The notes below the pieces were generated by a model. The model did no database searches, was not told the origin of the DNA, and saw nothing but the letters and a program-made list of their open reading frames with translations. A stretch of DNA of 64,000 nucleotides from Microcella flavibacter. GTDB taxonomy: Bacteria > Actinomycetota > Actinomycetes > Actinomycetales > Microbacteriaceae. The DNA lies in NCBI RefSeq assembly GCF_012530535.1, contig NZ_CP051299.1, positions 806,001 through 870,000 on the forward strand. The letters run 5' to 3'. Below, one piece after another: positions 1 through 64,000 of the stretch (positions are counted from its first letter, which is position 1; every line of letters starts with the position of its first letter). Both the position numbers and the translations under genes were made by a program.

Positions 1-24
1 TCGACGCGGCGGGTGCCCTACAGT

Positions 25-44
25 ATCGTTTGAGGCCGAACGAT
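25..44. promoter_or_regulatory. Operator-like palindrome, copy 1, before the glutamine-synthetase-like gene
   Basis: ATCGTT and AACGAT form perfect half-sites around an 8-base spacer. The same 20-bp pattern (WTCGTTTKNNSCCGAAYGAK, 13 positions identical in all copies) recurs at 2314-2333 and 2419-2438, in front of the other two transcription units of this locus. TACAGT at 19-24 could be the -10 element, so a bound regulator would sit over the transcription start. The regulator itself is not recognised in the window. Confidence 0.7.
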
Positions 45-81
45 CGGATCGTCCGCCACGAGTGCCACAAGGGAGTGGACC

Positions 82-1440
82 ATGGAACGAAGCCTTCTGC
101 ACCTTCAGACCGAGCTGACCGAGGCCGGCATCGACGTGCTGCGGGTCATCTACGCCGACATCCTCGGCACCACCCGCGCGAAGGACATGCTCGTGAGCGA
201 GCTCGGCCGCGTCAGCCACGGCGGCCCCGCCTTCTGCCAGGGGGTGTGGGTCACGACGACCCACGGCGACGTGCTCGACGGCGGCTCGGTGCTGACCGAC
301 GGGCTCGAGGACTTCATCTCGCAGATCGTGCCGGGCTCATGGCGCCCCATGCCGTGGGAACCCGGCGTCGCCTACGCCGTCGCGGGCGCCGCGAACCCCG
401 ACATGACCCCCAACGCCTTCGCGCCGCGCACCCTGCTCGAGCGCATCGTCGGCGAGTACGACGCCCTCGGGCTGACCCCGATCGTCGGCCCCGAGCTCGA
501 GTTCTTCATCGCGGAGGCCCGCGAGGGCAGCGCCCCGGGCTATCAGCAGGCGATCCAGCAGCCCGGCCGCGTCTACACCTCGGGCGCCACCGTCGATCCG
601 CACGGCACCTTCCTGCACCTGCTGCGCATGCTCGACCGGATGCGCATCGGCGTGTTCGCCGGCAACCACGAGTTCAGCGCCAGCCAGTACGAGATCAACT
701 TCTGGCACGGCGAGGCCCTCGACGCGGCCGACCGCACCCTGCTGCTGAAGACCGCGGTGAAGGACGTCGTCGCCCGCACGGGCCGGCACGCCACCTTCCT
801 CGGCAAGCCGTGGACGGAGGAGGGCGGCAGCGGCTTCCATCTGCACTTCTCGGTCGTCGACGCCGAGGGTCGCACCCTCATGCACGAGGGCGACGGATCG
901 CTCACCGAGCTCGCCCGGCACATGATCGGCGGCATCGTGCACCACGCGGCCGCGCTCACCGCCCTCTGCAACCCGACGATCAACGCCTTCAAGCGCCTCG
1001 GTCCCGACACCCTCGCGCCGTACCGCGCCAACTGGGGCTTCGACAACCGCAGCGCCCTCGTGCGCATCCCGCCCGAGCGCGGCGAGGGCACCCGCCTCGA
1101 GATCCGTCTCGGCGACGGCTCCGCCAATCCGTACCTGCTGACCGCGGCCGTCCTCGCCGCCGGGCTCGACGGCATCCGCACGAAGCGCGAGCCGGCCGAG
1201 CCCGTCCAGGGGCTCGCCTACGGCGACGAGGGCGGGGCGGTGCTGCCCATGACGCTGGGGGCGGCGCTGGATGCCCTGCACGACGACGCCGTGCTGTGCG
1301 AGATGCTCGGCGGCCCGCTCGTCGAGGTCTTCGAGGTGCTCAAGCGCGACGAGGTGGCGCGCTACACCGAGTCGGTGGCCGACCCCGAGACCCGCGAGGT
1401 CACCTCGTGGGAGGTCGAGGAGTACTTCCTCGACCTGTAG
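82..1440 (+). CDS. Glutamine-synthetase-like gamma-glutamyl-amine ligase
   Basis: This 452-residue protein belongs to the glutamine synthetase superfamily. Visible signatures are the metal/ATP-site ELE at 138-140, NHE...QYEINF around 196-207, the HLH of GSGFHLHFS near 254-256, and the NWGFDNRS and RLEIR segments around 318-343. The ligase joins glutamate to an amine using ATP. Its neighbours, an amine/amino-acid permease and a gamma-glutamyl hydrolase, point to gamma-glutamylation of a polyamine or another amine (PuuA-like) rather than primary ammonia assimilation. I see no adenylylation-loop tyrosine motif of housekeeping GlnA. The ATG is preceded by AAGGGAG at good spacing. The exact amine cannot be read from the sequence. 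Confidence 0.85.
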   Translation: MERSLLHLQTELTEAGIDVLRVIYADILGTTRAKDMLVSELGRVSHGGPAFCQGVWVTTTHGDVLDGGSVLTDGLEDFISQIVPGSWRPMPWEPGVAYAVAGAANPDMTPNAFAPRTLLERIVGEYDALGLTPIVGPELEFFIAEAREGSAPGYQQAIQQPGRVYTSGATVDPHGTFLHLLRMLDRMRIGVFAGNHEFSASQYEINFWHGEALDAADRTLLLKTAVKDVVARTGRHATFLGKPWTEEGGSGFHLHFSVVDAEGRTLMHEGDGSLTELARHMIGGIVHHAAALTALCNPTINAFKRLGPDTLAPYRANWGFDNRSALVRIPPERGEGTRLEIRLGDGSANPYLLTAAVLAAGLDGIRTKREPAEPVQGLAYGDEGGAVLPMTLGAALDALHDDAVLCEMLGGPLVEVFEVLKRDEVARYTESVADPETREVTSWEVEEYFLDL

Positions 1441-1456
1441 GCCGGAGAGGGCCGCT

Positions 1457-1476
1457 CGGCCGGCCGCTGCCGGCCG
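1457..1476. terminator. GC-rich hairpin between convergent genes
   Basis: CGGCCGGC and GCCGGCCG form a perfect 8-bp stem around a CGCT loop, between the ends of the convergent ligase and decarboxylase-like genes. There is no T tract, so this may act as a bidirectional terminator or only as a barrier. Confidence 0.5.
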
Positions 1477-1483
1477 GGCCGCC

Positions 1484-2296
1484 TCAGACCGAGGGGTCCG
1501 ACCGATCGGCGACGAGGCTGCCGCCGTTGAACGTCACCCCGACCTCCCGGTAGTACGCCGCGATGTGCTCGCGCACCGGCAGGATCGACCCGAGCTCGTC
1601 CCAGGGCGAGTCGGCGAGCACGAGCTCGGCGTCGCCGACCCAGGTCTCGCCGATCTCGGCATCGGTCGTGCTCATGGTGATGAGCTGGTCGAGGCTGTTG
1701 CCGGCGCCGGGGGTGATGGAGGGCATCCACCGCGAATGCAGCATGGGGTGGCCGTTGACGAAGCCGTTCGTCTCGCTCGGCTCGCGCAGCGTGACGACGA
1801 GCGAGGCGAGGCGGTGGTCGTAGGCCGCGAGCGAGGCGCCGAGCTTCGCGCCCGGCGCGAGGCGGGGGGAGGCCTTGCCGACGGAGAACACGCGGGTCAC
1901 GGCCATCGAGCCGAGCTTCTTCGGGTAGCCCTGGAACCAGCCGCGGCCGATCGCGAAGTCCTTCGTCACCCAGATGGCGACGCAGCGGGTGTAGGTGACG
2001 CCTTCGTAGCGGCACCGCACGACGGCGAAGGTCTCCAGGTACTGCGAGCGCTGCGGGTCGAGCAGCTCGGCCCCGCCCGTCGAGCACGACTGCCAGTCGG
2101 CCCAGATGAGGGCGACGGCGCCCGGGTCCTCCTCGGCGAGCTCGACGCCCTGCGGCAGCAGCGCCGCGACCTTCTCGGGGTCGGTGCGGTACTCGGCGGT
2201 GAGGAGCGTCCCCGAGTAGTACCAGGGCATGTCGGGCACGATCGCGCTCGTGCCGGTCGGGGTCTGCGGGGCCATGAAACCGCGGAGGTCTGCCAT
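1484..2296 (-). CDS. Acetoacetate-decarboxylase-family protein
   Basis: This 270-residue protein has the FQGYPKKLG segment (PKK at 125-127) that matches the catalytic Lys-Lys motif of acetoacetate decarboxylases, where the first lysine forms a Schiff base with the keto acid. The family also contains aldolase/dehydratase-type relatives, so the substrate is open. It is transcribed away from the APC permease and towards the ligase. Its promoter carries the locus palindrome, which suggests it is co-controlled with amine breakdown and might process a keto-acid product. The ATG at 2296 lies 7 bases after a TAGCCT -10 element, so the mRNA is probably leaderless. Confidence 0.8.
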   Translation of the reverse strand: MADLRGFMAPQTPTGTSAIVPDMPWYYSGTLLTAEYRTDPEKVAALLPQGVELAEEDPGAVALIWADWQSCSTGGAELLDPQRSQYLETFAVVRCRYEGVTYTRCVAIWVTKDFAIGRGWFQGYPKKLGSMAVTRVFSVGKASPRLAPGAKLGASLAAYDHRLASLVVTLREPSETNGFVNGHPMLHSRWMPSITPGAGNSLDQLITMSTTDAEIGETWVGDAELVLADSPWDELGSILPVREHIAAYYREVGVTFNGGSLVADRSDPSV

Positions 2297-2303
2297 GGGC
2301 GCC

Positions 2304-2333
2304 AGGCTAGCAACTCATTCGGGAACAAACGAT
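2304..2333 (-). promoter_or_regulatory. Promoter with operator copy 2 for the decarboxylase-like gene
   Basis: Read on the minus strand, TAGCCT (2304-2309) is a good -10, 7 bases from the ATG. The palindrome copy (2314-2333, ATCGTTTG and CCGAATGAG halves) fills the spacer and covers the expected -35 position, 17 bases upstream. That geometry predicts repression by the bound factor. Confidence 0.6.
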
Positions 2334-2381
2334 AGGGCGGCGGCGGAATCTGCTGAGCGGAATTCCGCATCCTCGGGATGC

Positions 2382-2410
2382 TTGACGGGGGCAGGCGCGT
2401 CCTCCACTCT
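2382..2410 (+). promoter_or_regulatory. Promoter of the APC permease unit
   Basis: TTGACG (2382-2387) and CACTCT (2405-2410) are separated by 17 bases, a good housekeeping-sigma arrangement. Transcription would start near 2417, directly before operator copy 3. Confidence 0.55.
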
Positions 2411-2418
2411 TGAGCCAC

Positions 2419-2438
2419 TTCGTTTTGACCCGAACGAT
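2419..2438. promoter_or_regulatory. Operator-like palindrome, copy 3, before the APC permease
   Basis: TTCGTT and AACGAT flank an 8-base spacer. The site is just downstream of the -10 and ends 28 bases before the permease ATG, in the same relative place as copy 1 before the ligase gene. Confidence 0.65.
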
Positions 2439-2466
2439 CGTCCCGCTCAATGAGGAGTTCCGGACC

Positions 2467-3984
2467 ATGACCCACCCCGCCCCTGCCGCCGGCACCGCCC
2501 CCGCCGACCGCGACTCCGCCCTCCGCCCCGGCCGCCTCGGCGTGCTCGGCATCGTCTTCTTCGTCGTCGCCGCCTCGGCCCCGCTCATCGGCATCACGGG
2601 CGCCGTGCCCGTGGCGATGCTGCTCGGCACCGGGGCCGCCGTGCCGGGCGCCTACCTCGCCGTCGGGCTCACCCTGCTGCTGTTCTCCGTCGGCTACGCC
2701 ACCATGAGCCGGCAGATGACGAACTCCGGCGCCTTCTTCGCCTACGTCGGCAAGGGGCTCGGCGTGCGCGCCGGCGTCGCGGCGGCCTTCGCCGCCCTCC
2801 TCGCGTACCTCACCATCCAGCTCGCCATCTACGGCTTCTTCGGCGTCGTCGCCTCGGGCTTCGCCGCCGGCCTCGGCCTCGATCTGCCCTGGTGGGTCTG
2901 GTCGATCCTCGTCTGGGTGATCGTCAGCGGCCTCTCGCTGCTGAGCGTCGACGTGGGCGCGAAGGTGCTCGGCGTCATGCTCGTGCTCGAGGTGATCGTG
3001 CTGCTCGTCGCGGCGATCGCCATGCTCGCGAACGGCGGCCCCGAGGGGTGGATGCTCGGCGCCTCCTTCTCGCCCGACCAGGTCTTCGCGGGCGGCTTCG
3101 CCGGCACCGCGGGCATCGCCCTGGCCTTCGCCTTCGCGAGCTTCATCGGCTTCGAGGCCACCGCGATCTACGGCGAGGAGGCGAAGGACCCGAAGCGCAC
3201 CGTGCCGATCGCGACCTACATCTCGATCGTCGTCATCAGCGTGCTGTTCGCCATCGTCTCCTTCGCGATGGTCACCGGCATGGGCGCCTCGCAGGTGGCC
3301 GACCGGGTCATCGAGCTCTCGGGCGGCCTGGCCGACCCCGCCGGGGTGCTCTTCGGCCTCACCGAGCAGTACGTCGGCGGCTGGCTGACCGTCGCGATGG
3401 GCATCCTCGTCATCACGAGCCTCTTCGCGGGCCTGCTCGCGTTCCAGAACGCGGCGAGCCGCTACTTCTTCGCGCTCGGGCGCGGCGGCGTCCTGCCCGC
3501 CGCGGTCGCCCGCACCAACGCGGCGGGCGCCCCGATCATCGGCGTCGCCATCACCTCGGTGATCGCGCTCGTCGTGATGATCGTCTTCGCCGTCGCGGGC
3601 CTCGACCCCTTCGCGAACCTGTTCTCGTGGATGAGCTCGGTGACGGTCATCGCCATCGTGCTCGTCGAGATCCTCGTCAGCATCGCCGTCATCCGGTACT
3701 TCCTGTCGCACGAGGGCGGCACGGTCTGGTCCACGAAGATCGCCCCGGCGCTGTCGATCCTCGCGCTCGGCGTCGGGCTCTACCTGCTCATGTCGCGCTT
3801 CAACCTGCTCGCCGGCACCGCGCCCGAGGGCGTCGACCCCTCGCTGCCCGAGAGCGCCTGGCAGCTCAACGGCCTCGGCTGGCTGCTCGTGCTGCTTCCC
3901 TTCGTGCTGCTCGTCGTCGGCTTCGTCGTCGCCCGCACCGGGGCGCGCCGCAGCGAGCAGCTCGTCAAGGACTTCGCGTCCTGA
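2467..3984 (+). CDS. APC-superfamily amino acid/polyamine permease
   Basis: This 505-residue polytopic membrane protein has about 12 hydrophobic segments. It opens with the APC-type GxxxxxGxxP-like stretch (ASAPLIGITGAVP) and contains FASFIGFEATAIYGEEAKDPKRTVP, the conserved segment after TM5-6 of amino acid-polyamine-organocation carriers. It should import an amine or amino acid for the adjacent ligase. The ATG at 2467 was chosen because GAGGAG precedes it at about 9 bases; an upstream TTG at 2410 lies inside the promoter. The gene is followed at 50 bases by the sigma-4-like gene and then the hydrolase, likely one operon under the palindrome. Confidence 0.88.
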   Translation: MTHPAPAAGTAPADRDSALRPGRLGVLGIVFFVVAASAPLIGITGAVPVAMLLGTGAAVPGAYLAVGLTLLLFSVGYATMSRQMTNSGAFFAYVGKGLGVRAGVAAAFAALLAYLTIQLAIYGFFGVVASGFAAGLGLDLPWWVWSILVWVIVSGLSLLSVDVGAKVLGVMLVLEVIVLLVAAIAMLANGGPEGWMLGASFSPDQVFAGGFAGTAGIALAFAFASFIGFEATAIYGEEAKDPKRTVPIATYISIVVISVLFAIVSFAMVTGMGASQVADRVIELSGGLADPAGVLFGLTEQYVGGWLTVAMGILVITSLFAGLLAFQNAASRYFFALGRGGVLPAAVARTNAAGAPIIGVAITSVIALVVMIVFAVAGLDPFANLFSWMSSVTVIAIVLVEILVSIAVIRYFLSHEGGTVWSTKIAPALSILALGVGLYLLMSRFNLLAGTAPEGVDPSLPESAWQLNGLGWLLVLLPFVLLVVGFVVARTGARRSEQLVKDFAS

Positions 3985-4034
3985 CCGCGCCGGTAGCGTT
4001 GCCGTCGGCCATCCGGCCCCGGAGAGAGGACACC

Positions 4035-4316
4035 ATGCGAGACGACGAATTCGACCTGGACGTCACCGCGGCGCAGCCCATCGACGACGCCGCGATCGCC
4101 GCGCTGAGCCGCGACGAGCTCATCCAGGCGATCGTCGCCCTGCCGCCCGAGCTGCGCATGGGCATGGGCGGCATCCTGCTCGAGAAGCGCACCTACTCCG
4201 ACGTCTCGCAGGAGCTCGGCATCCGCCAGGCCGAGCTCGTGCGGCAGGTGCACCGCGGCCGGGCGCTCATCTCGCGGCAGCTCGCGGGCCGAGCGGGCCG
4301 GGCGGGCGAGGCGTGA
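4035..4316 (+). CDS. Small stand-alone sigma-region-4-like helix-turn-helix protein
   Basis: This 93-residue protein has an acidic N-terminus. Residues 35-80 read like sigma-70 region 4: LPPELR, a helix-turn-helix around YSDVSQELGIRQAELVRQV, then HRGRALISRQL. There is no region 2, so it cannot be a full sigma factor. It may bind DNA or act as a co-regulator of RNA polymerase. GAGAGAGGA precedes the ATG, and the stop overlaps the next start by 4 bases (GTGA), so it is translationally coupled to the hydrolase. Its place inside an amine-catabolism operon suggests a local regulatory role, but this is inference. Confidence 0.7.
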   Translation: MRDDEFDLDVTAAQPIDDAAIAALSRDELIQAIVALPPELRMGMGGILLEKRTYSDVSQELGIRQAELVRQVHRGRALISRQLAGRAGRAGEA

Positions 4317-5029
4317 GCAGGCCGCCCGTCATCGGGCTCAGCACCTACCTCGAGCCCGCGGCGATGGGCCTCTGGGACCGCCCCGCCGTCGTCCTGCCGC
4401 GCGTCTACACCGACGCCGTGCTCGCCGCGGGCGGCGTGCCGGTCGGGCTGCCCCCGCAGCCGCCGACCCCTGCGGCGGTCGCCGCGGTGCTCGACGCCAT
4501 CGACGGGCTCGTCATCACCGGCGGCAAGGACGTCGATGCGGCGCTCTACGGCCAGGCCGCGCATCCCGAGAACGACGCCCCGCGCCCCGATCGCGACGCC
4601 TGGGAGATCGCGCTCGTGCGCGCGGCGATCGAGCGCGACCTGCCCCTGCTCGGCATCTGCCGCGGCCTGCAGGTGCTCGTCGTCGCCCTCGGCGGCACCC
4701 TCGTGCAGCACCTTCCCGACGTGATCGGCTCGAGCCGGTACAGCAACGGCGACGCGACCTTCGCCGACAACCCCGTGCTCATCGAGGCGGGCAGCCTCGT
4801 CGCCGGGATGCTCGGCGCGAGCGCGACCGTGAAGAGCTACCACCACCAGGCCGCCGACCGCGTGCCGCCCGGGCTCGCGATCACCGCGCGCGGCGACGAC
4901 GGCGTGGTGCAGGCCGTCGAGGTCGCCGGCATGCGCTTCGGCGTCGCCGTGCAGTGGCACCCGGAGGAATCGCCCGAGGACGCCCGGCTGCTGACCGGCC
5001 TGGTCGAGGCCGCCCGCACGTCGCGATAG
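4313..5029 (+). CDS. Gamma-glutamyl-gamma-aminobutyrate hydrolase-like (peptidase C26)
   Basis: This 238-residue class I glutamine-amidotransferase fold hydrolase has the nucleophile elbow GICRGLQ (Cys116), the oxyanion-side TGGKDV segment and the His216/Glu218 of QWHPEES, completing a Cys-His-Glu triad. Family members cleave gamma-glutamyl amides, as PuuD does in the putrescine pathway, releasing glutamate. Together with the upstream ligase and permease it completes uptake, gamma-glutamylation and hydrolysis. No oxidase or aldehyde dehydrogenase of the full Puu pathway lies in the window; these may be upstream of position 1. The GTG start overlaps the preceding gene. Confidence 0.85.
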   Translation: MSRPPVIGLSTYLEPAAMGLWDRPAVVLPRVYTDAVLAAGGVPVGLPPQPPTPAAVAAVLDAIDGLVITGGKDVDAALYGQAAHPENDAPRPDRDAWEIALVRAAIERDLPLLGICRGLQVLVVALGGTLVQHLPDVIGSSRYSNGDATFADNPVLIEAGSLVAGMLGASATVKSYHHQAADRVPPGLAITARGDDGVVQAVEVAGMRFGVAVQWHPEESPEDARLLTGLVEAARTSR

Positions 5030-5062
5030 CCGCGCGGCGGCGCGCTCGCTCCCGACCCCGCG

Positions 5063-6145
5063 CTAGTCGCGCGGCGTGGGCGGCGTGGCGACGTCGTCGC
5101 CCGAGCCGGGGCGGCTGGGCGAGGCGGGCGATGCCGCGCCGACCGGCTGCAGGTCGAGCCCGCCCGCGCTGCGCAGGCCCGCGAGGTCGTGCGCGTCGGT
5201 GAGGGTCGACGGCCGCACGGGCTCGGCGGCGAGCGAGGCGGTCATGTCGGTGTGCACGCGGTCGAGCAGGGCGTGCAGCATGCCGACGGCGTCGTCGATG
5301 ATCTCCTGGCTGCGGCTCGCGGTGCCGTGCAGCAGCCAGCGGGCGACCTCGAGCTCGGCGGCGAAGACCGCCCGGCGGCCCAGCTGCTTGTCGTGCACGC
5401 CGCGGGCCTGGTGGTACGCGTCGAAGGCCGCGTCGGGCACGGCGGCGTCGGGGGCGCCGAGCAGCCAGAACAGGTCGCGCGCGGGGTCGGCCACCTGCAG
5501 CCGGCTCCAGCCGAGCACGCCCGTCACCGTCTCGGCGATGGCGAGGAACGAGGAGGCGGCGAGCGCCCCGTTGATGACGGTGGGCGTGAACTGCCAGAGC
5601 GTGGTGTCCTCGACGGCGAGCTCCCAGCGGCGCTGCAGGCCCGCGGGCACGAGCCCGGTGCTGACGGCGCGGTCGAGGGTCGAGGTGCTCTCGCGCACGA
5701 CGTCGACGGCGCGCAGCTGCGGCAGGCCGACGTCGGCGACGACGCTCGTCGGCAGGGCGTGGATCGCCGCGATCGCCTGCCCGATCGAGGCCGCGAGCCC
5801 CGGGGTGACGCGGGCGAGCGAGACGGGGTCGCCGTCGACGAACTCGTGCACCACGGCGCGCGTGCCGCCCGCGGGGGCCTGACCGAGCAGCCGCGGGGCG
5901 GCGAAGGGAAGGCGGCCGCGCACGCCGTCGCTGAGCGCGCGCAGGGCCACCATGTCGGCGGACTGCTCCGACTCGGCCGCGGCGGTGCGCGGCGCGCGCA
6001 CGACCAGGCTGCGGCCGTCGCGCGTCGCCAGCAGCGCCGAGTCCACGCCGCCGCTGCTCGAACCGAGCCGCACCGCGGTCGTGACGTCGAGGCCGGGAAC
6101 GGCCGCCGTGGCGAGCGCGGCTAGAGTGAGAGGGGTCCTGGCCAT
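5063..6145 (-). CDS. Aminoglycoside-phosphotransferase-fold protein lacking catalytic residues
   Basis: This 360-residue protein has the overall layout of APH/choline-kinase-like proteins: an N-lobe with LVVRAP, a hinge-like VVHEFVDGDP at 98-107 and the DPARDLFWLL segment at 220-229. The catalytic HGDLxxxN motif is instead INGALAASSF (191-200) and the metal-binding aspartate of the following DW motif is LGW (211-213). It therefore looks like a pseudokinase or a strongly diverged enzyme. The C-terminal 60 residues are Pro/Ser/Ala rich. The ATG at 6145 lies 6 bases after TACCCT, so the mRNA is probably leaderless. It is divergent from nudC. Confidence 0.75.
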   Translation of the reverse strand: MARTPLTLAALATAAVPGLDVTTAVRLGSSSGGVDSALLATRDGRSLVVRAPRTAAAESEQSADMVALRALSDGVRGRLPFAAPRLLGQAPAGGTRAVVHEFVDGDPVSLARVTPGLAASIGQAIAAIHALPTSVVADVGLPQLRAVDVVRESTSTLDRAVSTGLVPAGLQRRWELAVEDTTLWQFTPTVINGALAASSFLAIAETVTGVLGWSRLQVADPARDLFWLLGAPDAAVPDAAFDAYHQARGVHDKQLGRRAVFAAELEVARWLLHGTASRSQEIIDDAVGMLHALLDRVHTDMTASLAAEPVRPSTLTDAHDLAGLRSAGGLDLQPVGAASPASPSRPGSGDDVATPPTPRD

Positions 6146-6216
6146 ACCGACAGGGTAGGCGGCGCGCTGCTCGCGAGGGCCGTCCGCCACGCGCTTCCGC
6201 CGCCGCAGATGGGGTC

Positions 6217-7158
6217 ATGATGCACCGTTCGATCACCGCTCGACTGCCCCTCTCGCGGTACCGCATCGACCGCGACGACACCGCGCGGGTGCGGCCCGAC
6301 CTCTTCGCCGAGCTCGCGGCCGAGCCGACCTCGCGGGTGCTGCCCGTGTGGCGCGGCGAGGTGCTGCTGACCGCGGCCGAGCATCCCGCCCTCGCTCTGC
6401 TGCCGCTCGATTCGGTGCCGATGGATGCCCTGCGCATCTACCTCGGGCGCACCACCGACGACGATGCCGACCTGCCGGCCGGGTCGGCGATCGTGGCCGC
6501 CGTGCTCGATGACGAGGCCGGCGAGCGGATGGCGCTCGACGTCTCCCGCTGGGGCAACCCGCGCACCCTCGGCCACCAGCTGAGCGACCGCGATGCGGGA
6601 CTCGCCGTCGAGTCGCTCGCGATCGCGAACTGGCACGCCAGCCACCGGTTCTCGCCCCGCACGGGCAATGCGACGACGCCCGGCCGCGCCGGCTGGGTGC
6701 GCGTCGACGTCGAGACCGGGCGCGAGATGTTCCCGCGCACCGATGCGGCGATCATCGTCGGCGTCACCGACGAGCGCGATCGGCTCGTGCTCGGCAGCAA
6801 CGCCGCCTGGGAGTCGAACCGCTTCTCGCTGCTCGCCGGCTTCGTCGAGCCGGGGGAGTCGCTCGAGGCCGCCGTCGCCCGCGAGGTCGCCGAGGAGTCG
6901 GGGCTGCGCGTCGTCGACCCCGTCTACGTGGGCTCGCAGCCGTGGCCGTTCCCCGCCTCGCTCATGCTCGGGTTCCGCGCGACGCTCGACCCCGCGGTCG
7001 CCGCCGAACTGCGCCCCGACGGCGACGAGATCCTCGATCTGCGCTGGTTCAGCCGCGACGAGCTGCAGAGCCAGCTCGACACGATCGTGCTGCCCGGCCG
7101 CACCTCGATCGCGCGCGCCATCATCGAGGACTGGTTCGGGGGGCCGCTCGAGGCATGA
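6217..7158 (+). CDS. nudC: NAD+/NADH diphosphatase, Nudix family
   Basis: This 313-residue protein has the Nudix box GFVEPGESLEAAVAREVAEESGL and, downstream, the SQPWPFPAS signature that marks NADH pyrophosphatases. It hydrolyses NAD(H) to NMN(H) and AMP and, in characterised homologues, can remove NAD caps from RNA. The zinc-ribbon cysteines usual before the Nudix domain are missing: the WHxxHRF segment continues with SPRTG where CGxCG is expected. The last bases overlap the uvrD2 start (ATGA), so the two genes are coupled. This nudC-uvrD2 adjacency is also known in mycobacteria. Confidence 0.9.
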   Translation: MMHRSITARLPLSRYRIDRDDTARVRPDLFAELAAEPTSRVLPVWRGEVLLTAAEHPALALLPLDSVPMDALRIYLGRTTDDDADLPAGSAIVAAVLDDEAGERMALDVSRWGNPRTLGHQLSDRDAGLAVESLAIANWHASHRFSPRTGNATTPGRAGWVRVDVETGREMFPRTDAAIIVGVTDERDRLVLGSNAAWESNRFSLLAGFVEPGESLEAAVAREVAEESGLRVVDPVYVGSQPWPFPASLMLGFRATLDPAVAAELRPDGDEILDLRWFSRDELQSQLDTIVLPGRTSIARAIIEDWFGGPLEA

Positions 7159-8930
7159 GCGACGCCGATCGTCTCCTCGCCGCGCTCGACGAGCAGCAGC
7201 GCACGGTCGCCGAGAGCCTGCTCGGCCCCGTCTGCGTGCTCGCCGGCGCCGGCACCGGCAAGACCCGGGCCATCACGCACCGCATCGCCTACGGCGTGGC
7301 GACGGGCTCGTACGACCCCTCGCGGGTCATGGCGCTGACGTTCACGACGCGGGCGGCGGGCGAGCTCGCCGGCCGGCTGCGGGCTCTCGGGGCGGAGGGC
7401 GTCGCGGCGCGCACCTTCCACTCGGCGGCGCTGCGCCAGCTGCACTACTTCTGGCCCATCGTCGTCGGCGGCAGCGCGCCGAGCATCCTCGACGGCAAGG
7501 CGCGCCTGCTCGGCCAGGCCGCCGCGAGCATGAAGCTCACCGTCGACACCGCCGCCCTGCGCGATGCGGCCGCCGAGATCGAGTGGCGCAAGGTCAGCCG
7601 CATGAGCATGACGCAGTACGCGAGGGCCGCCGAGAGCCGCACGATGCCCGCGAAGCTCGACGTCGGCCAGATGGTCGAGCTGCACCGCCGGTACGAGCAG
7701 CTGAAGGACGAGCGCCGGCAGATCGACTTCGAGGACGTCCTCCTGGTGACGGCCGGGATGCTCGAATCCGAGCCGCGCGTGGCCGAGCAGGTGCGCGAGC
7801 AGTACCGCTTCTTCGTCGTCGACGAGTACCAGGACGTCTCGCCCCTGCAGCACGACCTGCTGACGCTCTGGCTCGGAGGGCGGCGCGAGCTCTGCGTGGT
7901 CGGCGACGCCTCGCAGACCATCTACTCGTTCGCGGGCGCCTCGAGCGACTACCTCGTGCGCTTCGGCGCCGAGTACCCCGACGCCGAGGTCGTGCGCCTG
8001 GAGGAGAACTACCGCTCGACGGGCGAGATCGTCGCCCTCGCCAACCGCCTCATGCGCGGCCGCCCCGGGGCGCTCACGCTGCGCGCCGCGGGGGAGGCCG
8101 CCGCCGCGGGTGCCACGCCCACGGTGAGCCGGCACGCCGACGACGCCGCCGAGTCGGCCGCGCTCGCGCAGTCGATCGCGCGCCGCATCGCCGACGGCAC
8201 GCCGCCCGAGTCGATCGCCGTGCTGTACCGCATCAACACGCAGTCGATCGCGATCGAGGCGGCGCTGCGGCGCGCGGGCATCCCCGTGCAGACGCGCGCG
8301 AACAGCCGCTTCTTCGACCAGCCGGAGGTCAAGCAGGCGATCATGCTGCTGCGCGGCGCCTCGATCGCCGGTGCCGCCTCCGTCGGCGGCGGCGAGGAGC
8401 CCCTGTTCAAGAGCGTGAGCGACGTGCTGCGCGGGCTCGGCTGGCAGCAGGACGCCCCCGAGGGCTCCGGCGCCGAGCGCGCCCGGTGGGACAGCCTGAC
8501 CGCGCTGCTCGGTCTCGCCGAGGAGGCGCCCGCGGGCACGACGCTCGCCGACTTCGTGCGCGAGCTGCAGCGCCGGGTGCAGGCCCAGCACGAGCCGACC
8601 CGCTCGGCCGTGACCCTCTCGACGCTGCACGCGGCGAAGGGCCTGGAGTGGGACGTCGTGCACATCGTCGGCCTCAGCGAGGGGCTCGTGCCGATCAGCT
8701 TCGCGAAGGGGCTCGAGGCGATCGACGAGGAGCGCCGGCTGTTCTACGTGGGCGTCACGCGCGCCCGCCGCGTGCTCGAGCTCTCGTGGGCGCAGCGACC
8801 GATGCAGGCCCGGGCCGAGCGCTCGGCCAGCCGGTTCCTCGACGAGATCCGCCCGCCGGGATCGGCCGCGGGCTCCGGGGCGATCGCCGCGGGCGCCGGG
8901 CTCAACCGGCGATCGGCACTGCGCGACTGA
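7155..8930 (+). CDS. uvrD2: UvrD/Rep-family ATP-dependent DNA helicase
   Basis: This 591-residue superfamily 1A 3'-5' helicase has all main motifs: Walker A AGAGTGKT, motif Ia TFTTRAAGE, Walker B FFVVDEYQD, motif III GDASQTIYSFAGA, motif IV EENYRST, motif V TLHAAKGLEWD and motif VI FYVGVTRAR. It unwinds DNA in repair. It is shorter than mycobacterial UvrD2 because no HRDC domain follows motif VI; the protein ends in an Ala/Gly-rich tail. The ATG overlaps the nudC stop. The 3' end overlaps the convergent E1-like gene by 29 bases. Confidence 0.9.
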   Translation: MSDADRLLAALDEQQRTVAESLLGPVCVLAGAGTGKTRAITHRIAYGVATGSYDPSRVMALTFTTRAAGELAGRLRALGAEGVAARTFHSAALRQLHYFWPIVVGGSAPSILDGKARLLGQAAASMKLTVDTAALRDAAAEIEWRKVSRMSMTQYARAAESRTMPAKLDVGQMVELHRRYEQLKDERRQIDFEDVLLVTAGMLESEPRVAEQVREQYRFFVVDEYQDVSPLQHDLLTLWLGGRRELCVVGDASQTIYSFAGASSDYLVRFGAEYPDAEVVRLEENYRSTGEIVALANRLMRGRPGALTLRAAGEAAAAGATPTVSRHADDAAESAALAQSIARRIADGTPPESIAVLYRINTQSIAIEAALRRAGIPVQTRANSRFFDQPEVKQAIMLLRGASIAGAASVGGGEEPLFKSVSDVLRGLGWQQDAPEGSGAERARWDSLTALLGLAEEAPAGTTLADFVRELQRRVQAQHEPTRSAVTLSTLHAAKGLEWDVVHIVGLSEGLVPISFAKGLEAIDEERRLFYVGVTRARRVLELSWAQRPMQARAERSASRFLDEIRPPGSAAGSGAIAAGAGLNRRSALRD

Positions 8931-9804
8931 GGTCGTCGGGCGTCGAGTCGGGCGTGCGCGGCGCGGTGCCGGCCGGCTCCTCCGCCGCCGGCGCGGTCGC
9001 CGGCGCAGGCCCGGCCGGTGGCGCCGCCACCAGCTCCAGCCCGCGGCACCCGCAGCGCGGGGAGGGCCGCCACTCCCGTTCGACCCGAGCGCCGTCGTCG
9101 GCCGCGATGCGCAGGCTGCGCCCGCCGGCTCCGCCGAGCATGCGCACGACGGCGGCGCCGGCCTCCGCGGCGAGGAGGGGCGCGTCGGCCGCGGCGGGGC
9201 GGCCCCAGAGCTGGCTCGCGAGAGCCGGCCACGCGGCGTCCTCCTCCGTGCGGGCCTGCTCGACGCAGGCGAGGCACGCGGTCGCGCCGGGCACGACGAG
9301 GGGCCCGACCGTCGCCGAGGCCTCGCCGATGACGACGGCGAGGTGACGCACGTCGCGGCGCAGCCAGCGCTGGTGCTCGAGCGGATCGATCACGTGGGTG
9401 CTCACGAGCACGGCCGCGTCGACGGCCTCCTCGTCGAGCCGGTCGCCGGCCGCGGCGACGACGACGGGATGCCCCGCCTCCGCCAGCACGCGCGCGATGC
9501 GCGCCGCCGAGTCCGACGACCCCACGACCGCCACCCGTGCGGGCGGCGCAGCCTCGTCCGGGGCGCGGGTCAGGGCGGGGGCGAGCCGGGCGAGCAGGCG
9601 CTCGACCTCGTCGTCGGCCATCTGCGCGGCGTGCGCGAGCACCCCGAGCCCGGCCCGCGTGACGCCGGTCTCGAGGGCGGCGACGAGCCGCGCATCCCCG
9701 TCGGAGACGGCGTCGAGCACGACGAGCGCGGGGTCGACGCCGATCTGCAGGCTGTCGGGGGAGCGCCACACGATGGCGCGGCGGGGGTCGAGGCGCAGGA
9801 TCAT
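8902..9804 (-). CDS. Degenerate E1/ThiF-like zinc protein
   Basis: This 300-residue protein has a Rossmann-like strand VAVVGSSDSAARIARVLAEAG (about 91-111) whose glycine loop is altered, and two cysteine pairs, CLAC (177-180) and CGC (251-253), arranged like the structural zinc site of ThiF/MoeB-type and cyclodehydratase-partner proteins. No adenylylation motif is evident, so it may bind a peptide or partner rather than activate it. A proline/alanine tail ends the protein. It lies downstream of the DUF2342 gene on the same strand. An alternative start at 9813 adds three residues. The function is unknown. Confidence 0.6.
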   Translation of the reverse strand: MILRLDPRRAIVWRSPDSLQIGVDPALVVLDAVSDGDARLVAALETGVTRAGLGVLAHAAQMADDEVERLLARLAPALTRAPDEAAPPARVAVVGSSDSAARIARVLAEAGHPVVVAAAGDRLDEEAVDAAVLVSTHVIDPLEHQRWLRRDVRHLAVVIGEASATVGPLVVPGATACLACVEQARTEEDAAWPALASQLWGRPAAADAPLLAAEAGAAVVRMLGGAGGRSLRIAADDGARVEREWRPSPRCGCRGLELVAAPPAGPAPATAPAAEEPAGTAPRTPDSTPDDLSRAVPIAG

Positions 9805-9875
9805 GGCGCACATGATCGGCGCGACCGGCCCATCGCGCGAGGGTTGTGCACAGCGCCCGTCGCCGGGCCGCGCGG

Positions 9876-11312
9876 TCAGCGCGCGCGCGGCCCCGGCTGC
9901 TCGGGCTCGTCCGGTCCGGGCTCCGTGCCGCCGCCGGGCTCCTGCGGCTCCTCGCCCGGGGCACCCTCGACGGGGCGCTCGCCGTCGCCGTCGAGCAGCG
10001 CGCTGAGCGCCTGGTCGAAGGCCTCGTCGTCGACCGGGCCCGAGCGCAGCGAGGCGATGACGCGCGCCGGGTCCTCGATGTCCTCCGCGCCGGGCAGCAG
10101 GTCCGGGTGCGCCCACAGCTCGTCCCGGGAGGCGGCGCCGACAGCGTCGGTCACGGTGCGCCAGAACGCGGCGGCCTCGCGCAGGCGGCGCGGGCGAAGC
10201 TCGAGGCCCACGAGGGTCGCGAAGGCCGACTCGGCGGGCCCGCTCGCGGCGCGACGGCGGCGCACGGTCTCGGCGACGGCGTCGGCCTTCGGCAGGCGCG
10301 AGGTCGCGTCGGCGGTGACGACGTCGACCCAGCCCTCGATGAGCGCGAGGGTCGTCTCGAGGCGGGCGAGGGCGGCGAGCTGCGCCTCCGACTTCGGCGG
10401 GATGAGCGCGCCGCTCGTGAGCGCCTCGCGCAGGCTCTCGGGGTTCGAGGGGTCGAGGTCGGCGGCGAGCGACTCCATCCTGTCCATGTCGATGGTGATG
10501 CCGCGGGCGTAGTCGGTGATGGCGCTGATGAGGTGCAGCCGCAGCCAGCGCGCGTGCCGGAACAGTCGCGCGTGCGCGAGCTCGCGCACCGCGAGGTAGA
10601 GCTGCACCTGATCGGCGGGGATGTCGAGGCCCTGCCCGAAGGCGGCCACGTTCTGCGGCAGCAGCGCGGCCTGCACGTCGTGCTCGTCGCGCCCGGGCAG
10701 CAGCGGGATGCCGATGTCGCCGCCGGAGACGACCTCGGCCGAGAGCTGGCCGACGACGTGGCCGAGCTGCAGCGAGAAGAGGGTGCCGCCGAGCGAGCGC
10801 ATGACGCGGGTCGCGTCGCCGAGCATCGCCTTCATCTCCTCCGGCACCTGGCCGTCGAGCGCGCCGGTGAGGGCGTCGGCGATGGAGAGGGCGACGGGCT
10901 CGGCGAGCTGGGTCCACACCGGCATCGTCTGCCGCGCCCAGTCGGCGCGGGTCAGCAGCGAGGGCTCGGCCGTCAGCTGCGTGATCGAGGTGGCCTCGTC
11001 GAGCCAGAGGGCGGCGACGTGCAGCGCCTGCCGCAGGGCCTCGAGCTCGGCGGGGGTCGAGGCGACCGCGCCCGTCGCGGCGATGCGCCCCGACTCCTCC
11101 TTCGCGAGGCGCCAGTCGACGCCGTCGCCGTCGCCGGCGGCGTTCATCGCCTGCTGCAGCTGCCCCATGAGTCGGGCGAGCATCGCGGGGTCGGTGGGCA
11201 GTCCTGCGGCCCCGGCGAGCTTCGAGGGATCCATGTCGCCCTCGCCCGCCAGGAATCTACGCATCATTTCGCGGAACTCGTCGCCGGCTCCGCCGAGGGG
11301 ATCCTCAGCCAT
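9876..11312 (-). CDS. DUF2342-family predicted zinc-dependent protease-like protein
   Basis: This 478-residue protein is recognisable by the VRELAHARLFRHARWLR segment (about 240-256), which gives an ExxAH zinc-binding-like motif, and by IEGWVDVV downstream. Homologues are often annotated as zinc-dependent metalloproteases or F420-biosynthesis-associated proteins, but a classical HExxH is absent. The N-terminus holds a Met/Gln-rich helical stretch and the C-terminus is Pro/Glu/Gly rich. It is divergent from the PDZ-Lon gene, as in mycobacteria. The ATG lies 7 bases after TAGCGT, so the mRNA is probably leaderless. Confidence 0.75.
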   Translation of the reverse strand: MAEDPLGGAGDEFREMMRRFLAGEGDMDPSKLAGAAGLPTDPAMLARLMGQLQQAMNAAGDGDGVDWRLAKEESGRIAATGAVASTPAELEALRQALHVAALWLDEATSITQLTAEPSLLTRADWARQTMPVWTQLAEPVALSIADALTGALDGQVPEEMKAMLGDATRVMRSLGGTLFSLQLGHVVGQLSAEVVSGGDIGIPLLPGRDEHDVQAALLPQNVAAFGQGLDIPADQVQLYLAVRELAHARLFRHARWLRLHLISAITDYARGITIDMDRMESLAADLDPSNPESLREALTSGALIPPKSEAQLAALARLETTLALIEGWVDVVTADATSRLPKADAVAETVRRRRAASGPAESAFATLVGLELRPRRLREAAAFWRTVTDAVGAASRDELWAHPDLLPGAEDIEDPARVIASLRSGPVDDEAFDQALSALLDGDGERPVEGAPGEEPQEPGGGTEPGPDEPEQPGPRAR

Positions 11313-11469
11313 GCTCCCTACGCTAGTGCGGCGCCCTCGGGCCGGTACCCGGTTTCGCCGTAGGCTGACGGCCGGTCCTCCGCCCGGCGGCGCGACCCGG
11401 TTGCAGCGCCCTCTGCGCGGCGCTCGTACCTTCCTCCCATCCGGAGCCTTCTGACCCACGAGGAGAGCG

Positions 11470-12579
11470 GTGTCGCTTTTCACCGACAGCACCGAGACCG
11501 ACGACGGCCGCGATCAGCGCCGCGGCGGTCGGGCCGGCTGGCTCCTGCTCGGCGTCACCGTCTTCGGGCTCGTCGCGCTCGCGCTGCTGCCCTCGCCGTA
11601 CGTCATCGAACGGCCCGGTCCCGTCTTCGACACCCTCGGCTCCGTCCCCGTCGACGGCGAGGACGTCCCCCTCATCACCATCCCGACCGAGCCGACCTAC
11701 GACACGGAGGGCTCGCTGAGCCTGCTCACCGTCACCGTCGCCGGCAACCCCGACCGCCTGCCCTCGTGGTTCGAGGTCGGCGCCGCCTGGCTCGACCCGC
11801 AGCAGTCGGTCGTGCCGGCCGACACCGTCTTCCCCGCGGGCGTCAGCACCGAGGACCGCCGCGAGCAGAGCCGCGTCGAGATGGAGAACTCGCAGCAGGA
11901 GGCCGTCGCCGCCGCCCTCCGCACCCTCGGCGAGCCCTATGAGAGCACCCTCATCGTCGTCGAGACGACGGAGGGCGGCCGGGCCGAGGGCGTCCTCGAG
12001 GCCGACGACCGCATCATCTCCGTCAACGGCGAGGAGCTGCGGGATGTCACGGCGCTGCGCGCCGCGATCGCCGCGAACGGCACCTCCGAGCCCGCGGTCA
12101 TCGGCATCGAGCGCGAGGGCCGGAGCGAGACCGTCGAGATCGTCCCCGAGTTCAGCGAGGGCGAGAACCGGGTTCCCGTCGTCGGCATCCTCGTGGCGGG
12201 GGAGTACGAGTTCCCGTTCGAGGTCGAGATCGAGCTCGAGAACGTCGGCGGTCCGAGCGCCGGCATGATGTTCGCGCTGGGCATCATCGACAAGCTGACG
12301 CCCGGGTCGCTGGCGGGCGGCGCCGAGGTCGCTGGCACCGGCACGATCGCGGCCGACGGCAGCGTCGGGCCGATCGGCGGCATCGTGCAGAAGATGTACG
12401 GCGCCCAGGATGCGGGGGCGACGGTGTTCCTCTCGCCGCGCGGCAACTGCGACGAGGTGGTGGGGGCGATCCCCGACGGTCTCGACGTGATCGCCGTCGC
12501 GACCCTCGACGAGGCCGTGCTCGCGCTGCAGTCGCTGGCGGACGGGGACGACCCGGCCTCGCTGCCGCGCTGCGGCTGA
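11470..12579 (+). CDS. Membrane-anchored PDZ-Lon (S16) protease
   Basis: This 369-residue YlbL-type protein has one N-terminal membrane segment (about 19-39), an extracytoplasmic PDZ domain in the middle (GGRAEGVLEADDRIISVNGEEL region) and a C-terminal Lon catalytic domain. The catalytic dyad is visible as Ser in GGPSAGMMF and Lys in GGIVQKMYGA. It should degrade secreted or envelope proteins outside the membrane. The GTG start has GAGGAGAG just upstream. It precedes UPF0182 at 65 bases, a pairing conserved in actinobacteria. Confidence 0.88.
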   Translation: MSLFTDSTETDDGRDQRRGGRAGWLLLGVTVFGLVALALLPSPYVIERPGPVFDTLGSVPVDGEDVPLITIPTEPTYDTEGSLSLLTVTVAGNPDRLPSWFEVGAAWLDPQQSVVPADTVFPAGVSTEDRREQSRVEMENSQQEAVAAALRTLGEPYESTLIVVETTEGGRAEGVLEADDRIISVNGEELRDVTALRAAIAANGTSEPAVIGIEREGRSETVEIVPEFSEGENRVPVVGILVAGEYEFPFEVEIELENVGGPSAGMMFALGIIDKLTPGSLAGGAEVAGTGTIAADGSVGPIGGIVQKMYGAQDAGATVFLSPRGNCDEVVGAIPDGLDVIAVATLDEAVLALQSLADGDDPASLPRCG

Positions 12580-12644
12580 GCATCCCCCAAGCTGACCCCC
12601 GTAAGCTGGCACGGTTCATCCCCCAACCCCGGGAGCCCCCTGCC

Positions 12645-15563
12645 GTGACTGCCACCGCCCCGCCGCCCCCTGCGAACAAGCAGCGAGCGACCCTCGCGAT
12701 CTCCGCATCGATCCTCGGAGCCGTGGTCGTGCTGTTCTTCGTGTTCGCGGGCTTCTACACCGACGTGCTCTGGTTCGATCAGCTCGGCTACCTCCCCGTG
12801 CTCACGACGCAGTGGATCGCCACCGCGGGCATGTTCGTGCTCGGCTTCGTCGCGATGTTCGTGCCCGTCTTCGTGAGCCTGCAGATCGCCTACCGCCTGC
12901 GGCCCGTCTACGCGAAGCTCTCGTCGCAGCTCGACCGCTACCAGGAGGTCGTCGAGCCGCTGCGCCGCGTGGCCATGCTGGGCATCCCGGCCGTGCTCGG
13001 CCTCTTCGCCGGCGTCGCCTCGGCCAGCCTGTGGCCCGTCGTGCTGCAGTGGTGGAACCGCACCTCGTTCGGCCAGGTCGACCCGCAGTTCGGCCTCGAC
13101 ATCTCGTTCTTCGTCTACGAGCTGCCCTTCTGGCGCAGCATCGTCGCCTTCGCCTCCGCCGCTGTTCTGCTCTCGGCGCTCGCCGCGGTCGCCGCCAGCT
13201 ACCTCTACGGCGCCGTGCGCTTCATGGGCCGCGAGGTGCGCATCTCGCGCACCGCGCGCGTCCAGTTCGCCGTCACCGCGGCCATCTACCTCGCGCTGCA
13301 GGCCGTCTCGATCTGGCTCGACCAGTACGCGGTGCTGAGCCAGTCGAGCGTGGGCTTCCTGCCCGCCGGCGCCGGCTTCACCGAGGCCAACGCGACCATC
13401 CCGGGCCGGGCGATCCTCGCCGGCATCGCCGCGCTCGTCGCGATCCTCTTCATCATCACGGCGGTCATCGGGCGCTGGCGCCTGCCGATCGTCGGCACCG
13501 CGCTGCTCATCGTCAGCGGCCTGCTCATCGGCAGCGTCTACCCCTCGCTCGTCCAGCAGTTCCAGGTCGTGCCCAACCAGCGCTCGGCCGAGGCCGAGTT
13601 CATCCAGCGCAACATCGACGCCACCCGTGACGCCTACGGCGTCGCCGGGGTCGAGGAGATCGACTACGCGGCCGAGACCGACGCGACCGCGGGCGCCCTG
13701 CGCGAGGACGCGGAGACCACCGCGAACATCCGCATCCTCGACCCGGCGCTCGTCACCGACGCGTTCTCGCAGCTCGAGCAGTTCCGGCAGTACTACCAGT
13801 TCCCCGAGTACCTCGACGTCGACCGCTACGAGATCGACGGCGAGACCACCGACACGGTGATCTCGGTGCGCGAGCTCGACGCCGCCGGCCAGACCTCGCA
13901 GAACTGGTTCAACAACACCATCGTCTTCACGCACGGCTACGGCGTCGTCGCGGCCTACGGCAACCAGCGCAGCGCCGACGGCCAGCCGCTGTTCCTCGAG
14001 CAGGGCATCCCCGTGCGCGGCGGCCTCACCGAGGAGCTCGGCGAGTACGAGCCCCGCGTGTACTTCGGCGAGCAGTCGCCCGAGTACTCCATCGTCGGCG
14101 GCCCCGAGGGCGGCGACGAGCTCGAGCTCGACTTCCCGGCGGAGGAGGGCGATGACGCCGATGCGGCGGGCAACGCCACCTACACCTTCACCGGCGAGGG
14201 CGGCCCCACGCTCGACGGCCCCTTCAAGAAGCTGCTCTACTCGCTGAAGTTCCAGTCGACCGACATCTTCCTGTCGAACGCCGTCTTCGACGAGTCGCAG
14301 ATCCTCTACGACCGCAACCCGCTCGACCGCGTCCAGAAGGTCGCCCCGTACCTGACGCTCGACAGCGACCCGTACCCGGCGATCGTCGACGGCCGCATCC
14401 AGTGGATCATCGACGGCTACACGACCTCGTCGAACTACCCGTACTCGACCTCGGTGGCCCTCTCGGCCGCCGTCGCCGACACGTACACGCCCACCCCGAC
14501 GCTGCCCGTCGACGACATCAACTACATCCGCAACTCGGTGAAGGCCACGGTCGACGCCTACGACGGATCGGTGACGCTCTACGCGTGGGACGACGAGGAC
14601 CCGATCCTCGAGACGTGGCAGAAGATCTTCCCCTCGACGCTCGAGCCGATGAGCGAGATGGGCGACGCCCTGCTCGACCACGTGCGCTACCCCGCGGACC
14701 TGTTCAAGGTGCAGCGCAACATCCTCGGCGCGTACCACGTGACCGACCCGGGATCGTTCTTCTCGACGGACGACGAGTGGATCACGCCGAACGACCCGAC
14801 CTCGACCGCCGGCACGCCCACGCTGCAGCCGCCGTACTACCTGACGATGCAGCTACCCGGCAGCGAGAACCCGGGCTTCACGCTGTACTCGACCTTCATC
14901 CCGCGCGCTGCCGGTGAGAATCAGCGCAACGTGCTCACGGGCTACCTGGCGGCCAACGCCGACCCGGGTGAGGACTACGGCAAGCTCACGCTGCTGACCC
15001 TGCCGAGGCAGACGACGATCCCCGGGCCGGGGCAGGTGCAGAACCAGTTCAACTCCGACACCGAGGTGGCGAACCAGATCGCGCTGCTCGAGCGCGGGTC
15101 GACGACGGTGCGCCGCGGCAACCTGCTGACGCTGCCCGTCGCGGGCGGTCTGCTCTACGTGCAGCCGGTGTACGTGCAGTCGACGGGTGAGACCAGCTAC
15201 CCGCTGCTGCGCAAGGTGCTCGTCTCGTTCGGCGACGAGATCGCCTTCGAGGACACCCTCGACCTCGCGCTCGACGCGCTCTTCGACGGCGACTCCGGTG
15301 CCGACGCGGGCGACGGCGGCGTCGAGCCGGTCGACCCGATCGTCGATCCCGTCGACCCGGAGGCTCCTGTCGAGCCCGAGGAGCCGGCCGAGCCGACCGA
15401 CCCGGCCGTGCCCGCGGACGACTTCGCGGCCGCGCTCGCCGACGCCCAGCAGGCGCTGCAGGACCGCGAAGCGGCCTACGCGGCGAACGACCTGGTGGCG
15501 GCGGCCGAGGCCGACGAGCGGCTTCAGGATGCGGTCGAGCGCCTGATCGCGCTCGACGAGTAA
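12645..15563 (+). CDS. UPF0182-family large membrane protein
   Basis: This 972-residue protein begins with about seven hydrophobic segments (residues 18-300) and continues as a long soluble, probably extracytoplasmic domain rich in Tyr, Asp and Asn. It ends in an acidic Pro/Glu linker (PVDPEAPVEPEEPAEPTDP region) and a short helical tail. The family is conserved in actinobacteria and has no established biochemical role that I can state. TAAGCT at 12602-12607 is a likely -10, and GGGAG precedes the GTG start, so this mRNA has a leader. Confidence 0.85.
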   Translation: MTATAPPPPANKQRATLAISASILGAVVVLFFVFAGFYTDVLWFDQLGYLPVLTTQWIATAGMFVLGFVAMFVPVFVSLQIAYRLRPVYAKLSSQLDRYQEVVEPLRRVAMLGIPAVLGLFAGVASASLWPVVLQWWNRTSFGQVDPQFGLDISFFVYELPFWRSIVAFASAAVLLSALAAVAASYLYGAVRFMGREVRISRTARVQFAVTAAIYLALQAVSIWLDQYAVLSQSSVGFLPAGAGFTEANATIPGRAILAGIAALVAILFIITAVIGRWRLPIVGTALLIVSGLLIGSVYPSLVQQFQVVPNQRSAEAEFIQRNIDATRDAYGVAGVEEIDYAAETDATAGALREDAETTANIRILDPALVTDAFSQLEQFRQYYQFPEYLDVDRYEIDGETTDTVISVRELDAAGQTSQNWFNNTIVFTHGYGVVAAYGNQRSADGQPLFLEQGIPVRGGLTEELGEYEPRVYFGEQSPEYSIVGGPEGGDELELDFPAEEGDDADAAGNATYTFTGEGGPTLDGPFKKLLYSLKFQSTDIFLSNAVFDESQILYDRNPLDRVQKVAPYLTLDSDPYPAIVDGRIQWIIDGYTTSSNYPYSTSVALSAAVADTYTPTPTLPVDDINYIRNSVKATVDAYDGSVTLYAWDDEDPILETWQKIFPSTLEPMSEMGDALLDHVRYPADLFKVQRNILGAYHVTDPGSFFSTDDEWITPNDPTSTAGTPTLQPPYYLTMQLPGSENPGFTLYSTFIPRAAGENQRNVLTGYLAANADPGEDYGKLTLLTLPRQTTIPGPGQVQNQFNSDTEVANQIALLERGSTTVRRGNLLTLPVAGGLLYVQPVYVQSTGETSYPLLRKVLVSFGDEIAFEDTLDLALDALFDGDSGADAGDGGVEPVDPIVDPVDPEAPVEPEEPAEPTDPAVPADDFAAALADAQQALQDREAAYAANDLVAAAEADERLQDAVERLIALDE

Positions 15564-15577
15564 ACGCCGACCGCAGG

Positions 15578-16447
15578 ATGGCCGCGGAGGATCCTCCCGA
15601 GTGGGCCCGGCTGAACCGGGCCCACTGGGACGAGAAGGTGCCCGTGCACCTCGCGAGCGACTTCTACGACCTCGCGCCCCTGCGCGCGGGGGAGGGGCGG
15701 CTCTACCCGATCGAGGAGTCGGAGCTGCCCGCGATCGCCCCCGAGGGCTGGGAGGGGCTGCGGGTGCTGCACCTGCAGTGCCACTTCGGGGCCGACACGC
15801 TCGTGCTCGCGCAGCGCGGCGCCGAGGTCGTCGGTCTCGACTTCTCGATGCCCGCGGTGCGCGCCGCTCGTGGCCTCGCCGACGAGCTCGGCCTCGCCGA
15901 CCGCAGCCGGTTCATCGCCGCCGACCTCTACGACGCCCGGCACCGCCTGCCCGACCCCGAGGGCTTCGACGTCGTCTACACGACGTGGGGCACCATCGGG
16001 TGGCTGCCCGATATCGAGGAGTGGGCGCGCATCATCGCCTGGTTCCTCAAGCCCGGCGGGCGGCTGTACTTCGCCGACGGGCATCCCGCGGCCTTCGTCT
16101 TCGACGACGCCGAGGGCGCGCTCACGACGCCGCGCGGACCGTTCCCCGCCCCGCGCGACGGCTACTTCGACGCCGCCCCGATCGAGGACGACGACGACCG
16201 CGACTACGCCGACCCCGCCGCCTCGCTCGCGAACGCCCGCACCGTCGAATGGATGCACCCCCTCGGCCGCACCATCACCGCGCTCATTTACGCGGGCCTC
16301 GAGATCGACTTCGTGCACGAGCACGACGCGGTGCCGTGGCAGATCTTCGACCTCGCCGTGCCGCGCGGCGATGGGCTCTGGGGCTGGCCCGACCGGGCCT
16401 GGCTGCCGCTCGGCGTCAGCATCGCCGCCACCCGCCGCGCCGACTAG
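15578..16447 (+). CDS. Class I SAM-dependent methyltransferase
   Basis: This 289-residue protein has a Rossmann methyltransferase core. VLHLQCHFGADTL (about 62-74) is motif I with an unusual glutamine-cysteine pair, EVVGLDFS follows as the ribose-binding acidic loop, and PGGRLYFADGHP lies near motif III. The target molecule cannot be inferred. The gene starts 14 bases after UPF0182, so they may be co-transcribed, and it is the last gene before the initiator tRNA. Confidence 0.8.
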   Translation: MAAEDPPEWARLNRAHWDEKVPVHLASDFYDLAPLRAGEGRLYPIEESELPAIAPEGWEGLRVLHLQCHFGADTLVLAQRGAEVVGLDFSMPAVRAARGLADELGLADRSRFIAADLYDARHRLPDPEGFDVVYTTWGTIGWLPDIEEWARIIAWFLKPGGRLYFADGHPAAFVFDDAEGALTTPRGPFPAPRDGYFDAAPIEDDDDRDYADPAASLANARTVEWMHPLGRTITALIYAGLEIDFVHEHDAVPWQIFDLAVPRGDGLWGWPDRAWLPLGVSIAATRRAD

Positions 16448-16483
16448 GGCGATCGGCCCGCGGCCGCGCCGACGACACCTCGA

Positions 16484-16513
16484 TTCGACGGATGCCCCCG
16501 CTGCTGGTATCGT
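16484..16513 (+). promoter_or_regulatory. Promoter of the initiator tRNA
   Basis: TTCGAC (16484-16489) and TATCGT (16508-16513) are separated by 18 bases and end 12 bases before the mature tRNA. Confidence 0.5.
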
Positions 16514-16525
16514 TTCCTCTCGTGC

Positions 16526-16599
16526 CGCGGGGTGGAGCAGTTCGGTAGCTCGCTGGGCTCATAACCCAGAGGTCGTAGGTTCAAATCCTGCCCCCGCAA
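16526..16599 (+). tRNA. Initiator tRNA-fMet (CAU)
   Basis: The acceptor strands CGCGGGG and CCCCGCA pair at six positions and leave C1 opposite A72, the hallmark that marks initiator tRNA. The anticodon stem ends with three consecutive G-C pairs (CTGGG / CCCAG) around loop CTCATAA, anticodon CAT. The T arm is GTAGG-TTCAAAT-CCTGC. CCA is not encoded; the genomic sequence continues CAAAG. The gene lies between the methyltransferase and ribokinase genes and has its own promoter and terminators. Confidence 0.97.
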
Positions 16600-16604
16600 C
16601 AAAG

Positions 16605-16638
16605 AGAAGGCCCGGAATCGCGAGATTCCGGGCCTTCT
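16605..16638 (+). terminator. Strong hairpin terminator after tRNA-fMet
   Basis: A perfect 15-bp stem (16605-16619 with 16624-16638) is closed by a GCGA loop and starts 5 bases after the tRNA. The core of the stem is CCCGGAATC / GATTCCGGG. Confidence 0.85.
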
Positions 16639-16653
16639 GCATTCTCGGGGCGG

Positions 16654-16675
16654 CCCGGAATCGCGCGATTCCGGG
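16654..16675 (+). terminator. Second hairpin terminator with the same stem core
   Basis: CCCGGAATC and GATTCCGGG form a 9-bp stem with loop GCGC and are followed by TTTTC. The stem core is identical to the first hairpin. It also lies beyond the end of the convergent ribokinase gene and may serve both strands. Confidence 0.75.
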
Positions 16676-16709
16676 TTTTCTCCGCATTCCGTCCGCGCTC
16701 ACGGGTCGG

Positions 16710-17591
16710 TCAGCGGCGGGGCGGCTGCGCCCCCGGCCACTGCACGGCCGCGGCACCCGCGGCGATTCCGCGGTCGAGCGCCGACGTCAGGGCGCCGCCG
16801 TCGGCGAGCTCGGCTGCGAGGGCTCCGGCGAAGGCGTCGCCCGCGCCCGTCGTGTCGACGACCTCGACGCGGGGGGCCTCGCGACGCACGACGCCGTGGG
16901 AGTCCGCGGCGACCGCGCCCGCGCCGCCGAGCGTGATGACGACGCTGCGGCAGTGCGCGAGCAGCTCTGCGGCGGCGCGCTCCGCGCCCTCGGCGTCGAC
17001 CGCGCGCCCGAGCAGGTCGCCGGCCTCGGCGGCGTTGACGACGAGCGGATCGCACAGCTCAAGCAGCCAGGGCTCGACGGCCCGGCTGGGGGAGAGGTTG
17101 AGCACGAGGCGGGCGGCGTGCCGCTCCAGAGCCCGGGCGGCGGCCTCGACGACCTCGAGCGGCACCTCGAGCTGCGCCAGCAGCACCGTGCCCGGGCCGG
17201 CGAGCTCGTCGATGCGGGCGACGACGGCAGCGGCATCCACCCGGGCGTTCGCGCCGGGGGAGACCACGATGCTGTTCTCGCCCGCGCGATCGAGGGTGAT
17301 CAGGGCGACGCCGGTGGGCGCGTCGGCGACGACGGCGACGCTCGAGACGTCGACCCCGCCGGCGCCGAGGGCGTCCAGCAGGGCGCGGCCGTTCGCGTCG
17401 TCGCCGACGGCGGCGAGCATGACCGGCATCGCGCCGGCCCGCGCCGCCGCGAGCGCCTGATTGGCGCCCTTGCCGCCTGTCGCGGTGACCAGGTCACCGC
17501 CCAGGAGGGTCTCACCGGGCCGCGGATGGCGCTCCACCGCGACCGTGAGGTCGGTGTTCGCGGAGCCGAGGACGAGGAGGGAGGCGCTCAT
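16710..17591 (-). CDS. rbsK: Ribokinase-family sugar kinase
   Basis: This 293-residue PfkB-family kinase has the N-terminal substrate loop GGKGANQALAAARAG and the C-terminal DTTGAGDAFAGAL signature with the catalytic aspartate. Ribokinase phosphorylates ribose at O5 for entry to the pentose phosphate pathway. Length and motif spacing fit ribokinase better than fructokinase. No ribose transporter or repressor is next to it, so substrate assignment rests on the motifs only. The ATG at 17591 (MSASLLVLG) is the start that places the first beta strand correctly. Confidence 0.82.
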   Translation of the reverse strand: MSASLLVLGSANTDLTVAVERHPRPGETLLGGDLVTATGGKGANQALAAARAGAMPVMLAAVGDDANGRALLDALGAGGVDVSSVAVVADAPTGVALITLDRAGENSIVVSPGANARVDAAAVVARIDELAGPGTVLLAQLEVPLEVVEAAARALERHAARLVLNLSPSRAVEPWLLELCDPLVVNAAEAGDLLGRAVDAEGAERAAAELLAHCRSVVITLGGAGAVAADSHGVVRREAPRVEVVDTTGAGDAFAGALAAELADGGALTSALDRGIAAGAAAVQWPGAQPPRR

Positions 17592-17649
17592 GCCCCCACC
17601 CTGCCGCATGCGCGGGCGCTCCGGCGCGCGCGGCTCGGTCGCGGATCGC

Positions 17650-18120
17650 TCAGCGCGCGCTGCGGGCGGCGCGGTGCGCGCGCCAGGCCTGCCACGCTCC
17701 GGTCGACCACAGCGCCCACGCGACGAGCACCGGCTGGAACAGCAGACGGATGCCCCGCGCGACGTCGTCGTCGAGCCCGAAGCCGTCGCGGCCCTCCGTG
17801 AACTGCGCGATGTTGCCCGGGAAGATCGCGAGGAAGAACAGCGCCGCCGCCCAGCCGACCGCCATGGGCCACCGCGCGCGCCAGAGCAGGATCAGCCCGA
17901 GCCCGAGCAGGATCTCGACGACCCCCGAGCCGACGACGACGAGATCGACGGGCAGCGGCAGCCACGGCGGCACCTGGGCCTGGAACTCCGCGCGCAGCAC
18001 GGTGAGGTGCCCGACGCCGGCGGCGGTGAGGGCGAGGCCGAGCAGGATGCGCGCGAGATGCTGCACGACGGTCGGGCGAGCGGCGGCGGGCGCGGTGGTG
18101 GTGGCGGGGGTGGTGGTCAC
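17650..18120 (-). CDS. DoxX-family membrane protein
   Basis: This 156-residue protein has four hydrophobic segments (about 20-40, 58-80, 86-103 and 122-143) and the LARILLGLALTAAGVGHL start typical of DoxX/DUF417-like small membrane proteins. Its role is uncertain; relatives are linked to redox or sulfur stress. It begins with a GTG inside a Thr-rich lead (MTTTPATTTAPAA). The gene is upstream of ribokinase on the same strand with a 58-base gap. Confidence 0.7.
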   Translation of the reverse strand: MTTTPATTTAPAAARPTVVQHLARILLGLALTAAGVGHLTVLRAEFQAQVPPWLPLPVDLVVVGSGVVEILLGLGLILLWRARWPMAVGWAAALFFLAIFPGNIAQFTEGRDGFGLDDDVARGIRLLFQPVLVAWALWSTGAWQAWRAHRAARSAR

Positions 18121-18248
18121 CCGACGATCCTGCCGGGCGGGGCTGTGCGCGGCGTGTTGCGCCGTGTGACGGCAGCCTCGACCCGGGTCGACCGGCCGAC
18201 GTAGCGTGGGGCATCCGCTCGCCCCGCCCTGCCTCGAAGGAGCACGTC

Positions 18249-18575
18249 ATGGCCCTGCACCCGCTCATCGCCCCGCTCGACGTCGACTGCGACGCCGCGG
18301 GCTCGATGATGTGCGGGCGCTCCCGGGCCGGCCACGCGGTGCATCCCATGCAGGCGCGCATCGCGGCGGCGACGCCCGGCGGCTGGGTCGACGCGCTCGT
18401 CGTCTCCGTAACCGCGGACGGCTGGATCACGGCAGTCACGGTGGAGGGCGACCGGGTGCTGCGCGCCTGGGCGCACGAGGCCCCCGCGGTCGCGGCGGGC
18501 GAGCCCGTCGCCGTGCACGAGCTCGCCGAGCTGCTCGCCGTGGGCGGGCGGCGCGCCAGCATCGTGCTGCGCTAG
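18249..18575 (+). CDS. Hypothetical protein, 108 aa
   Basis: I do not recognise this protein. It has no membrane segment or signal peptide. Residues 45-108 alternate short beta-like runs (DALVVSVTADGWITAVTVEGDRVLRAWAH pattern) and end in a helix, which could be a small beta-barrel fold. Coding signal is good, GAAGGAG precedes the ATG at 6 bases, and TAGCGT (18202-18207) is a plausible -10. It converges on the copper-storage-like gene with a 34-base gap. Confidence 0.65.
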   Translation: MALHPLIAPLDVDCDAAGSMMCGRSRAGHAVHPMQARIAAATPGGWVDALVVSVTADGWITAVTVEGDRVLRAWAHEAPAVAAGEPVAVHELAELLAVGGRRASIVLR

Positions 18576-18609
18576 CGCCGCCGCCGCGCCCCGGCCGTCA
18601 GCGGCGGCC

Positions 18610-19005
18610 TCAGGCCGGGGTCATCGCCATGCGCAGGTCGTCGCAGGCCTCCGCGGCGGCGAGGCAGGTCTTCGCGCAGAGACGGCAGTGCTCGGCCATC
18701 TCGGCGTGCATCGAGCACTCCTCGGCGCAGGCGCGCATCATCATCGCGGTCGTCTGCAGCATCATCGACATCGCCTCGGCGTGCATGCCGGCGGGGCGCA
18801 TCATGACGCGCATCATCGTGCCGGCCATATCGGCGGTCGAGGCGCACATGCTCGCGCATCGGCCCATGCCCTCCATCGCGCAGGCGTCGCCGCACATCGT
18901 GCAAGCCTGCTCGCACGCCGCGCAGGCGTCCATCGCGCGCTGCATCCGCTCCATGTCCATCTCCGCCATGGCGGGGATGGTGCTCATCATCTCGGTCATC
19001 ATCAT
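18610..19005 (-). CDS. Cytosolic Cys/Met-rich four-helix copper-storage-like protein
   Basis: This 131-residue protein has 13 cysteines (28, 31, 35, 38, 42, 50, 54, 93, 97, 107, 110, 114, 121) spaced mostly 3-4 apart on amphipathic helices, plus 30 methionines and a few histidines. The pattern matches DUF326/Csp four-helix bundles that store many Cu(I) ions inside the bundle. No Tat or Sec signal is present, so it should be cytosolic like Csp3-type proteins. Several ATG codons cluster at the start; the first follows GAGAGG. No copper exporter or CsoR-like gene is adjacent. Confidence 0.8.
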   Translation of the reverse strand: MMMTEMMSTIPAMAEMDMERMQRAMDACAACEQACTMCGDACAMEGMGRCASMCASTADMAGTMMRVMMRPAGMHAEAMSMMLQTTAMMMRACAEECSMHAEMAEHCRLCAKTCLAAAEACDDLRMAMTPA

Positions 19006-19137
19006 CGGTCGCGACCTCTCGTCGAGCGGATGCCCGCTGACCGCGTCGGGACGGCGCGACCGCGGGGCATCCTCGTGCCCGGCACGCTACGCGCATCGCG
19101 CCGCCCGTGGCGGGAACGTGGAGCGTAGGCTCAGGTC

Positions 19138-19950
19138 ATGAGCGCACGCACCGGGGTCGCCGTCGCCCAGTTCGCCCCCGGGGCCGACCCGCAGGTCAAC
19201 CTCGCGACCGTACGGCGGCTCGCCGCGCAGGCCGTCGAGCGCGGAGCCGGGCTCGTCGTGCTGCCCGAGTACTCCTCCTACTTCACCCCCGAGATCGGGC
19301 CCGACTGGATCGCCGCCGCCGAGGCGGTCGACGGGCCGTTCGCCCAGGGGCTCGCCGCGATCGCCCGCGAGCTCGAGACGATCGTCGTCGCGGGCATCCT
19401 CGAGCGCGGCTCGGGCGACGTCGACGACCGGTTCCGCAACACGGTGCTGGCGCACGGCCCCGACGGCGCGCTGCTCGCGGTCTCGCGCAAACTCCACCTC
19501 TACGACGCCTTCGGGGCGAGCGAGTCGCGCTGGGCCGAGGCCGGCGCGATCGACGAGCCGCAGCTGTTCGACTTCGCCGGGCTGCGGGTGGGCATCCAGA
19601 CCTGCTACGACCTGCGGTTCCCGGAGGTGACGCGCCGACTCGTCGACGCCGGTGCCGACCTCGTGCTCGTGCCGAGCGAGTGGGTGCGGGGGCCGCAGAA
19701 GGAGCACCACTGGCGCACGCTCGTCACGGCGCGCGCGCTCGAGAACACGATCTACGTCGCCGCGGCCGACCACACGCCGCCGATCGGCGTGGGCTGCAGC
19801 ATGATCGTCGACCCGATGGGCGTCGCGCTCGCGGCGCTGGGGGAGCGCGAGGACGTCGCGGTCGCCCACCCGACGCCGGCCCGCATCGCCGAGGTGCGGC
19901 AGGTCAACCCCGCGCTGCGGCTGCGGCGGTTCCGCGTCGTCCCCGGCTGA
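19138..19950 (+). CDS. Carbon-nitrogen hydrolase (nitrilase superfamily, omega-amidase-like)
   Basis: This 270-residue protein has the full Glu-Lys-Cys triad: Glu44 in VLPEYS, Lys118 in SRKLHLYD and Cys156 in QTCYDLRFPE. Nit-type members hydrolyse omega-amides such as alpha-ketoglutaramate or remove aberrant amides (deaminated glutathione). The convergent neighbour 9 bases away is a kynurenine/glutamine-type aminotransferase, and transaminase with omega-amidase is a known functional pair. TAGGCT lies 6 bases before the ATG, so the mRNA is probably leaderless. Confidence 0.85.
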   Translation: MSARTGVAVAQFAPGADPQVNLATVRRLAAQAVERGAGLVVLPEYSSYFTPEIGPDWIAAAEAVDGPFAQGLAAIARELETIVVAGILERGSGDVDDRFRNTVLAHGPDGALLAVSRKLHLYDAFGASESRWAEAGAIDEPQLFDFAGLRVGIQTCYDLRFPEVTRRLVDAGADLVLVPSEWVRGPQKEHHWRTLVTARALENTIYVAAADHTPPIGVGCSMIVDPMGVALAALGEREDVAVAHPTPARIAEVRQVNPALRLRRFRVVPG

Positions 19951-19959
19951 GGCCGCCCG

Positions 19960-21162
19960 TCAGGCGCGGCCGAGCCGCGAGAGCCGCGATACCGCCTCCT
20001 CGACGGCCGCCTCGGTGCGGCAGAAGGCGAACCGCAGCGAGCGGCGCAGGCGCGCGTCGGTGCTGCCGGGGGCGAAGGCGATGAGCGGGATGCTCGCCAC
20101 ACGGGTCTCGCGCACGAGCTCGCGGGCGAAGGCGTCGCCGTCGTCGACGCCGAGCGGGCCCGGATCGGCGACGACGAAGTACGAGCCCCGGCTCGGCGAC
20201 ACCGCGAACCCCGCCGCCGCGAGGCCCGCGCTCAGCAGATCGCGCCGCCGCTCGAGCGAGGCGCGCAGCCCGTCGAAGTAGTCGTCGCCGAGTCGCAGCC
20301 CCACGGCGACGGCCGGCTGGAACGGGGCGCCGTTGACGTAGGTGAGGAACTGCTTGACCGCGGTGACGGCGTCGATGAGCGCGGCCGGCCCGGTGATCCA
20401 GCCGATCTTCCACCCGGTCACGCGGAAGGTCTTCGCGGCGCTCGAGATGACGAGCGTGCGCCCGGCGCCCGCCTGGAGGGTCGACATGCTCACGTGCTCC
20501 GCGCCGTCGTAGACGAGGTGCTCGTAGACCTCGTCGGCAACGACGACGGCGTCGTGCTCGGCGGCGCGCCGGGCGATGCGCTCGAGCAGGGCGCGCTCGA
20601 TCACGGAGCCGGTCGGGTTGTGCGGGCTGTTGACGAGCACGACGCGGGTGCGCGGGCCGATCGCCGCGTCGATCGCCTCCTCCGAGGGCTGCTGCTCCGG
20701 CCCCTCCAGCGGGATGCGCGCCATGCGGGCGCCCGCGAGCCCGATGAGGGCGGCGTACGCGTCGTAGGCGGGCTCGAGCACGGCGACCTCGTCGCCGGGC
20801 CGCACGAGCGCGAGCAGCGCGGCCGAGAGCGCCTCGGTGGCGCCCGCCGTCACGAGCACCTCGGTGGCGGGGTCGAGGTCGTCGCCCTGGAAGCGCCGGC
20901 GGTGCTCGGCGATCGCCGCGCGCAGATCGGGCTCCCCGCGGCCCGGCGGGTACTGATTGACGCCGCCGCGGATGGCGGCGACCGCGGCGTCGAGCACGGG
21001 CTGCGGTGCATCCTCGTCGGGGAAGCCCTGGCCGAGGTTGACCGCGTCGTAGCGCGCGGCGAGCGCCGACATCTCGGCGAAGATCGTCGGGCGCGCGACG
21101 CCGTCGGCGCCGAGCAGCCCGGCGGCGCGCACCGCGCGCATCCAGGGGGCGTCGTCGCTCAT
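19960..21162 (-). CDS. PLP-dependent class I aminotransferase (kynurenine/glutamine transaminase-like)
   Basis: This 400-residue fold-type I aminotransferase has NLGQGFPDE near the start, SPHNPTG (179-185), VVADEVYEHL and the PLP lysine Lys244 in SSAAKTFRVTGWKIGW. The FP in GQGFPD is typical of kynurenine aminotransferase/glutamine transaminase K and of related methionine or succinyldiaminopimelate transaminases. Its pairing with the nitrilase supports transamination of glutamine or methionine-cycle keto acids. The ATG follows TAGCCT by 7 bases. Confidence 0.82.
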   Translation of the reverse strand: MSDDAPWMRAVRAAGLLGADGVARPTIFAEMSALAARYDAVNLGQGFPDEDAPQPVLDAAVAAIRGGVNQYPPGRGEPDLRAAIAEHRRRFQGDDLDPATEVLVTAGATEALSAALLALVRPGDEVAVLEPAYDAYAALIGLAGARMARIPLEGPEQQPSEEAIDAAIGPRTRVVLVNSPHNPTGSVIERALLERIARRAAEHDAVVVADEVYEHLVYDGAEHVSMSTLQAGAGRTLVISSAAKTFRVTGWKIGWITGPAALIDAVTAVKQFLTYVNGAPFQPAVAVGLRLGDDYFDGLRASLERRRDLLSAGLAAAGFAVSPSRGSYFVVADPGPLGVDDGDAFARELVRETRVASIPLIAFAPGSTDARLRRSLRFAFCRTEAAVEEAVSRLSRLGRA

Positions 21163-21234
21163 GCCGCTCAGGCTAGCGACCCGGGCGCGTGCGCCGGGTC
21201 CAGCAGGGCGCGGCTCGCCGCACCGGGCGCGTGC

Positions 21235-21894
21235 TCAGCGGTCGCCGTCGGCGGGCGGGCTCTTCGGCAGCGTGAGGCTCGAGGCCCAGTCGTAGTAGAC
21301 CGCCTTGCCCGGCCGCGTGTCGACGACCGCGGTGTCGGCCGAGCGGGAGAGCAGGTCGCAGAAGCCGCGGATCACGACGTCGAGGTCGTCGTGCGGGGCG
21401 GTGATGGCGATGCCGGCGGAGTAGGTGCTGATGACGTGCGAGAGGGCGCGGGCATCCACCTCGGGGCGCACCATGCCGGCCTGCTGCAGCCGCTCGATCA
21501 TCTCGGCGCGCACGCCGATCTGCGGCACGTACGAGAAGGAGTGGCTGTGCCGCATGATCGCGTTGAGCGCGTCGCGGTCGATCACGAAGAGCGTCTTGGC
21601 GAGGGGGCGCTCGTAGATCGTCGAGAGCGTGTAGAGGTAGATGCGCGAGAGTAGGCCGCCCTTCTCGTCGCGCTCGATGTGGTCGACGATGCCGCGGTAC
21701 ATGGCGGCGAACTCGCGGTTGAGCATGCTGACGAGGATGTCGCCGACGCTCGGGAACATCGCGTCGATGCGGTCGGCGTCGACATCGGCCCGCTGCGCGA
21801 TGCGCTCGAGGGAGACGGCGTCGTAGCCGTCGTTGATGATGACGTCGCCCGCAGCCACCAGGATGCGGTCGAGGTCGGTTATCTCACTGATCAT
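21235..21894 (-). CDS. TetR-family transcriptional regulator
   Basis: This 219-residue protein has an N-terminal TetR helix-turn-helix (DAVSLERIAQRADVDADRIDAMFPS, about 25-49) and an all-helical ligand domain. Its ligand and targets are unknown. The gene is divergent from the HtrA-like protease. TAGAAT at 21934-21939 (minus strand) is a likely -10; the 39-base leader holds two copies of TCGGGTCGG(C/T)TCG spaced 16 bases apart. No strong ribosome binding site is seen before the ATG. Confidence 0.8.
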   Translation of the reverse strand: MISEITDLDRILVAAGDVIINDGYDAVSLERIAQRADVDADRIDAMFPSVGDILVSMLNREFAAMYRGIVDHIERDEKGGLLSRIYLYTLSTIYERPLAKTLFVIDRDALNAIMRHSHSFSYVPQIGVRAEMIERLQQAGMVRPEVDARALSHVISTYSAGIAITAPHDDLDVVIRGFCDLLSRSADTAVVDTRPGKAVYYDWASSLTLPKSPPADGDR

Positions 21895-22082
21895 CGGGTC
21901 GGCTCGTCTTCGGGTCGGTTCGGGTTCGACTGAATTCTAGGGGGCAGAACGGACTGTCTGGTGCACCCAGAGCGGGGGGTGCGGATGCTCGTGGAGCGGT
22001 CGTCCGGCGGGCACTGAGGCCGCGCTCGCCCGCGCAGGGGAGGCACTCGCGCAAGCGACGGGCCGCGCTCAGGAGCGACCAA

Positions 22083-22088
22083 TACAAT
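22083..22088 (+). promoter_or_regulatory. -10 element of the HtrA-like gene
   Basis: TACAAT lies 48 bases before the ATG. I see no convincing -35 for a housekeeping sigma factor. AAAGGAGA (22122-22129) is a strong ribosome binding site for the downstream gene. Confidence 0.4.
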
Positions 22089-22136
22089 GCACAGGTTCGC
22101 GGTGGACTCTGGCCGCGGTCGAAAGGAGAACCACCC

Positions 22137-23669
22137 ATGACCTCCACCCCCGAGCACCCCGACGCCGGCTCCGAGCAGCGCTCGCCGGCCGTCCCCCCGA
22201 CGGGCGACGCGCCCGTCGCCGCCGACCGCACCGCCCTGGCTCCGCAGTCCGCCCCGGCCCCGTCCGCTCCGGCCGAGCAGGCCGCCCCGACCGAGAGCAC
22301 CGCCCCGGTCCCGCCCGCCGCCCCGTCTCCGCAGCAGGAGACCGCCCCCGCGCCGTCGACGGCGCAGCCCGCGCCCTCGTCGACCGTGCCGCCGGCCTTC
22401 GCCCCGCCGCCCGCGCACCACGCCGCCCCCGGCTCGGAGCCCGCACCCGCCCCGGCCGCCGGATCCCGCTCGCTCGGCCCCATGATCGCGATGCTCGCGG
22501 TCGGCGCCCTCATCGGCGGCGCCGCCGGCGGCGGGATCGCCTCGTGGGCCCTCGCCGACGGCGCGGGATCGGGCCCCAGCGCCACGAGCCCCGCCTCGAT
22601 CACCGTCAACGACCCGGAGGACGCCACGATCGTCACCGGCGTCGTCGCGCGGGCCATGCCCTCGGTCGTCACGATCGACGTGCAGGCGCGCGGCGGCCAA
22701 GCGGCCGGCAGCGGCTCGGGCGTCATCCTCAGCGAGGACGGTTACGTGCTGACGAACTCGCACGTCGCGACCCTCGACGGCGCCGCGACCGACCCGGTGC
22801 TGCGGGTGACCGCGAGCGACGGCCGCATCTTCGACGCCGAGCTGGTCGGCGCCGACCCCATCGCCGACCTCGCGGTCATCCGGCTCATCGACGCCACCGA
22901 CCTGCAGCCGATCGAGTTCGCCGACTCCAGCGAGCTCAACGTCGGCGACCGCGCGGTCGCGATCGGCGCCCCGCTCGGCCTCGCCGGCACGGTCACCGAC
23001 GGCATCGTCTCGGCGCTCAACCGCTCCATCACCGTGCAGTCCTCGGCGGTGCCCGAGGGCCAGACGCCCGAGCAGGCGCCCGACGGCGGCGAGCAGGGCA
23101 GCCCCTTCGACTTCTGGAACTTCGACTTCGACATCCCCGGTGAGCAGGGCGAGTCGCAGCCGCGCGCCTCGCAGACGATCTCGCTCTCGGTCATCCAGAC
23201 CGACGCCGCGATCAACCCCGGCAACTCCGGCGGCGCGCTGCTCGACGACCAGGGCCGGCTCATCGGCATCAACGTGGCGATCGCCTCGGCCGGCGGTTCG
23301 CAGGGCGCGGCCGGCAGCATCGGCGTCGGCTTCAGCATCCCGGCGAACTTCGCCCAGCGCATCGCGGACGAGATCATCGCGACCGGGTCGGCCAGCCACG
23401 GCCTGCTCGGCGCGAGCGTGACCGACGTCGACGGAACGAGCGACGTCGTCGGCGCCCTCGTCGCCGAGGTGACGCCCGCGGGAGCCGCCGAGCAGGCCGG
23501 TCTGCGCCAGGGCGACATCATCACGGCCTTCGACGGCGTGCCGATCACGAGCAGCATCGACCTCACCGCGCAGGTGCGGGTGCTCGCCGGCGGCTCCAGC
23601 GCCGAGGTCGAGTACGTGCGCGATGGCCGCTCCGAGACCGCCACCGTGACGCTCGGCGAGCTGGGCTAG
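22137..23669 (+). CDS. HtrA/DegP-like membrane-anchored serine protease with PDZ domain
   Basis: This 510-residue protein has a Pro/Ala-rich cytoplasmic N-terminus (1-115), one membrane helix (about 118-142), a trypsin-like domain with catalytic His209, Asp244 and Ser364 (INPGNSGGAL), and a C-terminal PDZ domain (about 415-505). It should act outside the membrane in envelope protein quality control. An acidic insertion after the SQP-free loop (GEQGSPFDFWNFDFDIPGEQ region) interrupts the protease domain, as in other actinobacterial HtrA proteins. Confidence 0.88.
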   Translation: MTSTPEHPDAGSEQRSPAVPPTGDAPVAADRTALAPQSAPAPSAPAEQAAPTESTAPVPPAAPSPQQETAPAPSTAQPAPSSTVPPAFAPPPAHHAAPGSEPAPAPAAGSRSLGPMIAMLAVGALIGGAAGGGIASWALADGAGSGPSATSPASITVNDPEDATIVTGVVARAMPSVVTIDVQARGGQAAGSGSGVILSEDGYVLTNSHVATLDGAATDPVLRVTASDGRIFDAELVGADPIADLAVIRLIDATDLQPIEFADSSELNVGDRAVAIGAPLGLAGTVTDGIVSALNRSITVQSSAVPEGQTPEQAPDGGEQGSPFDFWNFDFDIPGEQGESQPRASQTISLSVIQTDAAINPGNSGGALLDDQGRLIGINVAIASAGGSQGAAGSIGVGFSIPANFAQRIADEIIATGSASHGLLGASVTDVDGTSDVVGALVAEVTPAGAAEQAGLRQGDIITAFDGVPITSSIDLTAQVRVLAGGSSAEVEYVRDGRSETATVTLGELG

Positions 23670-23687
23670 GCGATAGCCTCGGGGGTT

Positions 23688-24737
23688 ATGACCCCCGCCG
23701 CGCCGACGCCTCCCGGCGTCAGCTACGTGATGCCGGTCTACAACGAGACGGCGTACATCGACGACGCGATCGACAGCGTGCTCGGGCAGCGGTACGAGGG
23801 CGAGCAGGAGCTCGTGCTCGCCCTCGGCCCCTCGACCGACGGCACGAGCGAGCGCGTCGAGCGGCGCGCGGCCGGCGATCCGCGCATCCGCATCGTGCGC
23901 AACCCCGAGATGACCATCCCCGTCGGCCTCAACCGCGCGATCCGCGCCGCGACGCACGACGTCATCGTGCGGGTGGATGCCCATACCGAGCTCGCCGACG
24001 ACTACACCGCCACGGCGGTGGCCACGCTCGAGCGCACGGGGGCGGCGAGCCTCGGCGGCCTCATGGTCGCCCAGGGCCGGAGCCGCTTCCAGCGGGCCGT
24101 CGCCCGCGCCTACAACTCCCGCCTCGGGCTCGGCGGCGGGGCCTATCACGGCTCCGCCGTCGAGGGCCCGGCCGAGAGCGCGTACCTCGGCATCATGCGC
24201 CGACCCGCGCTCGAGTCGGTGGGCCTCTACGACGAGCGCCTCAAGCGCGCGGAGGACTGGGAGCTGAACTTCCGCCTGCGCGGCGCCGGCCACCTCGTCT
24301 GGCTCGACCCGGCGCTGCGCGTCACCTACTGGCCGCGCGACACCTGGGCGAAGCTCGCCCGGCAGTTCCGGGCGACGGGCATCTGGCGCGGCGAGCTCGT
24401 GCGCCGGCACGGCGGCCGGCACCCCCTGCGGTACTTCGCCCCGCCCGCGCTCGTCGTCGTCGCCGTGCTGAGCCTCGTCGTGCTGCTGCTGCAGGCGACG
24501 GGGGTCGTCACGGGGTGGGCCTCGCTGCTGCTCGGGCTCGTGCACCTCGGTCCGCTCGCCTACGCGCTGCTGCTGCTGGCGCTGCTGGTGACGCGGTCGA
24601 GCGGGGCGACCCTCGCCGATCGCGCCGTCTTCGCGGTCGTCATCGCGACGATGCACGGCAGCTGGGGCTCGGGGTTCCTGCGCGGCGTCGTCGTCGGCGC
24701 CCGCGGCGCGGTCGACCGCTCGCGCATCGAGTCGTAG
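23688..24737 (+). CDS. Family 2 glycosyltransferase with C-terminal membrane segments
   Basis: This 349-residue protein has a GT-A fold. YVMPVYNE opens the nucleotide-binding domain, IVRVDAHTE holds the DxD-type metal site and KRAEDWELNFRLR resembles the acceptor-side ED motif. Two or three hydrophobic helices follow (about 244-305). It probably adds a sugar to a lipid-linked wall polymer precursor on the inner membrane face. TAGCCT lies 8 bases before the ATG. It converges on the double glycerophosphotransferase gene. Confidence 0.82.
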   Translation: MTPAAPTPPGVSYVMPVYNETAYIDDAIDSVLGQRYEGEQELVLALGPSTDGTSERVERRAAGDPRIRIVRNPEMTIPVGLNRAIRAATHDVIVRVDAHTELADDYTATAVATLERTGAASLGGLMVAQGRSRFQRAVARAYNSRLGLGGGAYHGSAVEGPAESAYLGIMRRPALESVGLYDERLKRAEDWELNFRLRGAGHLVWLDPALRVTYWPRDTWAKLARQFRATGIWRGELVRRHGGRHPLRYFAPPALVVVAVLSLVVLLLQATGVVTGWASLLLGLVHLGPLAYALLLLALLVTRSSGATLADRAVFAVVIATMHGSWGSGFLRGVVVGARGAVDRSRIES

Positions 24738-24782
24738 AGGGCGCGCCGGGGCGGGTCGCGCCGGCGGCGGTCGCTCCGGGCT

Positions 24783-27608
24783 TCAGTCGAGCAGGCCCTC
24801 GGCGAGGATGCGCGCGACGACGCGCTCGGCCGCGCGGCCGTCGTCGAGCGGGTTGAAGCGCGCGCGCCAGGCGGCGAGGGCGGGCGGTGCGGCGGGGGCC
24901 GGTGCGGCGCCGGCGGCGGGCGCGGCCGACGCCAGCTCGGCGAGGGTCGCGAGCAGGGCATCCCGATCGCGCACCACCGGTCCGGGGGCCTCGGCCGTGA
25001 CGTCGAAGTAGAACCCGCGCAGGTCGCGGCGGTAGTGCTCGAGGTCGGGCACGAAGAGCACGAGCGGGGTGTCGACGGCCGTGATGTCGAACATGACCGA
25101 GCTGTAGTCGGTGACGAGCACGTCGGCGGCGAGCATGAGCTCGCCGATCGCCGGGTAGCTCGTGACGTCGATGAGGCCGGGGGCGTCGAGGTCGCGGCCG
25201 AAGCGCAGGGTGCGGCTGTGGCCGCGCACGAGCAGCACGTGGTCGCCGGGCAGGCCGGCGAGGGCGGCGGCGAAGCCGGGCAGGTCGAGGTAGTCGACGA
25301 TCTCGCGCCGGTCGTCGCGCCAGGTCGGCGCGTAGAGCACGGCCCGCTGCCCCGGGGCGAGGCCGAGCCGGGCGCGCACGGCGGCGCGGTCGCCCGTCAG
25401 CAGCACGTCGTTGCGCGGGTAGCCCTCGACCCAGACCGGGCCGCGGAAGGCGTAGGCGCGGCGCAGCACCTCGGCCGCCCAGGGGTTCTGGGCGAGCAGG
25501 ATGCTCCACCGCCGGCTCTCGCGGGTGACGGCCACGCGCGTGCGCAGGCCGACGCCGGCCCGGTCGAGGGCGAGGCGCTTGAGCATCGTGCCGTGCCAGG
25601 TCTGCAGCACACGCTGGTGCGGCCGCGGGCGCCACCGCTTGCGCAGCCAGTCGTTGACCACGAGCAGGCGGGCGTCGGCCCGCACCCGCCACCACTCGGC
25701 CGAGCCCTCGACGAGCGCGATCGCGCCCTCGGGAACGGCGACCGAGCGGTCGACGACCGACCAGTACCGCGTGACGTCGGGGCGCACGCGGGCGAGCTCG
25801 GCGTCGAGGGCGAGCGGGTTGCAGGCCGCGGTCTGGCTGTAGAAGCTCTCGAGCATGACGGCGGTCTCGGGCTGGGCGGTGCGCGCGCGGTAGCCGGCCT
25901 CGAGCCGCTTCTGGGCGGATGCTCCGCGCTCGTCGTCCGCGAGCGGGGGCTCGACGCGCAGCACGAGCGTGCCCGCGTCGGCGCGCAGCTCGGCCCGCAT
26001 CCACGGGGAGCGGAACCCGGGATCGAGCGCGGCGACGACCTGCGCCCGTGCGCTCGGGTGCGCAGACCCCTCCAGGGTGACCTCGAGCCGGTACTCGTCG
26101 CTCCGCGGCGGCAGCGGCGACGACCCCCAGCGCTCGCTGAAGAGCGGGGCGCTCGCGGCGAACGACGCTCCGGTCTGATCGACGGCGAGCTCGATCGTCT
26201 GCCGCGGTCCGACGAGCGCGAGGCGCTCGATCCGGGCCGGCGCCGACCCGCGCAGCGCCAGGTACTCCTGGTCGAGCTCGGCGTGGTCGATCACGATCCG
26301 CCCGGCGGCCGCGCCCCCGGCTTCGGTGTCTCCCGCGCCCGCCGGCGCGAGCGGGGCCGCCGTCTCGCCGAGCAGCCCCCGCAGCGCGGCGTGCACGCGC
26401 TCGGTCGCCCGGCCGTCGAGCAGGTCGACGTGCTCGTCGCGCAGCCAGCGCGCGTGGGTGAGCGCGGCCTCGCGGGCCGGGCCCGGCTCGAGCGCGCCGT
26501 CGAGCCGCGCGAGGGCGTCGGGCCAGTCGGTCGCCGGGTCGCCGCCGCTGAACGCGCGGTACGGCGTGTACAGGCCGCGCGAGGCCAGGTAGGCCGCGAG
26601 ATCGGGCGCGAGGAACACGCTCGGCACCCCCGCGATCGCCGCGTCGAAGGCGATCGACGAGTAGTCGGTGAGCAGGGCGTCGAGGGCGGGCAGCGCCGGG
26701 GTGACGTCGAGCAGCTGGGCGCGCCCGAGCAGCCGGATGCGCGGGGAGGCCGCCGGCCCGGCATCGTACGAGCCGGCGCCGAGGGGGTGAGAGCGCACGA
26801 GCAGCACCGCGTCCCGGCGCTCCGCCCAGGCGACGATGCCGGCCCACTGCGCGGCGTCGGGGATGGCGGGGTCGACCTCGCCGTCGCGCCAGGTGGGGGC
26901 GTAGAGCACCAGTCGGGCGGCCTCGGGCAGCGGGCCGGTCGCCGCCTCGATGACGGCGCGCGCGGCATCCCGACGGGATTCGGCGGTGCCCTGCAGCAGC
27001 ACGTCGTCGCGGGCGTCGCCGAGCACGCGCACGCGCTCGGGCGCGACGCCGAACGCCGAGCGGATGCGCGCGGCCACGAGCTCGGAGGCGACCGGGAACA
27101 GCGCGATGCGCCGGCCGCCGCGGCGGTACAGCGCGCTCATGAGGCCGCGCACGCCCGGCAGGGAGCCGATGAGGGGCAGGCGCAGGGCGGCGCCCGTATC
27201 GAGGTGCAGGCGCTTGAGGGGGATGCCGTGCCACAGCTGCACGACGACCGCGCCGCTCGACCCGTACCGGTTCGCATCGCCCAGCCCGTGGGTGACGACC
27301 ACGGCGCCCGCGCGCAGCGTGGCCCGGAACCCGCCCCAGCCGCGCGCGGGCAGCGCCGGCATGCCGGCGGCGCGCGCGGCGCGCAGCTCCTCGTCGCTCG
27401 ACGCCAGCCAGGTGAGCCGCCGCTCGGGGTCGTGCTCGCGGGTGTACCGCCAGAGCGCGAGGGCCCCCTCGCCGAGCCCGAGCCCGGAGGCCATGACCCA
27501 GCGCTGCGGGTCGCGGCGCACGACGCGCGCGGCGAGCGCCCCGATCGCGTAGAGCGGGGCGCGGGCGAGGACGCGCGCGTTGCCGGCGCTGAACGTGAAA
27601 CGGGCCAT
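24783..27608 (-). CDS. Double-domain CDP-glycerol glycerophosphotransferase-like protein
   Basis: This 941-residue protein carries two complete TagF-type glycerophosphotransferase domains. The first shows QLWHGIPLKRL (124-134), LYAPTWRDG near 236 and LLTDYSS near 312. The second shows QTWHGTMLKRL near 669, LYAPTWRDD near 760 and LVTDYSS near 832. A beta-rich linker of about 140 residues separates them. Such enzymes transfer glycerol- or ribitol-phosphate units from CDP-alditols in teichoic-acid-like polymers. Two active domains could add two residues alternately or prime and extend. The start at 27608 gives MARFTFSAGN; the reading frame stays open far upstream without coding sense. Confidence 0.8.
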   Translation of the reverse strand: MARFTFSAGNARVLARAPLYAIGALAARVVRRDPQRWVMASGLGLGEGALALWRYTREHDPERRLTWLASSDEELRAARAAGMPALPARGWGGFRATLRAGAVVVTHGLGDANRYGSSGAVVVQLWHGIPLKRLHLDTGAALRLPLIGSLPGVRGLMSALYRRGGRRIALFPVASELVAARIRSAFGVAPERVRVLGDARDDVLLQGTAESRRDAARAVIEAATGPLPEAARLVLYAPTWRDGEVDPAIPDAAQWAGIVAWAERRDAVLLVRSHPLGAGSYDAGPAASPRIRLLGRAQLLDVTPALPALDALLTDYSSIAFDAAIAGVPSVFLAPDLAAYLASRGLYTPYRAFSGGDPATDWPDALARLDGALEPGPAREAALTHARWLRDEHVDLLDGRATERVHAALRGLLGETAAPLAPAGAGDTEAGGAAAGRIVIDHAELDQEYLALRGSAPARIERLALVGPRQTIELAVDQTGASFAASAPLFSERWGSSPLPPRSDEYRLEVTLEGSAHPSARAQVVAALDPGFRSPWMRAELRADAGTLVLRVEPPLADDERGASAQKRLEAGYRARTAQPETAVMLESFYSQTAACNPLALDAELARVRPDVTRYWSVVDRSVAVPEGAIALVEGSAEWWRVRADARLLVVNDWLRKRWRPRPHQRVLQTWHGTMLKRLALDRAGVGLRTRVAVTRESRRWSILLAQNPWAAEVLRRAYAFRGPVWVEGYPRNDVLLTGDRAAVRARLGLAPGQRAVLYAPTWRDDRREIVDYLDLPGFAAALAGLPGDHVLLVRGHSRTLRFGRDLDAPGLIDVTSYPAIGELMLAADVLVTDYSSVMFDITAVDTPLVLFVPDLEHYRRDLRGFYFDVTAEAPGPVVRDRDALLATLAELASAAPAAGAAPAPAAPPALAAWRARFNPLDDGRAAERVVARILAEGLLD

Positions 27609-27737
27609 CGCGGGCGATTCTGTCACGGTGCCGAGCCGCCGCCCGCGAGGCGCCGCGGCGGGATGCGCCGCTACGGGTGCATAACGGTTCGCCCCGATCG
27701 GCGCCCCGCCCCCTCGGGCCCCCGCGATGATGGAGTC

Positions 27738-29033
27738 GTGACTCTTCTCGGCCAGGCCCGCACCGCGCGACGACTGATGCGCAACATCCTGCGCTCGCGG
27801 CGGCACCGCGCCGAGCTCGCCGCCCGCCAGCGCACCGAGCGGGCTCCGGCCCCCGGCAGCATCGAGATCGTCGTGTACTTCGCCGATACGCGCGTGAACC
27901 TCTACCAGATCCGCCAGTGGTACGCGCCGCTCGCCGAGCTCGCCAAGCAGCATCCCGTCGCCATCATCAGCCGCAGCCCCGGCACGATGCTGACGCTGCT
28001 CGACGAGGCGCCGGTGCCGGCCGTGTACCTGCGCCAGGTGGTCGACCTCGAGCGCTTCGTCGCCCAGCAGCCGCTGCGCATCGTGTTCTACGTCAACCAG
28101 AACACCAAGAACTTCCAGATGTTCCGATACAGCCGCATGTGGCACGTCTTCATCAATCACGGCGAGTCCGACAAGATGTACATGACGACGAACCAGTACA
28201 AGGTCTACGACTACGCGTTCATCGCGGGCGAGGCCGCGCGCGAGCGGCTCGAGCGCAAGCTCTGGGGCTACGACCTCGACGGCAAGGCCCTCATGATCGG
28301 CCGACCGCAGGCCGACCACTTCGCCGGCGCCCTGCCGTACGAGCCCGACGACCGCACCGTCGTGCTCTACGCGCCTACCTGGGAGGGCGACCGACCCGCC
28401 GCGGCGTACGGCTCGATCCTCAGCCACGGCGAGAGGCTGGTGGATGCCCTGCTCGCGACCGGCCGCCACCGCGTGATCTACCGCCCGCACCCGCGCAGCG
28501 GCGTCGTCGATGCCGCGTACGGCGCGGCCAACAGCCGAATCATGCAGGCCCTGGAGCGCGCGAACGCCGCCGACCCGCGCGCCCAGCACGTCGTCGACAC
28601 CGGGCCGGAGCTCGGCTGGCAGCTCTCCGCCGCCGACGCCGCCATCACCGACATCTCGGCGATGGTCTACGACCGGCTCGCCACGGGCAAGCCGCTGCTC
28701 ATCGCCCGACCGGCCTCGCCCGATGCCGAGATCGACGACTCGGGCTACCTCAGCGCCTGCGAGTGGCTGCGACCCGAGCAGGCGGCCGAGGTCGTTCCGA
28801 TGATCGACCGGGTGCTCACGAGCGAGGAGGCGCACGCCTCGCTGCGGCTGTGGGTCGAGCGGTACTTCGGCGACACGACGCCGGGCGCGGCGACGGCGCG
28901 GTTCCACGCCGCCGTCGACGCGCTCTACGCGGCGTGGGACGCCGCCGCGGCCCAGCACGCGGGCGATCCGCTCACGAGCGAGTCGAACCCCTTCGACGAG
29001 GACGACGACGAGGACGCGGTCGGCGGCGACTGA
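27738..29033 (+). CDS. Single-domain CDP-glycerol glycerophosphotransferase-like protein
   Basis: This 431-residue protein resembles the same family: HVFINHGESDKM replaces the WHG box, VVLYAPTWEGD matches the APTW motif, IYRPHPRSG follows, and ITDISAMVYD replaces TDYSSVMFD. The HGESDK form is common in wall-polymer alditol-phosphate transferases of actinobacteria. A basic N-terminal helix (about 9-30) may bind the membrane and the C-terminus is strongly acidic (DEDDDEDAVGGD). The GTG start lies 6 bases after GATGAT. It is divergent from the double-domain gene. Confidence 0.78.
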   Translation: MTLLGQARTARRLMRNILRSRRHRAELAARQRTERAPAPGSIEIVVYFADTRVNLYQIRQWYAPLAELAKQHPVAIISRSPGTMLTLLDEAPVPAVYLRQVVDLERFVAQQPLRIVFYVNQNTKNFQMFRYSRMWHVFINHGESDKMYMTTNQYKVYDYAFIAGEAARERLERKLWGYDLDGKALMIGRPQADHFAGALPYEPDDRTVVLYAPTWEGDRPAAAYGSILSHGERLVDALLATGRHRVIYRPHPRSGVVDAAYGAANSRIMQALERANAADPRAQHVVDTGPELGWQLSAADAAITDISAMVYDRLATGKPLLIARPASPDAEIDDSGYLSACEWLRPEQAAEVVPMIDRVLTSEEAHASLRLWVERYFGDTTPGAATARFHAAVDALYAAWDAAAAQHAGDPLTSESNPFDEDDDEDAVGGD

Positions 29034-29079
29034 GGGTGCCGCAGCGGCGCCCGGAGCGGCGCCCGTAGCGGCAGCGCCG

Positions 29080-29967
29080 TCAGGGCGCGGTCGGCGGCGC
29101 GATGCCGGTGATGACGTCGTCCGCCTCGGGGGCCGCCGGGGCGGCCTCGATCGCCGCGGGCCGGCGACGCAGCGGCCAGGCGCGGCGGCGCGGCGCCGTG
29201 GCGACGCCGACCGTGCCGTCCTCGGCGACGGTGACCTGCACGGCGGGCGTCTGCAGGCCCATCGGCCAGAGCGCGGGCGCGGGCCCGAAGGCCTGACGCG
29301 CGCTCGTGACGACCTTGCGGCCGAGGATGTTGTTGCCGGTGCCGCCCACGACGGCCCCGATGCCGAAGGGGATGGCGCGGCCGAGCACCGTCGTGCTCTG
29401 CGTCACCGCGAACCGCCGCAGGAAGGCCTTGCGCAGCTTGTCGCTGAGCGAGCCCATCATGAGCCGCGGCATGCTCTTGGTGACCATCTCGCCCCAGTAC
29501 TCGGTGCGGGCGACGGGCCCGCCCGAGACCTGCGAGGCGAACTGCCGCACGAGGTCCTGCCCGGCCCCGCCGAGCATGAGCGCCATGACGAGCGTCTGCG
29601 CCCGCTCGGGGTCGTCGATCGCGATGCCGTGGATCTCGGTCACGGACTGGGCGAAGAGCGCGCTCGCCTCGAGGAAGGCGACGGTCTCCACCCCGCTGAG
29701 CCCGAGCGAGGCGGCCAGGCCGACCGCGGGGATGACGGCGGCGGCGCCCACGGAAGCTCCGCTCGCGGTGACGGCGGCGAGGTAGTGGCGCTCGAGCATC
29801 CTGATCACCTCGTCGGGCGTCGCCTCCGGGCGACGGCGGCGGATGCGCCGGATGTGCGCGAGCACGGCCGGGCGCTGCGCCGACATGACCGCCTGCAGCC
29901 CGCGCACGAGGCGGGGGTCGAGGGCGGCCGTCGTCGAGCCGGCGTCGGGCGGGATGATCTGGGTCAT
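29080..29967 (-). CDS. EcsC-like membrane-associated protein coupled to the TagGH exporter
   Basis: This 295-residue protein has a Gly/Ala-rich central part (GAAAVIPAVGLAASLGLSG) followed by a helical stretch ending in EIHGIAIDDPERAQTLVMALMLG, which resembles EcsC-family proteins. A second glycine-rich segment (FGIGAVVGGTGNNILGRKV) follows. Its function is unknown. Its ATG overlaps the stop of the ABC ATPase by 4 bases, so it is translated with the exporter and could tune it or handle the exported polymer. The C-terminal third is Arg/Pro/Ala rich. Confidence 0.6.
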   Translation of the reverse strand: MTQIIPPDAGSTTAALDPRLVRGLQAVMSAQRPAVLAHIRRIRRRRPEATPDEVIRMLERHYLAAVTASGASVGAAAVIPAVGLAASLGLSGVETVAFLEASALFAQSVTEIHGIAIDDPERAQTLVMALMLGGAGQDLVRQFASQVSGGPVARTEYWGEMVTKSMPRLMMGSLSDKLRKAFLRRFAVTQSTTVLGRAIPFGIGAVVGGTGNNILGRKVVTSARQAFGPAPALWPMGLQTPAVQVTVAEDGTVGVATAPRRRAWPLRRRPAAIEAAPAAPEADDVITGIAPPTAP

Positions 29968-30737
29968 GGGGTGCTCCCGTGGTCGCGGTCGTAGGCGGCG
30001 AGCACCTCGTCGATGGGGCCGTCGAGCACCAGGGCGCCCTTGTCGAGGTAGAGGCCCCGGGTGCAGAAGCGCTTGAGGTCGCGCTCGTTGTGAGACACGA
30101 AGAACAGCGTGCGTCCCCCGGCGAGCAGCTCGTCGATGCGCCGGTAGCACTTCTCGCGGAACCCCTTGTCGCCCACGGCGAGCACCTCGTCGACGAGCAG
30201 GATCGGCTCCTCGAGGCGGGAGATGACCGAGAAGGCGAGCCGCACCTTCATGCCGCTGGAGAGGTGCTTGTAGGGGGTGTCGATGAAGTCGGCGAGCTCG
30301 GCGAAGTCGATGATCTCGTCGAAGCGCGCGTCGATCTCCTGCCGGGTCATGCCGTGCAGCCCGGCGGTGAGCGTGAGGTTCTCGCGCACGGTGAGGTCGT
30401 CGACGAAGCCGCCGGTGATCTCGATGAGGGGGGCGACGCCGCCGTGCACCTCGACGCTGCCCTCGTCGGGCAGCATGACGCCGGCGACGAGCTTCAGCAG
30501 CGTGGACTTGCCCTGGCCGTTGCGGCCCACCACGCCGATCGACTCGCCGGCCCGCACGGTGACGTCGACGCCGCGCAGCGGCCAGAACTCGTCGGGGCGC
30601 GAGCGGCGCTGGGCCCCGGCGAAGAGATCCTTGAAGCTGCGGCGACCGCGCCGATTACGCCGGAACCGGATGCCGGCGCCCGTCACGGTGATGACGGCCG
30701 GGGCGCCCGCGGGGGAGGGGGAGGATGCGACGGCCAT
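29964..30737 (-). CDS. tagH: Wall-polymer exporter ATP-binding protein (TagH-like)
   Basis: This 257-residue ABC ATPase has Walker A GRNGQGKSTLL, signature LSSGMKVRLAFS and Walker B ILLVDEVLAVGDKGFREKC. The GDKGF box and the RFRRNRRGRRSFKDL lead-in are typical of polysaccharide/teichoic acid exporters (TagH, Wzt, RfbE). It powers export of a lipid-linked polymer with the upstream permease. The ATG overlaps the permease stop by one base (TGATG). There is no C-terminal carbohydrate-binding extension. Confidence 0.88.
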   Translation of the reverse strand: MAVASSPSPAGAPAVITVTGAGIRFRRNRRGRRSFKDLFAGAQRRSRPDEFWPLRGVDVTVRAGESIGVVGRNGQGKSTLLKLVAGVMLPDEGSVEVHGGVAPLIEITGGFVDDLTVRENLTLTAGLHGMTRQEIDARFDEIIDFAELADFIDTPYKHLSSGMKVRLAFSVISRLEEPILLVDEVLAVGDKGFREKCYRRIDELLAGGRTLFFVSHNERDLKRFCTRGLYLDKGALVLDGPIDEVLAAYDRDHGSTP

Positions 30738-31549
30738 CAGATCTCCTTCAGCACGGCGCGCACGGTGCGGCGGAAGACGAGCACGCCGATGCCGAGGATG
30801 ACGAGGCTCATCACCGCCGCGATCGCGGCGGCGCGCACGTCGAGCAGCTCGGGGAAGAAGCTGGCCCGGTACAGCGTGATGATGCCCGCGAGCGGGTTGA
30901 ACGAGCCCCACAGCTCGAGGCCGTCGGGCAGATCGGCGAGGCCGTAGATGATCGGCGAGGCGTAGAACAGGAAGCGCAGGATGAGCTTCACCGCGCGCTC
31001 GAGGTCGCGGAAGAACACCACGAGCGGCGCGACGATGAGTCCGATGCCGACGATGAGGATGCCCTGCAGCACGATCGCGAGCGGCAGCCACAGCACCCCC
31101 CAGGTCAGCGGGGCGGGGGTCGGGCCGAACGCGGCGACGATCGCGAACGCGGCGATGACCGGGATGCTCAGCAGGAACTCGATGCCCTTCGCGAGCGCGG
31201 TGCGCACCACCCACACCGAGCGCGGAAGCCGGGTCGAGCGCACGAGCTTGGCGTCCTTGATGAAGGCGCGCGTCATGTCGCTCACGGCGCCGTTGAACCA
31301 CACCCAGGGGAGCAGGCCGGCGAGCAGGAAGACGATGTACGGCTCGGCACCGACGCTGCGGTCGAAGATCTGCGTGAAGACGAACCAGTAGATGCCCGCC
31401 ATCACCAGCGGGTCGAGCACCGACCAGAGGTAGCCGAGCGCCGAGGTCGAGTACCGCACGCGCAGATCGCGGCTCGTCAGCAGCCAGAGCGTCTGCCGGT
31501 ACACCTGCGCGGGGGTGCGCGGGGGGCGCGCGGGCGAGGCGTGGGTCAC
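30737..31549 (-). CDS. tagG: Wall-polymer exporter permease (TagG-like, ABC-2)
   Basis: This 270-residue ABC-2 permease has six hydrophobic segments and the N-terminal LWLLTSRDLRVRYSTSALGYLWSVLDP segment characteristic of TagG/Wzm-type exporters. It forms the membrane channel for the polymer together with TagH. It is the first gene of a three-gene unit tagG-tagH-EcsC-like. The GTG start at 31549 is preceded by TACGGT at 8 bases. Confidence 0.88.
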   Translation of the reverse strand: MTHASPARPPRTPAQVYRQTLWLLTSRDLRVRYSTSALGYLWSVLDPLVMAGIYWFVFTQIFDRSVGAEPYIVFLLAGLLPWVWFNGAVSDMTRAFIKDAKLVRSTRLPRSVWVVRTALAKGIEFLLSIPVIAAFAIVAAFGPTPAPLTWGVLWLPLAIVLQGILIVGIGLIVAPLVVFFRDLERAVKLILRFLFYASPIIYGLADLPDGLELWGSFNPLAGIITLYRASFFPELLDVRAAAIAAVMSLVILGIGVLVFRRTVRAVLKEI

Positions 31550-31643
31550 AAGCGATAACCGTACCGGCAGAAGACCCCCGCGCCCGGGGGCGACGGGGGT
31601 CTTGCGCAGGCGACGATCAGCGTCGATCGGCGCGAGGGCCGAT

Positions 31644-32336
31644 TCAGACGAAGAGGTTCGCGCGCTCGAGGTCCTCGGCGAAGTCCACCTCGACGGCGTA
31701 CAGGTCGCTGATGTCGAGCGGCTCGATGCGGAGGCCGTCCTGCTCGATCGCGACCTCGATGCCGCGCTCGAAGTAGTCCTGGTCGCCGACGCGGGCGAGC
31801 TGGCGCACGAGGGCGGCCTTGTCGCGGCTGGAGATGTAGTTGATGCCCACGGCCTCGCCGAGACCGCCGACGACCTGCTTCGAGAGCTCCTGGATGAAGC
31901 CCTCAGCGTCGACCGTGTACTTCACCTCCTCGTCGCTCACCTTGGCGGTGTTGACGCTGACGAACGAGCGGTCGGCGTGCACGAGGGTCGAGGCGCGCAC
32001 GAGGGCGGTCGGGTCGAAGACGACGTCGCCGTTCATCCAGAGCACACCGCCCGAGCCGGTGGCCTTGAGGGCGCGCAGCAGGCTCTTGGAGGTGTTCGAC
32101 TGGTCGTACTGCTCGTTGTAGACGTAGTTGACGTCGGGGAAGGCGTCGATGATGTGCTCGAGCTTGTAGCCGACGACCGTCGTGATCGAGGCGTCCTGCC
32201 CGAACGCGGCGGCGATGTTGTCGTGCTGCTGGCGCATGATGGTGCGGCCGTCGGCGAGCTCGGTGAGCGGCTTCGGGAGCGAGCGGCCGAGGCGGCTGCC
32301 CATCCCGGCGGCGAGGATCACGATCTGCGTGGTCAT
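31644..32336 (-). CDS. Sugar/alditol nucleotidyltransferase (NTP_transferase family, LicC-like)
   Basis: This 230-residue protein starts with the nucleotide-binding loop ILAAGMGSRLGRSLPKPL and has LWMNGDVVFD with a metal-binding aspartate. Length and layout resemble phosphocholine cytidylyltransferase-type enzymes rather than the longer RmlA or GlmU. In this locus it could make a CDP- or other NDP-activated unit for the wall polymer, which would feed the glycerophosphotransferase-like proteins; that link is inference. A near-perfect AGGAGGT precedes the ATG. The 94-base gap to tagG allows co-transcription. Confidence 0.78.
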   Translation of the reverse strand: MTTQIVILAAGMGSRLGRSLPKPLTELADGRTIMRQQHDNIAAAFGQDASITTVVGYKLEHIIDAFPDVNYVYNEQYDQSNTSKSLLRALKATGSGGVLWMNGDVVFDPTALVRASTLVHADRSFVSVNTAKVSDEEVKYTVDAEGFIQELSKQVVGGLGEAVGINYISSRDKAALVRQLARVGDQDYFERGIEVAIEQDGLRIEPLDISDLYAVEVDFAEDLERANLFV

Positions 32337-32427
32337 GTCGACCTCCTGTCTGTCGGCGGCAGGTGCGGCGAACGGCCCGGCGGAGACTCGAGACGGTGCG
32401 TCGAGCGGTTCCCGCCGGTGCATTCGG

Positions 32428-32444
32428 GGCGAGTTCATCTCGCC
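32428..32444. repeat. Small inverted repeat in the 297-base intergenic region
   Basis: GGCGAG and CTCGCC flank TTCAT. This is the only clear structure I see between the nucleotidyltransferase (starts 32336, minus) and the tailed ABC ATPase (starts 32634, plus). It may be part of the leader of the minus-strand gene. I see no small gene in this stretch. Confidence 0.3.
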
Positions 32445-32633
32445 GTTACCTGCGCGCGGTGCATCAGACACGTCGTTGTGCTGCTCCCAGACTACCGCCG
32501 CACCCCCGAAAAGGGGAGGGTTCGGCACGTTTTCGCAATCCGATCGTGATGGCGGCGGGCCGCGCACGATCCGGCTGAGCGCCCGCCCGGCCAGCCCCCC
32601 TCGTCGCCGCGCGCGCGTTGCTAGCGTGGGAGC

Positions 32634-33944
32634 GTGGATTCCTCGACCCCGGCGACGCCCTCCGACGACAGCGCCGACTCGACCACGCCCGCGCCCGCGA
32701 GCGCGACGCCGCGCACCCCGGCGCCGCGCACGCCCGCGCCCCGCAAGCCCGCCGCTCGGAAGCCCGCAACGGGCAAGCCCGCCGCCCGCTCGGGCCCGGT
32801 CCCCGCCTCCACCCCGGACGAGACGACGCCGTCCGGTGAGACGTCGGCGACCGGCGAGACGACGCCGACCGGCGCAACGTCCGCTCCGGCGGCGAAGAAG
32901 CCCGCGGCGCCGCGCAAGCCCGCCGCCGCGAGGAAGCCGGCGACGCCGAGGACGCCCGCCGCGACGCCCGCCTCCCAGAAGCCCGCCTCCAAGAAGCCCG
33001 CGGCGCCGAAGGCGCAGGCCGCGTCCGCCGCGTCGAGGACGCCCGCCGCGAGGACGCCGGCCGCGACGACCGGCGCCGCCGCGCGGAAGCCGGCCGCCCG
33101 CACGACCGCCGCCCGCACCGCATCCGCGAAGAAGGCCGCCGCCGCGCGCATCCCCGCCGCCGTCCCCCCGCCGCCCCCGCCGGCGCCGGTCGTGCTCGAG
33201 GTGCGCGGCCTGCGCAAGTCGTTCGGGCGCACCGTCGCCGTCGACGGCATCGACCTCGATGTGCGCCGCGGGTCGATCTTCGGGTTCCTCGGCCCGAACG
33301 GGGCGGGCAAGACCACCTCGCTCGGCATGATCACCGGGCTGCTGCGCCCGCAGTCCGGCACCGTGCTCGTCACCGGGCACGACGTGTGGCGCGAGCCGGG
33401 GCCGGCGAAGCGCGCCCTCGGCTCGCTGCCCGACCGCATGCGGCTCTTCGACCGGCTCACCGGCGCGCAGATGCTGTACTACTGCGGCGTGCTGCACGGG
33501 CTCGACCGGGCATCGGCCCGCGCGCGCACCGCCGATCTCGCCGCGGCGCTCGGCCTCGAGGAGGCGCTCGCGCGCCCCGTGCGCGACTACTCGGTCGGCA
33601 TGATCAAGAAGGTCTCCCTCGCCGCGGCGCTCATCCACTCGCCGAAGGTGCTCGTGCTCGACGAGCCCTTCGAGTCGGTCGACCCCGTCTCGGCGTCGCA
33701 GGCGATCGAGCTGCTGCGCGCCTACAGCCGCGCCGGCGGCACTGTCGTCCTCTCGAGCCACAACATGGACCTCGTCGAGCGGGTCTGCGACAGCGTCGCC
33801 GTCATCGTCGCCGGGCGCATCCTCGCGAGCGGCACGGTCGACGAGGTGCGCGACGGGCGCAGCCTCGAGGATCGCTTCGTCGAGCTCGCGGGCGGCCGCG
33901 CGGCGGTGGAGGGGCTCGAGTGGCTGACCACGTTCTCGGACTGA
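32634..33944 (+). CDS. ABC transporter ATPase with a 185-residue basic Ala/Pro/Lys-rich N-terminal tail
   Basis: This 436-residue protein joins a low-complexity tail (1-185, built of KPAA, RKPA, RTPA-like units, ending in a proline run) to a complete ABC ATPase domain: Walker A GPNGAGKTTS, signature region YSVGMIKKVSLA in place of LSGGQ, Walker B VLVLDEPFESVD and the H-loop SSHNMD. The ATPase probably drives the membrane protein encoded next, whose GTG start lies within its last codons. The tail resembles histone-H1-like or HU tails of actinobacteria. The GTG is 6 bases after TAGCGT, which supports this long start; no good start is seen nearer the ATPase domain. Confidence 0.8.
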   Translation: MDSSTPATPSDDSADSTTPAPASATPRTPAPRTPAPRKPAARKPATGKPAARSGPVPASTPDETTPSGETSATGETTPTGATSAPAAKKPAAPRKPAAARKPATPRTPAATPASQKPASKKPAAPKAQAASAASRTPAARTPAATTGAAARKPAARTTAARTASAKKAAAARIPAAVPPPPPPAPVVLEVRGLRKSFGRTVAVDGIDLDVRRGSIFGFLGPNGAGKTTSLGMITGLLRPQSGTVLVTGHDVWREPGPAKRALGSLPDRMRLFDRLTGAQMLYYCGVLHGLDRASARARTADLAAALGLEEALARPVRDYSVGMIKKVSLAAALIHSPKVLVLDEPFESVDPVSASQAIELLRAYSRAGGTVVLSSHNMDLVERVCDSVAVIVAGRILASGTVDEVRDGRSLEDRFVELAGGRAAVEGLEWLTTFSD

Positions 33945-35482
33945 AGCTCGCGCTGCTCGCCTCGGCGTTCCGGCCCGGCATCGCGCTCGTGCGCACCCTG
34001 GCGGTGCTGCTCGTGGTCGGCGGCATCGTCACCGGCATCCTGCGCACCCTGCCGCTCGTCGAGCTCGACGACGCCGGGCACCGCGCCGCGCTCGTCATCG
34101 TGCCGAGCATCCTCGCCTTCGCCCTCGTGCTCGCCCCGCTCACCTCGGGCCTCGGCTCGGCGATGGAGCCGCGCCGGTTCGCCGCCTACCCGATCGCGCC
34201 CTGGCGGCTCGCCCGCAGTCTCGCCGTCTCGTCGATCATCGGCCCGGTCGGCCTCATCGCCGTCGTGCTCGCGGTCGCCGTCGAGACCGCCTGGACGGCC
34301 GACGGCGTCGCCCAGGGCTCGCCCGGGATCGCGGCGCCGGCCGCGGCGCTCGCCGTCATCGCGATCCTGCTCGGCGGCCTCTACCTCGTCGCCGTCGCCG
34401 CCCTCGTCTCCGTCAGCCCGCTGACCGAGCGCGTCATCACGGTCGCCGCCCGGCTGCTCGTCGCGGTCTCGATCGCGGCCGCGGTCACGACCGTCGTGCT
34501 CGCCGAGCGCGGGCAGGACGAGGAGTGGCTCGCGACCGCGGCCGAGGCGCTCGCCGCCTCCCCGCTGGGCATGCTCTGGGCCGCGCCGGGCGAGGCCGGC
34601 GCGGCGGCGGGGTGGCGCGTCGCGGCGGGGGCGCTCATGGTGATCGTGCTCGCGGCCGGGTGGGTCGTGGTGGTGCGCCGGATGCTCGAGACGCCGCAGC
34701 GGCACCGCGAGGCCGCGCGGCGCACCGGCCTCGGGCTGTTCGAGCTGGCGCCCGCGACCGCGGGCGGGGTGATCGCCGTGCGCAGCATCCTGTACTGGAT
34801 GCAGGACCCGCGGTACCGCGCCGCGCTCGTCGCCCTGCCGCTCGCCCCCGTGCTCATGGTGGTCGTGCTGCTCGTCGCGGGCGTGCCGGCGGAGCCGCTG
34901 TGGCTGCTGCCGCTGCCCGTCGTCGCGCTGTTCCTCGGCTGGTTCAGCCACAACGACGTCGCCTACGACCACACCGCCGTCTGGATCCACGTCGCCGCCG
35001 ACACCCGCGGCGCCGCCGATCGCTGGGGCCGTGCCGTGCCGCCCCTGCTCATCGGTGTGCCCCTCGTGCTCGTGCTCGCCCCGCTCCTCGCGATGCCCTC
35101 GGGCGTGGTCGGCGCCGAGCCGGCGCTGCTCGGCGTGAGCCTCGGCCTGCTGCTCACCGGCATCGGCGTCTCGAGCGTCTCCTCCGCGCTCGGCGCGTAC
35201 CCCGCCGCGCGCCCCGGCTCGGGGCCGTTCGACCAGCCGCCGCAGACCGGCGCCACGGCGGGCTGGGCGCAGGCGCTGTCCTTCTTCGCCACGGTCGCCT
35301 TCATGAGCCCGGCGATCGTGCTCGCCATCCGCGGCGCCCTCGGCGAGCCCGAGCTGCTCGAGACGGCGGGGCTCGCCGGGGCGCTGACCGGGTTCGGGAT
35401 GCTCCTGCTGGGCATCCTCGTCGGGGGCGCGGTCTTCCGCCGCCGCGGCCCCGAGCTGCTCGCGCTCGCGCAGCGCGTCTGA
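33920..35482 (+). CDS. ABC transporter permease-like membrane protein
   Basis: This 520-residue protein has about 10-12 hydrophobic segments and no recognised catalytic motif. It starts with GTG inside the end of the ATPase gene (25-base overlap), so the two are translated together and should form one exporter. A mid-protein soluble loop (VVRRMLETPQRHREAARRTGLGLFELAP region) may contact the ATPase. The substrate is unknown. Confidence 0.75.
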   Translation: MADHVLGLKLALLASAFRPGIALVRTLAVLLVVGGIVTGILRTLPLVELDDAGHRAALVIVPSILAFALVLAPLTSGLGSAMEPRRFAAYPIAPWRLARSLAVSSIIGPVGLIAVVLAVAVETAWTADGVAQGSPGIAAPAAALAVIAILLGGLYLVAVAALVSVSPLTERVITVAARLLVAVSIAAAVTTVVLAERGQDEEWLATAAEALAASPLGMLWAAPGEAGAAAGWRVAAGALMVIVLAAGWVVVVRRMLETPQRHREAARRTGLGLFELAPATAGGVIAVRSILYWMQDPRYRAALVALPLAPVLMVVVLLVAGVPAEPLWLLPLPVVALFLGWFSHNDVAYDHTAVWIHVAADTRGAADRWGRAVPPLLIGVPLVLVLAPLLAMPSGVVGAEPALLGVSLGLLLTGIGVSSVSSALGAYPAARPGSGPFDQPPQTGATAGWAQALSFFATVAFMSPAIVLAIRGALGEPELLETAGLAGALTGFGMLLLGILVGGAVFRRRGPELLALAQRV

Positions 35483-35531
35483 GGCGCCGGCGCCCTGCCG
35501 CGTCCGACCCGCGCGCCGTACACTGGAGCGC

Positions 35532-35801
35532 ATGGCGACGATGGACGAGCCCGGCACCGCCGGCGGCGTGGACGTGATGGATCGCGAGCTCGAGAAGCTG
35601 CTGAACGAGGAGCAGCTCGAGGACGGCGACCACGAGCGGTTCTCCCACTACGTGCCGAAGGACAAGATCCTCGAGTCGGCGCTCACCGGCAAGCCCGTGC
35701 GCGCGCTGTGCGGCAAGAAGTGGACGCCGGGGCGCGACCCCGAGAAGTTCCCCGTCTGCCCGACCTGCAAGGCCGTCTACGAGAAGATGCGCGACGCCTG
35801 A
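35532..35801 (+). CDS. DUF3039 small zinc-ribbon-like protein
   Basis: This 89-residue protein has an acidic N-terminus and the segment FSHYVPKDKILESALTGKPVRALCGKKW...FPVCPTCKAVYE, whose CGKKW and CPTC pairs look like a zinc ribbon. The DUF3039 family is restricted to actinobacteria and has no assigned function. TACACT lies 7 bases before the ATG, so the mRNA is probably leaderless. The gene precedes ftsY. Confidence 0.82.
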   Translation: MATMDEPGTAGGVDVMDRELEKLLNEEQLEDGDHERFSHYVPKDKILESALTGKPVRALCGKKWTPGRDPEKFPVCPTCKAVYEKMRDA

Positions 35802-35854
35802 GCCGTTCCGCCGGCGCGCGGCCCGCGCTCGCCCGGTCGCACTAGCCTGGATGC

Positions 35855-36727
35855 ATGGCTGAGCGCTCCTGGACCTTCGGCGGCGCCCTCAAGGGGCTCT
35901 TCACGAAGCCGACGATCGATGAGACGACCTGGGACGACCTCGAGGTCGCCCTCATCGGCGCCGACTTCGGGCCCGACCTCGCCGAGGCGATCATCGAGGA
36001 GATGCGCGCCGGCGTCGACCGCTTCCAGATCACCGATCCGAAGGATCTGAAGCGGATGCTCCGCGAGAGCATCGAGGAGCGGCTCGCGAAGTACAACCCC
36101 ACGCTCACGCTGAGCGCGCGGCCCGCCGTCGTGCTCGTCGTCGGCGTCAACGGTGTCGGCAAGACCACGACCATCGGCAAGTTCGCGAAGTTCCTGCGCG
36201 GCTACGACCGCAGCGTCGTCGTCGGCGCCGCCGACACCTTCCGCGCGGCGGCGGTCGAGCAGCTCGCCACCTGGGCGGGCCGAGCGGGAGCATTCATCGT
36301 GCGCCCGCAGCAGCAGGGGCAGGATCCGGCGAGCGTCGCCTACCAGACCGTCGATCACGCCATGCGCGAGGGCATCGACATCGCCATCATCGACACGGCC
36401 GGCCGCCTGCAGACGAAGTCGGGCCTCATGGACGAGCTCGGCAAGGTGCGCCGCGTCGTCGAGAAGCTCGCGCCCATCGCCGAGGTGCTGCTCGTGCTCG
36501 ACGGCACGACCGGGCAGAACGGGCTCGCGCAGGCCGAGGCCTTCATCGAGCACGCCGGGGTCACCGGGCTCGTCATCACGAAGCTCGACGGCTCGGCGAA
36601 GGGCGGCTTCGTGCTCGCCGTGCAGGAGCGCACGGGCATCCCGATCAAGCTCATCGGGCAGGGCGAGGGCATCGGCGATCTGACGGGCTTCACGCCGCAC
36701 GTCTTCGCGGCCTCGCTCGTGCCGTAG
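35855..36727 (+). CDS. ftsY: Signal recognition particle receptor FtsY
   Basis: This 290-residue protein has the NG domains of FtsY with little acidic A domain. The GTPase motifs are GVNGVGKTTTIGK, DTFRAAAVEQL, DTAGRLQ and TKLDGSAKGG, and the GQGEGIGDLTGF segment ends the G domain. It docks SRP-ribosome complexes at the membrane. The short N-terminus (SWTFGGALKGLFTKP) probably gives a membrane-targeting helix. TAGCCT lies 6 bases before the ATG. ffh follows after one convergent gene. Confidence 0.96.
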   Translation: MAERSWTFGGALKGLFTKPTIDETTWDDLEVALIGADFGPDLAEAIIEEMRAGVDRFQITDPKDLKRMLRESIEERLAKYNPTLTLSARPAVVLVVGVNGVGKTTTIGKFAKFLRGYDRSVVVGAADTFRAAAVEQLATWAGRAGAFIVRPQQQGQDPASVAYQTVDHAMREGIDIAIIDTAGRLQTKSGLMDELGKVRRVVEKLAPIAEVLLVLDGTTGQNGLAQAEAFIEHAGVTGLVITKLDGSAKGGFVLAVQERTGIPIKLIGQGEGIGDLTGFTPHVFAASLVP

Positions 36728-36740
36728 CACGGGTCGGGCG

Positions 36741-37310
36741 CTACTCCTCCTCGTCGACGCCGTCCGCCTCGAGTGCGGCGTCCTCCTCGTCGGCGTCCTC
36801 GTCATCGACCGCCGCGTGGGCGGCCGACAGCATGAGGTACGTCGCCGCGTTCTGCCGGATGCCCTCCCGCTCCTCCTCGGAGAGCTCGCGCCGCACCTTC
36901 GCGGGCACGCCCGCGACGAGGGACCCGGGCGGCACGATCGTGTCCTCGAGCACCACGGCGCCCGCCGCCACGAGGGATCCGGCGCCGATGACCGCGCCGT
37001 TCAGCACCGTCGCGCTCATCCCGATGAGGCAGTCGTCCTCGATCGTGCAGCCGTGCAGCACGGCGCGGTGGCCGACGCTGACGCCGCGGCCGACGACCGT
37101 GGGGCGGCCGGGGTCGCCGTGCACGACGACGCCGTCCTGCAGGTTCGAGCCCTCGCCGATCTCGATGCGGTCGCGGTCGGCGCGCAGCACGCTGCCGTAG
37201 AAGACGGATGCGCGGGCGTGCAGCCGCACATCGCCCACGAGAACGGCGCCGGGGGCGACCCAGGCCTCGTCGTGCACGGCCGGTTCGGTGCCGAAGATGC
37301 TGCGGCGCAC
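36741..37310 (-). CDS. Gamma-carbonic-anhydrase-like left-handed beta-helix protein
   Basis: This 189-residue hexapeptide-repeat protein has VLRADRDRIEIGEGSNLQDG, VVHGDP, SVGHRAVLHGC and GMSATVLNGAVIG, the pattern of YrdA/CaiE-type gamma-carbonic anhydrases with three metal-ligand histidines. Activity varies in this family. The C-terminal 40 residues are unusually acidic (DDEDADEEDAALEADGVDEEE). It is inserted between ftsY and ffh on the opposite strand. Confidence 0.85.
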   Translation of the reverse strand: MRRSIFGTEPAVHDEAWVAPGAVLVGDVRLHARASVFYGSVLRADRDRIEIGEGSNLQDGVVVHGDPGRPTVVGRGVSVGHRAVLHGCTIEDDCLIGMSATVLNGAVIGAGSLVAAGAVVLEDTIVPPGSLVAGVPAKVRRELSEEEREGIRQNAATYLMLSAAHAAVDDEDADEEDAALEADGVDEEE

Positions 37311-37372
37311 GGGTCCTCCTCGATGAGCGGGGCCCCAGTCAAGCAGACGGCCACCCGTAGAATGGTCGGATC

Positions 37373-38962
37373 ATGGCGACTTTCGGCTCCCTCTCCGACC
37401 GGCTGACTCAGACGTTCAGCGCCCTCCGCACGAAGGGCAAGCTCAGCCCCGCCGACGTCGACAAGACGGTGCGCGAGATCCGCCGGGCGCTGCTCGACGC
37501 GGACGTCGCGCTCACCGTCGTCAAGGACTTCACGGCGACCGTGCGCGAGCGCGCCCTCGGCGACGAGGTGAGCAAGGCGCTCAACCCCGCCCAGCAGGTC
37601 GTGCAGATCGTCAACGAGGAGCTCGTGACGATCCTCGGCGGGCAGCAGCGCCGCCTCGAGTTCGCGAAGACCCCGCCGACCGTGATCATGCTCGCCGGCC
37701 TCCAGGGCGCCGGCAAGACGACGCTCGCGGGCAAGCTCGCGAAGTGGCTCAAGGCGCAGGGCCACACGCCTCTGCTCGTCGCGGCCGACCTCCAGCGCCC
37801 GAACGCCGTCACGCAGCTGCAGGTCGTCGGCGAGCAGGCCGGCGCCGCGGTGTTCGCGCCCGAGCCCGGCAACGGCGTCGGCGACCCCGTGCGGGTGGCG
37901 AAGGACGCCATCGTGCACGCCCGCTCGCGCCAGCACGACGTCGTCATCGTCGACACGGCGGGCCGCCTCGGCGTCGACGCCGAGCTCATGAAGCAGGCCG
38001 CGGGCATCCGCAAGGCCGTCGATCCCGACGAGGTGCTCTTCGTCATCGACGCCATGATCGGCCAGGACGCCGTCTCGACCGCGCTCGCCTTCCAGGAGGG
38101 CGTCGATTTCACCGGCGTCGTGCTCTCGAAGCTCGACGGCGACGCCCGCGGCGGCGCGGCGCTCAGCGTCGCGAGCGTCACCGGCCGCCCGATCATGTTC
38201 GCCTCGACGGGCGAGGGCCTCGACGACTTCGAGCCCTTCCACCCCGATCGCATGGCGAGCCGCATTCTCGACCTCGGCGACATCCTCAGCCTCATCGAGC
38301 AGGCGCAGAAGGCCTTCGACGAGGAGGAGTCGCGCGCCGTCGCGGAGAAGTTCGCGACCGACAGCTTCACGCTCGAGGACTTCCTCGCGCAGATGCAGCA
38401 GCTCAAGAAGATGGGCTCGATCAAGGGCATGCTCGGGATGCTCCCCGGCGCCCGCGGCATGCGCGAGCAGCTCGACAACTTCGACGAGAGCGAGCTCACC
38501 CGCACCGAGGCGATCATCCAGTCGATGACGCTCGCCGAGCGCCGCATGCCGAAGCTGCTCAACGGCTCGCGCCGCCTGCGCATCGCGCGCGGCTCGGGCA
38601 CGACGGTCACCGAGGTCAACGCCCTCGTCAACCGCTTCGAGCAGGCCGCCAAGATGATGAAGACGGTCGCCAAGGGCGGCATGCCCAACATCCCCGGCAT
38701 GCAGCAGATGGGCGGCGGCGGCGCCGCGAGCGCCCGCAAGGCCGCGGCGAAGAAGAAGGGCAAGGGCGCCTCGAAGTCGGGCAATCCGGCCAAGCGCGCC
38801 GCCGAGGCGGCCGCGCGGGCGCAGGGCGGCGGCTCGACCTCGGGCGCGCTCGGCGGGGGAGCGGGCTTCGGCCTCGGCGGCCCCGGCGGCGCCGGTGCGG
38901 CCGGCGGCACCGAGCCGAGCGCGGAGGAGCTCGCGGCGCTGCAGAAGTTCCTCGGCCGGTAG
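37373..38962 (+). CDS. ffh: Signal recognition particle protein Ffh
   Basis: This 529-residue GTPase has the N domain, G motifs GLQGAGKTTLAGK, DLQRPNAVTQL, DTAGRLG and SKLDGDARGG, and a Met-rich M domain (about 325-445) that binds 4.5S RNA and signal sequences. The last 80 residues are a Gly/Ala/Lys-rich tail. TAGAAT (37358-37363) lies 9 bases before the ATG and no ribosome binding site is seen, so the mRNA may be nearly leaderless. The 4.5S RNA gene is not recognised in the window. Confidence 0.96.
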   Translation: MATFGSLSDRLTQTFSALRTKGKLSPADVDKTVREIRRALLDADVALTVVKDFTATVRERALGDEVSKALNPAQQVVQIVNEELVTILGGQQRRLEFAKTPPTVIMLAGLQGAGKTTLAGKLAKWLKAQGHTPLLVAADLQRPNAVTQLQVVGEQAGAAVFAPEPGNGVGDPVRVAKDAIVHARSRQHDVVIVDTAGRLGVDAELMKQAAGIRKAVDPDEVLFVIDAMIGQDAVSTALAFQEGVDFTGVVLSKLDGDARGGAALSVASVTGRPIMFASTGEGLDDFEPFHPDRMASRILDLGDILSLIEQAQKAFDEEESRAVAEKFATDSFTLEDFLAQMQQLKKMGSIKGMLGMLPGARGMREQLDNFDESELTRTEAIIQSMTLAERRMPKLLNGSRRLRIARGSGTTVTEVNALVNRFEQAAKMMKTVAKGGMPNIPGMQQMGGGGAASARKAAAKKKGKGASKSGNPAKRAAEAAARAQGGGSTSGALGGGAGFGLGGPGGAGAAGGTEPSAEELAALQKFLGR

Positions 38963-39011
38963 CGGGGAGCAACCTCCGGCGCCTGCCCGGCGACGGTCGT
39001 AGGGTGAGGCC

Positions 39012-39803
39012 ATGACCACTCGACCCATCCGCATCGGGGTGCAGCTGCAGCCCCAGCACGCCCCCTACGAACTGATCCGCGACCGCGTCGCCGAGCTCGA
39101 GCAGCTCGGCGCCGACGTCGTCTTCAACTGGGACCACTTCTTCCCGCTCTACGGCGAGCCCGACGGCCTGCACTACGAGTCGTGGACGATGCTCGCGGCC
39201 ATCGCCGAGCAGACCAGCCGCATCGAGCTCGGCGCGCTCGTCAACTGCAACTCGTACCGCAACCCCAACCTGCAGGCCGACATGGCCCGCACGATCGACC
39301 GCATCAGCGCCAAGGGCACGGGCACCGGCCGGTTCATCTTCGGCACGGGCTCCGGCTGGTTCGAGCGCGACTACGAGGAGTACGGCTACGAGTTCGGCTC
39401 CGTCGGCTCGCGCCTGAACGACCTCGCGCGCGACCTGCCGATCATCCGCGACCGCTGGACGAGGCTCAACCCCGCGCCCACCCGCGACATCCCGATCCTC
39501 ATCGGCGGGGGCGGCGAGAAGAAGACCCTCCGCATGGTCGCCGAGCACGCGCACATCTGGCACAGCTTCAGCGACGCCCCGACGCTCGAGCGCAAGCTCG
39601 GCATCCTCGGCGAGCACTGCGCGACGGTCGGACGCGACCCGGGCGAGATCGAGATCTCGGTCGAGCTGGGCAAGCAGAGCGTCGCCGAGGTCGAGCAGCT
39701 CCGGGCCCTGGGCGCGAGCCTGTTCACGCTCGGCATCACCGGGCCCGACTACGACCTGGCGCCCGTGCACGACTGGCTGGCATGGCGCGACGGGGCGCGC
39801 TGA
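39012..39803 (+). CDS. LLM-class F420-dependent oxidoreductase
   Basis: This 263-residue TIM-barrel protein belongs to the luciferase-like monooxygenase family: DVVFNWDHFFPLYG, an IELGALVNCNSYRNPNLQADMARTID segment, FGTGSGWFERDYEEYG and IPILIGGGGEKKTLRMVAEHA. The motif set fits F420-dependent oxidoreductases of actinobacteria; the substrate is unknown. TAGGGT lies 6 bases before the ATG. The gene separates ffh from the rpsP operon. Confidence 0.85.
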   Translation: MTTRPIRIGVQLQPQHAPYELIRDRVAELEQLGADVVFNWDHFFPLYGEPDGLHYESWTMLAAIAEQTSRIELGALVNCNSYRNPNLQADMARTIDRISAKGTGTGRFIFGTGSGWFERDYEEYGYEFGSVGSRLNDLARDLPIIRDRWTRLNPAPTRDIPILIGGGGEKKTLRMVAEHAHIWHSFSDAPTLERKLGILGEHCATVGRDPGEIEISVELGKQSVAEVEQLRALGASLFTLGITGPDYDLAPVHDWLAWRDGAR

Positions 39804-39979
39804 GCATCCCGCATCGTCGCGGTATCGGGGCGGCCCGCGGATCTGCAAGAATGGGGGGTCGAGTGCTCGCGCGCCCGACCCTCTAATCAGGCAGCGCGGG
39901 CGTCCATCACGAGCTTTCGCGCCGAGTGTGCCCCACGCAACCGGCGCCGACTCACCCCGTTCACACATTCTGGAGAATC

Positions 39980-40441
39980 GTGGCTGTCAAGATCCGTCTC
40001 AAGCGCATGGGCAAGATCCGTGCACCCTACTACCGCATCGTCGTCGCCGACTCGCGCACCAAGCGCGATGGTCGTGTCATCGAGGAGATCGGCAAGTACC
40101 ACCCCACGGAGGAGCCCTCCGTCATCGAGGTCGACTCCGAGCGCGCGCAGTACTGGCTCGGTGTCGGCGCGCAGCCGACCGAGCAGGTCGCGGCGCTGCT
40201 GAAGCTCACTGGCGACTGGGGTCGCTTCAAGGGCGACAAGGACGCGAAGAGCACCGTGCGCGTCGCGGAGCCGAAGGAGGCCTTCCAGGCCGACGCGTCG
40301 AAGAAGCCCGTGCTGAAGCCCAAGGCCGAGAAGAAGGTCGAGGAGGCCCCGGCCGCCGAGGCCCCCGCCGCCGAGGCCCCCGCCGCCGAGGCCCCCGCCG
40401 ACGACACCGCGGCCGAGGCCGCCGAGGCCGACAAGGCCTAA
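39980..40441 (+). CDS. rpsP: 30S ribosomal protein S16 with an Ala/Glu-rich tail
   Basis: The 153-residue protein starts [26 protein letters not shown], the standard S16 N-terminus. S16 proteins are usually 80-100 residues; here about 50 extra residues follow, Lys-rich then made of EAPAA units. GGAG precedes the GTG start. It begins the rpsP-khpA-rimM-trmD operon with gaps of 2-8 bases. The upstream 176 bases hold a possible -10 (AAGAAT, 39847-39852). Confidence 0.97.
40343..40402 (+). repeat. Four tandem 15-bp repeats within rpsP
   Basis: The unit GAGGCCCCCGCCGCC is repeated four times in frame with minor changes, encoding EAPAA three times and EAPAD once. It builds the acidic tail of S16 and could vary in copy number between strains. 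Confidence 0.85.
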
Positions 40442-40447
40442 TGCACC

Positions 40448-40687
40448 GTGCTCGCTGACACGCTGGAACATCTCGTCAAGGGAATCGTCGATCACCCGGA
40501 CGATGTCGTCGTGGTCGCGCAGAACTCCGGTCGCGGCGAGGTCCTCGAGGTGCGCGTGCACCCCGAGGACCTCGGCCGCGTCATCGGCCGCGGCGGTCGC
40601 ACCGCCAAGGCCCTGCGCACCGTGATCTCGTCGCTCGCCGACGGTCGCCGCGTGCGCGTCGACGTCGTCGACACCGACGCCGACTAG
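40448..40687 (+). CDS. khpA: KH-domain RNA-binding protein KhpA
   Basis: This 79-residue protein is a single KH domain with the RNA-binding GxxG-type loop in GRVIGRGGRTAKALR. KhpA binds RNA and in some bacteria works with KhpB in cell-length control. Its place between rpsP and rimM is typical. It starts with GTG 6 bases after the rpsP stop. Confidence 0.93.
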   Translation: MLADTLEHLVKGIVDHPDDVVVVAQNSGRGEVLEVRVHPEDLGRVIGRGGRTAKALRTVISSLADGRRVRVDVVDTDAD

Positions 40688-40689
40688 TC

Positions 40690-41328
40690 GTGGGCGACGT
40701 CAAGATCCCCCGCCCCGACGCCTCGACCGATCAGCTGCGCATCGGCCGCCTCACCAAGGCGCACGGTCTCAAGGGCGCGCTCAAGGTCGAGATGTACACC
40801 GACGACCCCGACAAGCGCTTCGCGCCCGGGGCCGCCTTTACCCTGCAGGTGCCCACGACCTCGCCGTGGCACGGCAGGACGCTGACCCTGGTCGAGCTGC
40901 GCTGGTACAACGGCCAGCCCGTCGCCTTCTTCGAGGGCGTCACCGACCGCGAGGGCGCCGAGAGCCTCGTCAAGGCCATCCTCTGGATCGATCGCGATCC
41001 GGCCGAGGAGCCCGAGGACGACGCCTGGTACGACTTCCAGCTCGTCGGCCTGCGCGCGATGCGCGACGGCGAGGAGATCGGCGTGGTCACCCGCATCGAC
41101 CACTTCCCCGCGCAGGACCTGCTGACGATCCGCGTCGGCGACCGCGACGTGCTCGTCCCCTTCGTGGCCGCAATCGTGCCGACCGTCGATGTCGCCGCCG
41201 GCACGATCGTGCTGACGCCGCCGGCGGGCCTCCTCGAGGACCTCCCCGACGAGACGATGGATGCCCCGGCCGAGGCCGCGACCGGTGAGGCGCCGACCGC
41301 CGCCGAGCCCGAGCGCGACGAGCCCTAG
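40690..41328 (+). CDS. rimM: Ribosome maturation factor RimM
   Basis: This 212-residue protein has the N-terminal beta-barrel ([24 protein letters not shown]) and the PRC-barrel C-terminal domain ([14 protein letters not shown]...[18 protein letters not shown]). It assists 30S head assembly, binding S19. A 40-residue acidic/Ala tail follows. The GTG start lies two bases after the khpA stop. Confidence 0.95.
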
Positions 41329-41336
41329 GCCGCGCG

Positions 41337-42020
41337 GTGCGCTTCGACGTCGTCACGATCTTCCCCGAGTTCTTCGGGGTGCTCGACGTCTCGCTGCTCG
41401 GCCGTGCCCGGCAGAGCGGCCTCATCGAGATGCACGTGCACGACCTGCGCGACGCCACCCACGACCGCCACCGCACCGTCGACGACACGCCGTACGGCGG
41501 CGGCGCGGGCATGGTCATGAAGCCCGAGCCCTGGGGCGAGGCGCTCGACGGCATCGTGACGGAGCGCTCGACGCTCATCGTGCCGAGCCCCGCCGGGCAT
41601 CCCTTCACCCAGGCGATGGCCCGCGAGCTCGCCGGCCGCGAGCACCTCGTCTTCGCCTGCGGGCGCTACGAGGGCATCGACCAGCGCGTCGTCGAGCACT
41701 ATTCTGAGCGCATCGAGGTTCGCGAGGTGAGCCTCGGGGACTACGTGCTCAACGGGGGAGAGGTGGCGGCGATGGCGATCATCGAAGCGGTCGGCCGCCT
41801 CGTGCCCGGCATGGTCGGCAACCCGGCGAGCCTCGACGAGGAGAGCCACGAGGCCGGGCTGCTCGAGCACCCCAGCTACACGAAGCCCGCCGTCTGGCGC
41901 GAGCGCGCCGTGCCGCCCGTGCTGCTGAGCGGCAACCACGGCGCCATCGCGGCGTGGCGCCACGAGCAGCAGCTCGCGCGCACCCGAGCCACCCGACCCG
42001 ATCTGATCGGCGAGCCGTGA
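41337..42020 (+). CDS. trmD: tRNA (guanine37-N1)-methyltransferase TrmD
   Basis: This 227-residue SPOUT methyltransferase has [11 protein letters not shown] at the start, [17 protein letters not shown], and the knotted SAM site around [11 protein letters not shown] and [11 protein letters not shown]. It methylates G37 of tRNAs reading CNN codons to prevent frameshifting. The length is a little short of the E. coli enzyme. The stop overlaps the next gene's GTG (GTGA). Confidence 0.96.
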
Positions 42021-42502
42021 CCGCGGCGGAGCGGGCCTGGAGCTGGGCGCAGCCGCTCCTCGCCGTGCTCTGCCTCGCCGTCGCCGTCGCCTCGTGGAGC
42101 CTGCAGGCCGCGGGGGAGTACGCGCTGCTGCCCTCGGTGCAGGCCGTCATCACGACCTCGTTCGTCTACCCGGGGCTCGCCCTCTCGCTGGCCGTGAACC
42201 ACGTCATCGTGGGCTTCCGGCGACCGCCGGTGCTCACGGGGGCGGAGAAGGCGCTCGTGCTCGGGCAGGCCGTGATCGCGATCCTGCTCGCGGTCACCTC
42301 GCTCGATCAGGCCGCGCTCATCGTCGGGTTCCTGCTCTGGCCGCTGCTCATCGTCGGCGCCGTCTGGGCGTGCGCGGTCATGACCAGCACGACCATCCGG
42401 CTGCGCCGGGAGGGCCGCCACCCGGTCGACCCGCGTTCGGGGGACCGCCTCGGCGACGGCCCGCCCACGGCGCAGGTTCCGGTGGTCAGTCCCGCGCGGT
42501 GA
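42017..42502 (+). CDS. Small membrane protein downstream of trmD
   Basis: This 161-residue protein has four hydrophobic segments (about 11-28, 36-58, 74-92 and 98-120) and a hydrophilic, Pro/Arg-rich C-terminus. I do not recognise a family. The GTG start overlaps the trmD stop by 4 bases, so it is translationally coupled to trmD. Its last 17 bases overlap the convergent map gene. Confidence 0.7.
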
Positions 42503-43253
42503 GGACGAGCGGCCCCTCCGGGGTCAGCGCGACCGTGTGCTCGGCGTGCGCGGCGCGGGAGCCGGTGCGGCTGCGCAGGGTCCATCCGTCCTTGTCGGTG
42601 TAGATCTCGTCGGTGTCGTGGATGAACCACGGCTCGATCGCGATGACGAGCCCGGCCTTGAGCTTCAGCCCGCGGCCCGCGCGGCCGTCGTTCGGCAGGT
42701 GCAGGTCGCCGTGCATCGTGCGGCCGACGCTGTGGCCGCCGAAGTCGAGGTTGACGGCGAGGCCGGCCTGCTCCGCGACGTCGCCGATGGCGGCCGAGAT
42801 GTCGCCGAGCCGTCCGCCGACCTGCGCCGCGGCGATGCCGGCCGCGAGAGCCCGCTCGGTCGTGGCGATGAGCCGGGCATCCTCGTCGCGGGGCGTGCCC
42901 ACGATGATGGTCTTCGCCGAATCGCTCACCCAGCCGTCGACGGAGGCCGCGAAGTCGAGCGAGAGCACGTCGCCGTCCTGCAGGACGTAGTCGTGCGGCA
43001 GACCGTGCAGGGCCGCGTCGTTGACGGAGGTGCAGATGACCTTGCCGAAGGGCGAGGCGCCGAACGAGGGGTGGTAGTCGATGTAGCAGCTCTCGGCGCC
43101 CCGGGCGCGGATCATCTCGTGCGCGAGCGCGTCGAGCTCGAGCAGGTTGACCCCGACCGCCGCCGCCTCGGTCGTCGCCGTGATGACGCTCGCGACGAAG
43201 CGGCCCGCGGCGCGCATCTCGTCGATCTCGGAGGGGGTGCGCAGCTCGATCAT
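42486..43253 (-). CDS. map: Type I methionine aminopeptidase
   Basis: This 255-residue protein has all five metal ligands of MetAP-I in context: two aspartates in [19 protein letters not shown], His in [11 protein letters not shown], Glu in IAIEPW and Glu in AAHAEHT. It removes the initiator methionine. No N-terminal zinc finger or extension is present. It follows a TetR gene with a 4-base overlap (ATGA), an unusual partner for map, and lies inside the trmD-rplS interval; many actinobacteria carry another map near secY-adk, which is outside this window. Confidence 0.93.
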
Positions 43254-43921
43254 GGATTCCTCGGGAGGGGGATGTGGGTGGTCAGGTAGTCGGTGCAGAC
43301 GCGGCGGGTCATCTCGATGAAGCGGTCGTCGCCGTCCTTGTCCTGCTGGAACGCGCGCGAGAGCAGCGCGCTGCCGATCTCGATGGCGACCTCGACGTGG
43401 AACAGGATCTCGTCATCGGGCTCGAAGTCGTAGGTCGCGCCGATGCGGGCGGTGAAGTCGCGGGCGAGGATCGAGTTGTTGCTGATCTCCTCGCTCATGA
43501 ACCGCTGGTCGATGATGTCGCCGAAGCGCAGGGCGCGGAAGCCCGGCTCGGTGCGGTTCATCTCGACGAAGATGTCGAGCGTGCGGTCGAACGACGACCA
43601 CGGCTCGGGCGGCGAGGTGTCGATGTTCTGCTGGACGCGGGCGACGTAGCGCTCCATGTTGCGCACGGCGAGCGCCCGCAGCAGCGTCTGGATGTTGGGG
43701 AAGTAGCGGTAGACGACCCCGACGGAGCTCATCGACCGCTCGGCCACGGCGCTCGTCGTGACCCCGTCGATGCCGTCCTCGTCGATGAGGGCGGCGGCCG
43801 CGTCGAGCAGCAGCGCGATGCGCTCGGCGCTGCGCTGCTGGATGGGCTCCGTGCGCATGACGACCTTGTCGGTCGCGAGGATGCGCCCCGGGAGCGCTCC
43901 TGCCGGATCGTCCTCGGTCAT
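43250..43921 (-). CDS. TetR-family regulator coupled to map
   Basis: This 223-residue protein has a TetR helix-turn-helix ([25 protein letters not shown], about 50-75) and a helical ligand domain with many acidic residues. The ATG at 43921 follows GGGAGGAA. Its stop overlaps the map start, so the two are one unit, and it is divergent from rplS. It may sense a metabolite and control this unit or rplS; no clear palindrome was found in the shared 213-base region. Confidence 0.82.
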
Positions 43922-44007
43922 GCGCGTTCCTCCCGCTCGTCCGCCCAGCGGCGGTGTGGTCCAACCCCTCATCGTTCCATGGATTGGCCGCCGGGGGCGC
44001 TCTGTGG

Positions 44008-44113
44008 CATGATTTCACCTTGTGCCTCGGCACGGCTCTGCCACAGGGGAGCCGTCGATCCTCGAGGCCCTCCCTTTTCGAACATCCCCTTCATACCGCA
44101 GTCGACCTGTGGC
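44008..44113 (+). promoter_or_regulatory. rplS promoter -10 and structured leader
   Basis: CATGAT (44008-44013) with TTGGCC 18 bases upstream is a plausible promoter. In the leader GCCACAGG (44040-44047) can pair perfectly with CCTGTGGC (44106-44113), enclosing about 58 bases and ending 7 bases before the GAGAG ribosome binding site of rplS. It could be an autoregulatory leader for L19; this is inferred from pairing only. Confidence 0.4.
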
Positions 44114-44134
44114 GGTTGCAGAGAGCGAATGACC

Positions 44135-44482
44135 ATGCACATCCTCGACCACGTCGACGCCGCCTCGCTGCGCGACGACATCCCCGAGTTCCGCGCCGGC
44201 GACACCGTCAAGGTGCACGTCAACATCGTCGAGGGCACCCGCTCGCGCATCCAGGTGTTCCAGGGCGTCGTCATCGGCCGCTCGAACGAGGGCGTCCGCG
44301 AGTCCTTCACGGTCCGCAAGGTCAGCTTCCAGGTCGGCGTCGAGCGCACCTTCCCCGTGCACTCCCCGATCATCGACCACATCGAGGTCGTCACCCGCGG
44401 CGACGTGCGCCGCGCGAAGCTCTACTACCTGCGCGGTCTGCGCGGCAAGAAGGCCAAGATCAAGGAGAAGCGCGCCAACTGA
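44135..44482 (+). CDS. rplS: 50S ribosomal protein L19
   Basis: The 115-residue protein has the L19 core: [43 protein letters not shown] and [20 protein letters not shown]. The ATG at 44135 was preferred over 44129 because GAGAG (44121-44125) is then 9 bases away and the protein begins MHILDHVDA as in relatives. It sits at the 30S-50S interface. It is separated from trmD by the map-TetR unit on the other strand. Confidence 0.96.
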
Positions 44483-44498
44483 TCGAGCGCGCATCACC

Positions 44499-44535
44499 CA
44501 CGAGGACCCCGTCGCATCGCGGCGGGGTCCTCGTG
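44499..44535 (+). terminator. Terminator after rplS
   Basis: CACGAGGACCCCG (44499-44511) pairs perfectly with 44523-44535, a 13-bp stem with an 11-base loop, 16 bases after the rplS stop. No T tract follows, as is common in this genome. Confidence 0.75.
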
Positions 44536-44632
44536 CGTGCGCGGGGTGCGCGCGGCGCGCTCCGGGGCTTCGGGCGTCGGCGGGGACGGCCCCGGACCGC
44601 CGCCTAGACTGGAGGCGAACACCAGGGGAGAC

Positions 44633-45382
44633 ATGACTGAAGACGCTGCGCTGCCGGCCGCGGGAGCATCCGACACCTCGACCGGCGGCTCGAGCCGTCG
44701 TCGCAGCGTGCTCCTCTTCCTGCGCGACGTGGCCCTCATCATCATCGCGGCGCTGCTGATCTCGTTCATCATCAAGACGTTCCTGATCCGCTCCTTCTAC
44801 ATCCCCTCGCCCTCGATGAGCGACACCCTCATCGAGGACGACCGCATCATCGTCAACCAGCTCGTGCCCGACCTCGTGCCGCTCGAGCGCGGCGACGTCG
44901 TCGTGTTCAAGGACCCGGGCTCCTGGCTGCCCGCGCAGCCCGAGGCGCCGCAGCCGCCGCTCATCGCCGCGGCCGAGTGGGTCGGATCCCTCGTGGGCCT
45001 CGCCGCCCCCGACAGCGACGAGCACCTCGTCAAGCGCCTCATCGGGCTGCCCGGCGACCGCATCGTCTGCTGCAACGACCTCGGCCAGATGAGCGTCAAC
45101 GGCGTGCCGCTCGACGAGCCCTACATCCGCGACGCGGGCACGGGCGGCCCGGCGAGCAGCCAGGACTTCCAGATCGACGTGCCCGAGGGCACCCTCTGGG
45201 TGATGGGCGACAACCGCGGCAACTCCTCAGACTCGCGCATCCACGGCACCGTGCCGATCAGCGACGTCGTCGGCCGTGCCGTCGTGGTCAGCTGGCCCCT
45301 CGACCGCTGGACCTGGCTCGACAACTACCCGCTCGTCTTCGACGGGGTCGACGAGGCGGGCGCCGCGCCCCGCGCGCGCTGA
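44633..45382 (+). CDS. lepB: Signal peptidase I
   Basis: This 249-residue protein has one N-terminal membrane helix (about 32-52) followed at once by the catalytic Ser61 in SPSMSDTL. Lys134 in HLVKRLIGLPGD is the general base and GDNRGNSSDSR is box E. It cleaves signal peptides on the outer side of the membrane. An insertion of about 30 residues lies before box D. TAGACT (44605-44610) is a likely -10. rnhB follows at 4 bases. Confidence 0.94.
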   Translation: MTEDAALPAAGASDTSTGGSSRRRSVLLFLRDVALIIIAALLISFIIKTFLIRSFYIPSPSMSDTLIEDDRIIVNQLVPDLVPLERGDVVVFKDPGSWLPAQPEAPQPPLIAAAEWVGSLVGLAAPDSDEHLVKRLIGLPGDRIVCCNDLGQMSVNGVPLDEPYIRDAGTGGPASSQDFQIDVPEGTLWVMGDNRGNSSDSRIHGTVPISDVVGRAVVVSWPLDRWTWLDNYPLVFDGVDEAGAAPRAR

Positions 45383-45386
45383 GCCC

Positions 45387-46058
45387 GTGACCCCCGTGGT
45401 CGACCCGACCCTCGAGGTCGAGGCCGCGCTCTTCGCGGCGGGAGCGCCCGTCGTCATCGGCGTCGACGAGGTCGGTCGCGGCGCGATCGCCGGCATCGCG
45501 GCCGTCGGCGTCTGCGCGATCCTGCCCGAGACGGATGCCGTGCCCGAGGGCCTGCGCGACTCCAAGCTCATCAGCCCCGCCCGGCGGCGCGCCGTCGAGC
45601 CGCTCGTCGCGCGCTGGGCCCTCGCGACCGCCGTCGGCGAGGCGGAGCCCGCCGAGGTCGATCGGCTGGGCATCGTCGCCGCGCTCGGCCTCGCGGGTCG
45701 CCGCGCGCTCATCAGCCTCTTCGAGCAGGGCGTCGACGTCGCCGCCTCGACGGTGCTGCTCGACGGCAGCCACGATTGGCTGACACCGGCGCTCGGGGCG
45801 CCGCCGCGCATCCTGACCCGGGTGAAGGCCGATCGCGACTGCGCCTCCGTCGCGGGCGCCTCGGTCATGGCGAAGCAGCACCGCGACGCCCTCATGGTGA
45901 TCGATCACGAGCGCTGGCCGGCCTACGGCTGGGACGGCAACAAGGGCTACGGCAGCCCCGCGCATCTGGCCGCCGTGGCCGCCCACGGGCCCTCGCCGCG
46001 CCACCGCCTCACCTGGCTGCGCTCGGCGGAGCCGGGCATGCTGCCCTTCTCGGTCTAG
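45387..46058 (+). CDS. rnhB: Ribonuclease HII
   Basis: This 223-residue protein has the RNase HII active site: VIGVDEVGRGAIAG with Asp-Glu, VLLDGSHDWL with the third acidic residue and VKADRDCASVAGASVMAKQHRD. It removes ribonucleotides from DNA. The GTG start lies 4 bases after lepB. The stop codon TAG forms part of the -10 of the next gene. Confidence 0.94.
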   Translation: MTPVVDPTLEVEAALFAAGAPVVIGVDEVGRGAIAGIAAVGVCAILPETDAVPEGLRDSKLISPARRRAVEPLVARWALATAVGEAEPAEVDRLGIVAALGLAGRRALISLFEQGVDVAASTVLLDGSHDWLTPALGAPPRILTRVKADRDCASVAGASVMAKQHRDALMVIDHERWPAYGWDGNKGYGSPAHLAAVAAHGPSPRHRLTWLRSAEPGMLPFSV

Positions 46059-46068
46059 ACTGCACGCG

Positions 46069-46392
46069 ATGGACGACGACGAATTCGAGGACTACGACCG
46101 CGAGGTCGAGCTCGCCCTGTACCGGGAGTACCGCGACGTGGTCGCGCAGTTCCAGTACGTGATCGAGACCGAGCGCCGCTTCTACCTCGCGAACGAGGTG
46201 CAGCAGGTGGTGCGCGAGGTCGCGGGCGACTTCTTCTTCGAGCTCACCCTGACCGACGTGTGGGTGTGGGACGTCTACCGCAGCGACCGCTTCGTCAAGA
46301 GCGTCAAGGTGCTGACCTTCAAGGACGTCAACGTCGAGGAGCTCGGCAAGAAGGAGCTCAAGCTGCCGAAGGAGCTCGCGCTCGACGAGTAG
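46069..46392 (+). CDS. DUF2469 family protein
   Basis: This 107-residue acidic protein (DDDEFEDYDREVELALYREYRDVV start) is the actinobacterial DUF2469 family found between rnhB and yraN in mycobacteria and relatives. Its function is unknown. The ATG lies 7 bases after TAGACT (46056-46061), whose TAG is the stop codon of rnhB, so it has its own promoter and a probable leaderless mRNA. Confidence 0.85.
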   Translation: MDDDEFEDYDREVELALYREYRDVVAQFQYVIETERRFYLANEVQQVVREVAGDFFFELTLTDVWVWDVYRSDRFVKSVKVLTFKDVNVEELGKKELKLPKELALDE

Positions 46393-46407
46393 CGCGCCGC
46401 TCCTCCC

Positions 46408-46428
46408 CAGCCCCCTCCTGCGGGGCTG
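46408..46428 (+). terminator. Hairpin after the DUF2469 gene
   Basis: CAGCCCC and GGGGCTG form a 7-bp stem around a 7-base pyrimidine-rich loop, 15 bases after the stop. It may be a weak terminator or part of the structured yraN leader. Confidence 0.45.
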
Positions 46429-46477
46429 ATCGCTCCTCCTGATCCGCCGGCCCCGACAGGGGCGGGATGCTCCGCCA

Positions 46478-46495
46478 TCCTCCTGGCCAGGAGGA
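46478..46495 (+). promoter_or_regulatory. Palindrome that masks the yraN ribosome binding site
   Basis: TCCTCCTGGCCAGGAGGA is a perfect 18-bp palindrome. Its right arm contains the ribosome binding site AGGAGG (46489-46494), 6 bases before the yraN ATG. As RNA it can fold into a 7-bp stem with loop GGCC that hides the site. A second exact anti-site TCCTCCT lies at 46434-46440. Confidence 0.65.
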
Positions 46496-46500
46496 CGCAC

Positions 46501-46851
46501 ATGGCACGCAAGGACGTACTGGGTCGCAGCGGCGAGCAGCTCGCCGCCGATCACCTGCTCGGGCTCGGCTACGAGGTGATCGACCGCAACTGGCGCTGCC
46601 CGATCGGCGAGATCGACCTCGTCGCTCGGCACGGATCGACGACCGTCGTCGTCGAGGTGAAGACCCGGTCGGGGCGCGGCTACGGGCACCCCCTCGACGC
46701 GATCACGCCCGTCAAGCTCGCCCGGCTGCGGCGGCTCGCCGGGGCGTGGGTCGCGGCCCACGGGCCCGTCGAGCGGCTGCGCATCGACGCCATCGCCGTC
46801 GTCGCCGACCGCGACGGCGTCGCCGTCGAGCACGTGCGGCAGGTGTGCTGA
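46501..46851 (+). CDS. yraN: YraN/UPF0102 nuclease-fold protein
   Basis: This 116-residue protein has the endonuclease-like core of UPF0102: [35 protein letters not shown] with the Glu-Asp pair and [14 protein letters not shown] with the ExK motif. Its substrate is not established. The stop overlaps the comM start by one base (TGATG). It is the first gene of yraN-comM-dprA. Confidence 0.92.
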
Positions 46852-48380
46852 TGGCCGTCGCCCGCACCCTCGCCGTCGCCCTCAACGGCGTCGACGGCGC
46901 CGTCGTGGAGGTCGAGGCCGACCTCGCCAACGGCCTTCCCGCGTTCACCATCATCGGCCTGCCCGACACGGCGCTCGGCGAGGCGAAGGATCGCGTGCGC
47001 GCCGCCGCCGCGAACTCCGACTGCGATCTGCCGTCGCGCAAGGTCACCGTCAACCTCTCGCCCGCCTCCCTGCCCAAGCACGGCTCCGCCTTCGACCTCG
47101 CGATCGCCGTGGCCGCGCTCGCGACGAGCGCGCCCGGCCTCGCCCCCGAGTCGATCGAGCGCACGGTGCACGTGGGCGAGCTGTCGCTCGACGGCCGGCT
47201 GCGTCCGGTCGCGGGCGTGCTGCCCGCGGTGCTCGCCGCCCGCCGCGCGGGGGCGAGCGCCGTCGTCGTGCCGCGCGGCAACGAGCGCGAGGCGCGGCTC
47301 GTGCCGGGCATCCGCGTCATCGGGGCGATCTCGCTGCGCGAGGTGCTCATCCATCACGGGGCCGAGCTCGACCCGGTGCCGATGGAGGCCATCGCCGCCC
47401 CCGAGCCCTCGCCGATGCTCGAGACCGGCGGCGACCTCGCCGAGGTGGTCGGGCACCCCGAGGCGGTCGAGGCGCTGCAGGTCGCCGCGGCCGGTGGGCA
47501 CCACCTCATGCTGCTCGGCCCGCCGGGAGCGGGCAAGACGCTGCTGGCCTCGCGCCTGCCGGGCCTGCTGCCCGATCTCGAGCCCGACGCCGCCGTCGAG
47601 GTCTCGTCGGTGCGCTCGCTCGCCGGGCTGCCGCTCGGCGACGCCCTCATCACCCGTCCGCCGCTCGAGGCGCCGCACCACAGCGCCACCATGGCCTCGC
47701 TCATCGGCGGCGGCAGCGGGCTGCTGCGCCCGGGCGCCATCTCGCGGGCCGCGCACGGCGTGCTGTTCCTGGACGAGGCTCCCGAGTTCTCGGCCTCGGT
47801 GCTGGATGCCCTGCGCCAGCCGCTCGAGACGGGCGAGATCACCATTCATCGTGCCCGCTCGGTCGCGCGGTTCCCCGCGCGCTTCCAGCTCGTGCTCGCC
47901 GCGAACCCCTGCCCCTGCGGGCAGGCGCTCAGCCCCGACGGGGAGTGCACCTGCCCGCCCCAGGCCCGACGTCGCTACCTCGCCCGGCTCTCCGGGCCGC
48001 TGCTCGACCGGGTCGACCTGCACCTCACCGTGCGCCGCGTCGGTGCGGCGCAGATGACCGGAGGGGAGCAGGGCGGGACGACGACGCGGCAGGCGCGGCG
48101 GCGCGTCCGGGCGGCGCGCGAGCGCACGCGGGCCCGCTGGGGCGGGTCGGGATGGCCGCTCAACGCCCACGTGCCCGGTGCCGTCCTGCGCAGCGACGCC
48201 TGGCGGCCCTCCGCCGCCGACCGCGCCCCGCTCGACCGCGCCCTCGAGCGCGGCGCCCTCACCATGCGCGGCTACGACCGCGTGCTGCGCATCGCCTGGT
48301 CGCTCGTCGATCTCGACGGCGACGAGCGCCCCCGCGCGACCCACATCGGGCGCGCCCTGCACCTGCGGAAAGGATTCTGA
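46851..48380 (+). CDS. comM: ComM-like Mg-chelatase-family AAA+ ATPase
   Basis: This 509-residue protein has an N-terminal Lon-like domain (residues 1-170), Walker A LLGPPGAGKTLLASRLPG, Walker B VLFLDEAPEF and the C-terminal Mg-chelatase C domain with CPCGQALSPDGECTCPP. In naturally transforming bacteria ComM is a branch-migration helicase for recombination. Coupled starts link it with yraN and dprA. Confidence 0.93.
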   Translation: MAVARTLAVALNGVDGAVVEVEADLANGLPAFTIIGLPDTALGEAKDRVRAAAANSDCDLPSRKVTVNLSPASLPKHGSAFDLAIAVAALATSAPGLAPESIERTVHVGELSLDGRLRPVAGVLPAVLAARRAGASAVVVPRGNEREARLVPGIRVIGAISLREVLIHHGAELDPVPMEAIAAPEPSPMLETGGDLAEVVGHPEAVEALQVAAAGGHHLMLLGPPGAGKTLLASRLPGLLPDLEPDAAVEVSSVRSLAGLPLGDALITRPPLEAPHHSATMASLIGGGSGLLRPGAISRAAHGVLFLDEAPEFSASVLDALRQPLETGEITIHRARSVARFPARFQLVLAANPCPCGQALSPDGECTCPPQARRRYLARLSGPLLDRVDLHLTVRRVGAAQMTGGEQGGTTTRQARRRVRAARERTRARWGGSGWPLNAHVPGAVLRSDAWRPSAADRAPLDRALERGALTMRGYDRVLRIAWSLVDLDGDERPRATHIGRALHLRKGF

Positions 48381-49843
48381 TGACGATGACGGAGACCGAC
48401 GTGCCGATGGCCCTCGAGGGGCTCGGCGATGCGGTGACCCCGGCCCCGATCCGCTGGGGCATCGCCGATGCGGTCATCGACGCGGCGCTCGCCGCGGTCG
48501 GCCGGGCACCGCGCGACCGGGCCGCACGCGATGAGGCCTTCGCCCGCGTCGTGTGGAGCGTGCTCGTGGAGCCCGGCGATGCGACGGCCGGGGCGCTGAT
48601 CCGGCACTGCGGCGCGGCGGACGCCCTCCGAGTGCTGCTCGACCGCCGGCCCGCCTCGGCGCTGGTCGAGGCGACGGAGGGCGAGATCGCCCCGCGCGCG
48701 GCCGGGGAGGCCCGCGCGCGCTGGATCCCGAGGCTGCGCTCGGACGACGTGCTGCGCGCCCTCGCCTCGGCGGCCCGCTGCGACGCGCGGCTGCTGCTGC
48801 CCCAGGACGCCCTCTGGCCGTCCGGGCTCGACGACCTCGGCGACTCCGCGCCCGTCGTGCTCTGGGTGCGTGGCGACCCGATCGCCCTGCGCCGACCGGG
48901 CATCGCCGTGGTCGGAGCGCGGGCCGCGACCGGCTACGGCGAGCACGTGGCCATGGAGCTCTCGGCCGGCCTGGTCGGGCGCGGCGCCGCGGTCATCTCG
49001 GGCGGCGCCTACGGCATCGACGGGATGGCGCACCGCGCCGCCCTCGCGAGCGGCGGCACCACGGTGGCCGTGCTCGCCGGCGGCATCGACCGCTTCTATC
49101 CCTCCGGTCACGAGGCGCTGCTGCAGCGCATCGTGCAGTCGGGAGCGGTCGTGACGGAGGCCCCCTGCGGCTCGGCGCCCACGAAGTGGCGCTTCCTGCA
49201 GCGCAATAGGGTCATCGCAGCCCTCGCCCGGGCGACCGTCGTCGTCGAGGCCGGTCGTCGGTCGGGCGCGCTCAACACGGCCCATCACGCGCTCGACCTC
49301 GGCCGAGAGGTCGGCGCCGTGCCGGGCCCCGTGACGAGCGCCGCGAGCGCGGGCTGCCATCGACTGCTGCGGGAGCATCCCGCGGTCTGCATCACGGGTT
49401 CCGCGGACGCGATGGTGCTGGCGTTCGGGATGGACGGCGTCATCCCCGATGACGACCCCGTCGACGAGGACGGCGCGGCGGGCAGGAGTGCTCGCGGGCC
49501 GCTCACCCCGGACGGCGGGATCGAGCGCGGGGAGGAGGACGCCGCCGCACCGCGGGAGGACCCGATCGTGACGAGGGTCGCCGACGCGCTGCGACCGCAG
49601 CGGCGGCAGACGGCGGAGGAGCTCGCGCGCGCGGCCGGGGTGAGCGTCGAGACCGTGCGCGGCGCCCTGGGCATCCTCGCCCTGGAGGAGCGGGCGATCG
49701 GGGACGACCTGGGTCGCTGGCGCCGGGCGCCGGTGCCGAGGAGGAAGCGCTCTGAGGCGGAGAGGGCGGCGAGCCCGACCGAGGACGAGCCGTCGACGGA
49801 GGCCGACGGGGCCGGCCCGCCCGGCGACGGCGGTGCGGAGTAG
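48380..49843 (+). CDS. dprA: DNA processing protein DprA
   Basis: This 487-residue protein has the Rossmann-like DprA core (IAVVGARAATGYGEHVAMELSAGL, SGGAYGIDGMAHRAAL, AVLAGGIDRFYP, RNRVIAALARATVVVEAGRRSGALNTAHHALDLGREVGAVPG) that binds single-stranded DNA and loads RecA. A winged-helix domain near 395-450 follows an acidic linker, and the last 35 residues are low complexity. The N-terminal 120 residues are an extra helical domain. It starts in a one-base overlap with comM. The TAG stop is part of the next -10. Confidence 0.93.
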   Translation: MTMTETDVPMALEGLGDAVTPAPIRWGIADAVIDAALAAVGRAPRDRAARDEAFARVVWSVLVEPGDATAGALIRHCGAADALRVLLDRRPASALVEATEGEIAPRAAGEARARWIPRLRSDDVLRALASAARCDARLLLPQDALWPSGLDDLGDSAPVVLWVRGDPIALRRPGIAVVGARAATGYGEHVAMELSAGLVGRGAAVISGGAYGIDGMAHRAALASGGTTVAVLAGGIDRFYPSGHEALLQRIVQSGAVVTEAPCGSAPTKWRFLQRNRVIAALARATVVVEAGRRSGALNTAHHALDLGREVGAVPGPVTSAASAGCHRLLREHPAVCITGSADAMVLAFGMDGVIPDDDPVDEDGAAGRSARGPLTPDGGIERGEEDAAAPREDPIVTRVADALRPQRRQTAEELARAAGVSVETVRGALGILALEERAIGDDLGRWRRAPVPRRKRSEAERAASPTEDEPSTEADGAGPPGDGGAE

Positions 49844-49852
49844 CATGCGGGG

Positions 49853-50788
49853 GTGATCCAGATGGGGCAGTACCCGCCCGCGCAGCACGTCGTCGTCCAC
49901 CTCTCCGACACGCACCTCCTCGGGGAGGGGCGTCCGCTGTACGGCGTCGTCCCCGTCGAGCAGCGGCTCGCGCAGGCCCTGGAGCGCATCGAGCGCTCGG
50001 GCGTGCGCCCCCACGCCGTCGTGTTCACGGGCGACCTCGCCGACCTCGGCGAGCCCGACGCGTACCGCCGGCTCCGGGCCGCGGTCGAGCCCGTCGTCGA
50101 GCGGCTCGGCGCGCAGCTGATCTGGGTGATGGGCAACCACGACGAGCGCGGGCCGTACAGCTCGCTGCTGTTCGACGAGCCCGCGAGCGAGCATCCGCAG
50201 GACAGGGTCTACGACGTCGCCGGGCTGCGCGTCATCTCGCTCGACTCCACCGTGCCCGGCTACCACCACGGCGAGATCGCGCCCGAGCAGCTCGACTGGC
50301 TGCGCGAGGTGCTCGCCGAGCCGGCCGCGCACGGCACGCTGCTCGCGCTGCACCATCCGCCGGTGCCGACGCCGCTCGAGATCATGGCCGTGCTCGAGCT
50401 GCAGGATCAGCCCGCGCTCGCCGCCGTGCTCGCCGGCACCGACGTGCGCGCGATCCTCGCCGGGCACCTGCACTACTCGACCCACTCGACCTTCGTCGGC
50501 ATCCCCGTGCACGTCGCCGCGGCCACCTGCTACACGCTCGACCTCGGGGCCGATGCCGGCCGGCTGCTCTCGGGCGTCGACGGGGGCCAGTCCTTCGACC
50601 TCGTGCACCTCTACGGCGACGTCGTCGTGAGCTCGACCGTGCCGCTCGGCGCCTTCCCCGAGGCGACCGGCTTCTCGGTCGACTACCGGCCGATGATCGA
50701 GGGGATGCCCGCCGCCGAGCGCCTCGAGCAGCTCTCGAGCAAGAGCTCGCCGTTCACCATCAGCGAGGCGACGGCGAGCGGGGCCTAG
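49853..50788 (+). CDS. Calcineurin-like phosphoesterase (CpdA-like)
   Basis: This 311-residue protein has the dimetal motifs of class III cyclic nucleotide phosphodiesterases: SDTHLL, GDLADLGEP, GNHDERG, ALHHPP and GHLHYS. It may hydrolyse cAMP or related substrates. The GTG at 49853 is 6 bases after TAGCAT; an ATG at 49862 is an alternative. The 3' end overlaps the convergent MarR gene by 4 bases. Confidence 0.85.
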   Translation: MIQMGQYPPAQHVVVHLSDTHLLGEGRPLYGVVPVEQRLAQALERIERSGVRPHAVVFTGDLADLGEPDAYRRLRAAVEPVVERLGAQLIWVMGNHDERGPYSSLLFDEPASEHPQDRVYDVAGLRVISLDSTVPGYHHGEIAPEQLDWLREVLAEPAAHGTLLALHHPPVPTPLEIMAVLELQDQPALAAVLAGTDVRAILAGHLHYSTHSTFVGIPVHVAAATCYTLDLGADAGRLLSGVDGGQSFDLVHLYGDVVVSSTVPLGAFPEATGFSVDYRPMIEGMPAAERLEQLSSKSSPFTISEATASGA

Positions 50789-51327
50789 TCCTCCGCGGTC
50801 CTCGCTGCCGGATCACCCGGGGGCTGCGCGTCGGCTGCAGGGTCCTCCGCGTGCCGCCGGTACTCGCCGACCACGCGGTCGAGGTACCGCGTGATGACGG
50901 CCTGCTCGGCGGCGTCGAACTCGTCGAGCGCCTCGTCGATGCTCGCGATCATCGGCATGAGGCGCGACATCGCGGCGACCCGCGAGGCGGGGGAGGGGAT
51001 GACGATCACACCCCGGCGGTCCTGCGGATTCGGTTCGCGGTGCACGTGCCCGAGGGCGACCAGCCGGTCGATCGATGTCGTCGTCGCGGCCGTCGACAGG
51101 CCCACCCGGCGCGCCAGCTCGGTCGGGCTGAGCGGCCCGCTCATGAGCAGGTGCTGCATGGCGTCGAGGTCGGTGGGATTGACGTGCAGCGCGGCGCCGA
51201 GCGACTTCTCGAAAGCGTCCGTGACATCGAGCAGATCGCGCAGCAGCATCGTCGCCGGGCGCACCGGCGGCGGTCCGCCGGGCGCGGCCGCAGCAGCGGG
51301 GGCGGACGACGGGCGGGGCGATTGCAC
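50785..51327 (-). CDS. MarR-family transcriptional regulator
   Basis: This 180-residue protein has a MarR winged helix-turn-helix (LSPTELARRVGLSTAATTTSIDRLVALGHVHREPNPQDRRGVIV) with the DRR wing, flanked by dimerisation helices. Low-complexity Ala/Pro and acidic tails lie at both ends. The GTG start follows GGGAG and lies 7 bases after TAAAGT. It is divergent from the MMPL transporter and probably represses it and itself through the palindromes between them. Confidence 0.85.
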   Translation of the reverse strand: MQSPRPSSAPAAAAAPGGPPPVRPATMLLRDLLDVTDAFEKSLGAALHVNPTDLDAMQHLLMSGPLSPTELARRVGLSTAATTTSIDRLVALGHVHREPNPQDRRGVIVIPSPASRVAAMSRLMPMIASIDEALDEFDAAEQAVITRYLDRVVGEYRRHAEDPAADAQPPGDPAARTAED

Positions 51328-51352
51328 GCTCCCGACTTTAGCGCTACTGTCT

Positions 51353-51381
51353 CTCGATAGTCGAGTAGTTCGACGTTCGAA
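51353..51381. promoter_or_regulatory. Twin 13-bp palindromes between marR-like and MMPL genes
   Basis: CTCGA-TAG-TCGAG (51353-51365) and TTCGA-CGT-TCGAA (51369-51381) are both perfect 5+3+5 palindromes, with centres 16 bases apart. The first covers the -35 region of the MarR gene. This is a good double operator for a MarR dimer. Confidence 0.7.
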
Positions 51382-51410
51382 ATAAATGCCCCTCACCCCG
51401 AAGGACCGAC

Positions 51411-53543
51411 ATGGCCGGCCTGCTCCGCTTCATCACCGCGCGCACGACCTCCTGGATCGTGCTCGTCGTCGCGGCGCTCGCCGCGGCGGCGCTGTTCGCC
51501 GCCGGCTCCGGCGCCGAGGAGGAGACCGCACCGGCGGTCGGGCTGCCCGACACCGCCGAATCGGTGCAGGCCGACCAGCTGCAGGAGACCTTCCCGAGCG
51601 CCGACGGCACCTCGGCGCTGCTCGTCTACTCGGCCGACGGCGCCGAGCTCGACGAGGGCGACATCGCGACCATCACCGAGACGGCGTTCGGTCCGCTGGC
51701 CGAGCTGTCGAGCGAGGGGGCCGTGCCGCCGCCGCAGGTCTCGGAGGACGGCACCACGGCGCTCGTCATCGTGCCGCTCGACCCGATCACCGCGGTCGAC
51801 GCGCAGGCCGAGCGCGCGGAGGAGCTGCGCACCGTCGCCGCCGAGGGGCTCGACGACGGGGTCGCGGTGTACCTCACGGGCGCCGAGGGCTTCGAGGTCG
51901 ACGTCGCCGCCGTCTTCGCCGGGGCGGACTTCACGCTGCTGCTCACGACGGTCGTCGTCGTCGCCGTGCTGCTGCTCATCACCTACCGCAGCCCGTGGCT
52001 GTGGCTCGTGCCGCTCGTCGTGATCGGCGTCGCCGACGGCCTCGCCGGCATCGTCGCCGGGCGCGTGGCCGCCGCTGCCGGGGTCTCCCTCGACGCCTCG
52101 GTCACGGGCATCCTCTCGGTGCTCGTCTTCGGCGCCGGCACGAACTACGCCCTCCTGCTGATCGCGCGCTACCGCGACGAGCTGCGTCTGCACGAGGATC
52201 GGCGCGAGGCCATGCGCCGGGCCGTGCGCGGCGCGGGCCCCGCGATCCTCGCGAGCGGCGGCACCGTCGCCCTCGCGCTCGCGACCCTGCTCTTCGCCGA
52301 GCTCGCCGGCAACCGCGCGCTCGGCCTTGCCTGCGCGGTCGGCATCGTCGTCGCCATGGCCTTCGCCCTGCTCGTGCTGCCCGCGGCGCTCGTGCTCTTC
52401 GGGCGCGGGCTCTTCTGGCCCTACGTGCCGCGGTTCGGCTCGGCCGACGCGATCTCCCGCAGCCCCTGGGGCCGGCTCGGCCGGGGCGTCAGCCGACGGC
52501 CGGTCATCGTTGCCATCGCCGGGTTCGCCGTGCTCGGCGCGCTCGCGAGCGGGCTCTTCTTCGTGCAGACCGGCCTCTCGCAGAACGAGCGCTTCCTGCA
52601 GAAGCCCGAGGCCGTGGTCGGCCAGGAGGTGCTCGCCGATGCGTTCTCCGCCGGGGCGACATCGCCCGCGGTCGTGATCGCGCCGAACGGCGACGTCGAC
52701 GAGGCCGTGGACGCGCTCGAGGGGCTCGACGGGGTCGACGGGGTCGTCGTGGGCGAGAGCGCGGGCGACGTGACCCGCATCGACGTCACGCTCGGCTCCG
52801 ATCCCGAGACCCCGGCCGCGTTCGCGACCATCGAGCGGATACGCGCCGCGCTCGACGACGCGGGCTCGGGCGAGGCGCTCGTCGGCGGGCTCGACGCCCA
52901 GGCCCTCGACGTCAGCGAGGCGCAGCAGCGCGACCAGGCGCTCGTCATCCCGCTCATCCTCGTCCTGGTGCTGCTCGTGCTCATCGTGCTGCTGCGGTCG
53001 CTGCTCGCCCCGCTGCTGCTGCTCATCGCGGTCGTCGCGAGCTTCTTCTCGGCGGTGGGCGCGAGCTGGTGGCTCTTCCAGTCGGTGTTCGGCTTCGCCG
53101 CGATCGACACGAACGTGCTGCTGTTCAGCTTCCTGTTCCTCGTCGCGCTCGGCGTCGACTACTCGATCTTCCTCGTCACTCGCGCGCAGGAGGAGTCGGA
53201 GCGGCTCGGCACCCGCGAGGGCATGATCCGCGCGCTCGCGGCCACCGGCGCGGTCATCACGAGCGCCGGCATCCTGCTCGCCGCCGTCTTTGCCGTGCTC
53301 GGCGTGCTGCCGCTCATCACGCTCACCCAGATCGGCATCATCGTCTGCATCGGCGTGCTCATCGACACGCTGCTCGTGCGCACGGTCATCGTGCCCGCGC
53401 TCGCGTTCATCGCCGGTGACCGCTTTTGGTGGCCGCGCCGCCCGCGGCTCACCGACGCGCAGGCGGTCGCGCGCGGCCTCAGCGCGCAGCACGTCGAGTC
53501 GGTGCCCGCGCCGGCCGAGCCCGTCGGCGCCGGCCGCCGCTGA
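51411..53543 (+). CDS. MMPL-family RND-type transporter
   Basis: This 710-residue protein has two repeats, each with one membrane helix, a large extracytoplasmic loop and five further helices. The motif GVDYSIFLVTRAQEE and its first-half counterpart GAGTNYALLLIARYRDE carry the Asp/Asn-Tyr pairs involved in proton coupling of MMPL proteins; the first half has Asn in place of Asp. It may export lipids or toxic compounds. AAGGA lies before the ATG. Confidence 0.87.
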   Translation: MAGLLRFITARTTSWIVLVVAALAAAALFAAGSGAEEETAPAVGLPDTAESVQADQLQETFPSADGTSALLVYSADGAELDEGDIATITETAFGPLAELSSEGAVPPPQVSEDGTTALVIVPLDPITAVDAQAERAEELRTVAAEGLDDGVAVYLTGAEGFEVDVAAVFAGADFTLLLTTVVVVAVLLLITYRSPWLWLVPLVVIGVADGLAGIVAGRVAAAAGVSLDASVTGILSVLVFGAGTNYALLLIARYRDELRLHEDRREAMRRAVRGAGPAILASGGTVALALATLLFAELAGNRALGLACAVGIVVAMAFALLVLPAALVLFGRGLFWPYVPRFGSADAISRSPWGRLGRGVSRRPVIVAIAGFAVLGALASGLFFVQTGLSQNERFLQKPEAVVGQEVLADAFSAGATSPAVVIAPNGDVDEAVDALEGLDGVDGVVVGESAGDVTRIDVTLGSDPETPAAFATIERIRAALDDAGSGEALVGGLDAQALDVSEAQQRDQALVIPLILVLVLLVLIVLLRSLLAPLLLLIAVVASFFSAVGASWWLFQSVFGFAAIDTNVLLFSFLFLVALGVDYSIFLVTRAQEESERLGTREGMIRALAATGAVITSAGILLAAVFAVLGVLPLITLTQIGIIVCIGVLIDTLLVRTVIVPALAFIAGDRFWWPRRPRLTDAQAVARGLSAQHVESVPAPAEPVGAGRR

Positions 53544-53563
53544 GGCAGAGCCCGCCTGCGGCT

Positions 53564-53610
53564 GCCGAGCCGGTGCGCCGTCCCTCCCCGGGCCGCGCAC
53601 CGGCATCGGC
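53564..53610 (+). terminator. Hairpin after the MMPL gene
   Basis: CCGGTGCGC (53570-53578) pairs with GCGCACCGG (53595-53603), extended by GCCGA (53564-53568) with TCGGC (53606-53610). It starts 21 bases after the stop and has no T tract. Confidence 0.55.
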
Positions 53611-53690
53611 GGACCCGTCGCCGATAAGTTCCCGCGCCGTCCGTGGCGTGGGGCGCGGACGGCGTCGGCGGTGCGGGGCATGCTGAGCCC

Positions 53691-54626
53691 GTGCATCCCG
53701 ACGCGACCCCGCTGGACGATGCGATCGCGGCGTACCTGCGGTCGGTCGAGCTCGAGCGCGGCGCCTCCCCGCACACCCTGCGCGCCTACCGCGGCGATCT
53801 CGCCACGCTCGCCGAGTTCGTCGAGCGGCGGGGGGCGGAGCCCGACGCGGCGCTGCTCGACCTCGAACTGCTGCGCGAGTGGGTGTGGGCGCAGAACGAG
53901 GCGGGGCTCGGGGCGGCGACCCTCGCCCGGCGCACCTCGACGCTGCGCGGGTTCACCGCCTGGCTTGCGCGCACCGGCCGCGCTCCCGCCGACGCCGGCG
54001 CCCGGCTGCGGGCGCCCCGCCCCGGTCGCCACCTGCCCCGCGTGCTGAGCCGGGCGCAGGTCGACGAGCTGTTCGTGCAGCTCGCCGCCCGCGCATCCGG
54101 TGACGACCCGCTTGCGCTGCGCGACCTGGCCATCATCGAGCTGCTGTACGCGAGCGCCCTGCGGGTGAGCGAGCTCGTGGGTCTCGACCTCGCCGACGTC
54201 GACGACGCGCGCCGCACGGTGCGCGTGCTCGGCAAGGGCGCGAAGGAGCGCATCGTGCCCTTCGGCGTGCCCGCCCAGCGCGCGCTGACGGCCTACCGCG
54301 AGCGGGGACGGCCGGCGCTCGCCGTCGGGGCGACCGGGGCCGGGGGGCGGGATGCTCTCCTCCTCGGCGCCCGCGGTGCGCGCCTGTCGACCCGCGCCGC
54401 CTACCAGCTCGTGGCCCGGCTGCTCGTCGACCTGCCGGGCAGTGGCCCGGCCGGCCCGCACGCCTTCCGGCACAGCGCCGCGACCCACCTCCTCGACGGC
54501 GGCGCCGATCTGCGCGCCGTGCAGGAGCTGCTCGGTCACGCCAGCCTCGGCACGACGCAGATCTACACCCACGTCAGCGCCGACCGTCTCGCCGCGGCGT
54601 ACCTCACGGCGCATCCGCGCGCCTGA
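53691..54626 (+). CDS. xerC: Tyrosine recombinase XerC
   Basis: This 311-residue protein has an N-terminal SAM-like DNA-binding domain (ASPHTLRAYRGDLATLAEF) and a catalytic domain with Arg158, Lys185, His257/Arg260, His283 and nucleophile Tyr292 (GHASLGTTQIYTHV). XerC with XerD resolves chromosome dimers at dif. Its length, and its place next to an M23-type gene and rpsB, fit the housekeeping recombinase of this order and not a phage integrase. The GTG at 53691 gives the usual length. Confidence 0.9.
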   Translation: MHPDATPLDDAIAAYLRSVELERGASPHTLRAYRGDLATLAEFVERRGAEPDAALLDLELLREWVWAQNEAGLGAATLARRTSTLRGFTAWLARTGRAPADAGARLRAPRPGRHLPRVLSRAQVDELFVQLAARASGDDPLALRDLAIIELLYASALRVSELVGLDLADVDDARRTVRVLGKGAKERIVPFGVPAQRALTAYRERGRPALAVGATGAGGRDALLLGARGARLSTRAAYQLVARLLVDLPGSGPAGPHAFRHSAATHLLDGGADLRAVQELLGHASLGTTQIYTHVSADRLAAAYLTAHPRA

Positions 54627-54659
54627 GGCGCCGCGCGTCGATCGACGCGATCCGCCCGC

Positions 54660-55343
54660 TCAGCCGCCGGTCGCGCCGAGGGGCAGCAGCACCGCGCGCT
54701 GCAGCCCGCCGAGCCAGCGCATCGGCGAGACGTAGAGACCGGCCTCCCGCACGCCGAGGTGCACGCAGGGCTCTGCGCAGTGCCCCGGCTCGAGCACGCC
54801 GAGCGGCTGCCCCGCGGTGACGGCGTCGCCCTCCGCCACGGCCGCCGTCACGGGTTCGACCGTGACGAGCAGCGGGCCGGCCCGCACCGTCACGACGCCG
54901 CGGTCGACGACCCGGCCGGCGAAGTGGACGACGCCGTCGGCGGGGGAGCGCACGATCGCGCCGTCCGGCACCGCGGAGCGGGCGGCGAGGTCGACGCCGC
55001 GGTGCCCGGCGGCGTAGGGCGTCGGCGGGGCGAGGAACGGCCGGTCGACGACGCGCGGGCCGTCGACGGGCCAGACCCAGTCGGGATCCGGCGCGGTGCC
55101 GGGTGCCCGCGGGTCGAGCCCGCCGGCGAGCGGCCCCGCGGCGACCACGGGGTCGCTCGGGCTCGCGGCGACCGCCGCGGCGGGTGCCGCCCGGGACGCC
55201 CCGCCGAGCAGCGGCGCGAGCGGCGCGGCGAGCAGCAGCACGGTGAGCAGCGGGATGGCGAGCAGCGCTCGCGATGCGGCGATCGCGAGCCCGGCGCGGG
55301 GCGCTCGCCCGGGCGACCGGCGGGGGCGGGGAGCGGGGAGCAT
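54660..55343 (-). CDS. M23/LytM-family protein with altered active site
   Basis: This 227-residue protein has an Arg/Pro-rich start, a membrane helix or signal peptide (about 18-46) and a C-terminal LytM domain. The first zinc ligands are present (His114 and Asp118 in GHRGVDLA). At the second motif, where active enzymes have HxH, it has CVH (Cys193, His195), so zinc binding is likely kept but the catalytic histidine is replaced. It may regulate another wall hydrolase or bind peptidoglycan. It is divergent from rpsB. Confidence 0.8.
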
Positions 55344-55508
55344 GCGCGGAAGTCTGACCCGGGGCGTGCATCCCGTGGCCGTTCGGCGCAGCCGCGGGGG
55401 AGAGCGCGACGGACGGGATCGGCCGGGAGGAGCGGTGATATGCTTCTCGACGCAGTCGGCATGTCCGGCTGACTTCGCGTGCCCATCCAGGCGCACATCC
55501 CCTTCAGT

Positions 55509-55555
55509 CCCGCACGTCCCCCCGCGAGGGGGGATCACTCGTGCGGGTGGGGGAC
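55509..55555 (+). promoter_or_regulatory. Structured rpsB leader with two competing foldings
   Basis: CCCGCACG (55509-55516) pairs with CGTGCGGG (55540-55547), and inside it CCCCCC (55518-55523) pairs with GGGGGG (55528-55533) around a GCGA loop. GTCCCCC (55516-55522) can instead pair with GGGGGAC (55549-55555). A likely -10, TATGCT, lies at 55439-55444. This could be an S2 autoregulatory element. Confidence 0.5.
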
Positions 55556-55620
55556 AGCGCCGGGCACCAGGGCTCCGCCGATCGGCAGGAGCGACAACTG
55601 AGAACAGAAGGAGTACGGCC

Positions 55621-56700
55621 ATGGCCGTCGTCACCATCCGCCAGCTACTCGACAGCGGCGTGCACTTCGGGCACCAGACCCGCCGTTGGAACCCGAAAGT
55701 CAAGCGCTTCATCCTGACGGAGCGCTCGGGCATCCACATCATCGACCTGCAGCAGTCCCTCGGGTACATCGACAAGGCGTACGACTACGTCAAGGAGACG
55801 GTCGCCCACGGCGGCACCATCCTCTTCGTCGGTACCAAGAAGCAGGCGCAGGAGTCGATCGCCGAGCAGGCCACGCGCGTCGGCCAGCCCTACGTCAACC
55901 AGCGCTGGCTCGGTGGTCTGCTGACCAACTTCCAGACGGTCTCCAAGCGCCTCGCGCGCATGAAGGAGCTCGAGGAGCTCGACTTCGAGGACGTCGCCGC
56001 GAGCGGCTTCACCAAGAAGGAGCTGCTCATCAAGAGCCGCGAGCTTGCCAAGCTGCACAAGTCGCTCGGCGGAATCCGCAACCTCACCAAGACCCCGAGC
56101 GCCATGTGGGTCGTCGACCCCAAGCGCGAGCACCTCGCCATCGACGAGGCCCGCAAGCTCGGCATCCCCGTGATCGGCATCCTCGACACGAACGCCGACC
56201 CCGACGAGCTGGCCTACCCGATCCCCGGCAACGACGACGCGATCCGCTCCGTCGCCCTGCTCACCCGCATCATCGCGGATGCTGCTGCCGAGGGTCTCAT
56301 CGAGCGCCACCAGAAGACCGAGCCCACCGGCAACGTCTCCGCCGTGGAGCCGCTGGCCGAGTGGGAGCGCGAGCTGCTCGAGGCCGGCAACGCCGAGGCC
56401 GCCGCCGCCGAGTCGACCGAGGCCCCGGCCGAGGCCGTCGCCGAGGCGACCGAGACCCCCGCGGGCCAGACCGAGGGCGTGGGCGCGACCGTCGCCGAGA
56501 ACGACGCCGACGCGGCCGTCGCCGAGACCGAGCCGACCACCGACGCCGAGCCGGAGCACGCTCCGGAGACGGCCGAGCAGGTCGAGGCGAAGATCGAGGC
56601 CGAGGCGACCGAGGCCGAGAAGAAGCCCGCCGCCAAGAAGCCGGCCGCGAAGAAGGCGAAGGCCGACGCCGACGCCGAGCCCGCCGCCGAGACCGAGTAA
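55621..56700 (+). CDS. rpsB: 30S ribosomal protein S2 with a long acidic/Ala-Lys tail
   Basis: This 359-residue protein begins [31 protein letters not shown], the S2 signature, and contains [13 protein letters not shown] and [20 protein letters not shown]. The conserved core ends near residue 265. About 95 extra residues rich in Ala, Glu and Thr follow, ending in Lys-Pro-Ala-Ala-Lys units, so it is clearly longer than typical S2 (about 240-290). A 277-base leader precedes it. tsf follows at 12 bases. Confidence 0.97.
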
Positions 56701-56712
56701 AGGAGACCATCC

Positions 56713-57540
56713 ATGGCCAACTTCAGCCTGGCTGACGTCAAGACCCTGCGCGAGCGCCTCGGCACCGGCATGGTCGACACCAAGAACGCCCTCGTCGAGG
56801 CGGACGGCGACCTCGAGAAGGCTGTCGAGATCCTGCGCCTCAAGGGCGCCAAGGGCAACGCGAAGCGCGCCGACCGCTCCACGAGCGAGGGCCTCATCGC
56901 CGCGCACGAGTCCGCGGGCGCCACGGTGCTCATCGAGCTCGCCTGCGAGACCGACTTCGTCGCCAAGGGCGACAAGTTCGTCGCGCTCGGTGAGCGCGTG
57001 CTCGCCGCCGTCTCGGCCGCCTCGGCCTCGACCGTCGAGGAGGGCCTCGCGGCCCCGATCGACGGCTCGACCGTCGGCGCCGTGATCGACGACGAGGCCG
57101 CCATCATCGGCGAGAAGATGGAGCTGCGTCGCGTCGCCCGCGTCGAGGGCTCCACCTTCGCCGTCTACCTGCACCGCACCAACAAGGACCTGCCCCCGCA
57201 GGTCGGCGTGGTCGTGGCGTACGAGGGCGACGACGCCGAGACGGCGCGCAGCATCGCGCAGCACATCTCGTTCGCCGACCCGCAGTACCTCTCGCGCGAG
57301 GACGTCCCCTCGGAGACGGTGGATGCCGAGCGCCGCATCGTCGAGGAGATCAGCCGCAACGAGGGCAAGCCCGAGGCCGCCCTGCCGAAGATCGTCGAGG
57401 GCCGCGTCGGCGCCTTCTTCAAGCAGGTCGCCCTGCTCGAGCAGGACTACGCGCGCGACAACAAGCTGTCGGTCGCGCAGGTCCTCAAGGACGCCGGGCT
57501 CACCGTGACGGGCTTCGCCCGCTTCAAGGTCGGCGCCTAG
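56713..57540 (+). CDS. tsf: Elongation factor Ts
   Basis: This 275-residue protein has the UBA-like N-terminus (LADVKTLRERLGTGMVDTKNALVEADGDLEKAVEILRLKG) and the core CETDFVAKGDKF, which contacts EF-Tu and releases GDP. AAAGGAGA precedes the ATG. It forms an operon with rpsB and is followed by a strong hairpin. Confidence 0.97.
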   Translation: MANFSLADVKTLRERLGTGMVDTKNALVEADGDLEKAVEILRLKGAKGNAKRADRSTSEGLIAAHESAGATVLIELACETDFVAKGDKFVALGERVLAAVSAASASTVEEGLAAPIDGSTVGAVIDDEAAIIGEKMELRRVARVEGSTFAVYLHRTNKDLPPQVGVVVAYEGDDAETARSIAQHISFADPQYLSREDVPSETVDAERRIVEEISRNEGKPEAALPKIVEGRVGAFFKQVALLEQDYARDNKLSVAQVLKDAGLTVTGFARFKVGA

Positions 57541-57550
57541 CCATCGTGCG

Positions 57551-57589
57551 CAACGGGGCCCGGTACGCGTGAGCGTCCGGGCCCCGTTG
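57551..57589 (+). terminator. Terminator of the rpsB-tsf operon
   Basis: CAACGGGGCCCGG (57551-57563) pairs perfectly with 57577-57589. The loop itself contains ACGC/GCGT, which extends the stem by four pairs with one bulged base. No T tract follows. Confidence 0.8.
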
Positions 57590-57663
57590 CCATGCCCGCG
57601 CCCGCGGCGCCCGCACTACTCTGAACACCGCACCGCCCGAGTCGACACGAGAACGAGGAACCC

Positions 57664-58374
57664 ATGACCGATCGCCGCCGCCGCGTAATGCTCAAGCTCT
57701 CGGGAGAGGCGTTCGGCGGGGGGTCGCTCGGCGTGAACCCCGACGTCGTCGGCGCGATCGCGCGCGAGATCGCCGAGGCCGCGAAGGACGTCGAGGTGGC
57801 GATCGTCGTCGGCGGCGGCAACTTCTTCCGCGGCGCCGAGCTCAGCCAGCGGGGCATGGATCGCGGCCGGGCCGACTACATGGGCATGCTCGGCACGGTC
57901 ATGAACGCGCTCGCCCTGCAGGACTTCCTCGAGCAGGCGGGCGCGCCGGTGCGCGTGCAATCGGCCATCCAGATGACGCAGGTCGCCGAGCCGTACATCC
58001 CGCTGCGCGCCGAGCGCCACCTCGAGAAGGGGCGCGTCGTGATCTTCGGCGCCGGCGCCGGCCTGCCGTACTTCTCGACCGACACGGTCGCCGCGCAGCG
58101 CGCCCTCGAGATCAGCGCCGACGAGGTGCTCGTCGCCAAGAACGGCGTCGACGGCGTCTACAGCGACGACCCGCGCCGCAACCCCGACGCCACCAAGCTC
58201 GAGCACGTCACCTACCAGGACGCGCTCGTGCGCGGCCTCAAGGTGGTCGACTCGACGGCGTTCTCGCTCTGCATGGACAACGGGATGCCCATGGTCGTCT
58301 TCGGCATGGAGCCGGAGGGGAACATCGCCCGGGCCATCCGCGGCGACGCGATCGGCACCCGCGTCTCCACCTAG
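57664..58374 (+). CDS. pyrH: UMP kinase
   Basis: This 236-residue amino-acid-kinase-fold protein has [25 protein letters not shown], the [20 protein letters not shown] segment and [20 protein letters not shown]. It converts UMP to UDP and in bacteria is hexameric and regulated by GTP and UTP. TACTCT (57617-57622) is a likely -10 and GAGGAA precedes the ATG. Confidence 0.96.
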
Positions 58375-58458
58375 CGCGCCCGGCCCCGCCGCCCGCCTGC
58401 CGGGCTGCGCCCGGGGCGCCCCACTAGACTCGATCCGACCTGCGAAGGAGTGTTGCCC

Positions 58459-59013
58459 GTGATTGCCGATGTGCTCGCTGAAGCCACCGAGAAGATGACC
58501 AAGGCCGTCGACGTCGCGAAGGAGGACTTCGCCACGGTGCGCACCGGCCGCGCGAACCCGCAGCTCTTCCAGAAGATCCTGGTCGACTACTACGGCACGC
58601 CGACGCCGCTCGCGCAGCTCGCGAGCCTGCAGAACCAGGACGCCCGCACCCTCGTCATCACGCCCTACGACAAGAGCGCGCTGAAGGAGATCGAGAAGGC
58701 GATCGTCAACTTCCCGAACCTCGGCGCGAACCCGAACAACGACGGCACGATCATCCGGGTGTCGATGCCCGAGCTGACGGCCGATCGCCGCAAGGAGTAC
58801 GTGAAGATCGTCAAGGGCAAGGCGGAGGACTGCAAGGTCGCGATCCGCAACATCCGCCGCAAGGCGAAGGAGGACCTCGACAAGCTCAAGACCGAGGTCG
58901 GCGACGACGAGGTGGCCCGCGCCGAGAAGGAGCTCGAGGCGCTGACGAAGAAGCACACCGACGCGGCGGACGAGGCGCTCAAGAAGAAGGAAGCCGAGCT
59001 TCTCGAGGTCTAG
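58459..59013 (+). CDS. frr: Ribosome recycling factor
   Basis: This 184-residue protein has the RRF signature: [41 protein letters not shown] followed by [13 protein letters not shown] and [14 protein letters not shown]. It splits post-termination ribosomes with EF-G. The GTG at 58459 follows GAAGGAG by 8 bases; the earlier GTG at 58450 overlaps that site. TAGACT (58425-58430) is a likely -10. The next gene starts directly after the stop. Confidence 0.96.
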
Positions 59014-60066
59014 ATGACCGACCCCGCCGACGGCCGCGACGAGGCGGCCCCTCCTCCGAACACCTCCGACGCGACCCTCGCGGCGGCCGCTCCGCCGGCC
59101 CCGGGTTCCGTCGCGGCCCGCCGATTCGGTCGCCGCTCGGGCTCGACGGCGCGCGCCGACCTCGAGAACGTCATGAGCGACGTCGAGAACGCGATGAAGG
59201 ATCTCGAGGCGCGCGCCCGCGAGATGGATGCCCGTCTCGAGGCCCGCGCGGGTCGCAACCTGCCCAAGGCCGTCTTCTTCGGCCTCATCCTGGGCCTCTC
59301 GCTGCTGTTCAGCCTCATCGTGTTCAAAGAGCTGTTCATGCTCTTCGGAGCGGCGCTGGTCGCCTTCACCTCCTACGAGCTCGCCAGCGCGCTGCGGTTC
59401 GCGGGCCGCGACGTGCCGCGCATCCCGATCGTGATCGCGTCGGTGGGCGTCATCGCGCCGGCGTTCTACTTCGGCGCCGAGGGCCTGTGGTGGGCGATCC
59501 TCGCCGGCGCGGCGTTCGTGAGCCTGTGGCGCATCGTCGAGACCGCGCGGCCCAGCATGCGCCAGCCGGGCGTCTCGCTGCGCACCGACCTCATGGCGGG
59601 GCTGTTCGTGCTCGCCTACGTGCCGCTGCTCGGCGGCTTCGGCGTCGTGATGGCGGCCGAGCCGGACGGCGAGTGGTGGACCCTCGCCTACCTGATCATC
59701 GTGATCTCGATCGACACCGGCGCCTACGCCTCGGGCATGGCCTTCGGCAAGCACCCGATGGCGCCGCGCATCAGCCCGAAGAAGACCTGGGAGGGCTTCG
59801 CCGGCTCGGTCGTCGTCGCGCTCGTCGCGGGCGTGCTGCTGGCGCTGTTCATGATCGAGGCGGCGTGGTGGGTCGGCGTGCTGCTGGCGGTGCTGCTCGT
59901 CGGCACGGCGACGCTCGGCGACCTGACCGAGTCGCTCATCAAGCGCGACCTCGGCATCAAGGACATCTCGACCTGGCTGCCGGGCCACGGCGGGTTCCTC
60001 GACCGGCTCGACTCGATCCTGCCGTCGACCGTCGTCGCGTACGCGGTCTTCATGCTGCTGGGCTGA
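59014..60066 (+). CDS. cdsA: Phosphatidate cytidylyltransferase
   Basis: This 350-residue membrane protein has about eight hydrophobic segments and the CDP-diglyceride synthase signature SLIKRDLGIKDISTWLPGHGGFLDRLDS near the C-terminus. It makes CDP-diacylglycerol from CTP and phosphatidate. A 90-residue Ala/Pro-rich and then coiled-coil-like cytoplasmic extension precedes the first helix (ARADLENVMSDVENAMKDL region), longer than in the E. coli enzyme. TAG of frr and this ATG are adjacent. Confidence 0.93.
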   Translation: MTDPADGRDEAAPPPNTSDATLAAAAPPAPGSVAARRFGRRSGSTARADLENVMSDVENAMKDLEARAREMDARLEARAGRNLPKAVFFGLILGLSLLFSLIVFKELFMLFGAALVAFTSYELASALRFAGRDVPRIPIVIASVGVIAPAFYFGAEGLWWAILAGAAFVSLWRIVETARPSMRQPGVSLRTDLMAGLFVLAYVPLLGGFGVVMAAEPDGEWWTLAYLIIVISIDTGAYASGMAFGKHPMAPRISPKKTWEGFAGSVVVALVAGVLLALFMIEAAWWVGVLLAVLLVGTATLGDLTESLIKRDLGIKDISTWLPGHGGFLDRLDSILPSTVVAYAVFMLLG

Positions 60067-60103
60067 GCCGTCCGCGGCGCGCCCGGTCGGGCATGATGGT
60101 GAC

Positions 60104-60658
60104 GTGACCACGACGTTCCCCGAGGCCCCCAAGGGCAAGTCCGGCTACGACGCCGACGAGGTCGACGCCTTCCTCGTCGCCGCCCGCCTCGCCTACGGCG
60201 CCGCCCCCGGCAGCGAGACCGCGCTCACGAGCGACGAGATCCGGCGCACTGCCTTCCGCCTGCGCCGGTCGGGCGGCTACTCCGTCCGTCATGTGGATGC
60301 CGCTCTCGAGCGCCTCGAGGAGGCCTTCGCCGCCCGTGAGCGCGAGCGCGACATCGCTCGCATGGGAGAGGCGGACTACTTCGCCGAGACCCGCGCCATC
60401 GCGCAGGAGCTCGTGGACCGGTTCGATCGCCCCGCCGGCCAGCGGTTCCGCCGCCGCGGCCCGCTCACCCGCGGCTACCTGCCCGCCGACGTCGACGCCC
60501 TCGCCGATCGGCTCGCCGGATACTTCCAGAACGGCGATCCGATCTCCGTCGAGAACGTGCGCACGGTGGCCTTCCGCGCCCGGCTCGGGGGCTACGACGA
60601 GGCCCAGGTGGACCACGTGCTCGACGCCGTCGTGAGGGTCATGCTGGCCGTGCGCTGA
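60104..60658 (+). CDS. Protein with two DivIVA-type repeats
   Basis: This 184-residue protein contains the short DivIVA N-terminal-like motif twice: GYDADEVDAFLVAARLAY with IRRTAFRLRRSGGYSVRHVDAALERL, then GYLPADVDALADRLAGYF with VRTVAFRARLGGYDEAQVDHVLDAVV. The long coiled coil of classical DivIVA/Wag31 is missing. It may bind curved membrane or a polar partner. The GTG start lies 6 bases after CATGAT, so the mRNA is probably leaderless. Confidence 0.75.
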   Translation: MTTTFPEAPKGKSGYDADEVDAFLVAARLAYGAAPGSETALTSDEIRRTAFRLRRSGGYSVRHVDAALERLEEAFAARERERDIARMGEADYFAETRAIAQELVDRFDRPAGQRFRRRGPLTRGYLPADVDALADRLAGYFQNGDPISVENVRTVAFRARLGGYDEAQVDHVLDAVVRVMLAVR

Positions 60659-60694
60659 GCGGGCACCGCCGACATCCGTTACGCTGTTGTGATC

Positions 60695-61390
60695 GTGGGC
60701 AGGCATCAGGTGAATCAGACGGCCCCCGCCGAGCGGAATCCGCGCGGTCAGGGGAGAAGCTTCCGACCCGTCCCGCGGCACGGCCGCTCGGTCGAGCGCC
60801 ACGTGCGCAACCGCTGGTCGCTCCCGGCGTTCTCCTTCATCGCGACGATGTCGATCGTGCTCGTGAGCATCGCCGACACCTCCGCTCCGGCGGTCGCGGT
60901 CGAGACCGCCGCCCCCGGCCCCCGGGCCGTCGAGAGCCAGGAGTTCACGGCGACCGCGGCGCACTCGGTGAGCGCCGAGCTCGCCTCGTACGACATCACC
61001 GAGCCGCCGCCGCCCCCGCCCCCGCCGCCCGTGGAGGCGGCCGCCCCGGCGGCGCGCACGGGTGCTCCCGCGGCCGGCACGCCCGACCCCGGCTCGGCGA
61101 AGGCGATCGCGGCCGGCATGGTCGCCGCCCGCGGCTGGGGCTCGGAGCAGTACGACTGCCTCGTCGCCCTGTGGCAGAAGGAGTCGAGTTGGAACGTGTT
61201 CGCGTACAACGCGAGCTCGGGCGCGTACGGCATCCCGCAGTCGCTGCCCGGCAGCAAGATGGCCTCCGTCGGCGCCGACTGGGAGACCAACCCGGCCACG
61301 CAGATCACCTGGGGCCTCAACTACATCCAGGGCCGCTACGGCGACCCCTGCGGCGCCTACGCCTCCAGCCAGAGCCGCGGCTGGTACTAG
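60695..61390 (+). CDS. Secreted/membrane-anchored transglycosylase-like protein
   Basis: This 231-residue protein has a basic N-terminus, one hydrophobic segment (about 42-62, SFIATMSIVLVSIAD), a proline run and a C-terminal lysozyme-like domain: YDCLVALWQKESSWNVFAYNASSGAYGIPQSLPGSKM with the catalytic-type Glu, and GLNYIQGRYG. It resembles SLT/aggregation-promoting-factor domains acting on peptidoglycan. The GTG at 60695 was preferred over 60689 because TACGCT (60680-60685) is then 9 bases away. Confidence 0.8.
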   Translation: MGRHQVNQTAPAERNPRGQGRSFRPVPRHGRSVERHVRNRWSLPAFSFIATMSIVLVSIADTSAPAVAVETAAPGPRAVESQEFTATAAHSVSAELASYDITEPPPPPPPPPVEAAAPAARTGAPAAGTPDPGSAKAIAAGMVAARGWGSEQYDCLVALWQKESSWNVFAYNASSGAYGIPQSLPGSKMASVGADWETNPATQITWGLNYIQGRYGDPCGAYASSQSRGWY

Positions 61391-61404
61391 GCCCTCCCGG
61401 CACG

Positions 61405-61707
61405 ATGCCCCGCAGCAACCGCCCGCGCGGTCGACGCTCGACGCCCGCCGAGGAGGAGGCCCTCGACGTCGCGCGCATCCGGCTCGGCATGAAGTCGACC
61501 GCGGTCAAGCGCTCCGGCACCTGGAACGTGCAGCCGGTGGGCCCGGCCTCCGCCCAGAAGGCGTACGTCTGCCCCGGCTGCGGCGGCGAGGTGCCGCCCG
61601 GGACGGCGCACGTCGTCGCCTGGCGCGCCGACGGGCTGATGGGCGAGGCGGCCGATCTCGCCGACCGTCGCCATTGGCACCAGCGCTGCTGGAGCATCCA
61701 GCCGTGA
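61405..61707 (+). CDS. Small zinc-ribbon-like protein, 100 aa
   Basis: This 100-residue basic protein has YVCPGCGGEVPPGTAHVVAW...HWHQRCW, a CxxC...HxxC arrangement likely to bind zinc. The N-terminal 30 residues are Arg/Pro rich. Similar small proteins are found in actinobacteria next to hydrolase genes, but no function is known to me. It starts 14 bases after the transglycosylase-like gene, so they may be one unit. Confidence 0.7.
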   Translation: MPRSNRPRGRRSTPAEEEALDVARIRLGMKSTAVKRSGTWNVQPVGPASAQKAYVCPGCGGEVPPGTAHVVAWRADGLMGEAADLADRRHWHQRCWSIQP

Positions 61708-61735
61708 GGATCGCGGTCGAGACGGAGGAGGCGCT

Positions 61736-62455
61736 GTGAGCGAGGAGATCCGGGGGAGCACGGTGCTGCCGGCCCGCCGCGAGGAGATCGAGCTGCGGAC
61801 GGAGGACGGGCTCGCGCTCGTCGGCGAGCTGAGCCTGCCCGAGCACGGCGAGCCCGTCGCGACCCTCATCTGCCTGCACCCGCTGCCGACCGCGGGCGGG
61901 TTCATGGATTCGCACGTGATCCGCAAGGCTGCCGCCCGGCTGCCGGCCCTCGCGCGGATCGCCGTGCTGCGCTTCAACTTCCGCGGCGTCTCGAGCCCGC
62001 GCGGCACCTCTGAGGGCGAGTTCGGCCACGGCGACGCCGAGCGCCACGACCTCGCCGCCGCCGTGCGCTTCGCCGAGGAGCGCGGCCTGCCCGAGCGCTG
62101 GCTGCTCGGCTGGTCGTTCGGCACGGAGGTCGCCCTCAAGCACGGGCTGCCGCACGACGTCGTCGGCGCCATCCTGCTCTCGCCCCCGCTGCACCGCACG
62201 AGCGAGGCCGAGGTCGCCGCCTGGGCGCACGGCGGCAAGCGGCTCGTCGTCGTGATCCCCGAGCTGGACGACTACCTGCGCCCCGAGGAGGCGGCCGTCC
62301 GCTTCGCGGCGGTGCCGACGAAGGAGTTCGTGGCGGTGGAGGGCGGCAAGCACCTCTGGGTGGGCGAGAGCCAGACCTACCGGGTGCTCAGCGAGATCGT
62401 CGAGCGGCTCAACCCCCGTGCGCTGCCGCTGCCGACGGAGTGGCCCGCGGGCTGA
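61736..62455 (+). CDS. Alpha/beta hydrolase
   Basis: This 239-residue protein has the nucleophile elbow GWSFGTEVA, an oxyanion-side LHPLPTAGG start, acidic residue in PELDDYLRP and catalytic His in EGGKHLWVGE. It resembles short-chain alpha/beta hydrolases of the YfbB/KANL3-like type. The substrate is unknown. The GTG start is 28 bases after the zinc-ribbon gene. Confidence 0.82.
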   Translation: MSEEIRGSTVLPARREEIELRTEDGLALVGELSLPEHGEPVATLICLHPLPTAGGFMDSHVIRKAAARLPALARIAVLRFNFRGVSSPRGTSEGEFGHGDAERHDLAAAVRFAEERGLPERWLLGWSFGTEVALKHGLPHDVVGAILLSPPLHRTSEAEVAAWAHGGKRLVVVIPELDDYLRPEEAAVRFAAVPTKEFVAVEGGKHLWVGESQTYRVLSEIVERLNPRALPLPTEWPAG

Positions 62456-62474
62456 GGCGGAGCATCCCGAACCG

Positions 62475-63536
62475 CTACAGCTTCTGCTGCCGCGGCACGA
62501 AGACCTGATCGATGATGATGAGGATCGACGCGGCTACCGGGATGGCGATGAGCGCGCCGAGCACGCCGAGCAGGGTGCCGCCGATGAGGGCCGCGATGAC
62601 GACGACCGCCCCCGGCACCTTCACCGCGCGGTTCATGATGTTCGGGCTCAGCAGGTACGCCTCGACCTGCATGTAGACCAGGTAGTAGATCGCGGCGGCG
62701 ATGACGGTCGACATCGACTCGGGGTTCACCACGAGCTGCGTCGCGACGATGAGGATCGAGCCGGAGATCGTGCCGACGAGGGGCACGAGCGAGAACAGGA
62801 ACGCCACGAAGGCGAAGAGCGCGGGATACGCGGCGCCGATGACGCTGAGGAAGATGAAGCTCAGCACGCCGTTGACGAACGCGAGGCTGGCCTGCCCGAC
62901 GACGTAGCGGCCGACGGCCGAGGCCACCTGCTCGGAGATGTGCACGAACTTCTCGCGGCGCGAGGCCGGCACCAGGCGGTAGGTGGCCTGCTTCATCGAG
63001 TTCAGCGACGCCGTGAAGTACAGCGTCAGGATGAGGATGATGATGCCGCCGAACAGCCCGCTGGCGATGCCGATGCCGACGCCGAGCACGCCGCCGCCGA
63101 TCTCGGCGAGGTTCGCCGGGTCGCTGAGGAACTCGATGCCCGCGTCGACGGCGTCCTGCACGTTGAGCAGCTCGACGGGCACGAAGGTCTGCACGGTCGC
63201 GACGAAGGCCTCGAGCGACTCGATCTCGCTGACGAAGTCGACGATCTGCCGGATCAGGCGGGTGACCTGCTCGACGATGACGGGCACGAGCGCGAAGACG
63301 AGCCCGGCGAAGAGCCCGAGCACGCCGAGCAGCACCGTGAGGATGGCCAGCCAGCGCGGCCAGCCTCGCTTCTCGAGCCCCGAGACGAGCGGGTCGAGGC
63401 CGAGGGCGATGAACAGCGCCGCCCCGATGTAGGTGATGATCGTCGCGAGCGAGGCGATCGCACCGCCGATGACGAGGGCCACGAGCACGCCGAGACCCCC
63501 GAAGAGGCCGAGCCGGAACGCGTTGGTGATCTTCAC
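62475..63536 (-). CDS. AI-2E family (PerM/TqsA-like) membrane protein
   Basis: This 353-residue protein has about eight hydrophobic segments with a soluble helical region near residues 85-150, and the family segments ALGLDPLVSGLEKRGWPRWLAI and AFLFSLVPLVGTISGSILIVATQLV. Members are linked to AI-2 or ion/peptide export; the substrate here is not clear. It converges on the hydrolase gene with a 19-base gap. The coiled-coil gene upstream on the same strand may be co-transcribed (35-base gap). Confidence 0.85.
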   Translation of the reverse strand: MKITNAFRLGLFGGLGVLVALVIGGAIASLATIITYIGAALFIALGLDPLVSGLEKRGWPRWLAILTVLLGVLGLFAGLVFALVPVIVEQVTRLIRQIVDFVSEIESLEAFVATVQTFVPVELLNVQDAVDAGIEFLSDPANLAEIGGGVLGVGIGIASGLFGGIIILILTLYFTASLNSMKQATYRLVPASRREKFVHISEQVASAVGRYVVGQASLAFVNGVLSFIFLSVIGAAYPALFAFVAFLFSLVPLVGTISGSILIVATQLVVNPESMSTVIAAAIYYLVYMQVEAYLLSPNIMNRAVKVPGAVVVIAALIGGTLLGVLGALIAIPVAASILIIIDQVFVPRQQKL

Positions 63537-63571
63537 GGGGTGGAGCTCCTCGTCGTTCGGCTGCAGGGCTC

Positions 63572-64000
63572 CTACTCGTCGCTGATCGAGCCGGAGATCC
63601 TCTCTGCCTGCGACAGTACTCCGCGCAGACCCTCCAGATATCCCGCCACGGCATCGCGCTCGACGCGGATGCGGGCCAGACGCTCCTCCGCCTCGGAGAC
63701 GAGCTGACGGGTGCGCTGCTCCGCCTCCTCGACGATGGCGGATGCGCGCTGCTCGGCGTTCTGCAGCACCTCCCGGGCGCGGCCGTCGGCGTCGCTGCGC
63801 AGGGCCTCGGCGTCGCCGCGCGCGGTGCGGGCGAGGCCCTCGGCCTCGGCGCGCGCCTCGGCGGCCCGCTTCTGCGCGTCGGTGAGCTGCGCGGTGGCCT
63901 CGTCGAGGTACTTCTGCGTCTGCGCGACGGCCTCCTGCTGGCGGGCCAGGTGCTCGCGCTCGGCCTCGTCGCGACGGGCGGTCAGCTCCACCTCGAGGTC
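63572..64000 (-). CDS. Partial coiled-coil protein, cut by the window edge
   Basis: Only the C-terminal 142 residues are visible; the frame is open to the window end. It is a continuous charged coiled coil (many Ala/Glu/Arg heptads, e.g. QTQKYLDEATAQLTDAQKRA) ending in GVLSQAERISGSISDE. It looks like the coiled-coil part of a DivIVA- or cell-division-initiation-like protein, but the N-terminal domain that would show this is outside the window. Confidence 0.6.
   Translation of the reverse strand, partial: DLEVELTARRDEAEREHLARQQEAVAQTQKYLDEATAQLTDAQKRAAEARAEAEGLARTARGDAEALRSDADGRAREVLQNAEQRASAIVEEAEQRTRQLVSEAEERLARIRVERDAVAGYLEGLRGVLSQAERISGSISDE

Follow-up and report, generated by a model that had tools for sequence, protein, structure and literature searches.

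Operator-like sites linked to a MarR-family gene in Microcella flavibacter and a candidate ring-cleavage pathway for N-glutamylated aryl-ethylamines

Comparison of related sequences leaves us nearly certain that Microcella flavibacter carries a conserved regulon, comprising six or more transcription units and five operator-like sites, whose regulator is probably a MarR-family gene just outside the window (the 64,000-nucleotide stretch of contig NZ_CP051299.1 that was analysed). The units are a gamma-glutamyl amine ligase gene; an amidotransferase-like gene; a gene of the acetoacetate decarboxylase (ADC) superfamily; a permease-HTH-PuuD-like operon; a cytochrome P450 gene with the divergent MarR gene; and a ring-cleavage operon of aldehyde dehydrogenase, LigB-type extradiol dioxygenase, FAH-family enzyme, ferredoxin, and ferredoxin reductase. 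The best explanation, which we consider somewhat better than an even bet, is a MarR regulon combined with a ring-cleavage pathway for an N-glutamylated aryl-ethylamine, the substrate and chemistry of which we infer. A more specific version falls a little short of even chances. In it, the regulon serves tyrosine or tyramine catabolism; the glutamate-capped amine nitrogen would be kept through ring cleavage, the ring yielding pyruvate and the side chain GABA, with the ADC-superfamily protein as hydratase and retro-aldolase and a single MarR repressor, even in genomes of 1.0–1.6 Mb. The route looks like an undescribed form of aromatic-amine catabolism in aquatic actinobacteria, and no account of this pathway was recognised in literature on gamma-glutamyl tyramine or dopamine, at the level of titles and abstract openings and with few subscription journals covered.

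Operator-like sites and the candidate regulator

Sites 1, 2, and 3 (Table 1) each match WTCGTTTKNNSCCGAAYGAK with 0 mismatches. Their coordinates, the 13/20 invariant positions (counted by eye), and the distances of 37, 17, and 28 bases to the respective start codons agree with the initial annotation, which had described a 20-bp palindrome at three promoters. When up to three mismatches are allowed, WTCGTTTKNNSCCGAAYGAK has four matches in the window against an average of 0.31 in shuffles, and 0/100 shuffles reach four; the fourth match is site 1 on the opposite strand and is not counted as a site. The sites are imperfect palindromes, with 14/20, 10/20, and 12/20 self-complementary positions (sites 1, 2, and 3), and the symmetric form TCGTTCGGATCCGAACGA is visible only in the comparative consensus.

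Table 1. Coordinates of the operator-like sites and genes; positions are those of the window unless marked L009.
Feature	Position	Strand	Remarks
Operator-like site 1	25..44	+	Between ligase gene and divergent class-I glutamine-amidotransferase-like gene
Operator-like site 2	2314..2333	-	ADC promoter
Operator-like site 3	2419..2438	+	Permease promoter
Glutamine-synthetase-like gamma-glutamyl amine ligase (GoaS-like)	82..1440	+	PF00120 E 2.4e-88
ADC-superfamily protein, proposed hydratase/retro-aldolase	1484..2296	-	PF06314 E 3.4e-57
APC-family amine or amino-acid permease	2467..3984	+	PF13520 E 1.9e-24
93-aa sigma-70 region-4-like HTH protein, between permease and hydrolase	4035..4316	+	TIGR02937 E 2.7e-05 (below cut-off); PF08281 E 0.018
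PuuD-like Peptidase_C26 gamma-glutamyl hydrolase	4313..5029	+	PF07722 E 5.8e-61
MarR-family gene	L009 6836-7357	-	About 3.6 kb upstream of window position 1; PF01047 46 bits, cut-off 24.6
Class-I glutamine-amidotransferase-like gene	L009 10271-10984	-	Divergent from ligase; ends at edge upstream of window

The repressor-like placement proposed for the sites fits the -10/-35-like elements around them. TACAGT (19-24) directly precedes site 1, and, as read by eye, TTGACG (2382-2387) and CACTCT (2405-2410) precede site 3, while TAGCCT (2309-2304, minus strand) directly follows site 2, which therefore covers the -35 position.

A search of the 2.62-Mb genome finds exact copies of the 20-mer at sites 1-3 only. 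With up to two mismatches, TCGTTTNNNNCCGAAYGA occurs at 13 places, namely the three exact ones (sites 1-3) and ten with two mismatches, two of which lie ~4 kb upstream of the window. The pattern TCRTTNNNNNNCGAAYGA occurs at 16 places in the genome (four exact, 12 with one mismatch) and its control pattern at none. All four exact places are inside the cluster, as is one of the one-mismatch places; the other 11 lie elsewhere, about ten one-mismatch places being expected by chance from composition, and seven of these 11 were inspected.

The regulator had not been in view in the initial annotation. Upstream of position 1, the candidate MarR gene lies one gene cluster away; its product scores 48 bits against HpaR (TIGR02337), below the equivalog cut-off of 121.2. 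The MarR gene is flanked by two further sites, one at the cytochrome P450 gene, located between the MarR and P450 genes, and one at the ring-cleavage operon. With these sites and the P450 and ring-cleavage genes upstream, the genes within the window make up only half of the locus. The three units named at first are real, but the P450 system and the homoprotocatechuate-like operon, with their two sites, had been omitted. The family of the P450 leaves its reaction unfixed.

Conservation of the cluster and its sites

Both Microcella and Rhodoluna-type relatives with small genomes keep the cluster and its sites, which also occur, in rearranged order, in other families; across these lineages the sites stand mostly at the first genes of transcription units. 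In the stretches fetched from the own genome and 14 relatives, ten core genes are present in 15/15, the permease gene in 13/15, and the PuuD-like gene in 11/15. An ORF like that of the 93-aa HTH protein is present at the same place in relatives, and beside the reductase gene in L057, L060, and L115. Six P450 matches at 30-32% identity from Lentzea and Nocardia were dropped as unrelated after one of them (L063) had been mapped.

Upstream regions were scored with a position matrix trained on other lineages, at a threshold of p<=0.01; rows were limited to genes with a tblastn match over a fixed identity threshold and a complete upstream region. The seed pattern was taken from the own sites, and the smallest possible p was ~0.01 (100 shuffles). 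In Microcella, the regions that pass are those of the aldehyde dehydrogenase (22/22), MarR (23/23), P450 (23/23), amidotransferase (21/21), ligase (21/21), ADC-like (19/19), and permease (16/17) genes, and the operon-internal controls do not (dioxygenase 0/23, PuuD 0/13). Each genome contributes five independent sites rather than seven, because the ligase and amidotransferase genes share a site, as do the MarR and P450 genes, and the ADC and permease regions overlap. The ligase region (site 1) passes in 7/7 Rhodoluna-type and 5/5 other-family loci. The MarR region passes in 7/7 Rhodoluna-type loci and in 1/3 other-family loci, so that autoregulation of MarR is not general. In other families, the non-first genes score 0/4 (P450) and 1/4 (amidotransferase), and the aldehyde dehydrogenase gene 2/3.

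Single sites also stand out from their surroundings. Across 12 sequences, the mean column identity is 0.93 at site 2, whereas the remainder of the ADC-APC intergenic region reaches 0.61, and in G003, site 3 is kept though ~1.1 Mb separates the permease operon from the other cluster genes. Only G034, among the loci read, has a Rieske oxygenase of the VanA type (vanillate O-demethylase-like), which together with its reductase carries a perfect site. Since the sites are conserved in orthologous promoters, the small regulon uniting the ligase, the ADC-like protein, and the permease/PuuD-like unit stands, and the lack of conservation named in the initial annotation as a reason to abandon it was not found.

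Enzyme assignments and the proposed pathway

The ligase falls below all equivalog cut-offs (PuuA, NF045547, 236.7 bits against 650). In 8/8 aligned orthologs the Asp50' place lacks Asp, and Leu replaces the flap Glu. The same losses, of the flap Glu and of the Asp at the ammonia site, are reported for amine ligases in an excerpt of PMC11335346. Having the GS fold and lacking both residues, as GoaS does, the protein is predicted to be a GoaS-like gamma-glutamyl organic amine ligase. The hydrolase scores 112.8 bits against PuuD (NF008471, cut-off 266), and the permease reaches no equivalog cut-off in the profile search.

The best PDB match of the ADC-like protein is MppR (4jm3), followed by 6eej/4zbo, and it scores 183.2 bits against the MppR equivalog TIGR04460 (cut-off 380). 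Its Lys126, invariant in 15/15 sequences, aligns with the Lys of the MppR motif GMPK, which we take to be the catalytic, Schiff-base lysine. A true acetoacetate decarboxylase was rejected on the nearest PDB entries and on a PRK02265 score of 30 bits against 150. An AlphaFold2 model of the protein was too poor for use (mean pLDDT 46.1). MppR is an aldolase according to an excerpt of PMC7820114, and decarboxylation is therefore not the likely reaction of the ADC-like protein.

In the dioxygenase, H12, H60, E243, Y128, and H187 are invariant (14/14). These metal ligands and second-shell residues of LigB-type dioxygenases are named in PMC5291488, and the protein has both the 2-His-1-Glu metal site and the second-shell Tyr and His. 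The scores against the Hpa equivalogs lie below the cut-offs for HpaD (133/315.95 bits), HpaE (516.6/638.35), and HpaG-C (199.1/276.4). HpaH is over its cut-off in 0/16 genomes, with no match whatever in the own, five Microcella, and five Rhodoluna-type genomes, and HpaI in 0/11. None of the dioxygenase, dehydrogenase, FAH enzyme, MarR protein, ligase, and hydrolase reaches its equivalog cut-off, so the substrates assigned here are putative.

In the proposed scheme, the MarR protein would bind sites that overlap or abut the -10 and -35 elements and be released by the substrate or an intermediate. A tyramine-like aryl-ethylamine, imported by the permease or made from an aromatic amino acid, would be converted by the ligase to gamma-glutamyl-tyramine; together with the ferredoxin and its reductase, the P450 would hydroxylate the ring of this amide, giving gamma-glutamyl-dopamine. 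The extradiol dioxygenase, dehydrogenase, and FAH-family decarboxylase could then carry out homoprotocatechuate-type steps on the N-glutamylated side chain. Hydration and cleavage by the ADC-superfamily enzyme, via a Lys126 imine, would give pyruvate and gamma-glutamyl-gamma-aminobutyraldehyde, a Puu intermediate. An aldehyde dehydrogenase would oxidise the latter to gamma-glutamyl-GABA, from which the PuuD-like hydrolase would release GABA, to be used by GabT and SSADH. The own cluster has no dedicated PuuC-like gene. The product of the amidotransferase-like gene may keep the gamma-glutamyl amide from accumulating, as a GAT-like enzyme does in the aniline system.

If true, the scheme would join the textbook Puu and Hpa pathways at a chemically exact point, explain a ligase and a hydrolase without an amine oxidase, assign a catabolic function to a member of the ADC superfamily, and indicate a possible food of streamlined aquatic actinobacteria. 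It would also make a directly testable system of an orphan repressor with five mapped operator-like sites.

Alternative readings and the closest known systems

The same regulon could serve a route in which the amine is deaminated first, which we regard as unlikely. Tyramine or a relative would give an arylacetate, the P450 would hydroxylate it, and homoprotocatechuate would be cleaved to pyruvate and succinic semialdehyde, leaving the ligase and hydrolases for storage, detoxification, or transport. The homology of the ring-cleavage enzymes to HpaD, HpaE, and HpaG and the weak similarity of the regulator to HpaR are consistent with this route, but every Hpa-type match is below cut-off. The own genome does encode a flavin-amine-oxidase-like protein without family assignment (L094), yet the cluster has no amine oxidase. 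A copper amine oxidase occurs in 2/16 genomes, neither of them Microcella nor Rhodoluna-type, and of seven PF01593 proteins in five Rhodoluna-type genomes, the three scanned all best match carotenoid desaturases. Gamma-glutamylation of a monoamine would also block the sole amine open to an oxidase, and the ligase genes adjoin the dioxygenase gene in 6/6 other-family genomes.

For the favoured nitrogen-retaining pathway, positional links to GABA genes are seen in relatives. In G003, the site-permease-HTH-PuuD operon is directly behind gabT and SSADH, and in G426, the permease has near it an aminobutyraldehyde dehydrogenase that exceeds its cut-off (672.9 vs 615). GabT is over cut-off in 11/11 genomes; its profile is not discriminating, with 18/19 genomes that have the cluster compared with 42/60 that do not. 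According to an excerpt of PMC12718150, succinic semialdehyde is also a substrate of the CHMS dehydrogenase from the 4-HPA pathway, and one enzyme might therefore serve both oxidations.

A link to tyrosine comes from a CCGTTCGGGGGCGAACGA site 83 bases before a PLP decarboxylase gene (L095), the best NCBIfam match of which is the tyrosine decarboxylase MfnA; its best two matches, TIGR03812 (129.4/299.4 bits) and TIGR03811 (113.7/905.3), are below the cut-offs. At 12.7, the score of this site falls short of the 21.8-27.0 of the cluster sites and is exceeded by two other sites outside the cluster. The site is kept in G005 with a changed spacer; the decarboxylase ortholog turned up in 1/5 genomes examined, where the remaining stretches had been guessed at from synteny. 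This decarboxylase points, weakly, to tyramine and away from a nitrogen-retaining pathway for a different aryl-ethylamine (phenethylamine, 3-methoxytyramine, or octopamine) or for several. The Rieske oxygenase and reductase of G034 would suit such substrates, as would the unfixed P450 reaction, and we think them rather improbable.

The Rieske oxygenase of G034 would equally suit an aniline-type route, in which an arylamine is gamma-glutamylated and an oxygenase removes the nitrogen, leaving a substituted catechol to be degraded by the meta-cleavage operon. The ligase and amidotransferase-like genes beside an oxygenase resemble the aniline/1-naphthylamine systems in the excerpt of PMC11335346. 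In the own cluster, though, there is a P450 but no Rieske dioxygenase, and the separate PuuD-like hydrolase and the links to GABA genes would go unexplained, which makes this route very doubtful. A plain putrescine (Puu) pathway was rejected on the PuuA and PuuD scores and on a cluster without an oxidase, and such a pathway with an odd add-on, as first proposed, is not supported.

The Puu pathway shares with the locus a gamma-glutamyl ligase, an APC permease, and a gamma-glutamyl-GABA-type hydrolase, and would share the intermediates gamma-glutamyl-aminobutyraldehyde and gamma-glutamyl-GABA. The locus differs in its unmatched PuuA and PuuD cut-offs, a cluster free of PuuB and PuuC, a MarR-type regulator, and a ring-cleavage operon in the regulon. 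With the Hpa meta-cleavage pathway (homoprotocatechuate, 4-hydroxyphenylacetate) it has in common the LigB-type dioxygenase, HpaE-like dehydrogenase, HpaG-like FAH enzyme, and MarR-family regulator; here, however, all are below equivalog cut-offs, HpaH and HpaI are not found over cut-off, a P450 system takes the place of a flavin hydroxylase in the cluster, and a ligase and hydrolases are added.

The aniline/1-naphthylamine systems (AtdA, TdnQ, NpaA; GoaS) likewise have a ligase that has lost its ammonia-site residues, a GAT-like partner gene, and gamma-glutamylation before oxygenation, which our model proposes here as well. In those systems, the gamma-glutamyl amide is the substrate of a Rieske dioxygenase and gives a diol without the nitrogen, whereas here there is a P450 and, by the model, the nitrogen is retained through ring cleavage. 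The ADC-like protein resembles MppR/Sbi00515-type ADC-superfamily aldolases and Sso1221/Sso1222 of Saccharolobus in sequence and in its conserved Lys; it differs in falling below the MppR equivalog cut-off, and its aldolase activity is predicted. For Sso1221/Sso1222, an aldolase role in a meta pathway is already proposed in the excerpt of PMC7820114.

The probable MarR regulator and the operator-like sites

Direct inspection of the sequence reproduced, in placement and form, the three 20-mers that the initial annotation had read as one palindrome at three promoters, and a search of the 2,620,736-base genome returned exact matches to their core only at these window sites. With two mismatches, the core has 10 matches genome-wide, two of which lie ~4 kb upstream of the window. 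In this genome, the symmetric pattern TCRTTNNNNNNCGAAYGA occurs exactly at four places, every one inside the cluster, and with one mismatch at 12, one inside the cluster. For the regulator, which the initial annotation could not see and proposed to seek just upstream of the window, the very probable candidate is a MarR gene in L009 (G000:C1:795001-812500 of the same genome; window position 1 is L009 11001). The dehydrogenase site is directly preceded by a -10-like TAGCAT, and TAGTAT falls within the P450 site. Five sites and the MarR regulator very probably constitute a regulon.

Coordinates of cluster genes, sites and related features in the fetched stretches
Feature	Stretch	Position	Strand	Remark
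Ferredoxin reductase, ferredoxin, FAH-family enzyme, LigB-type dioxygenase, aldehyde dehydrogenase	L009		minus	in order towards window
Operator-like site	L009			at aldehyde dehydrogenase gene
MarR gene	L009	6836-7357	minus	
Operator-like site	L009			between MarR and P450 genes
P450	L009	7442-8680	plus	
Quinone-oxidoreductase-like gene	L009			between P450 and amidotransferase-like gene
Amidotransferase-like gene	L009	10271-10984	minus	window site 1 and ligase follow
Aromatic-amino-acid-decarboxylase-like gene	L095	11-1417	minus	palindrome 1501-1518
Aromatic-amino-acid-decarboxylase-like gene	L102	5780-7171	minus	palindrome 7255-7272
Sigma-70 region-4-like HTH ORF	L057	3763-3987		
Sigma-70 region-4-like HTH ORF	L060	1566-1793		
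Sigma-70 region-4-like HTH ORF	L115	5493-5717		
Near-perfect site, lone dioxygenase copy	L076	11624-11641		
Near-perfect site, lone dioxygenase copy	L077	9611-9628		
Near-perfect site, lone dioxygenase copy	L079	9724-9741		
VanA-type Rieske oxygenase	L072	15202-17217	minus	site 17246-17263

Upstream windows of first genes were scored with a PWM trained, for each lineage, on the other lineages (p<=0.01). In Microcella, the windows of the dehydrogenase (22/22), MarR (23/23), P450 (23/23), amidotransferase (21/21), ligase (21/21), ADC (19/19) and permease (16/17) passed, as did 7/7 Rhodoluna-type windows for each first gene except the P450 (6/7). The operon-internal controls did not pass: dioxygenase 0/23 in Microcella and 0/7 in Rhodoluna-type genomes, PuuD 0/13. 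In other families, the ligase (5/5), ADC (2/2), permease (2/2) and dehydrogenase (2/3) passed, with lower rates for MarR (1/3), P450 (0/4) and amidotransferase (1/4); six of nine dioxygenase windows passed there, all at loci where the gene appears to be the first of its own unit. Conservation of the ADC site is 0.93, compared with 0.61 across the remaining intergenic region; that of the permease site is 0.70, lowered because start calls clipped the site in several rows.

Distribution of the cluster

A MarR relative is present in 23 of 26 Microcella genomes (E<=1e-20). A core of ten genes (reductase, ferredoxin, FAH, dioxygenase, dehydrogenase, MarR, P450, amidotransferase, ligase and ADC) keeps its order in all 15 stretches, our own and 14 fetched relatives, with the permease in 13 and the PuuD-like gene in 11. 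In genome G003, the permease-HTH-PuuD operon lies ~1.1 Mb from the remaining cluster and retains a perfect site. The MarR relative of this genome with the relocated operon (G003:C1:2139092-2139592) has one in-frame TGA. Rhodoluna-type loci (L053-L060, L062) hold the same cluster with sites, some on partial contigs. Among the 79 relatives of one Rhodoluna-type genome, 19 have a P450 match (E<=1e-100).

Across the order, the dioxygenase is matched in 7 of 396 genomes (E<=1e-40), our own and six from other families, whose loci carry reshuffled subsets of the cluster genes with the palindrome. All six have the ligase (best match 44-49% identity), at distances from about 1-4 kb up to ~10 kb from the dioxygenase.

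A sigma-70 region-4-like HTH protein (93 aa, window 4035-4316) accompanies the cluster either ahead of the PuuD-like gene or adjoining the ferredoxin reductase. Three genomes of 6-7 Mb, from another family, carry lone second dioxygenase copies, each with a near-perfect site of its own. A VanA-type Rieske oxygenase and reductase in another family have a perfect TCGTTCGGATCCGAACGA attached, which suggests methoxylated substrates there.

Proposed ring-cleavage chemistry and the link to GABA

In the established homoprotocatechuate pathway, a CH2-COOH side chain is released as succinic semialdehyde alongside pyruvate (PMC12718150). Identical steps on a CH2-CH2-NH-glutamyl side chain would give pyruvate and gamma-glutamyl-gamma-aminobutyraldehyde, a PuuC substrate, from which PuuD would afterwards release GABA; we infer this route by analogy from the pathway chemistry. 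Retention of nitrogen would account for the PuuA/PuuD-like pair without PuuB in the cluster, for the ring-cleavage operon and for the ADC-superfamily protein, HpaI and HpaH being absent over cut-off. HpaI reached its cut-off in 0 of 11 genomes, with weak partial matches in two. HpaH did so in 0 of 16, with sub-cut-off matches in three other-family genomes and none at any level in Microcella or Rhodoluna-type genomes. Ring cleavage of an aryl-ethylamine with its nitrogen retained is, in our judgement, marginally favoured.

An alternative is deamination by an amine oxidase. A copper enzyme was found in 2 of 16 genomes, both from one other family. A flavin amine oxidase may be present in our own genome: six genomes gave 11 PF01593 matches, seven of which were scanned, and L094, from our own genome, is unassigned. 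Four of the seven best matched carotenoid-desaturase models, one of these below cut-off; one matched PRK07233 and one protoporphyrinogen oxidase, below cut-off.

As regards the nitrogen-retaining route, gabT adjoins an SSADH-like gene (score 548.7 against a cut-off of 646.35 bits) in our own genome, and in G003 gabT-SSADH is directly followed by the site-permease-HTH-PuuD operon. In G426, the permease is adjoined by an aminotransferase and an aminobutyraldehyde dehydrogenase, the latter over its cut-off; these two could also serve putrescine. GabT occurs in 18 of 19 genomes with the cluster versus 42 of 60 without it, and therefore its presence proves little.

Candidate substrate and relation to known enzymes

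Tyramine as the particular substrate is a tentative assignment. Distant from the cluster, a PLP decarboxylase gene has a site 83 bases upstream; its top matches are tyrosine decarboxylases, below cut-off, and its closest PDB entry is a non-canonical aromatic amino acid decarboxylase. The site is retained in G005 with an altered spacer. It scores 12.7 (16.2 in G005) versus 21.8-27.0 for the cluster sites, and two other sites outside the cluster score higher (14.8 and 13.9). As a sequence-based tie to tyrosine, this weak site is a lead. At L095 ~1710-2100, an array of near-identical tandem units, similar to the 3' portion of tRNA genes, lies beside a tRNA-like end.

A literature search of open-licence papers returned no account of a nitrogen-retaining ring-cleavage pathway of this kind. 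4zbo and 6eej are structures of Sbi00515 and of a relative, with aldolase-dehydratase activity. The nearest relative of the ADC protein in the PDB is MppR. MppR is described as an aldolase, and ADC-superfamily proteins have been proposed as aldolases in a phenol meta pathway (PMC7820114).
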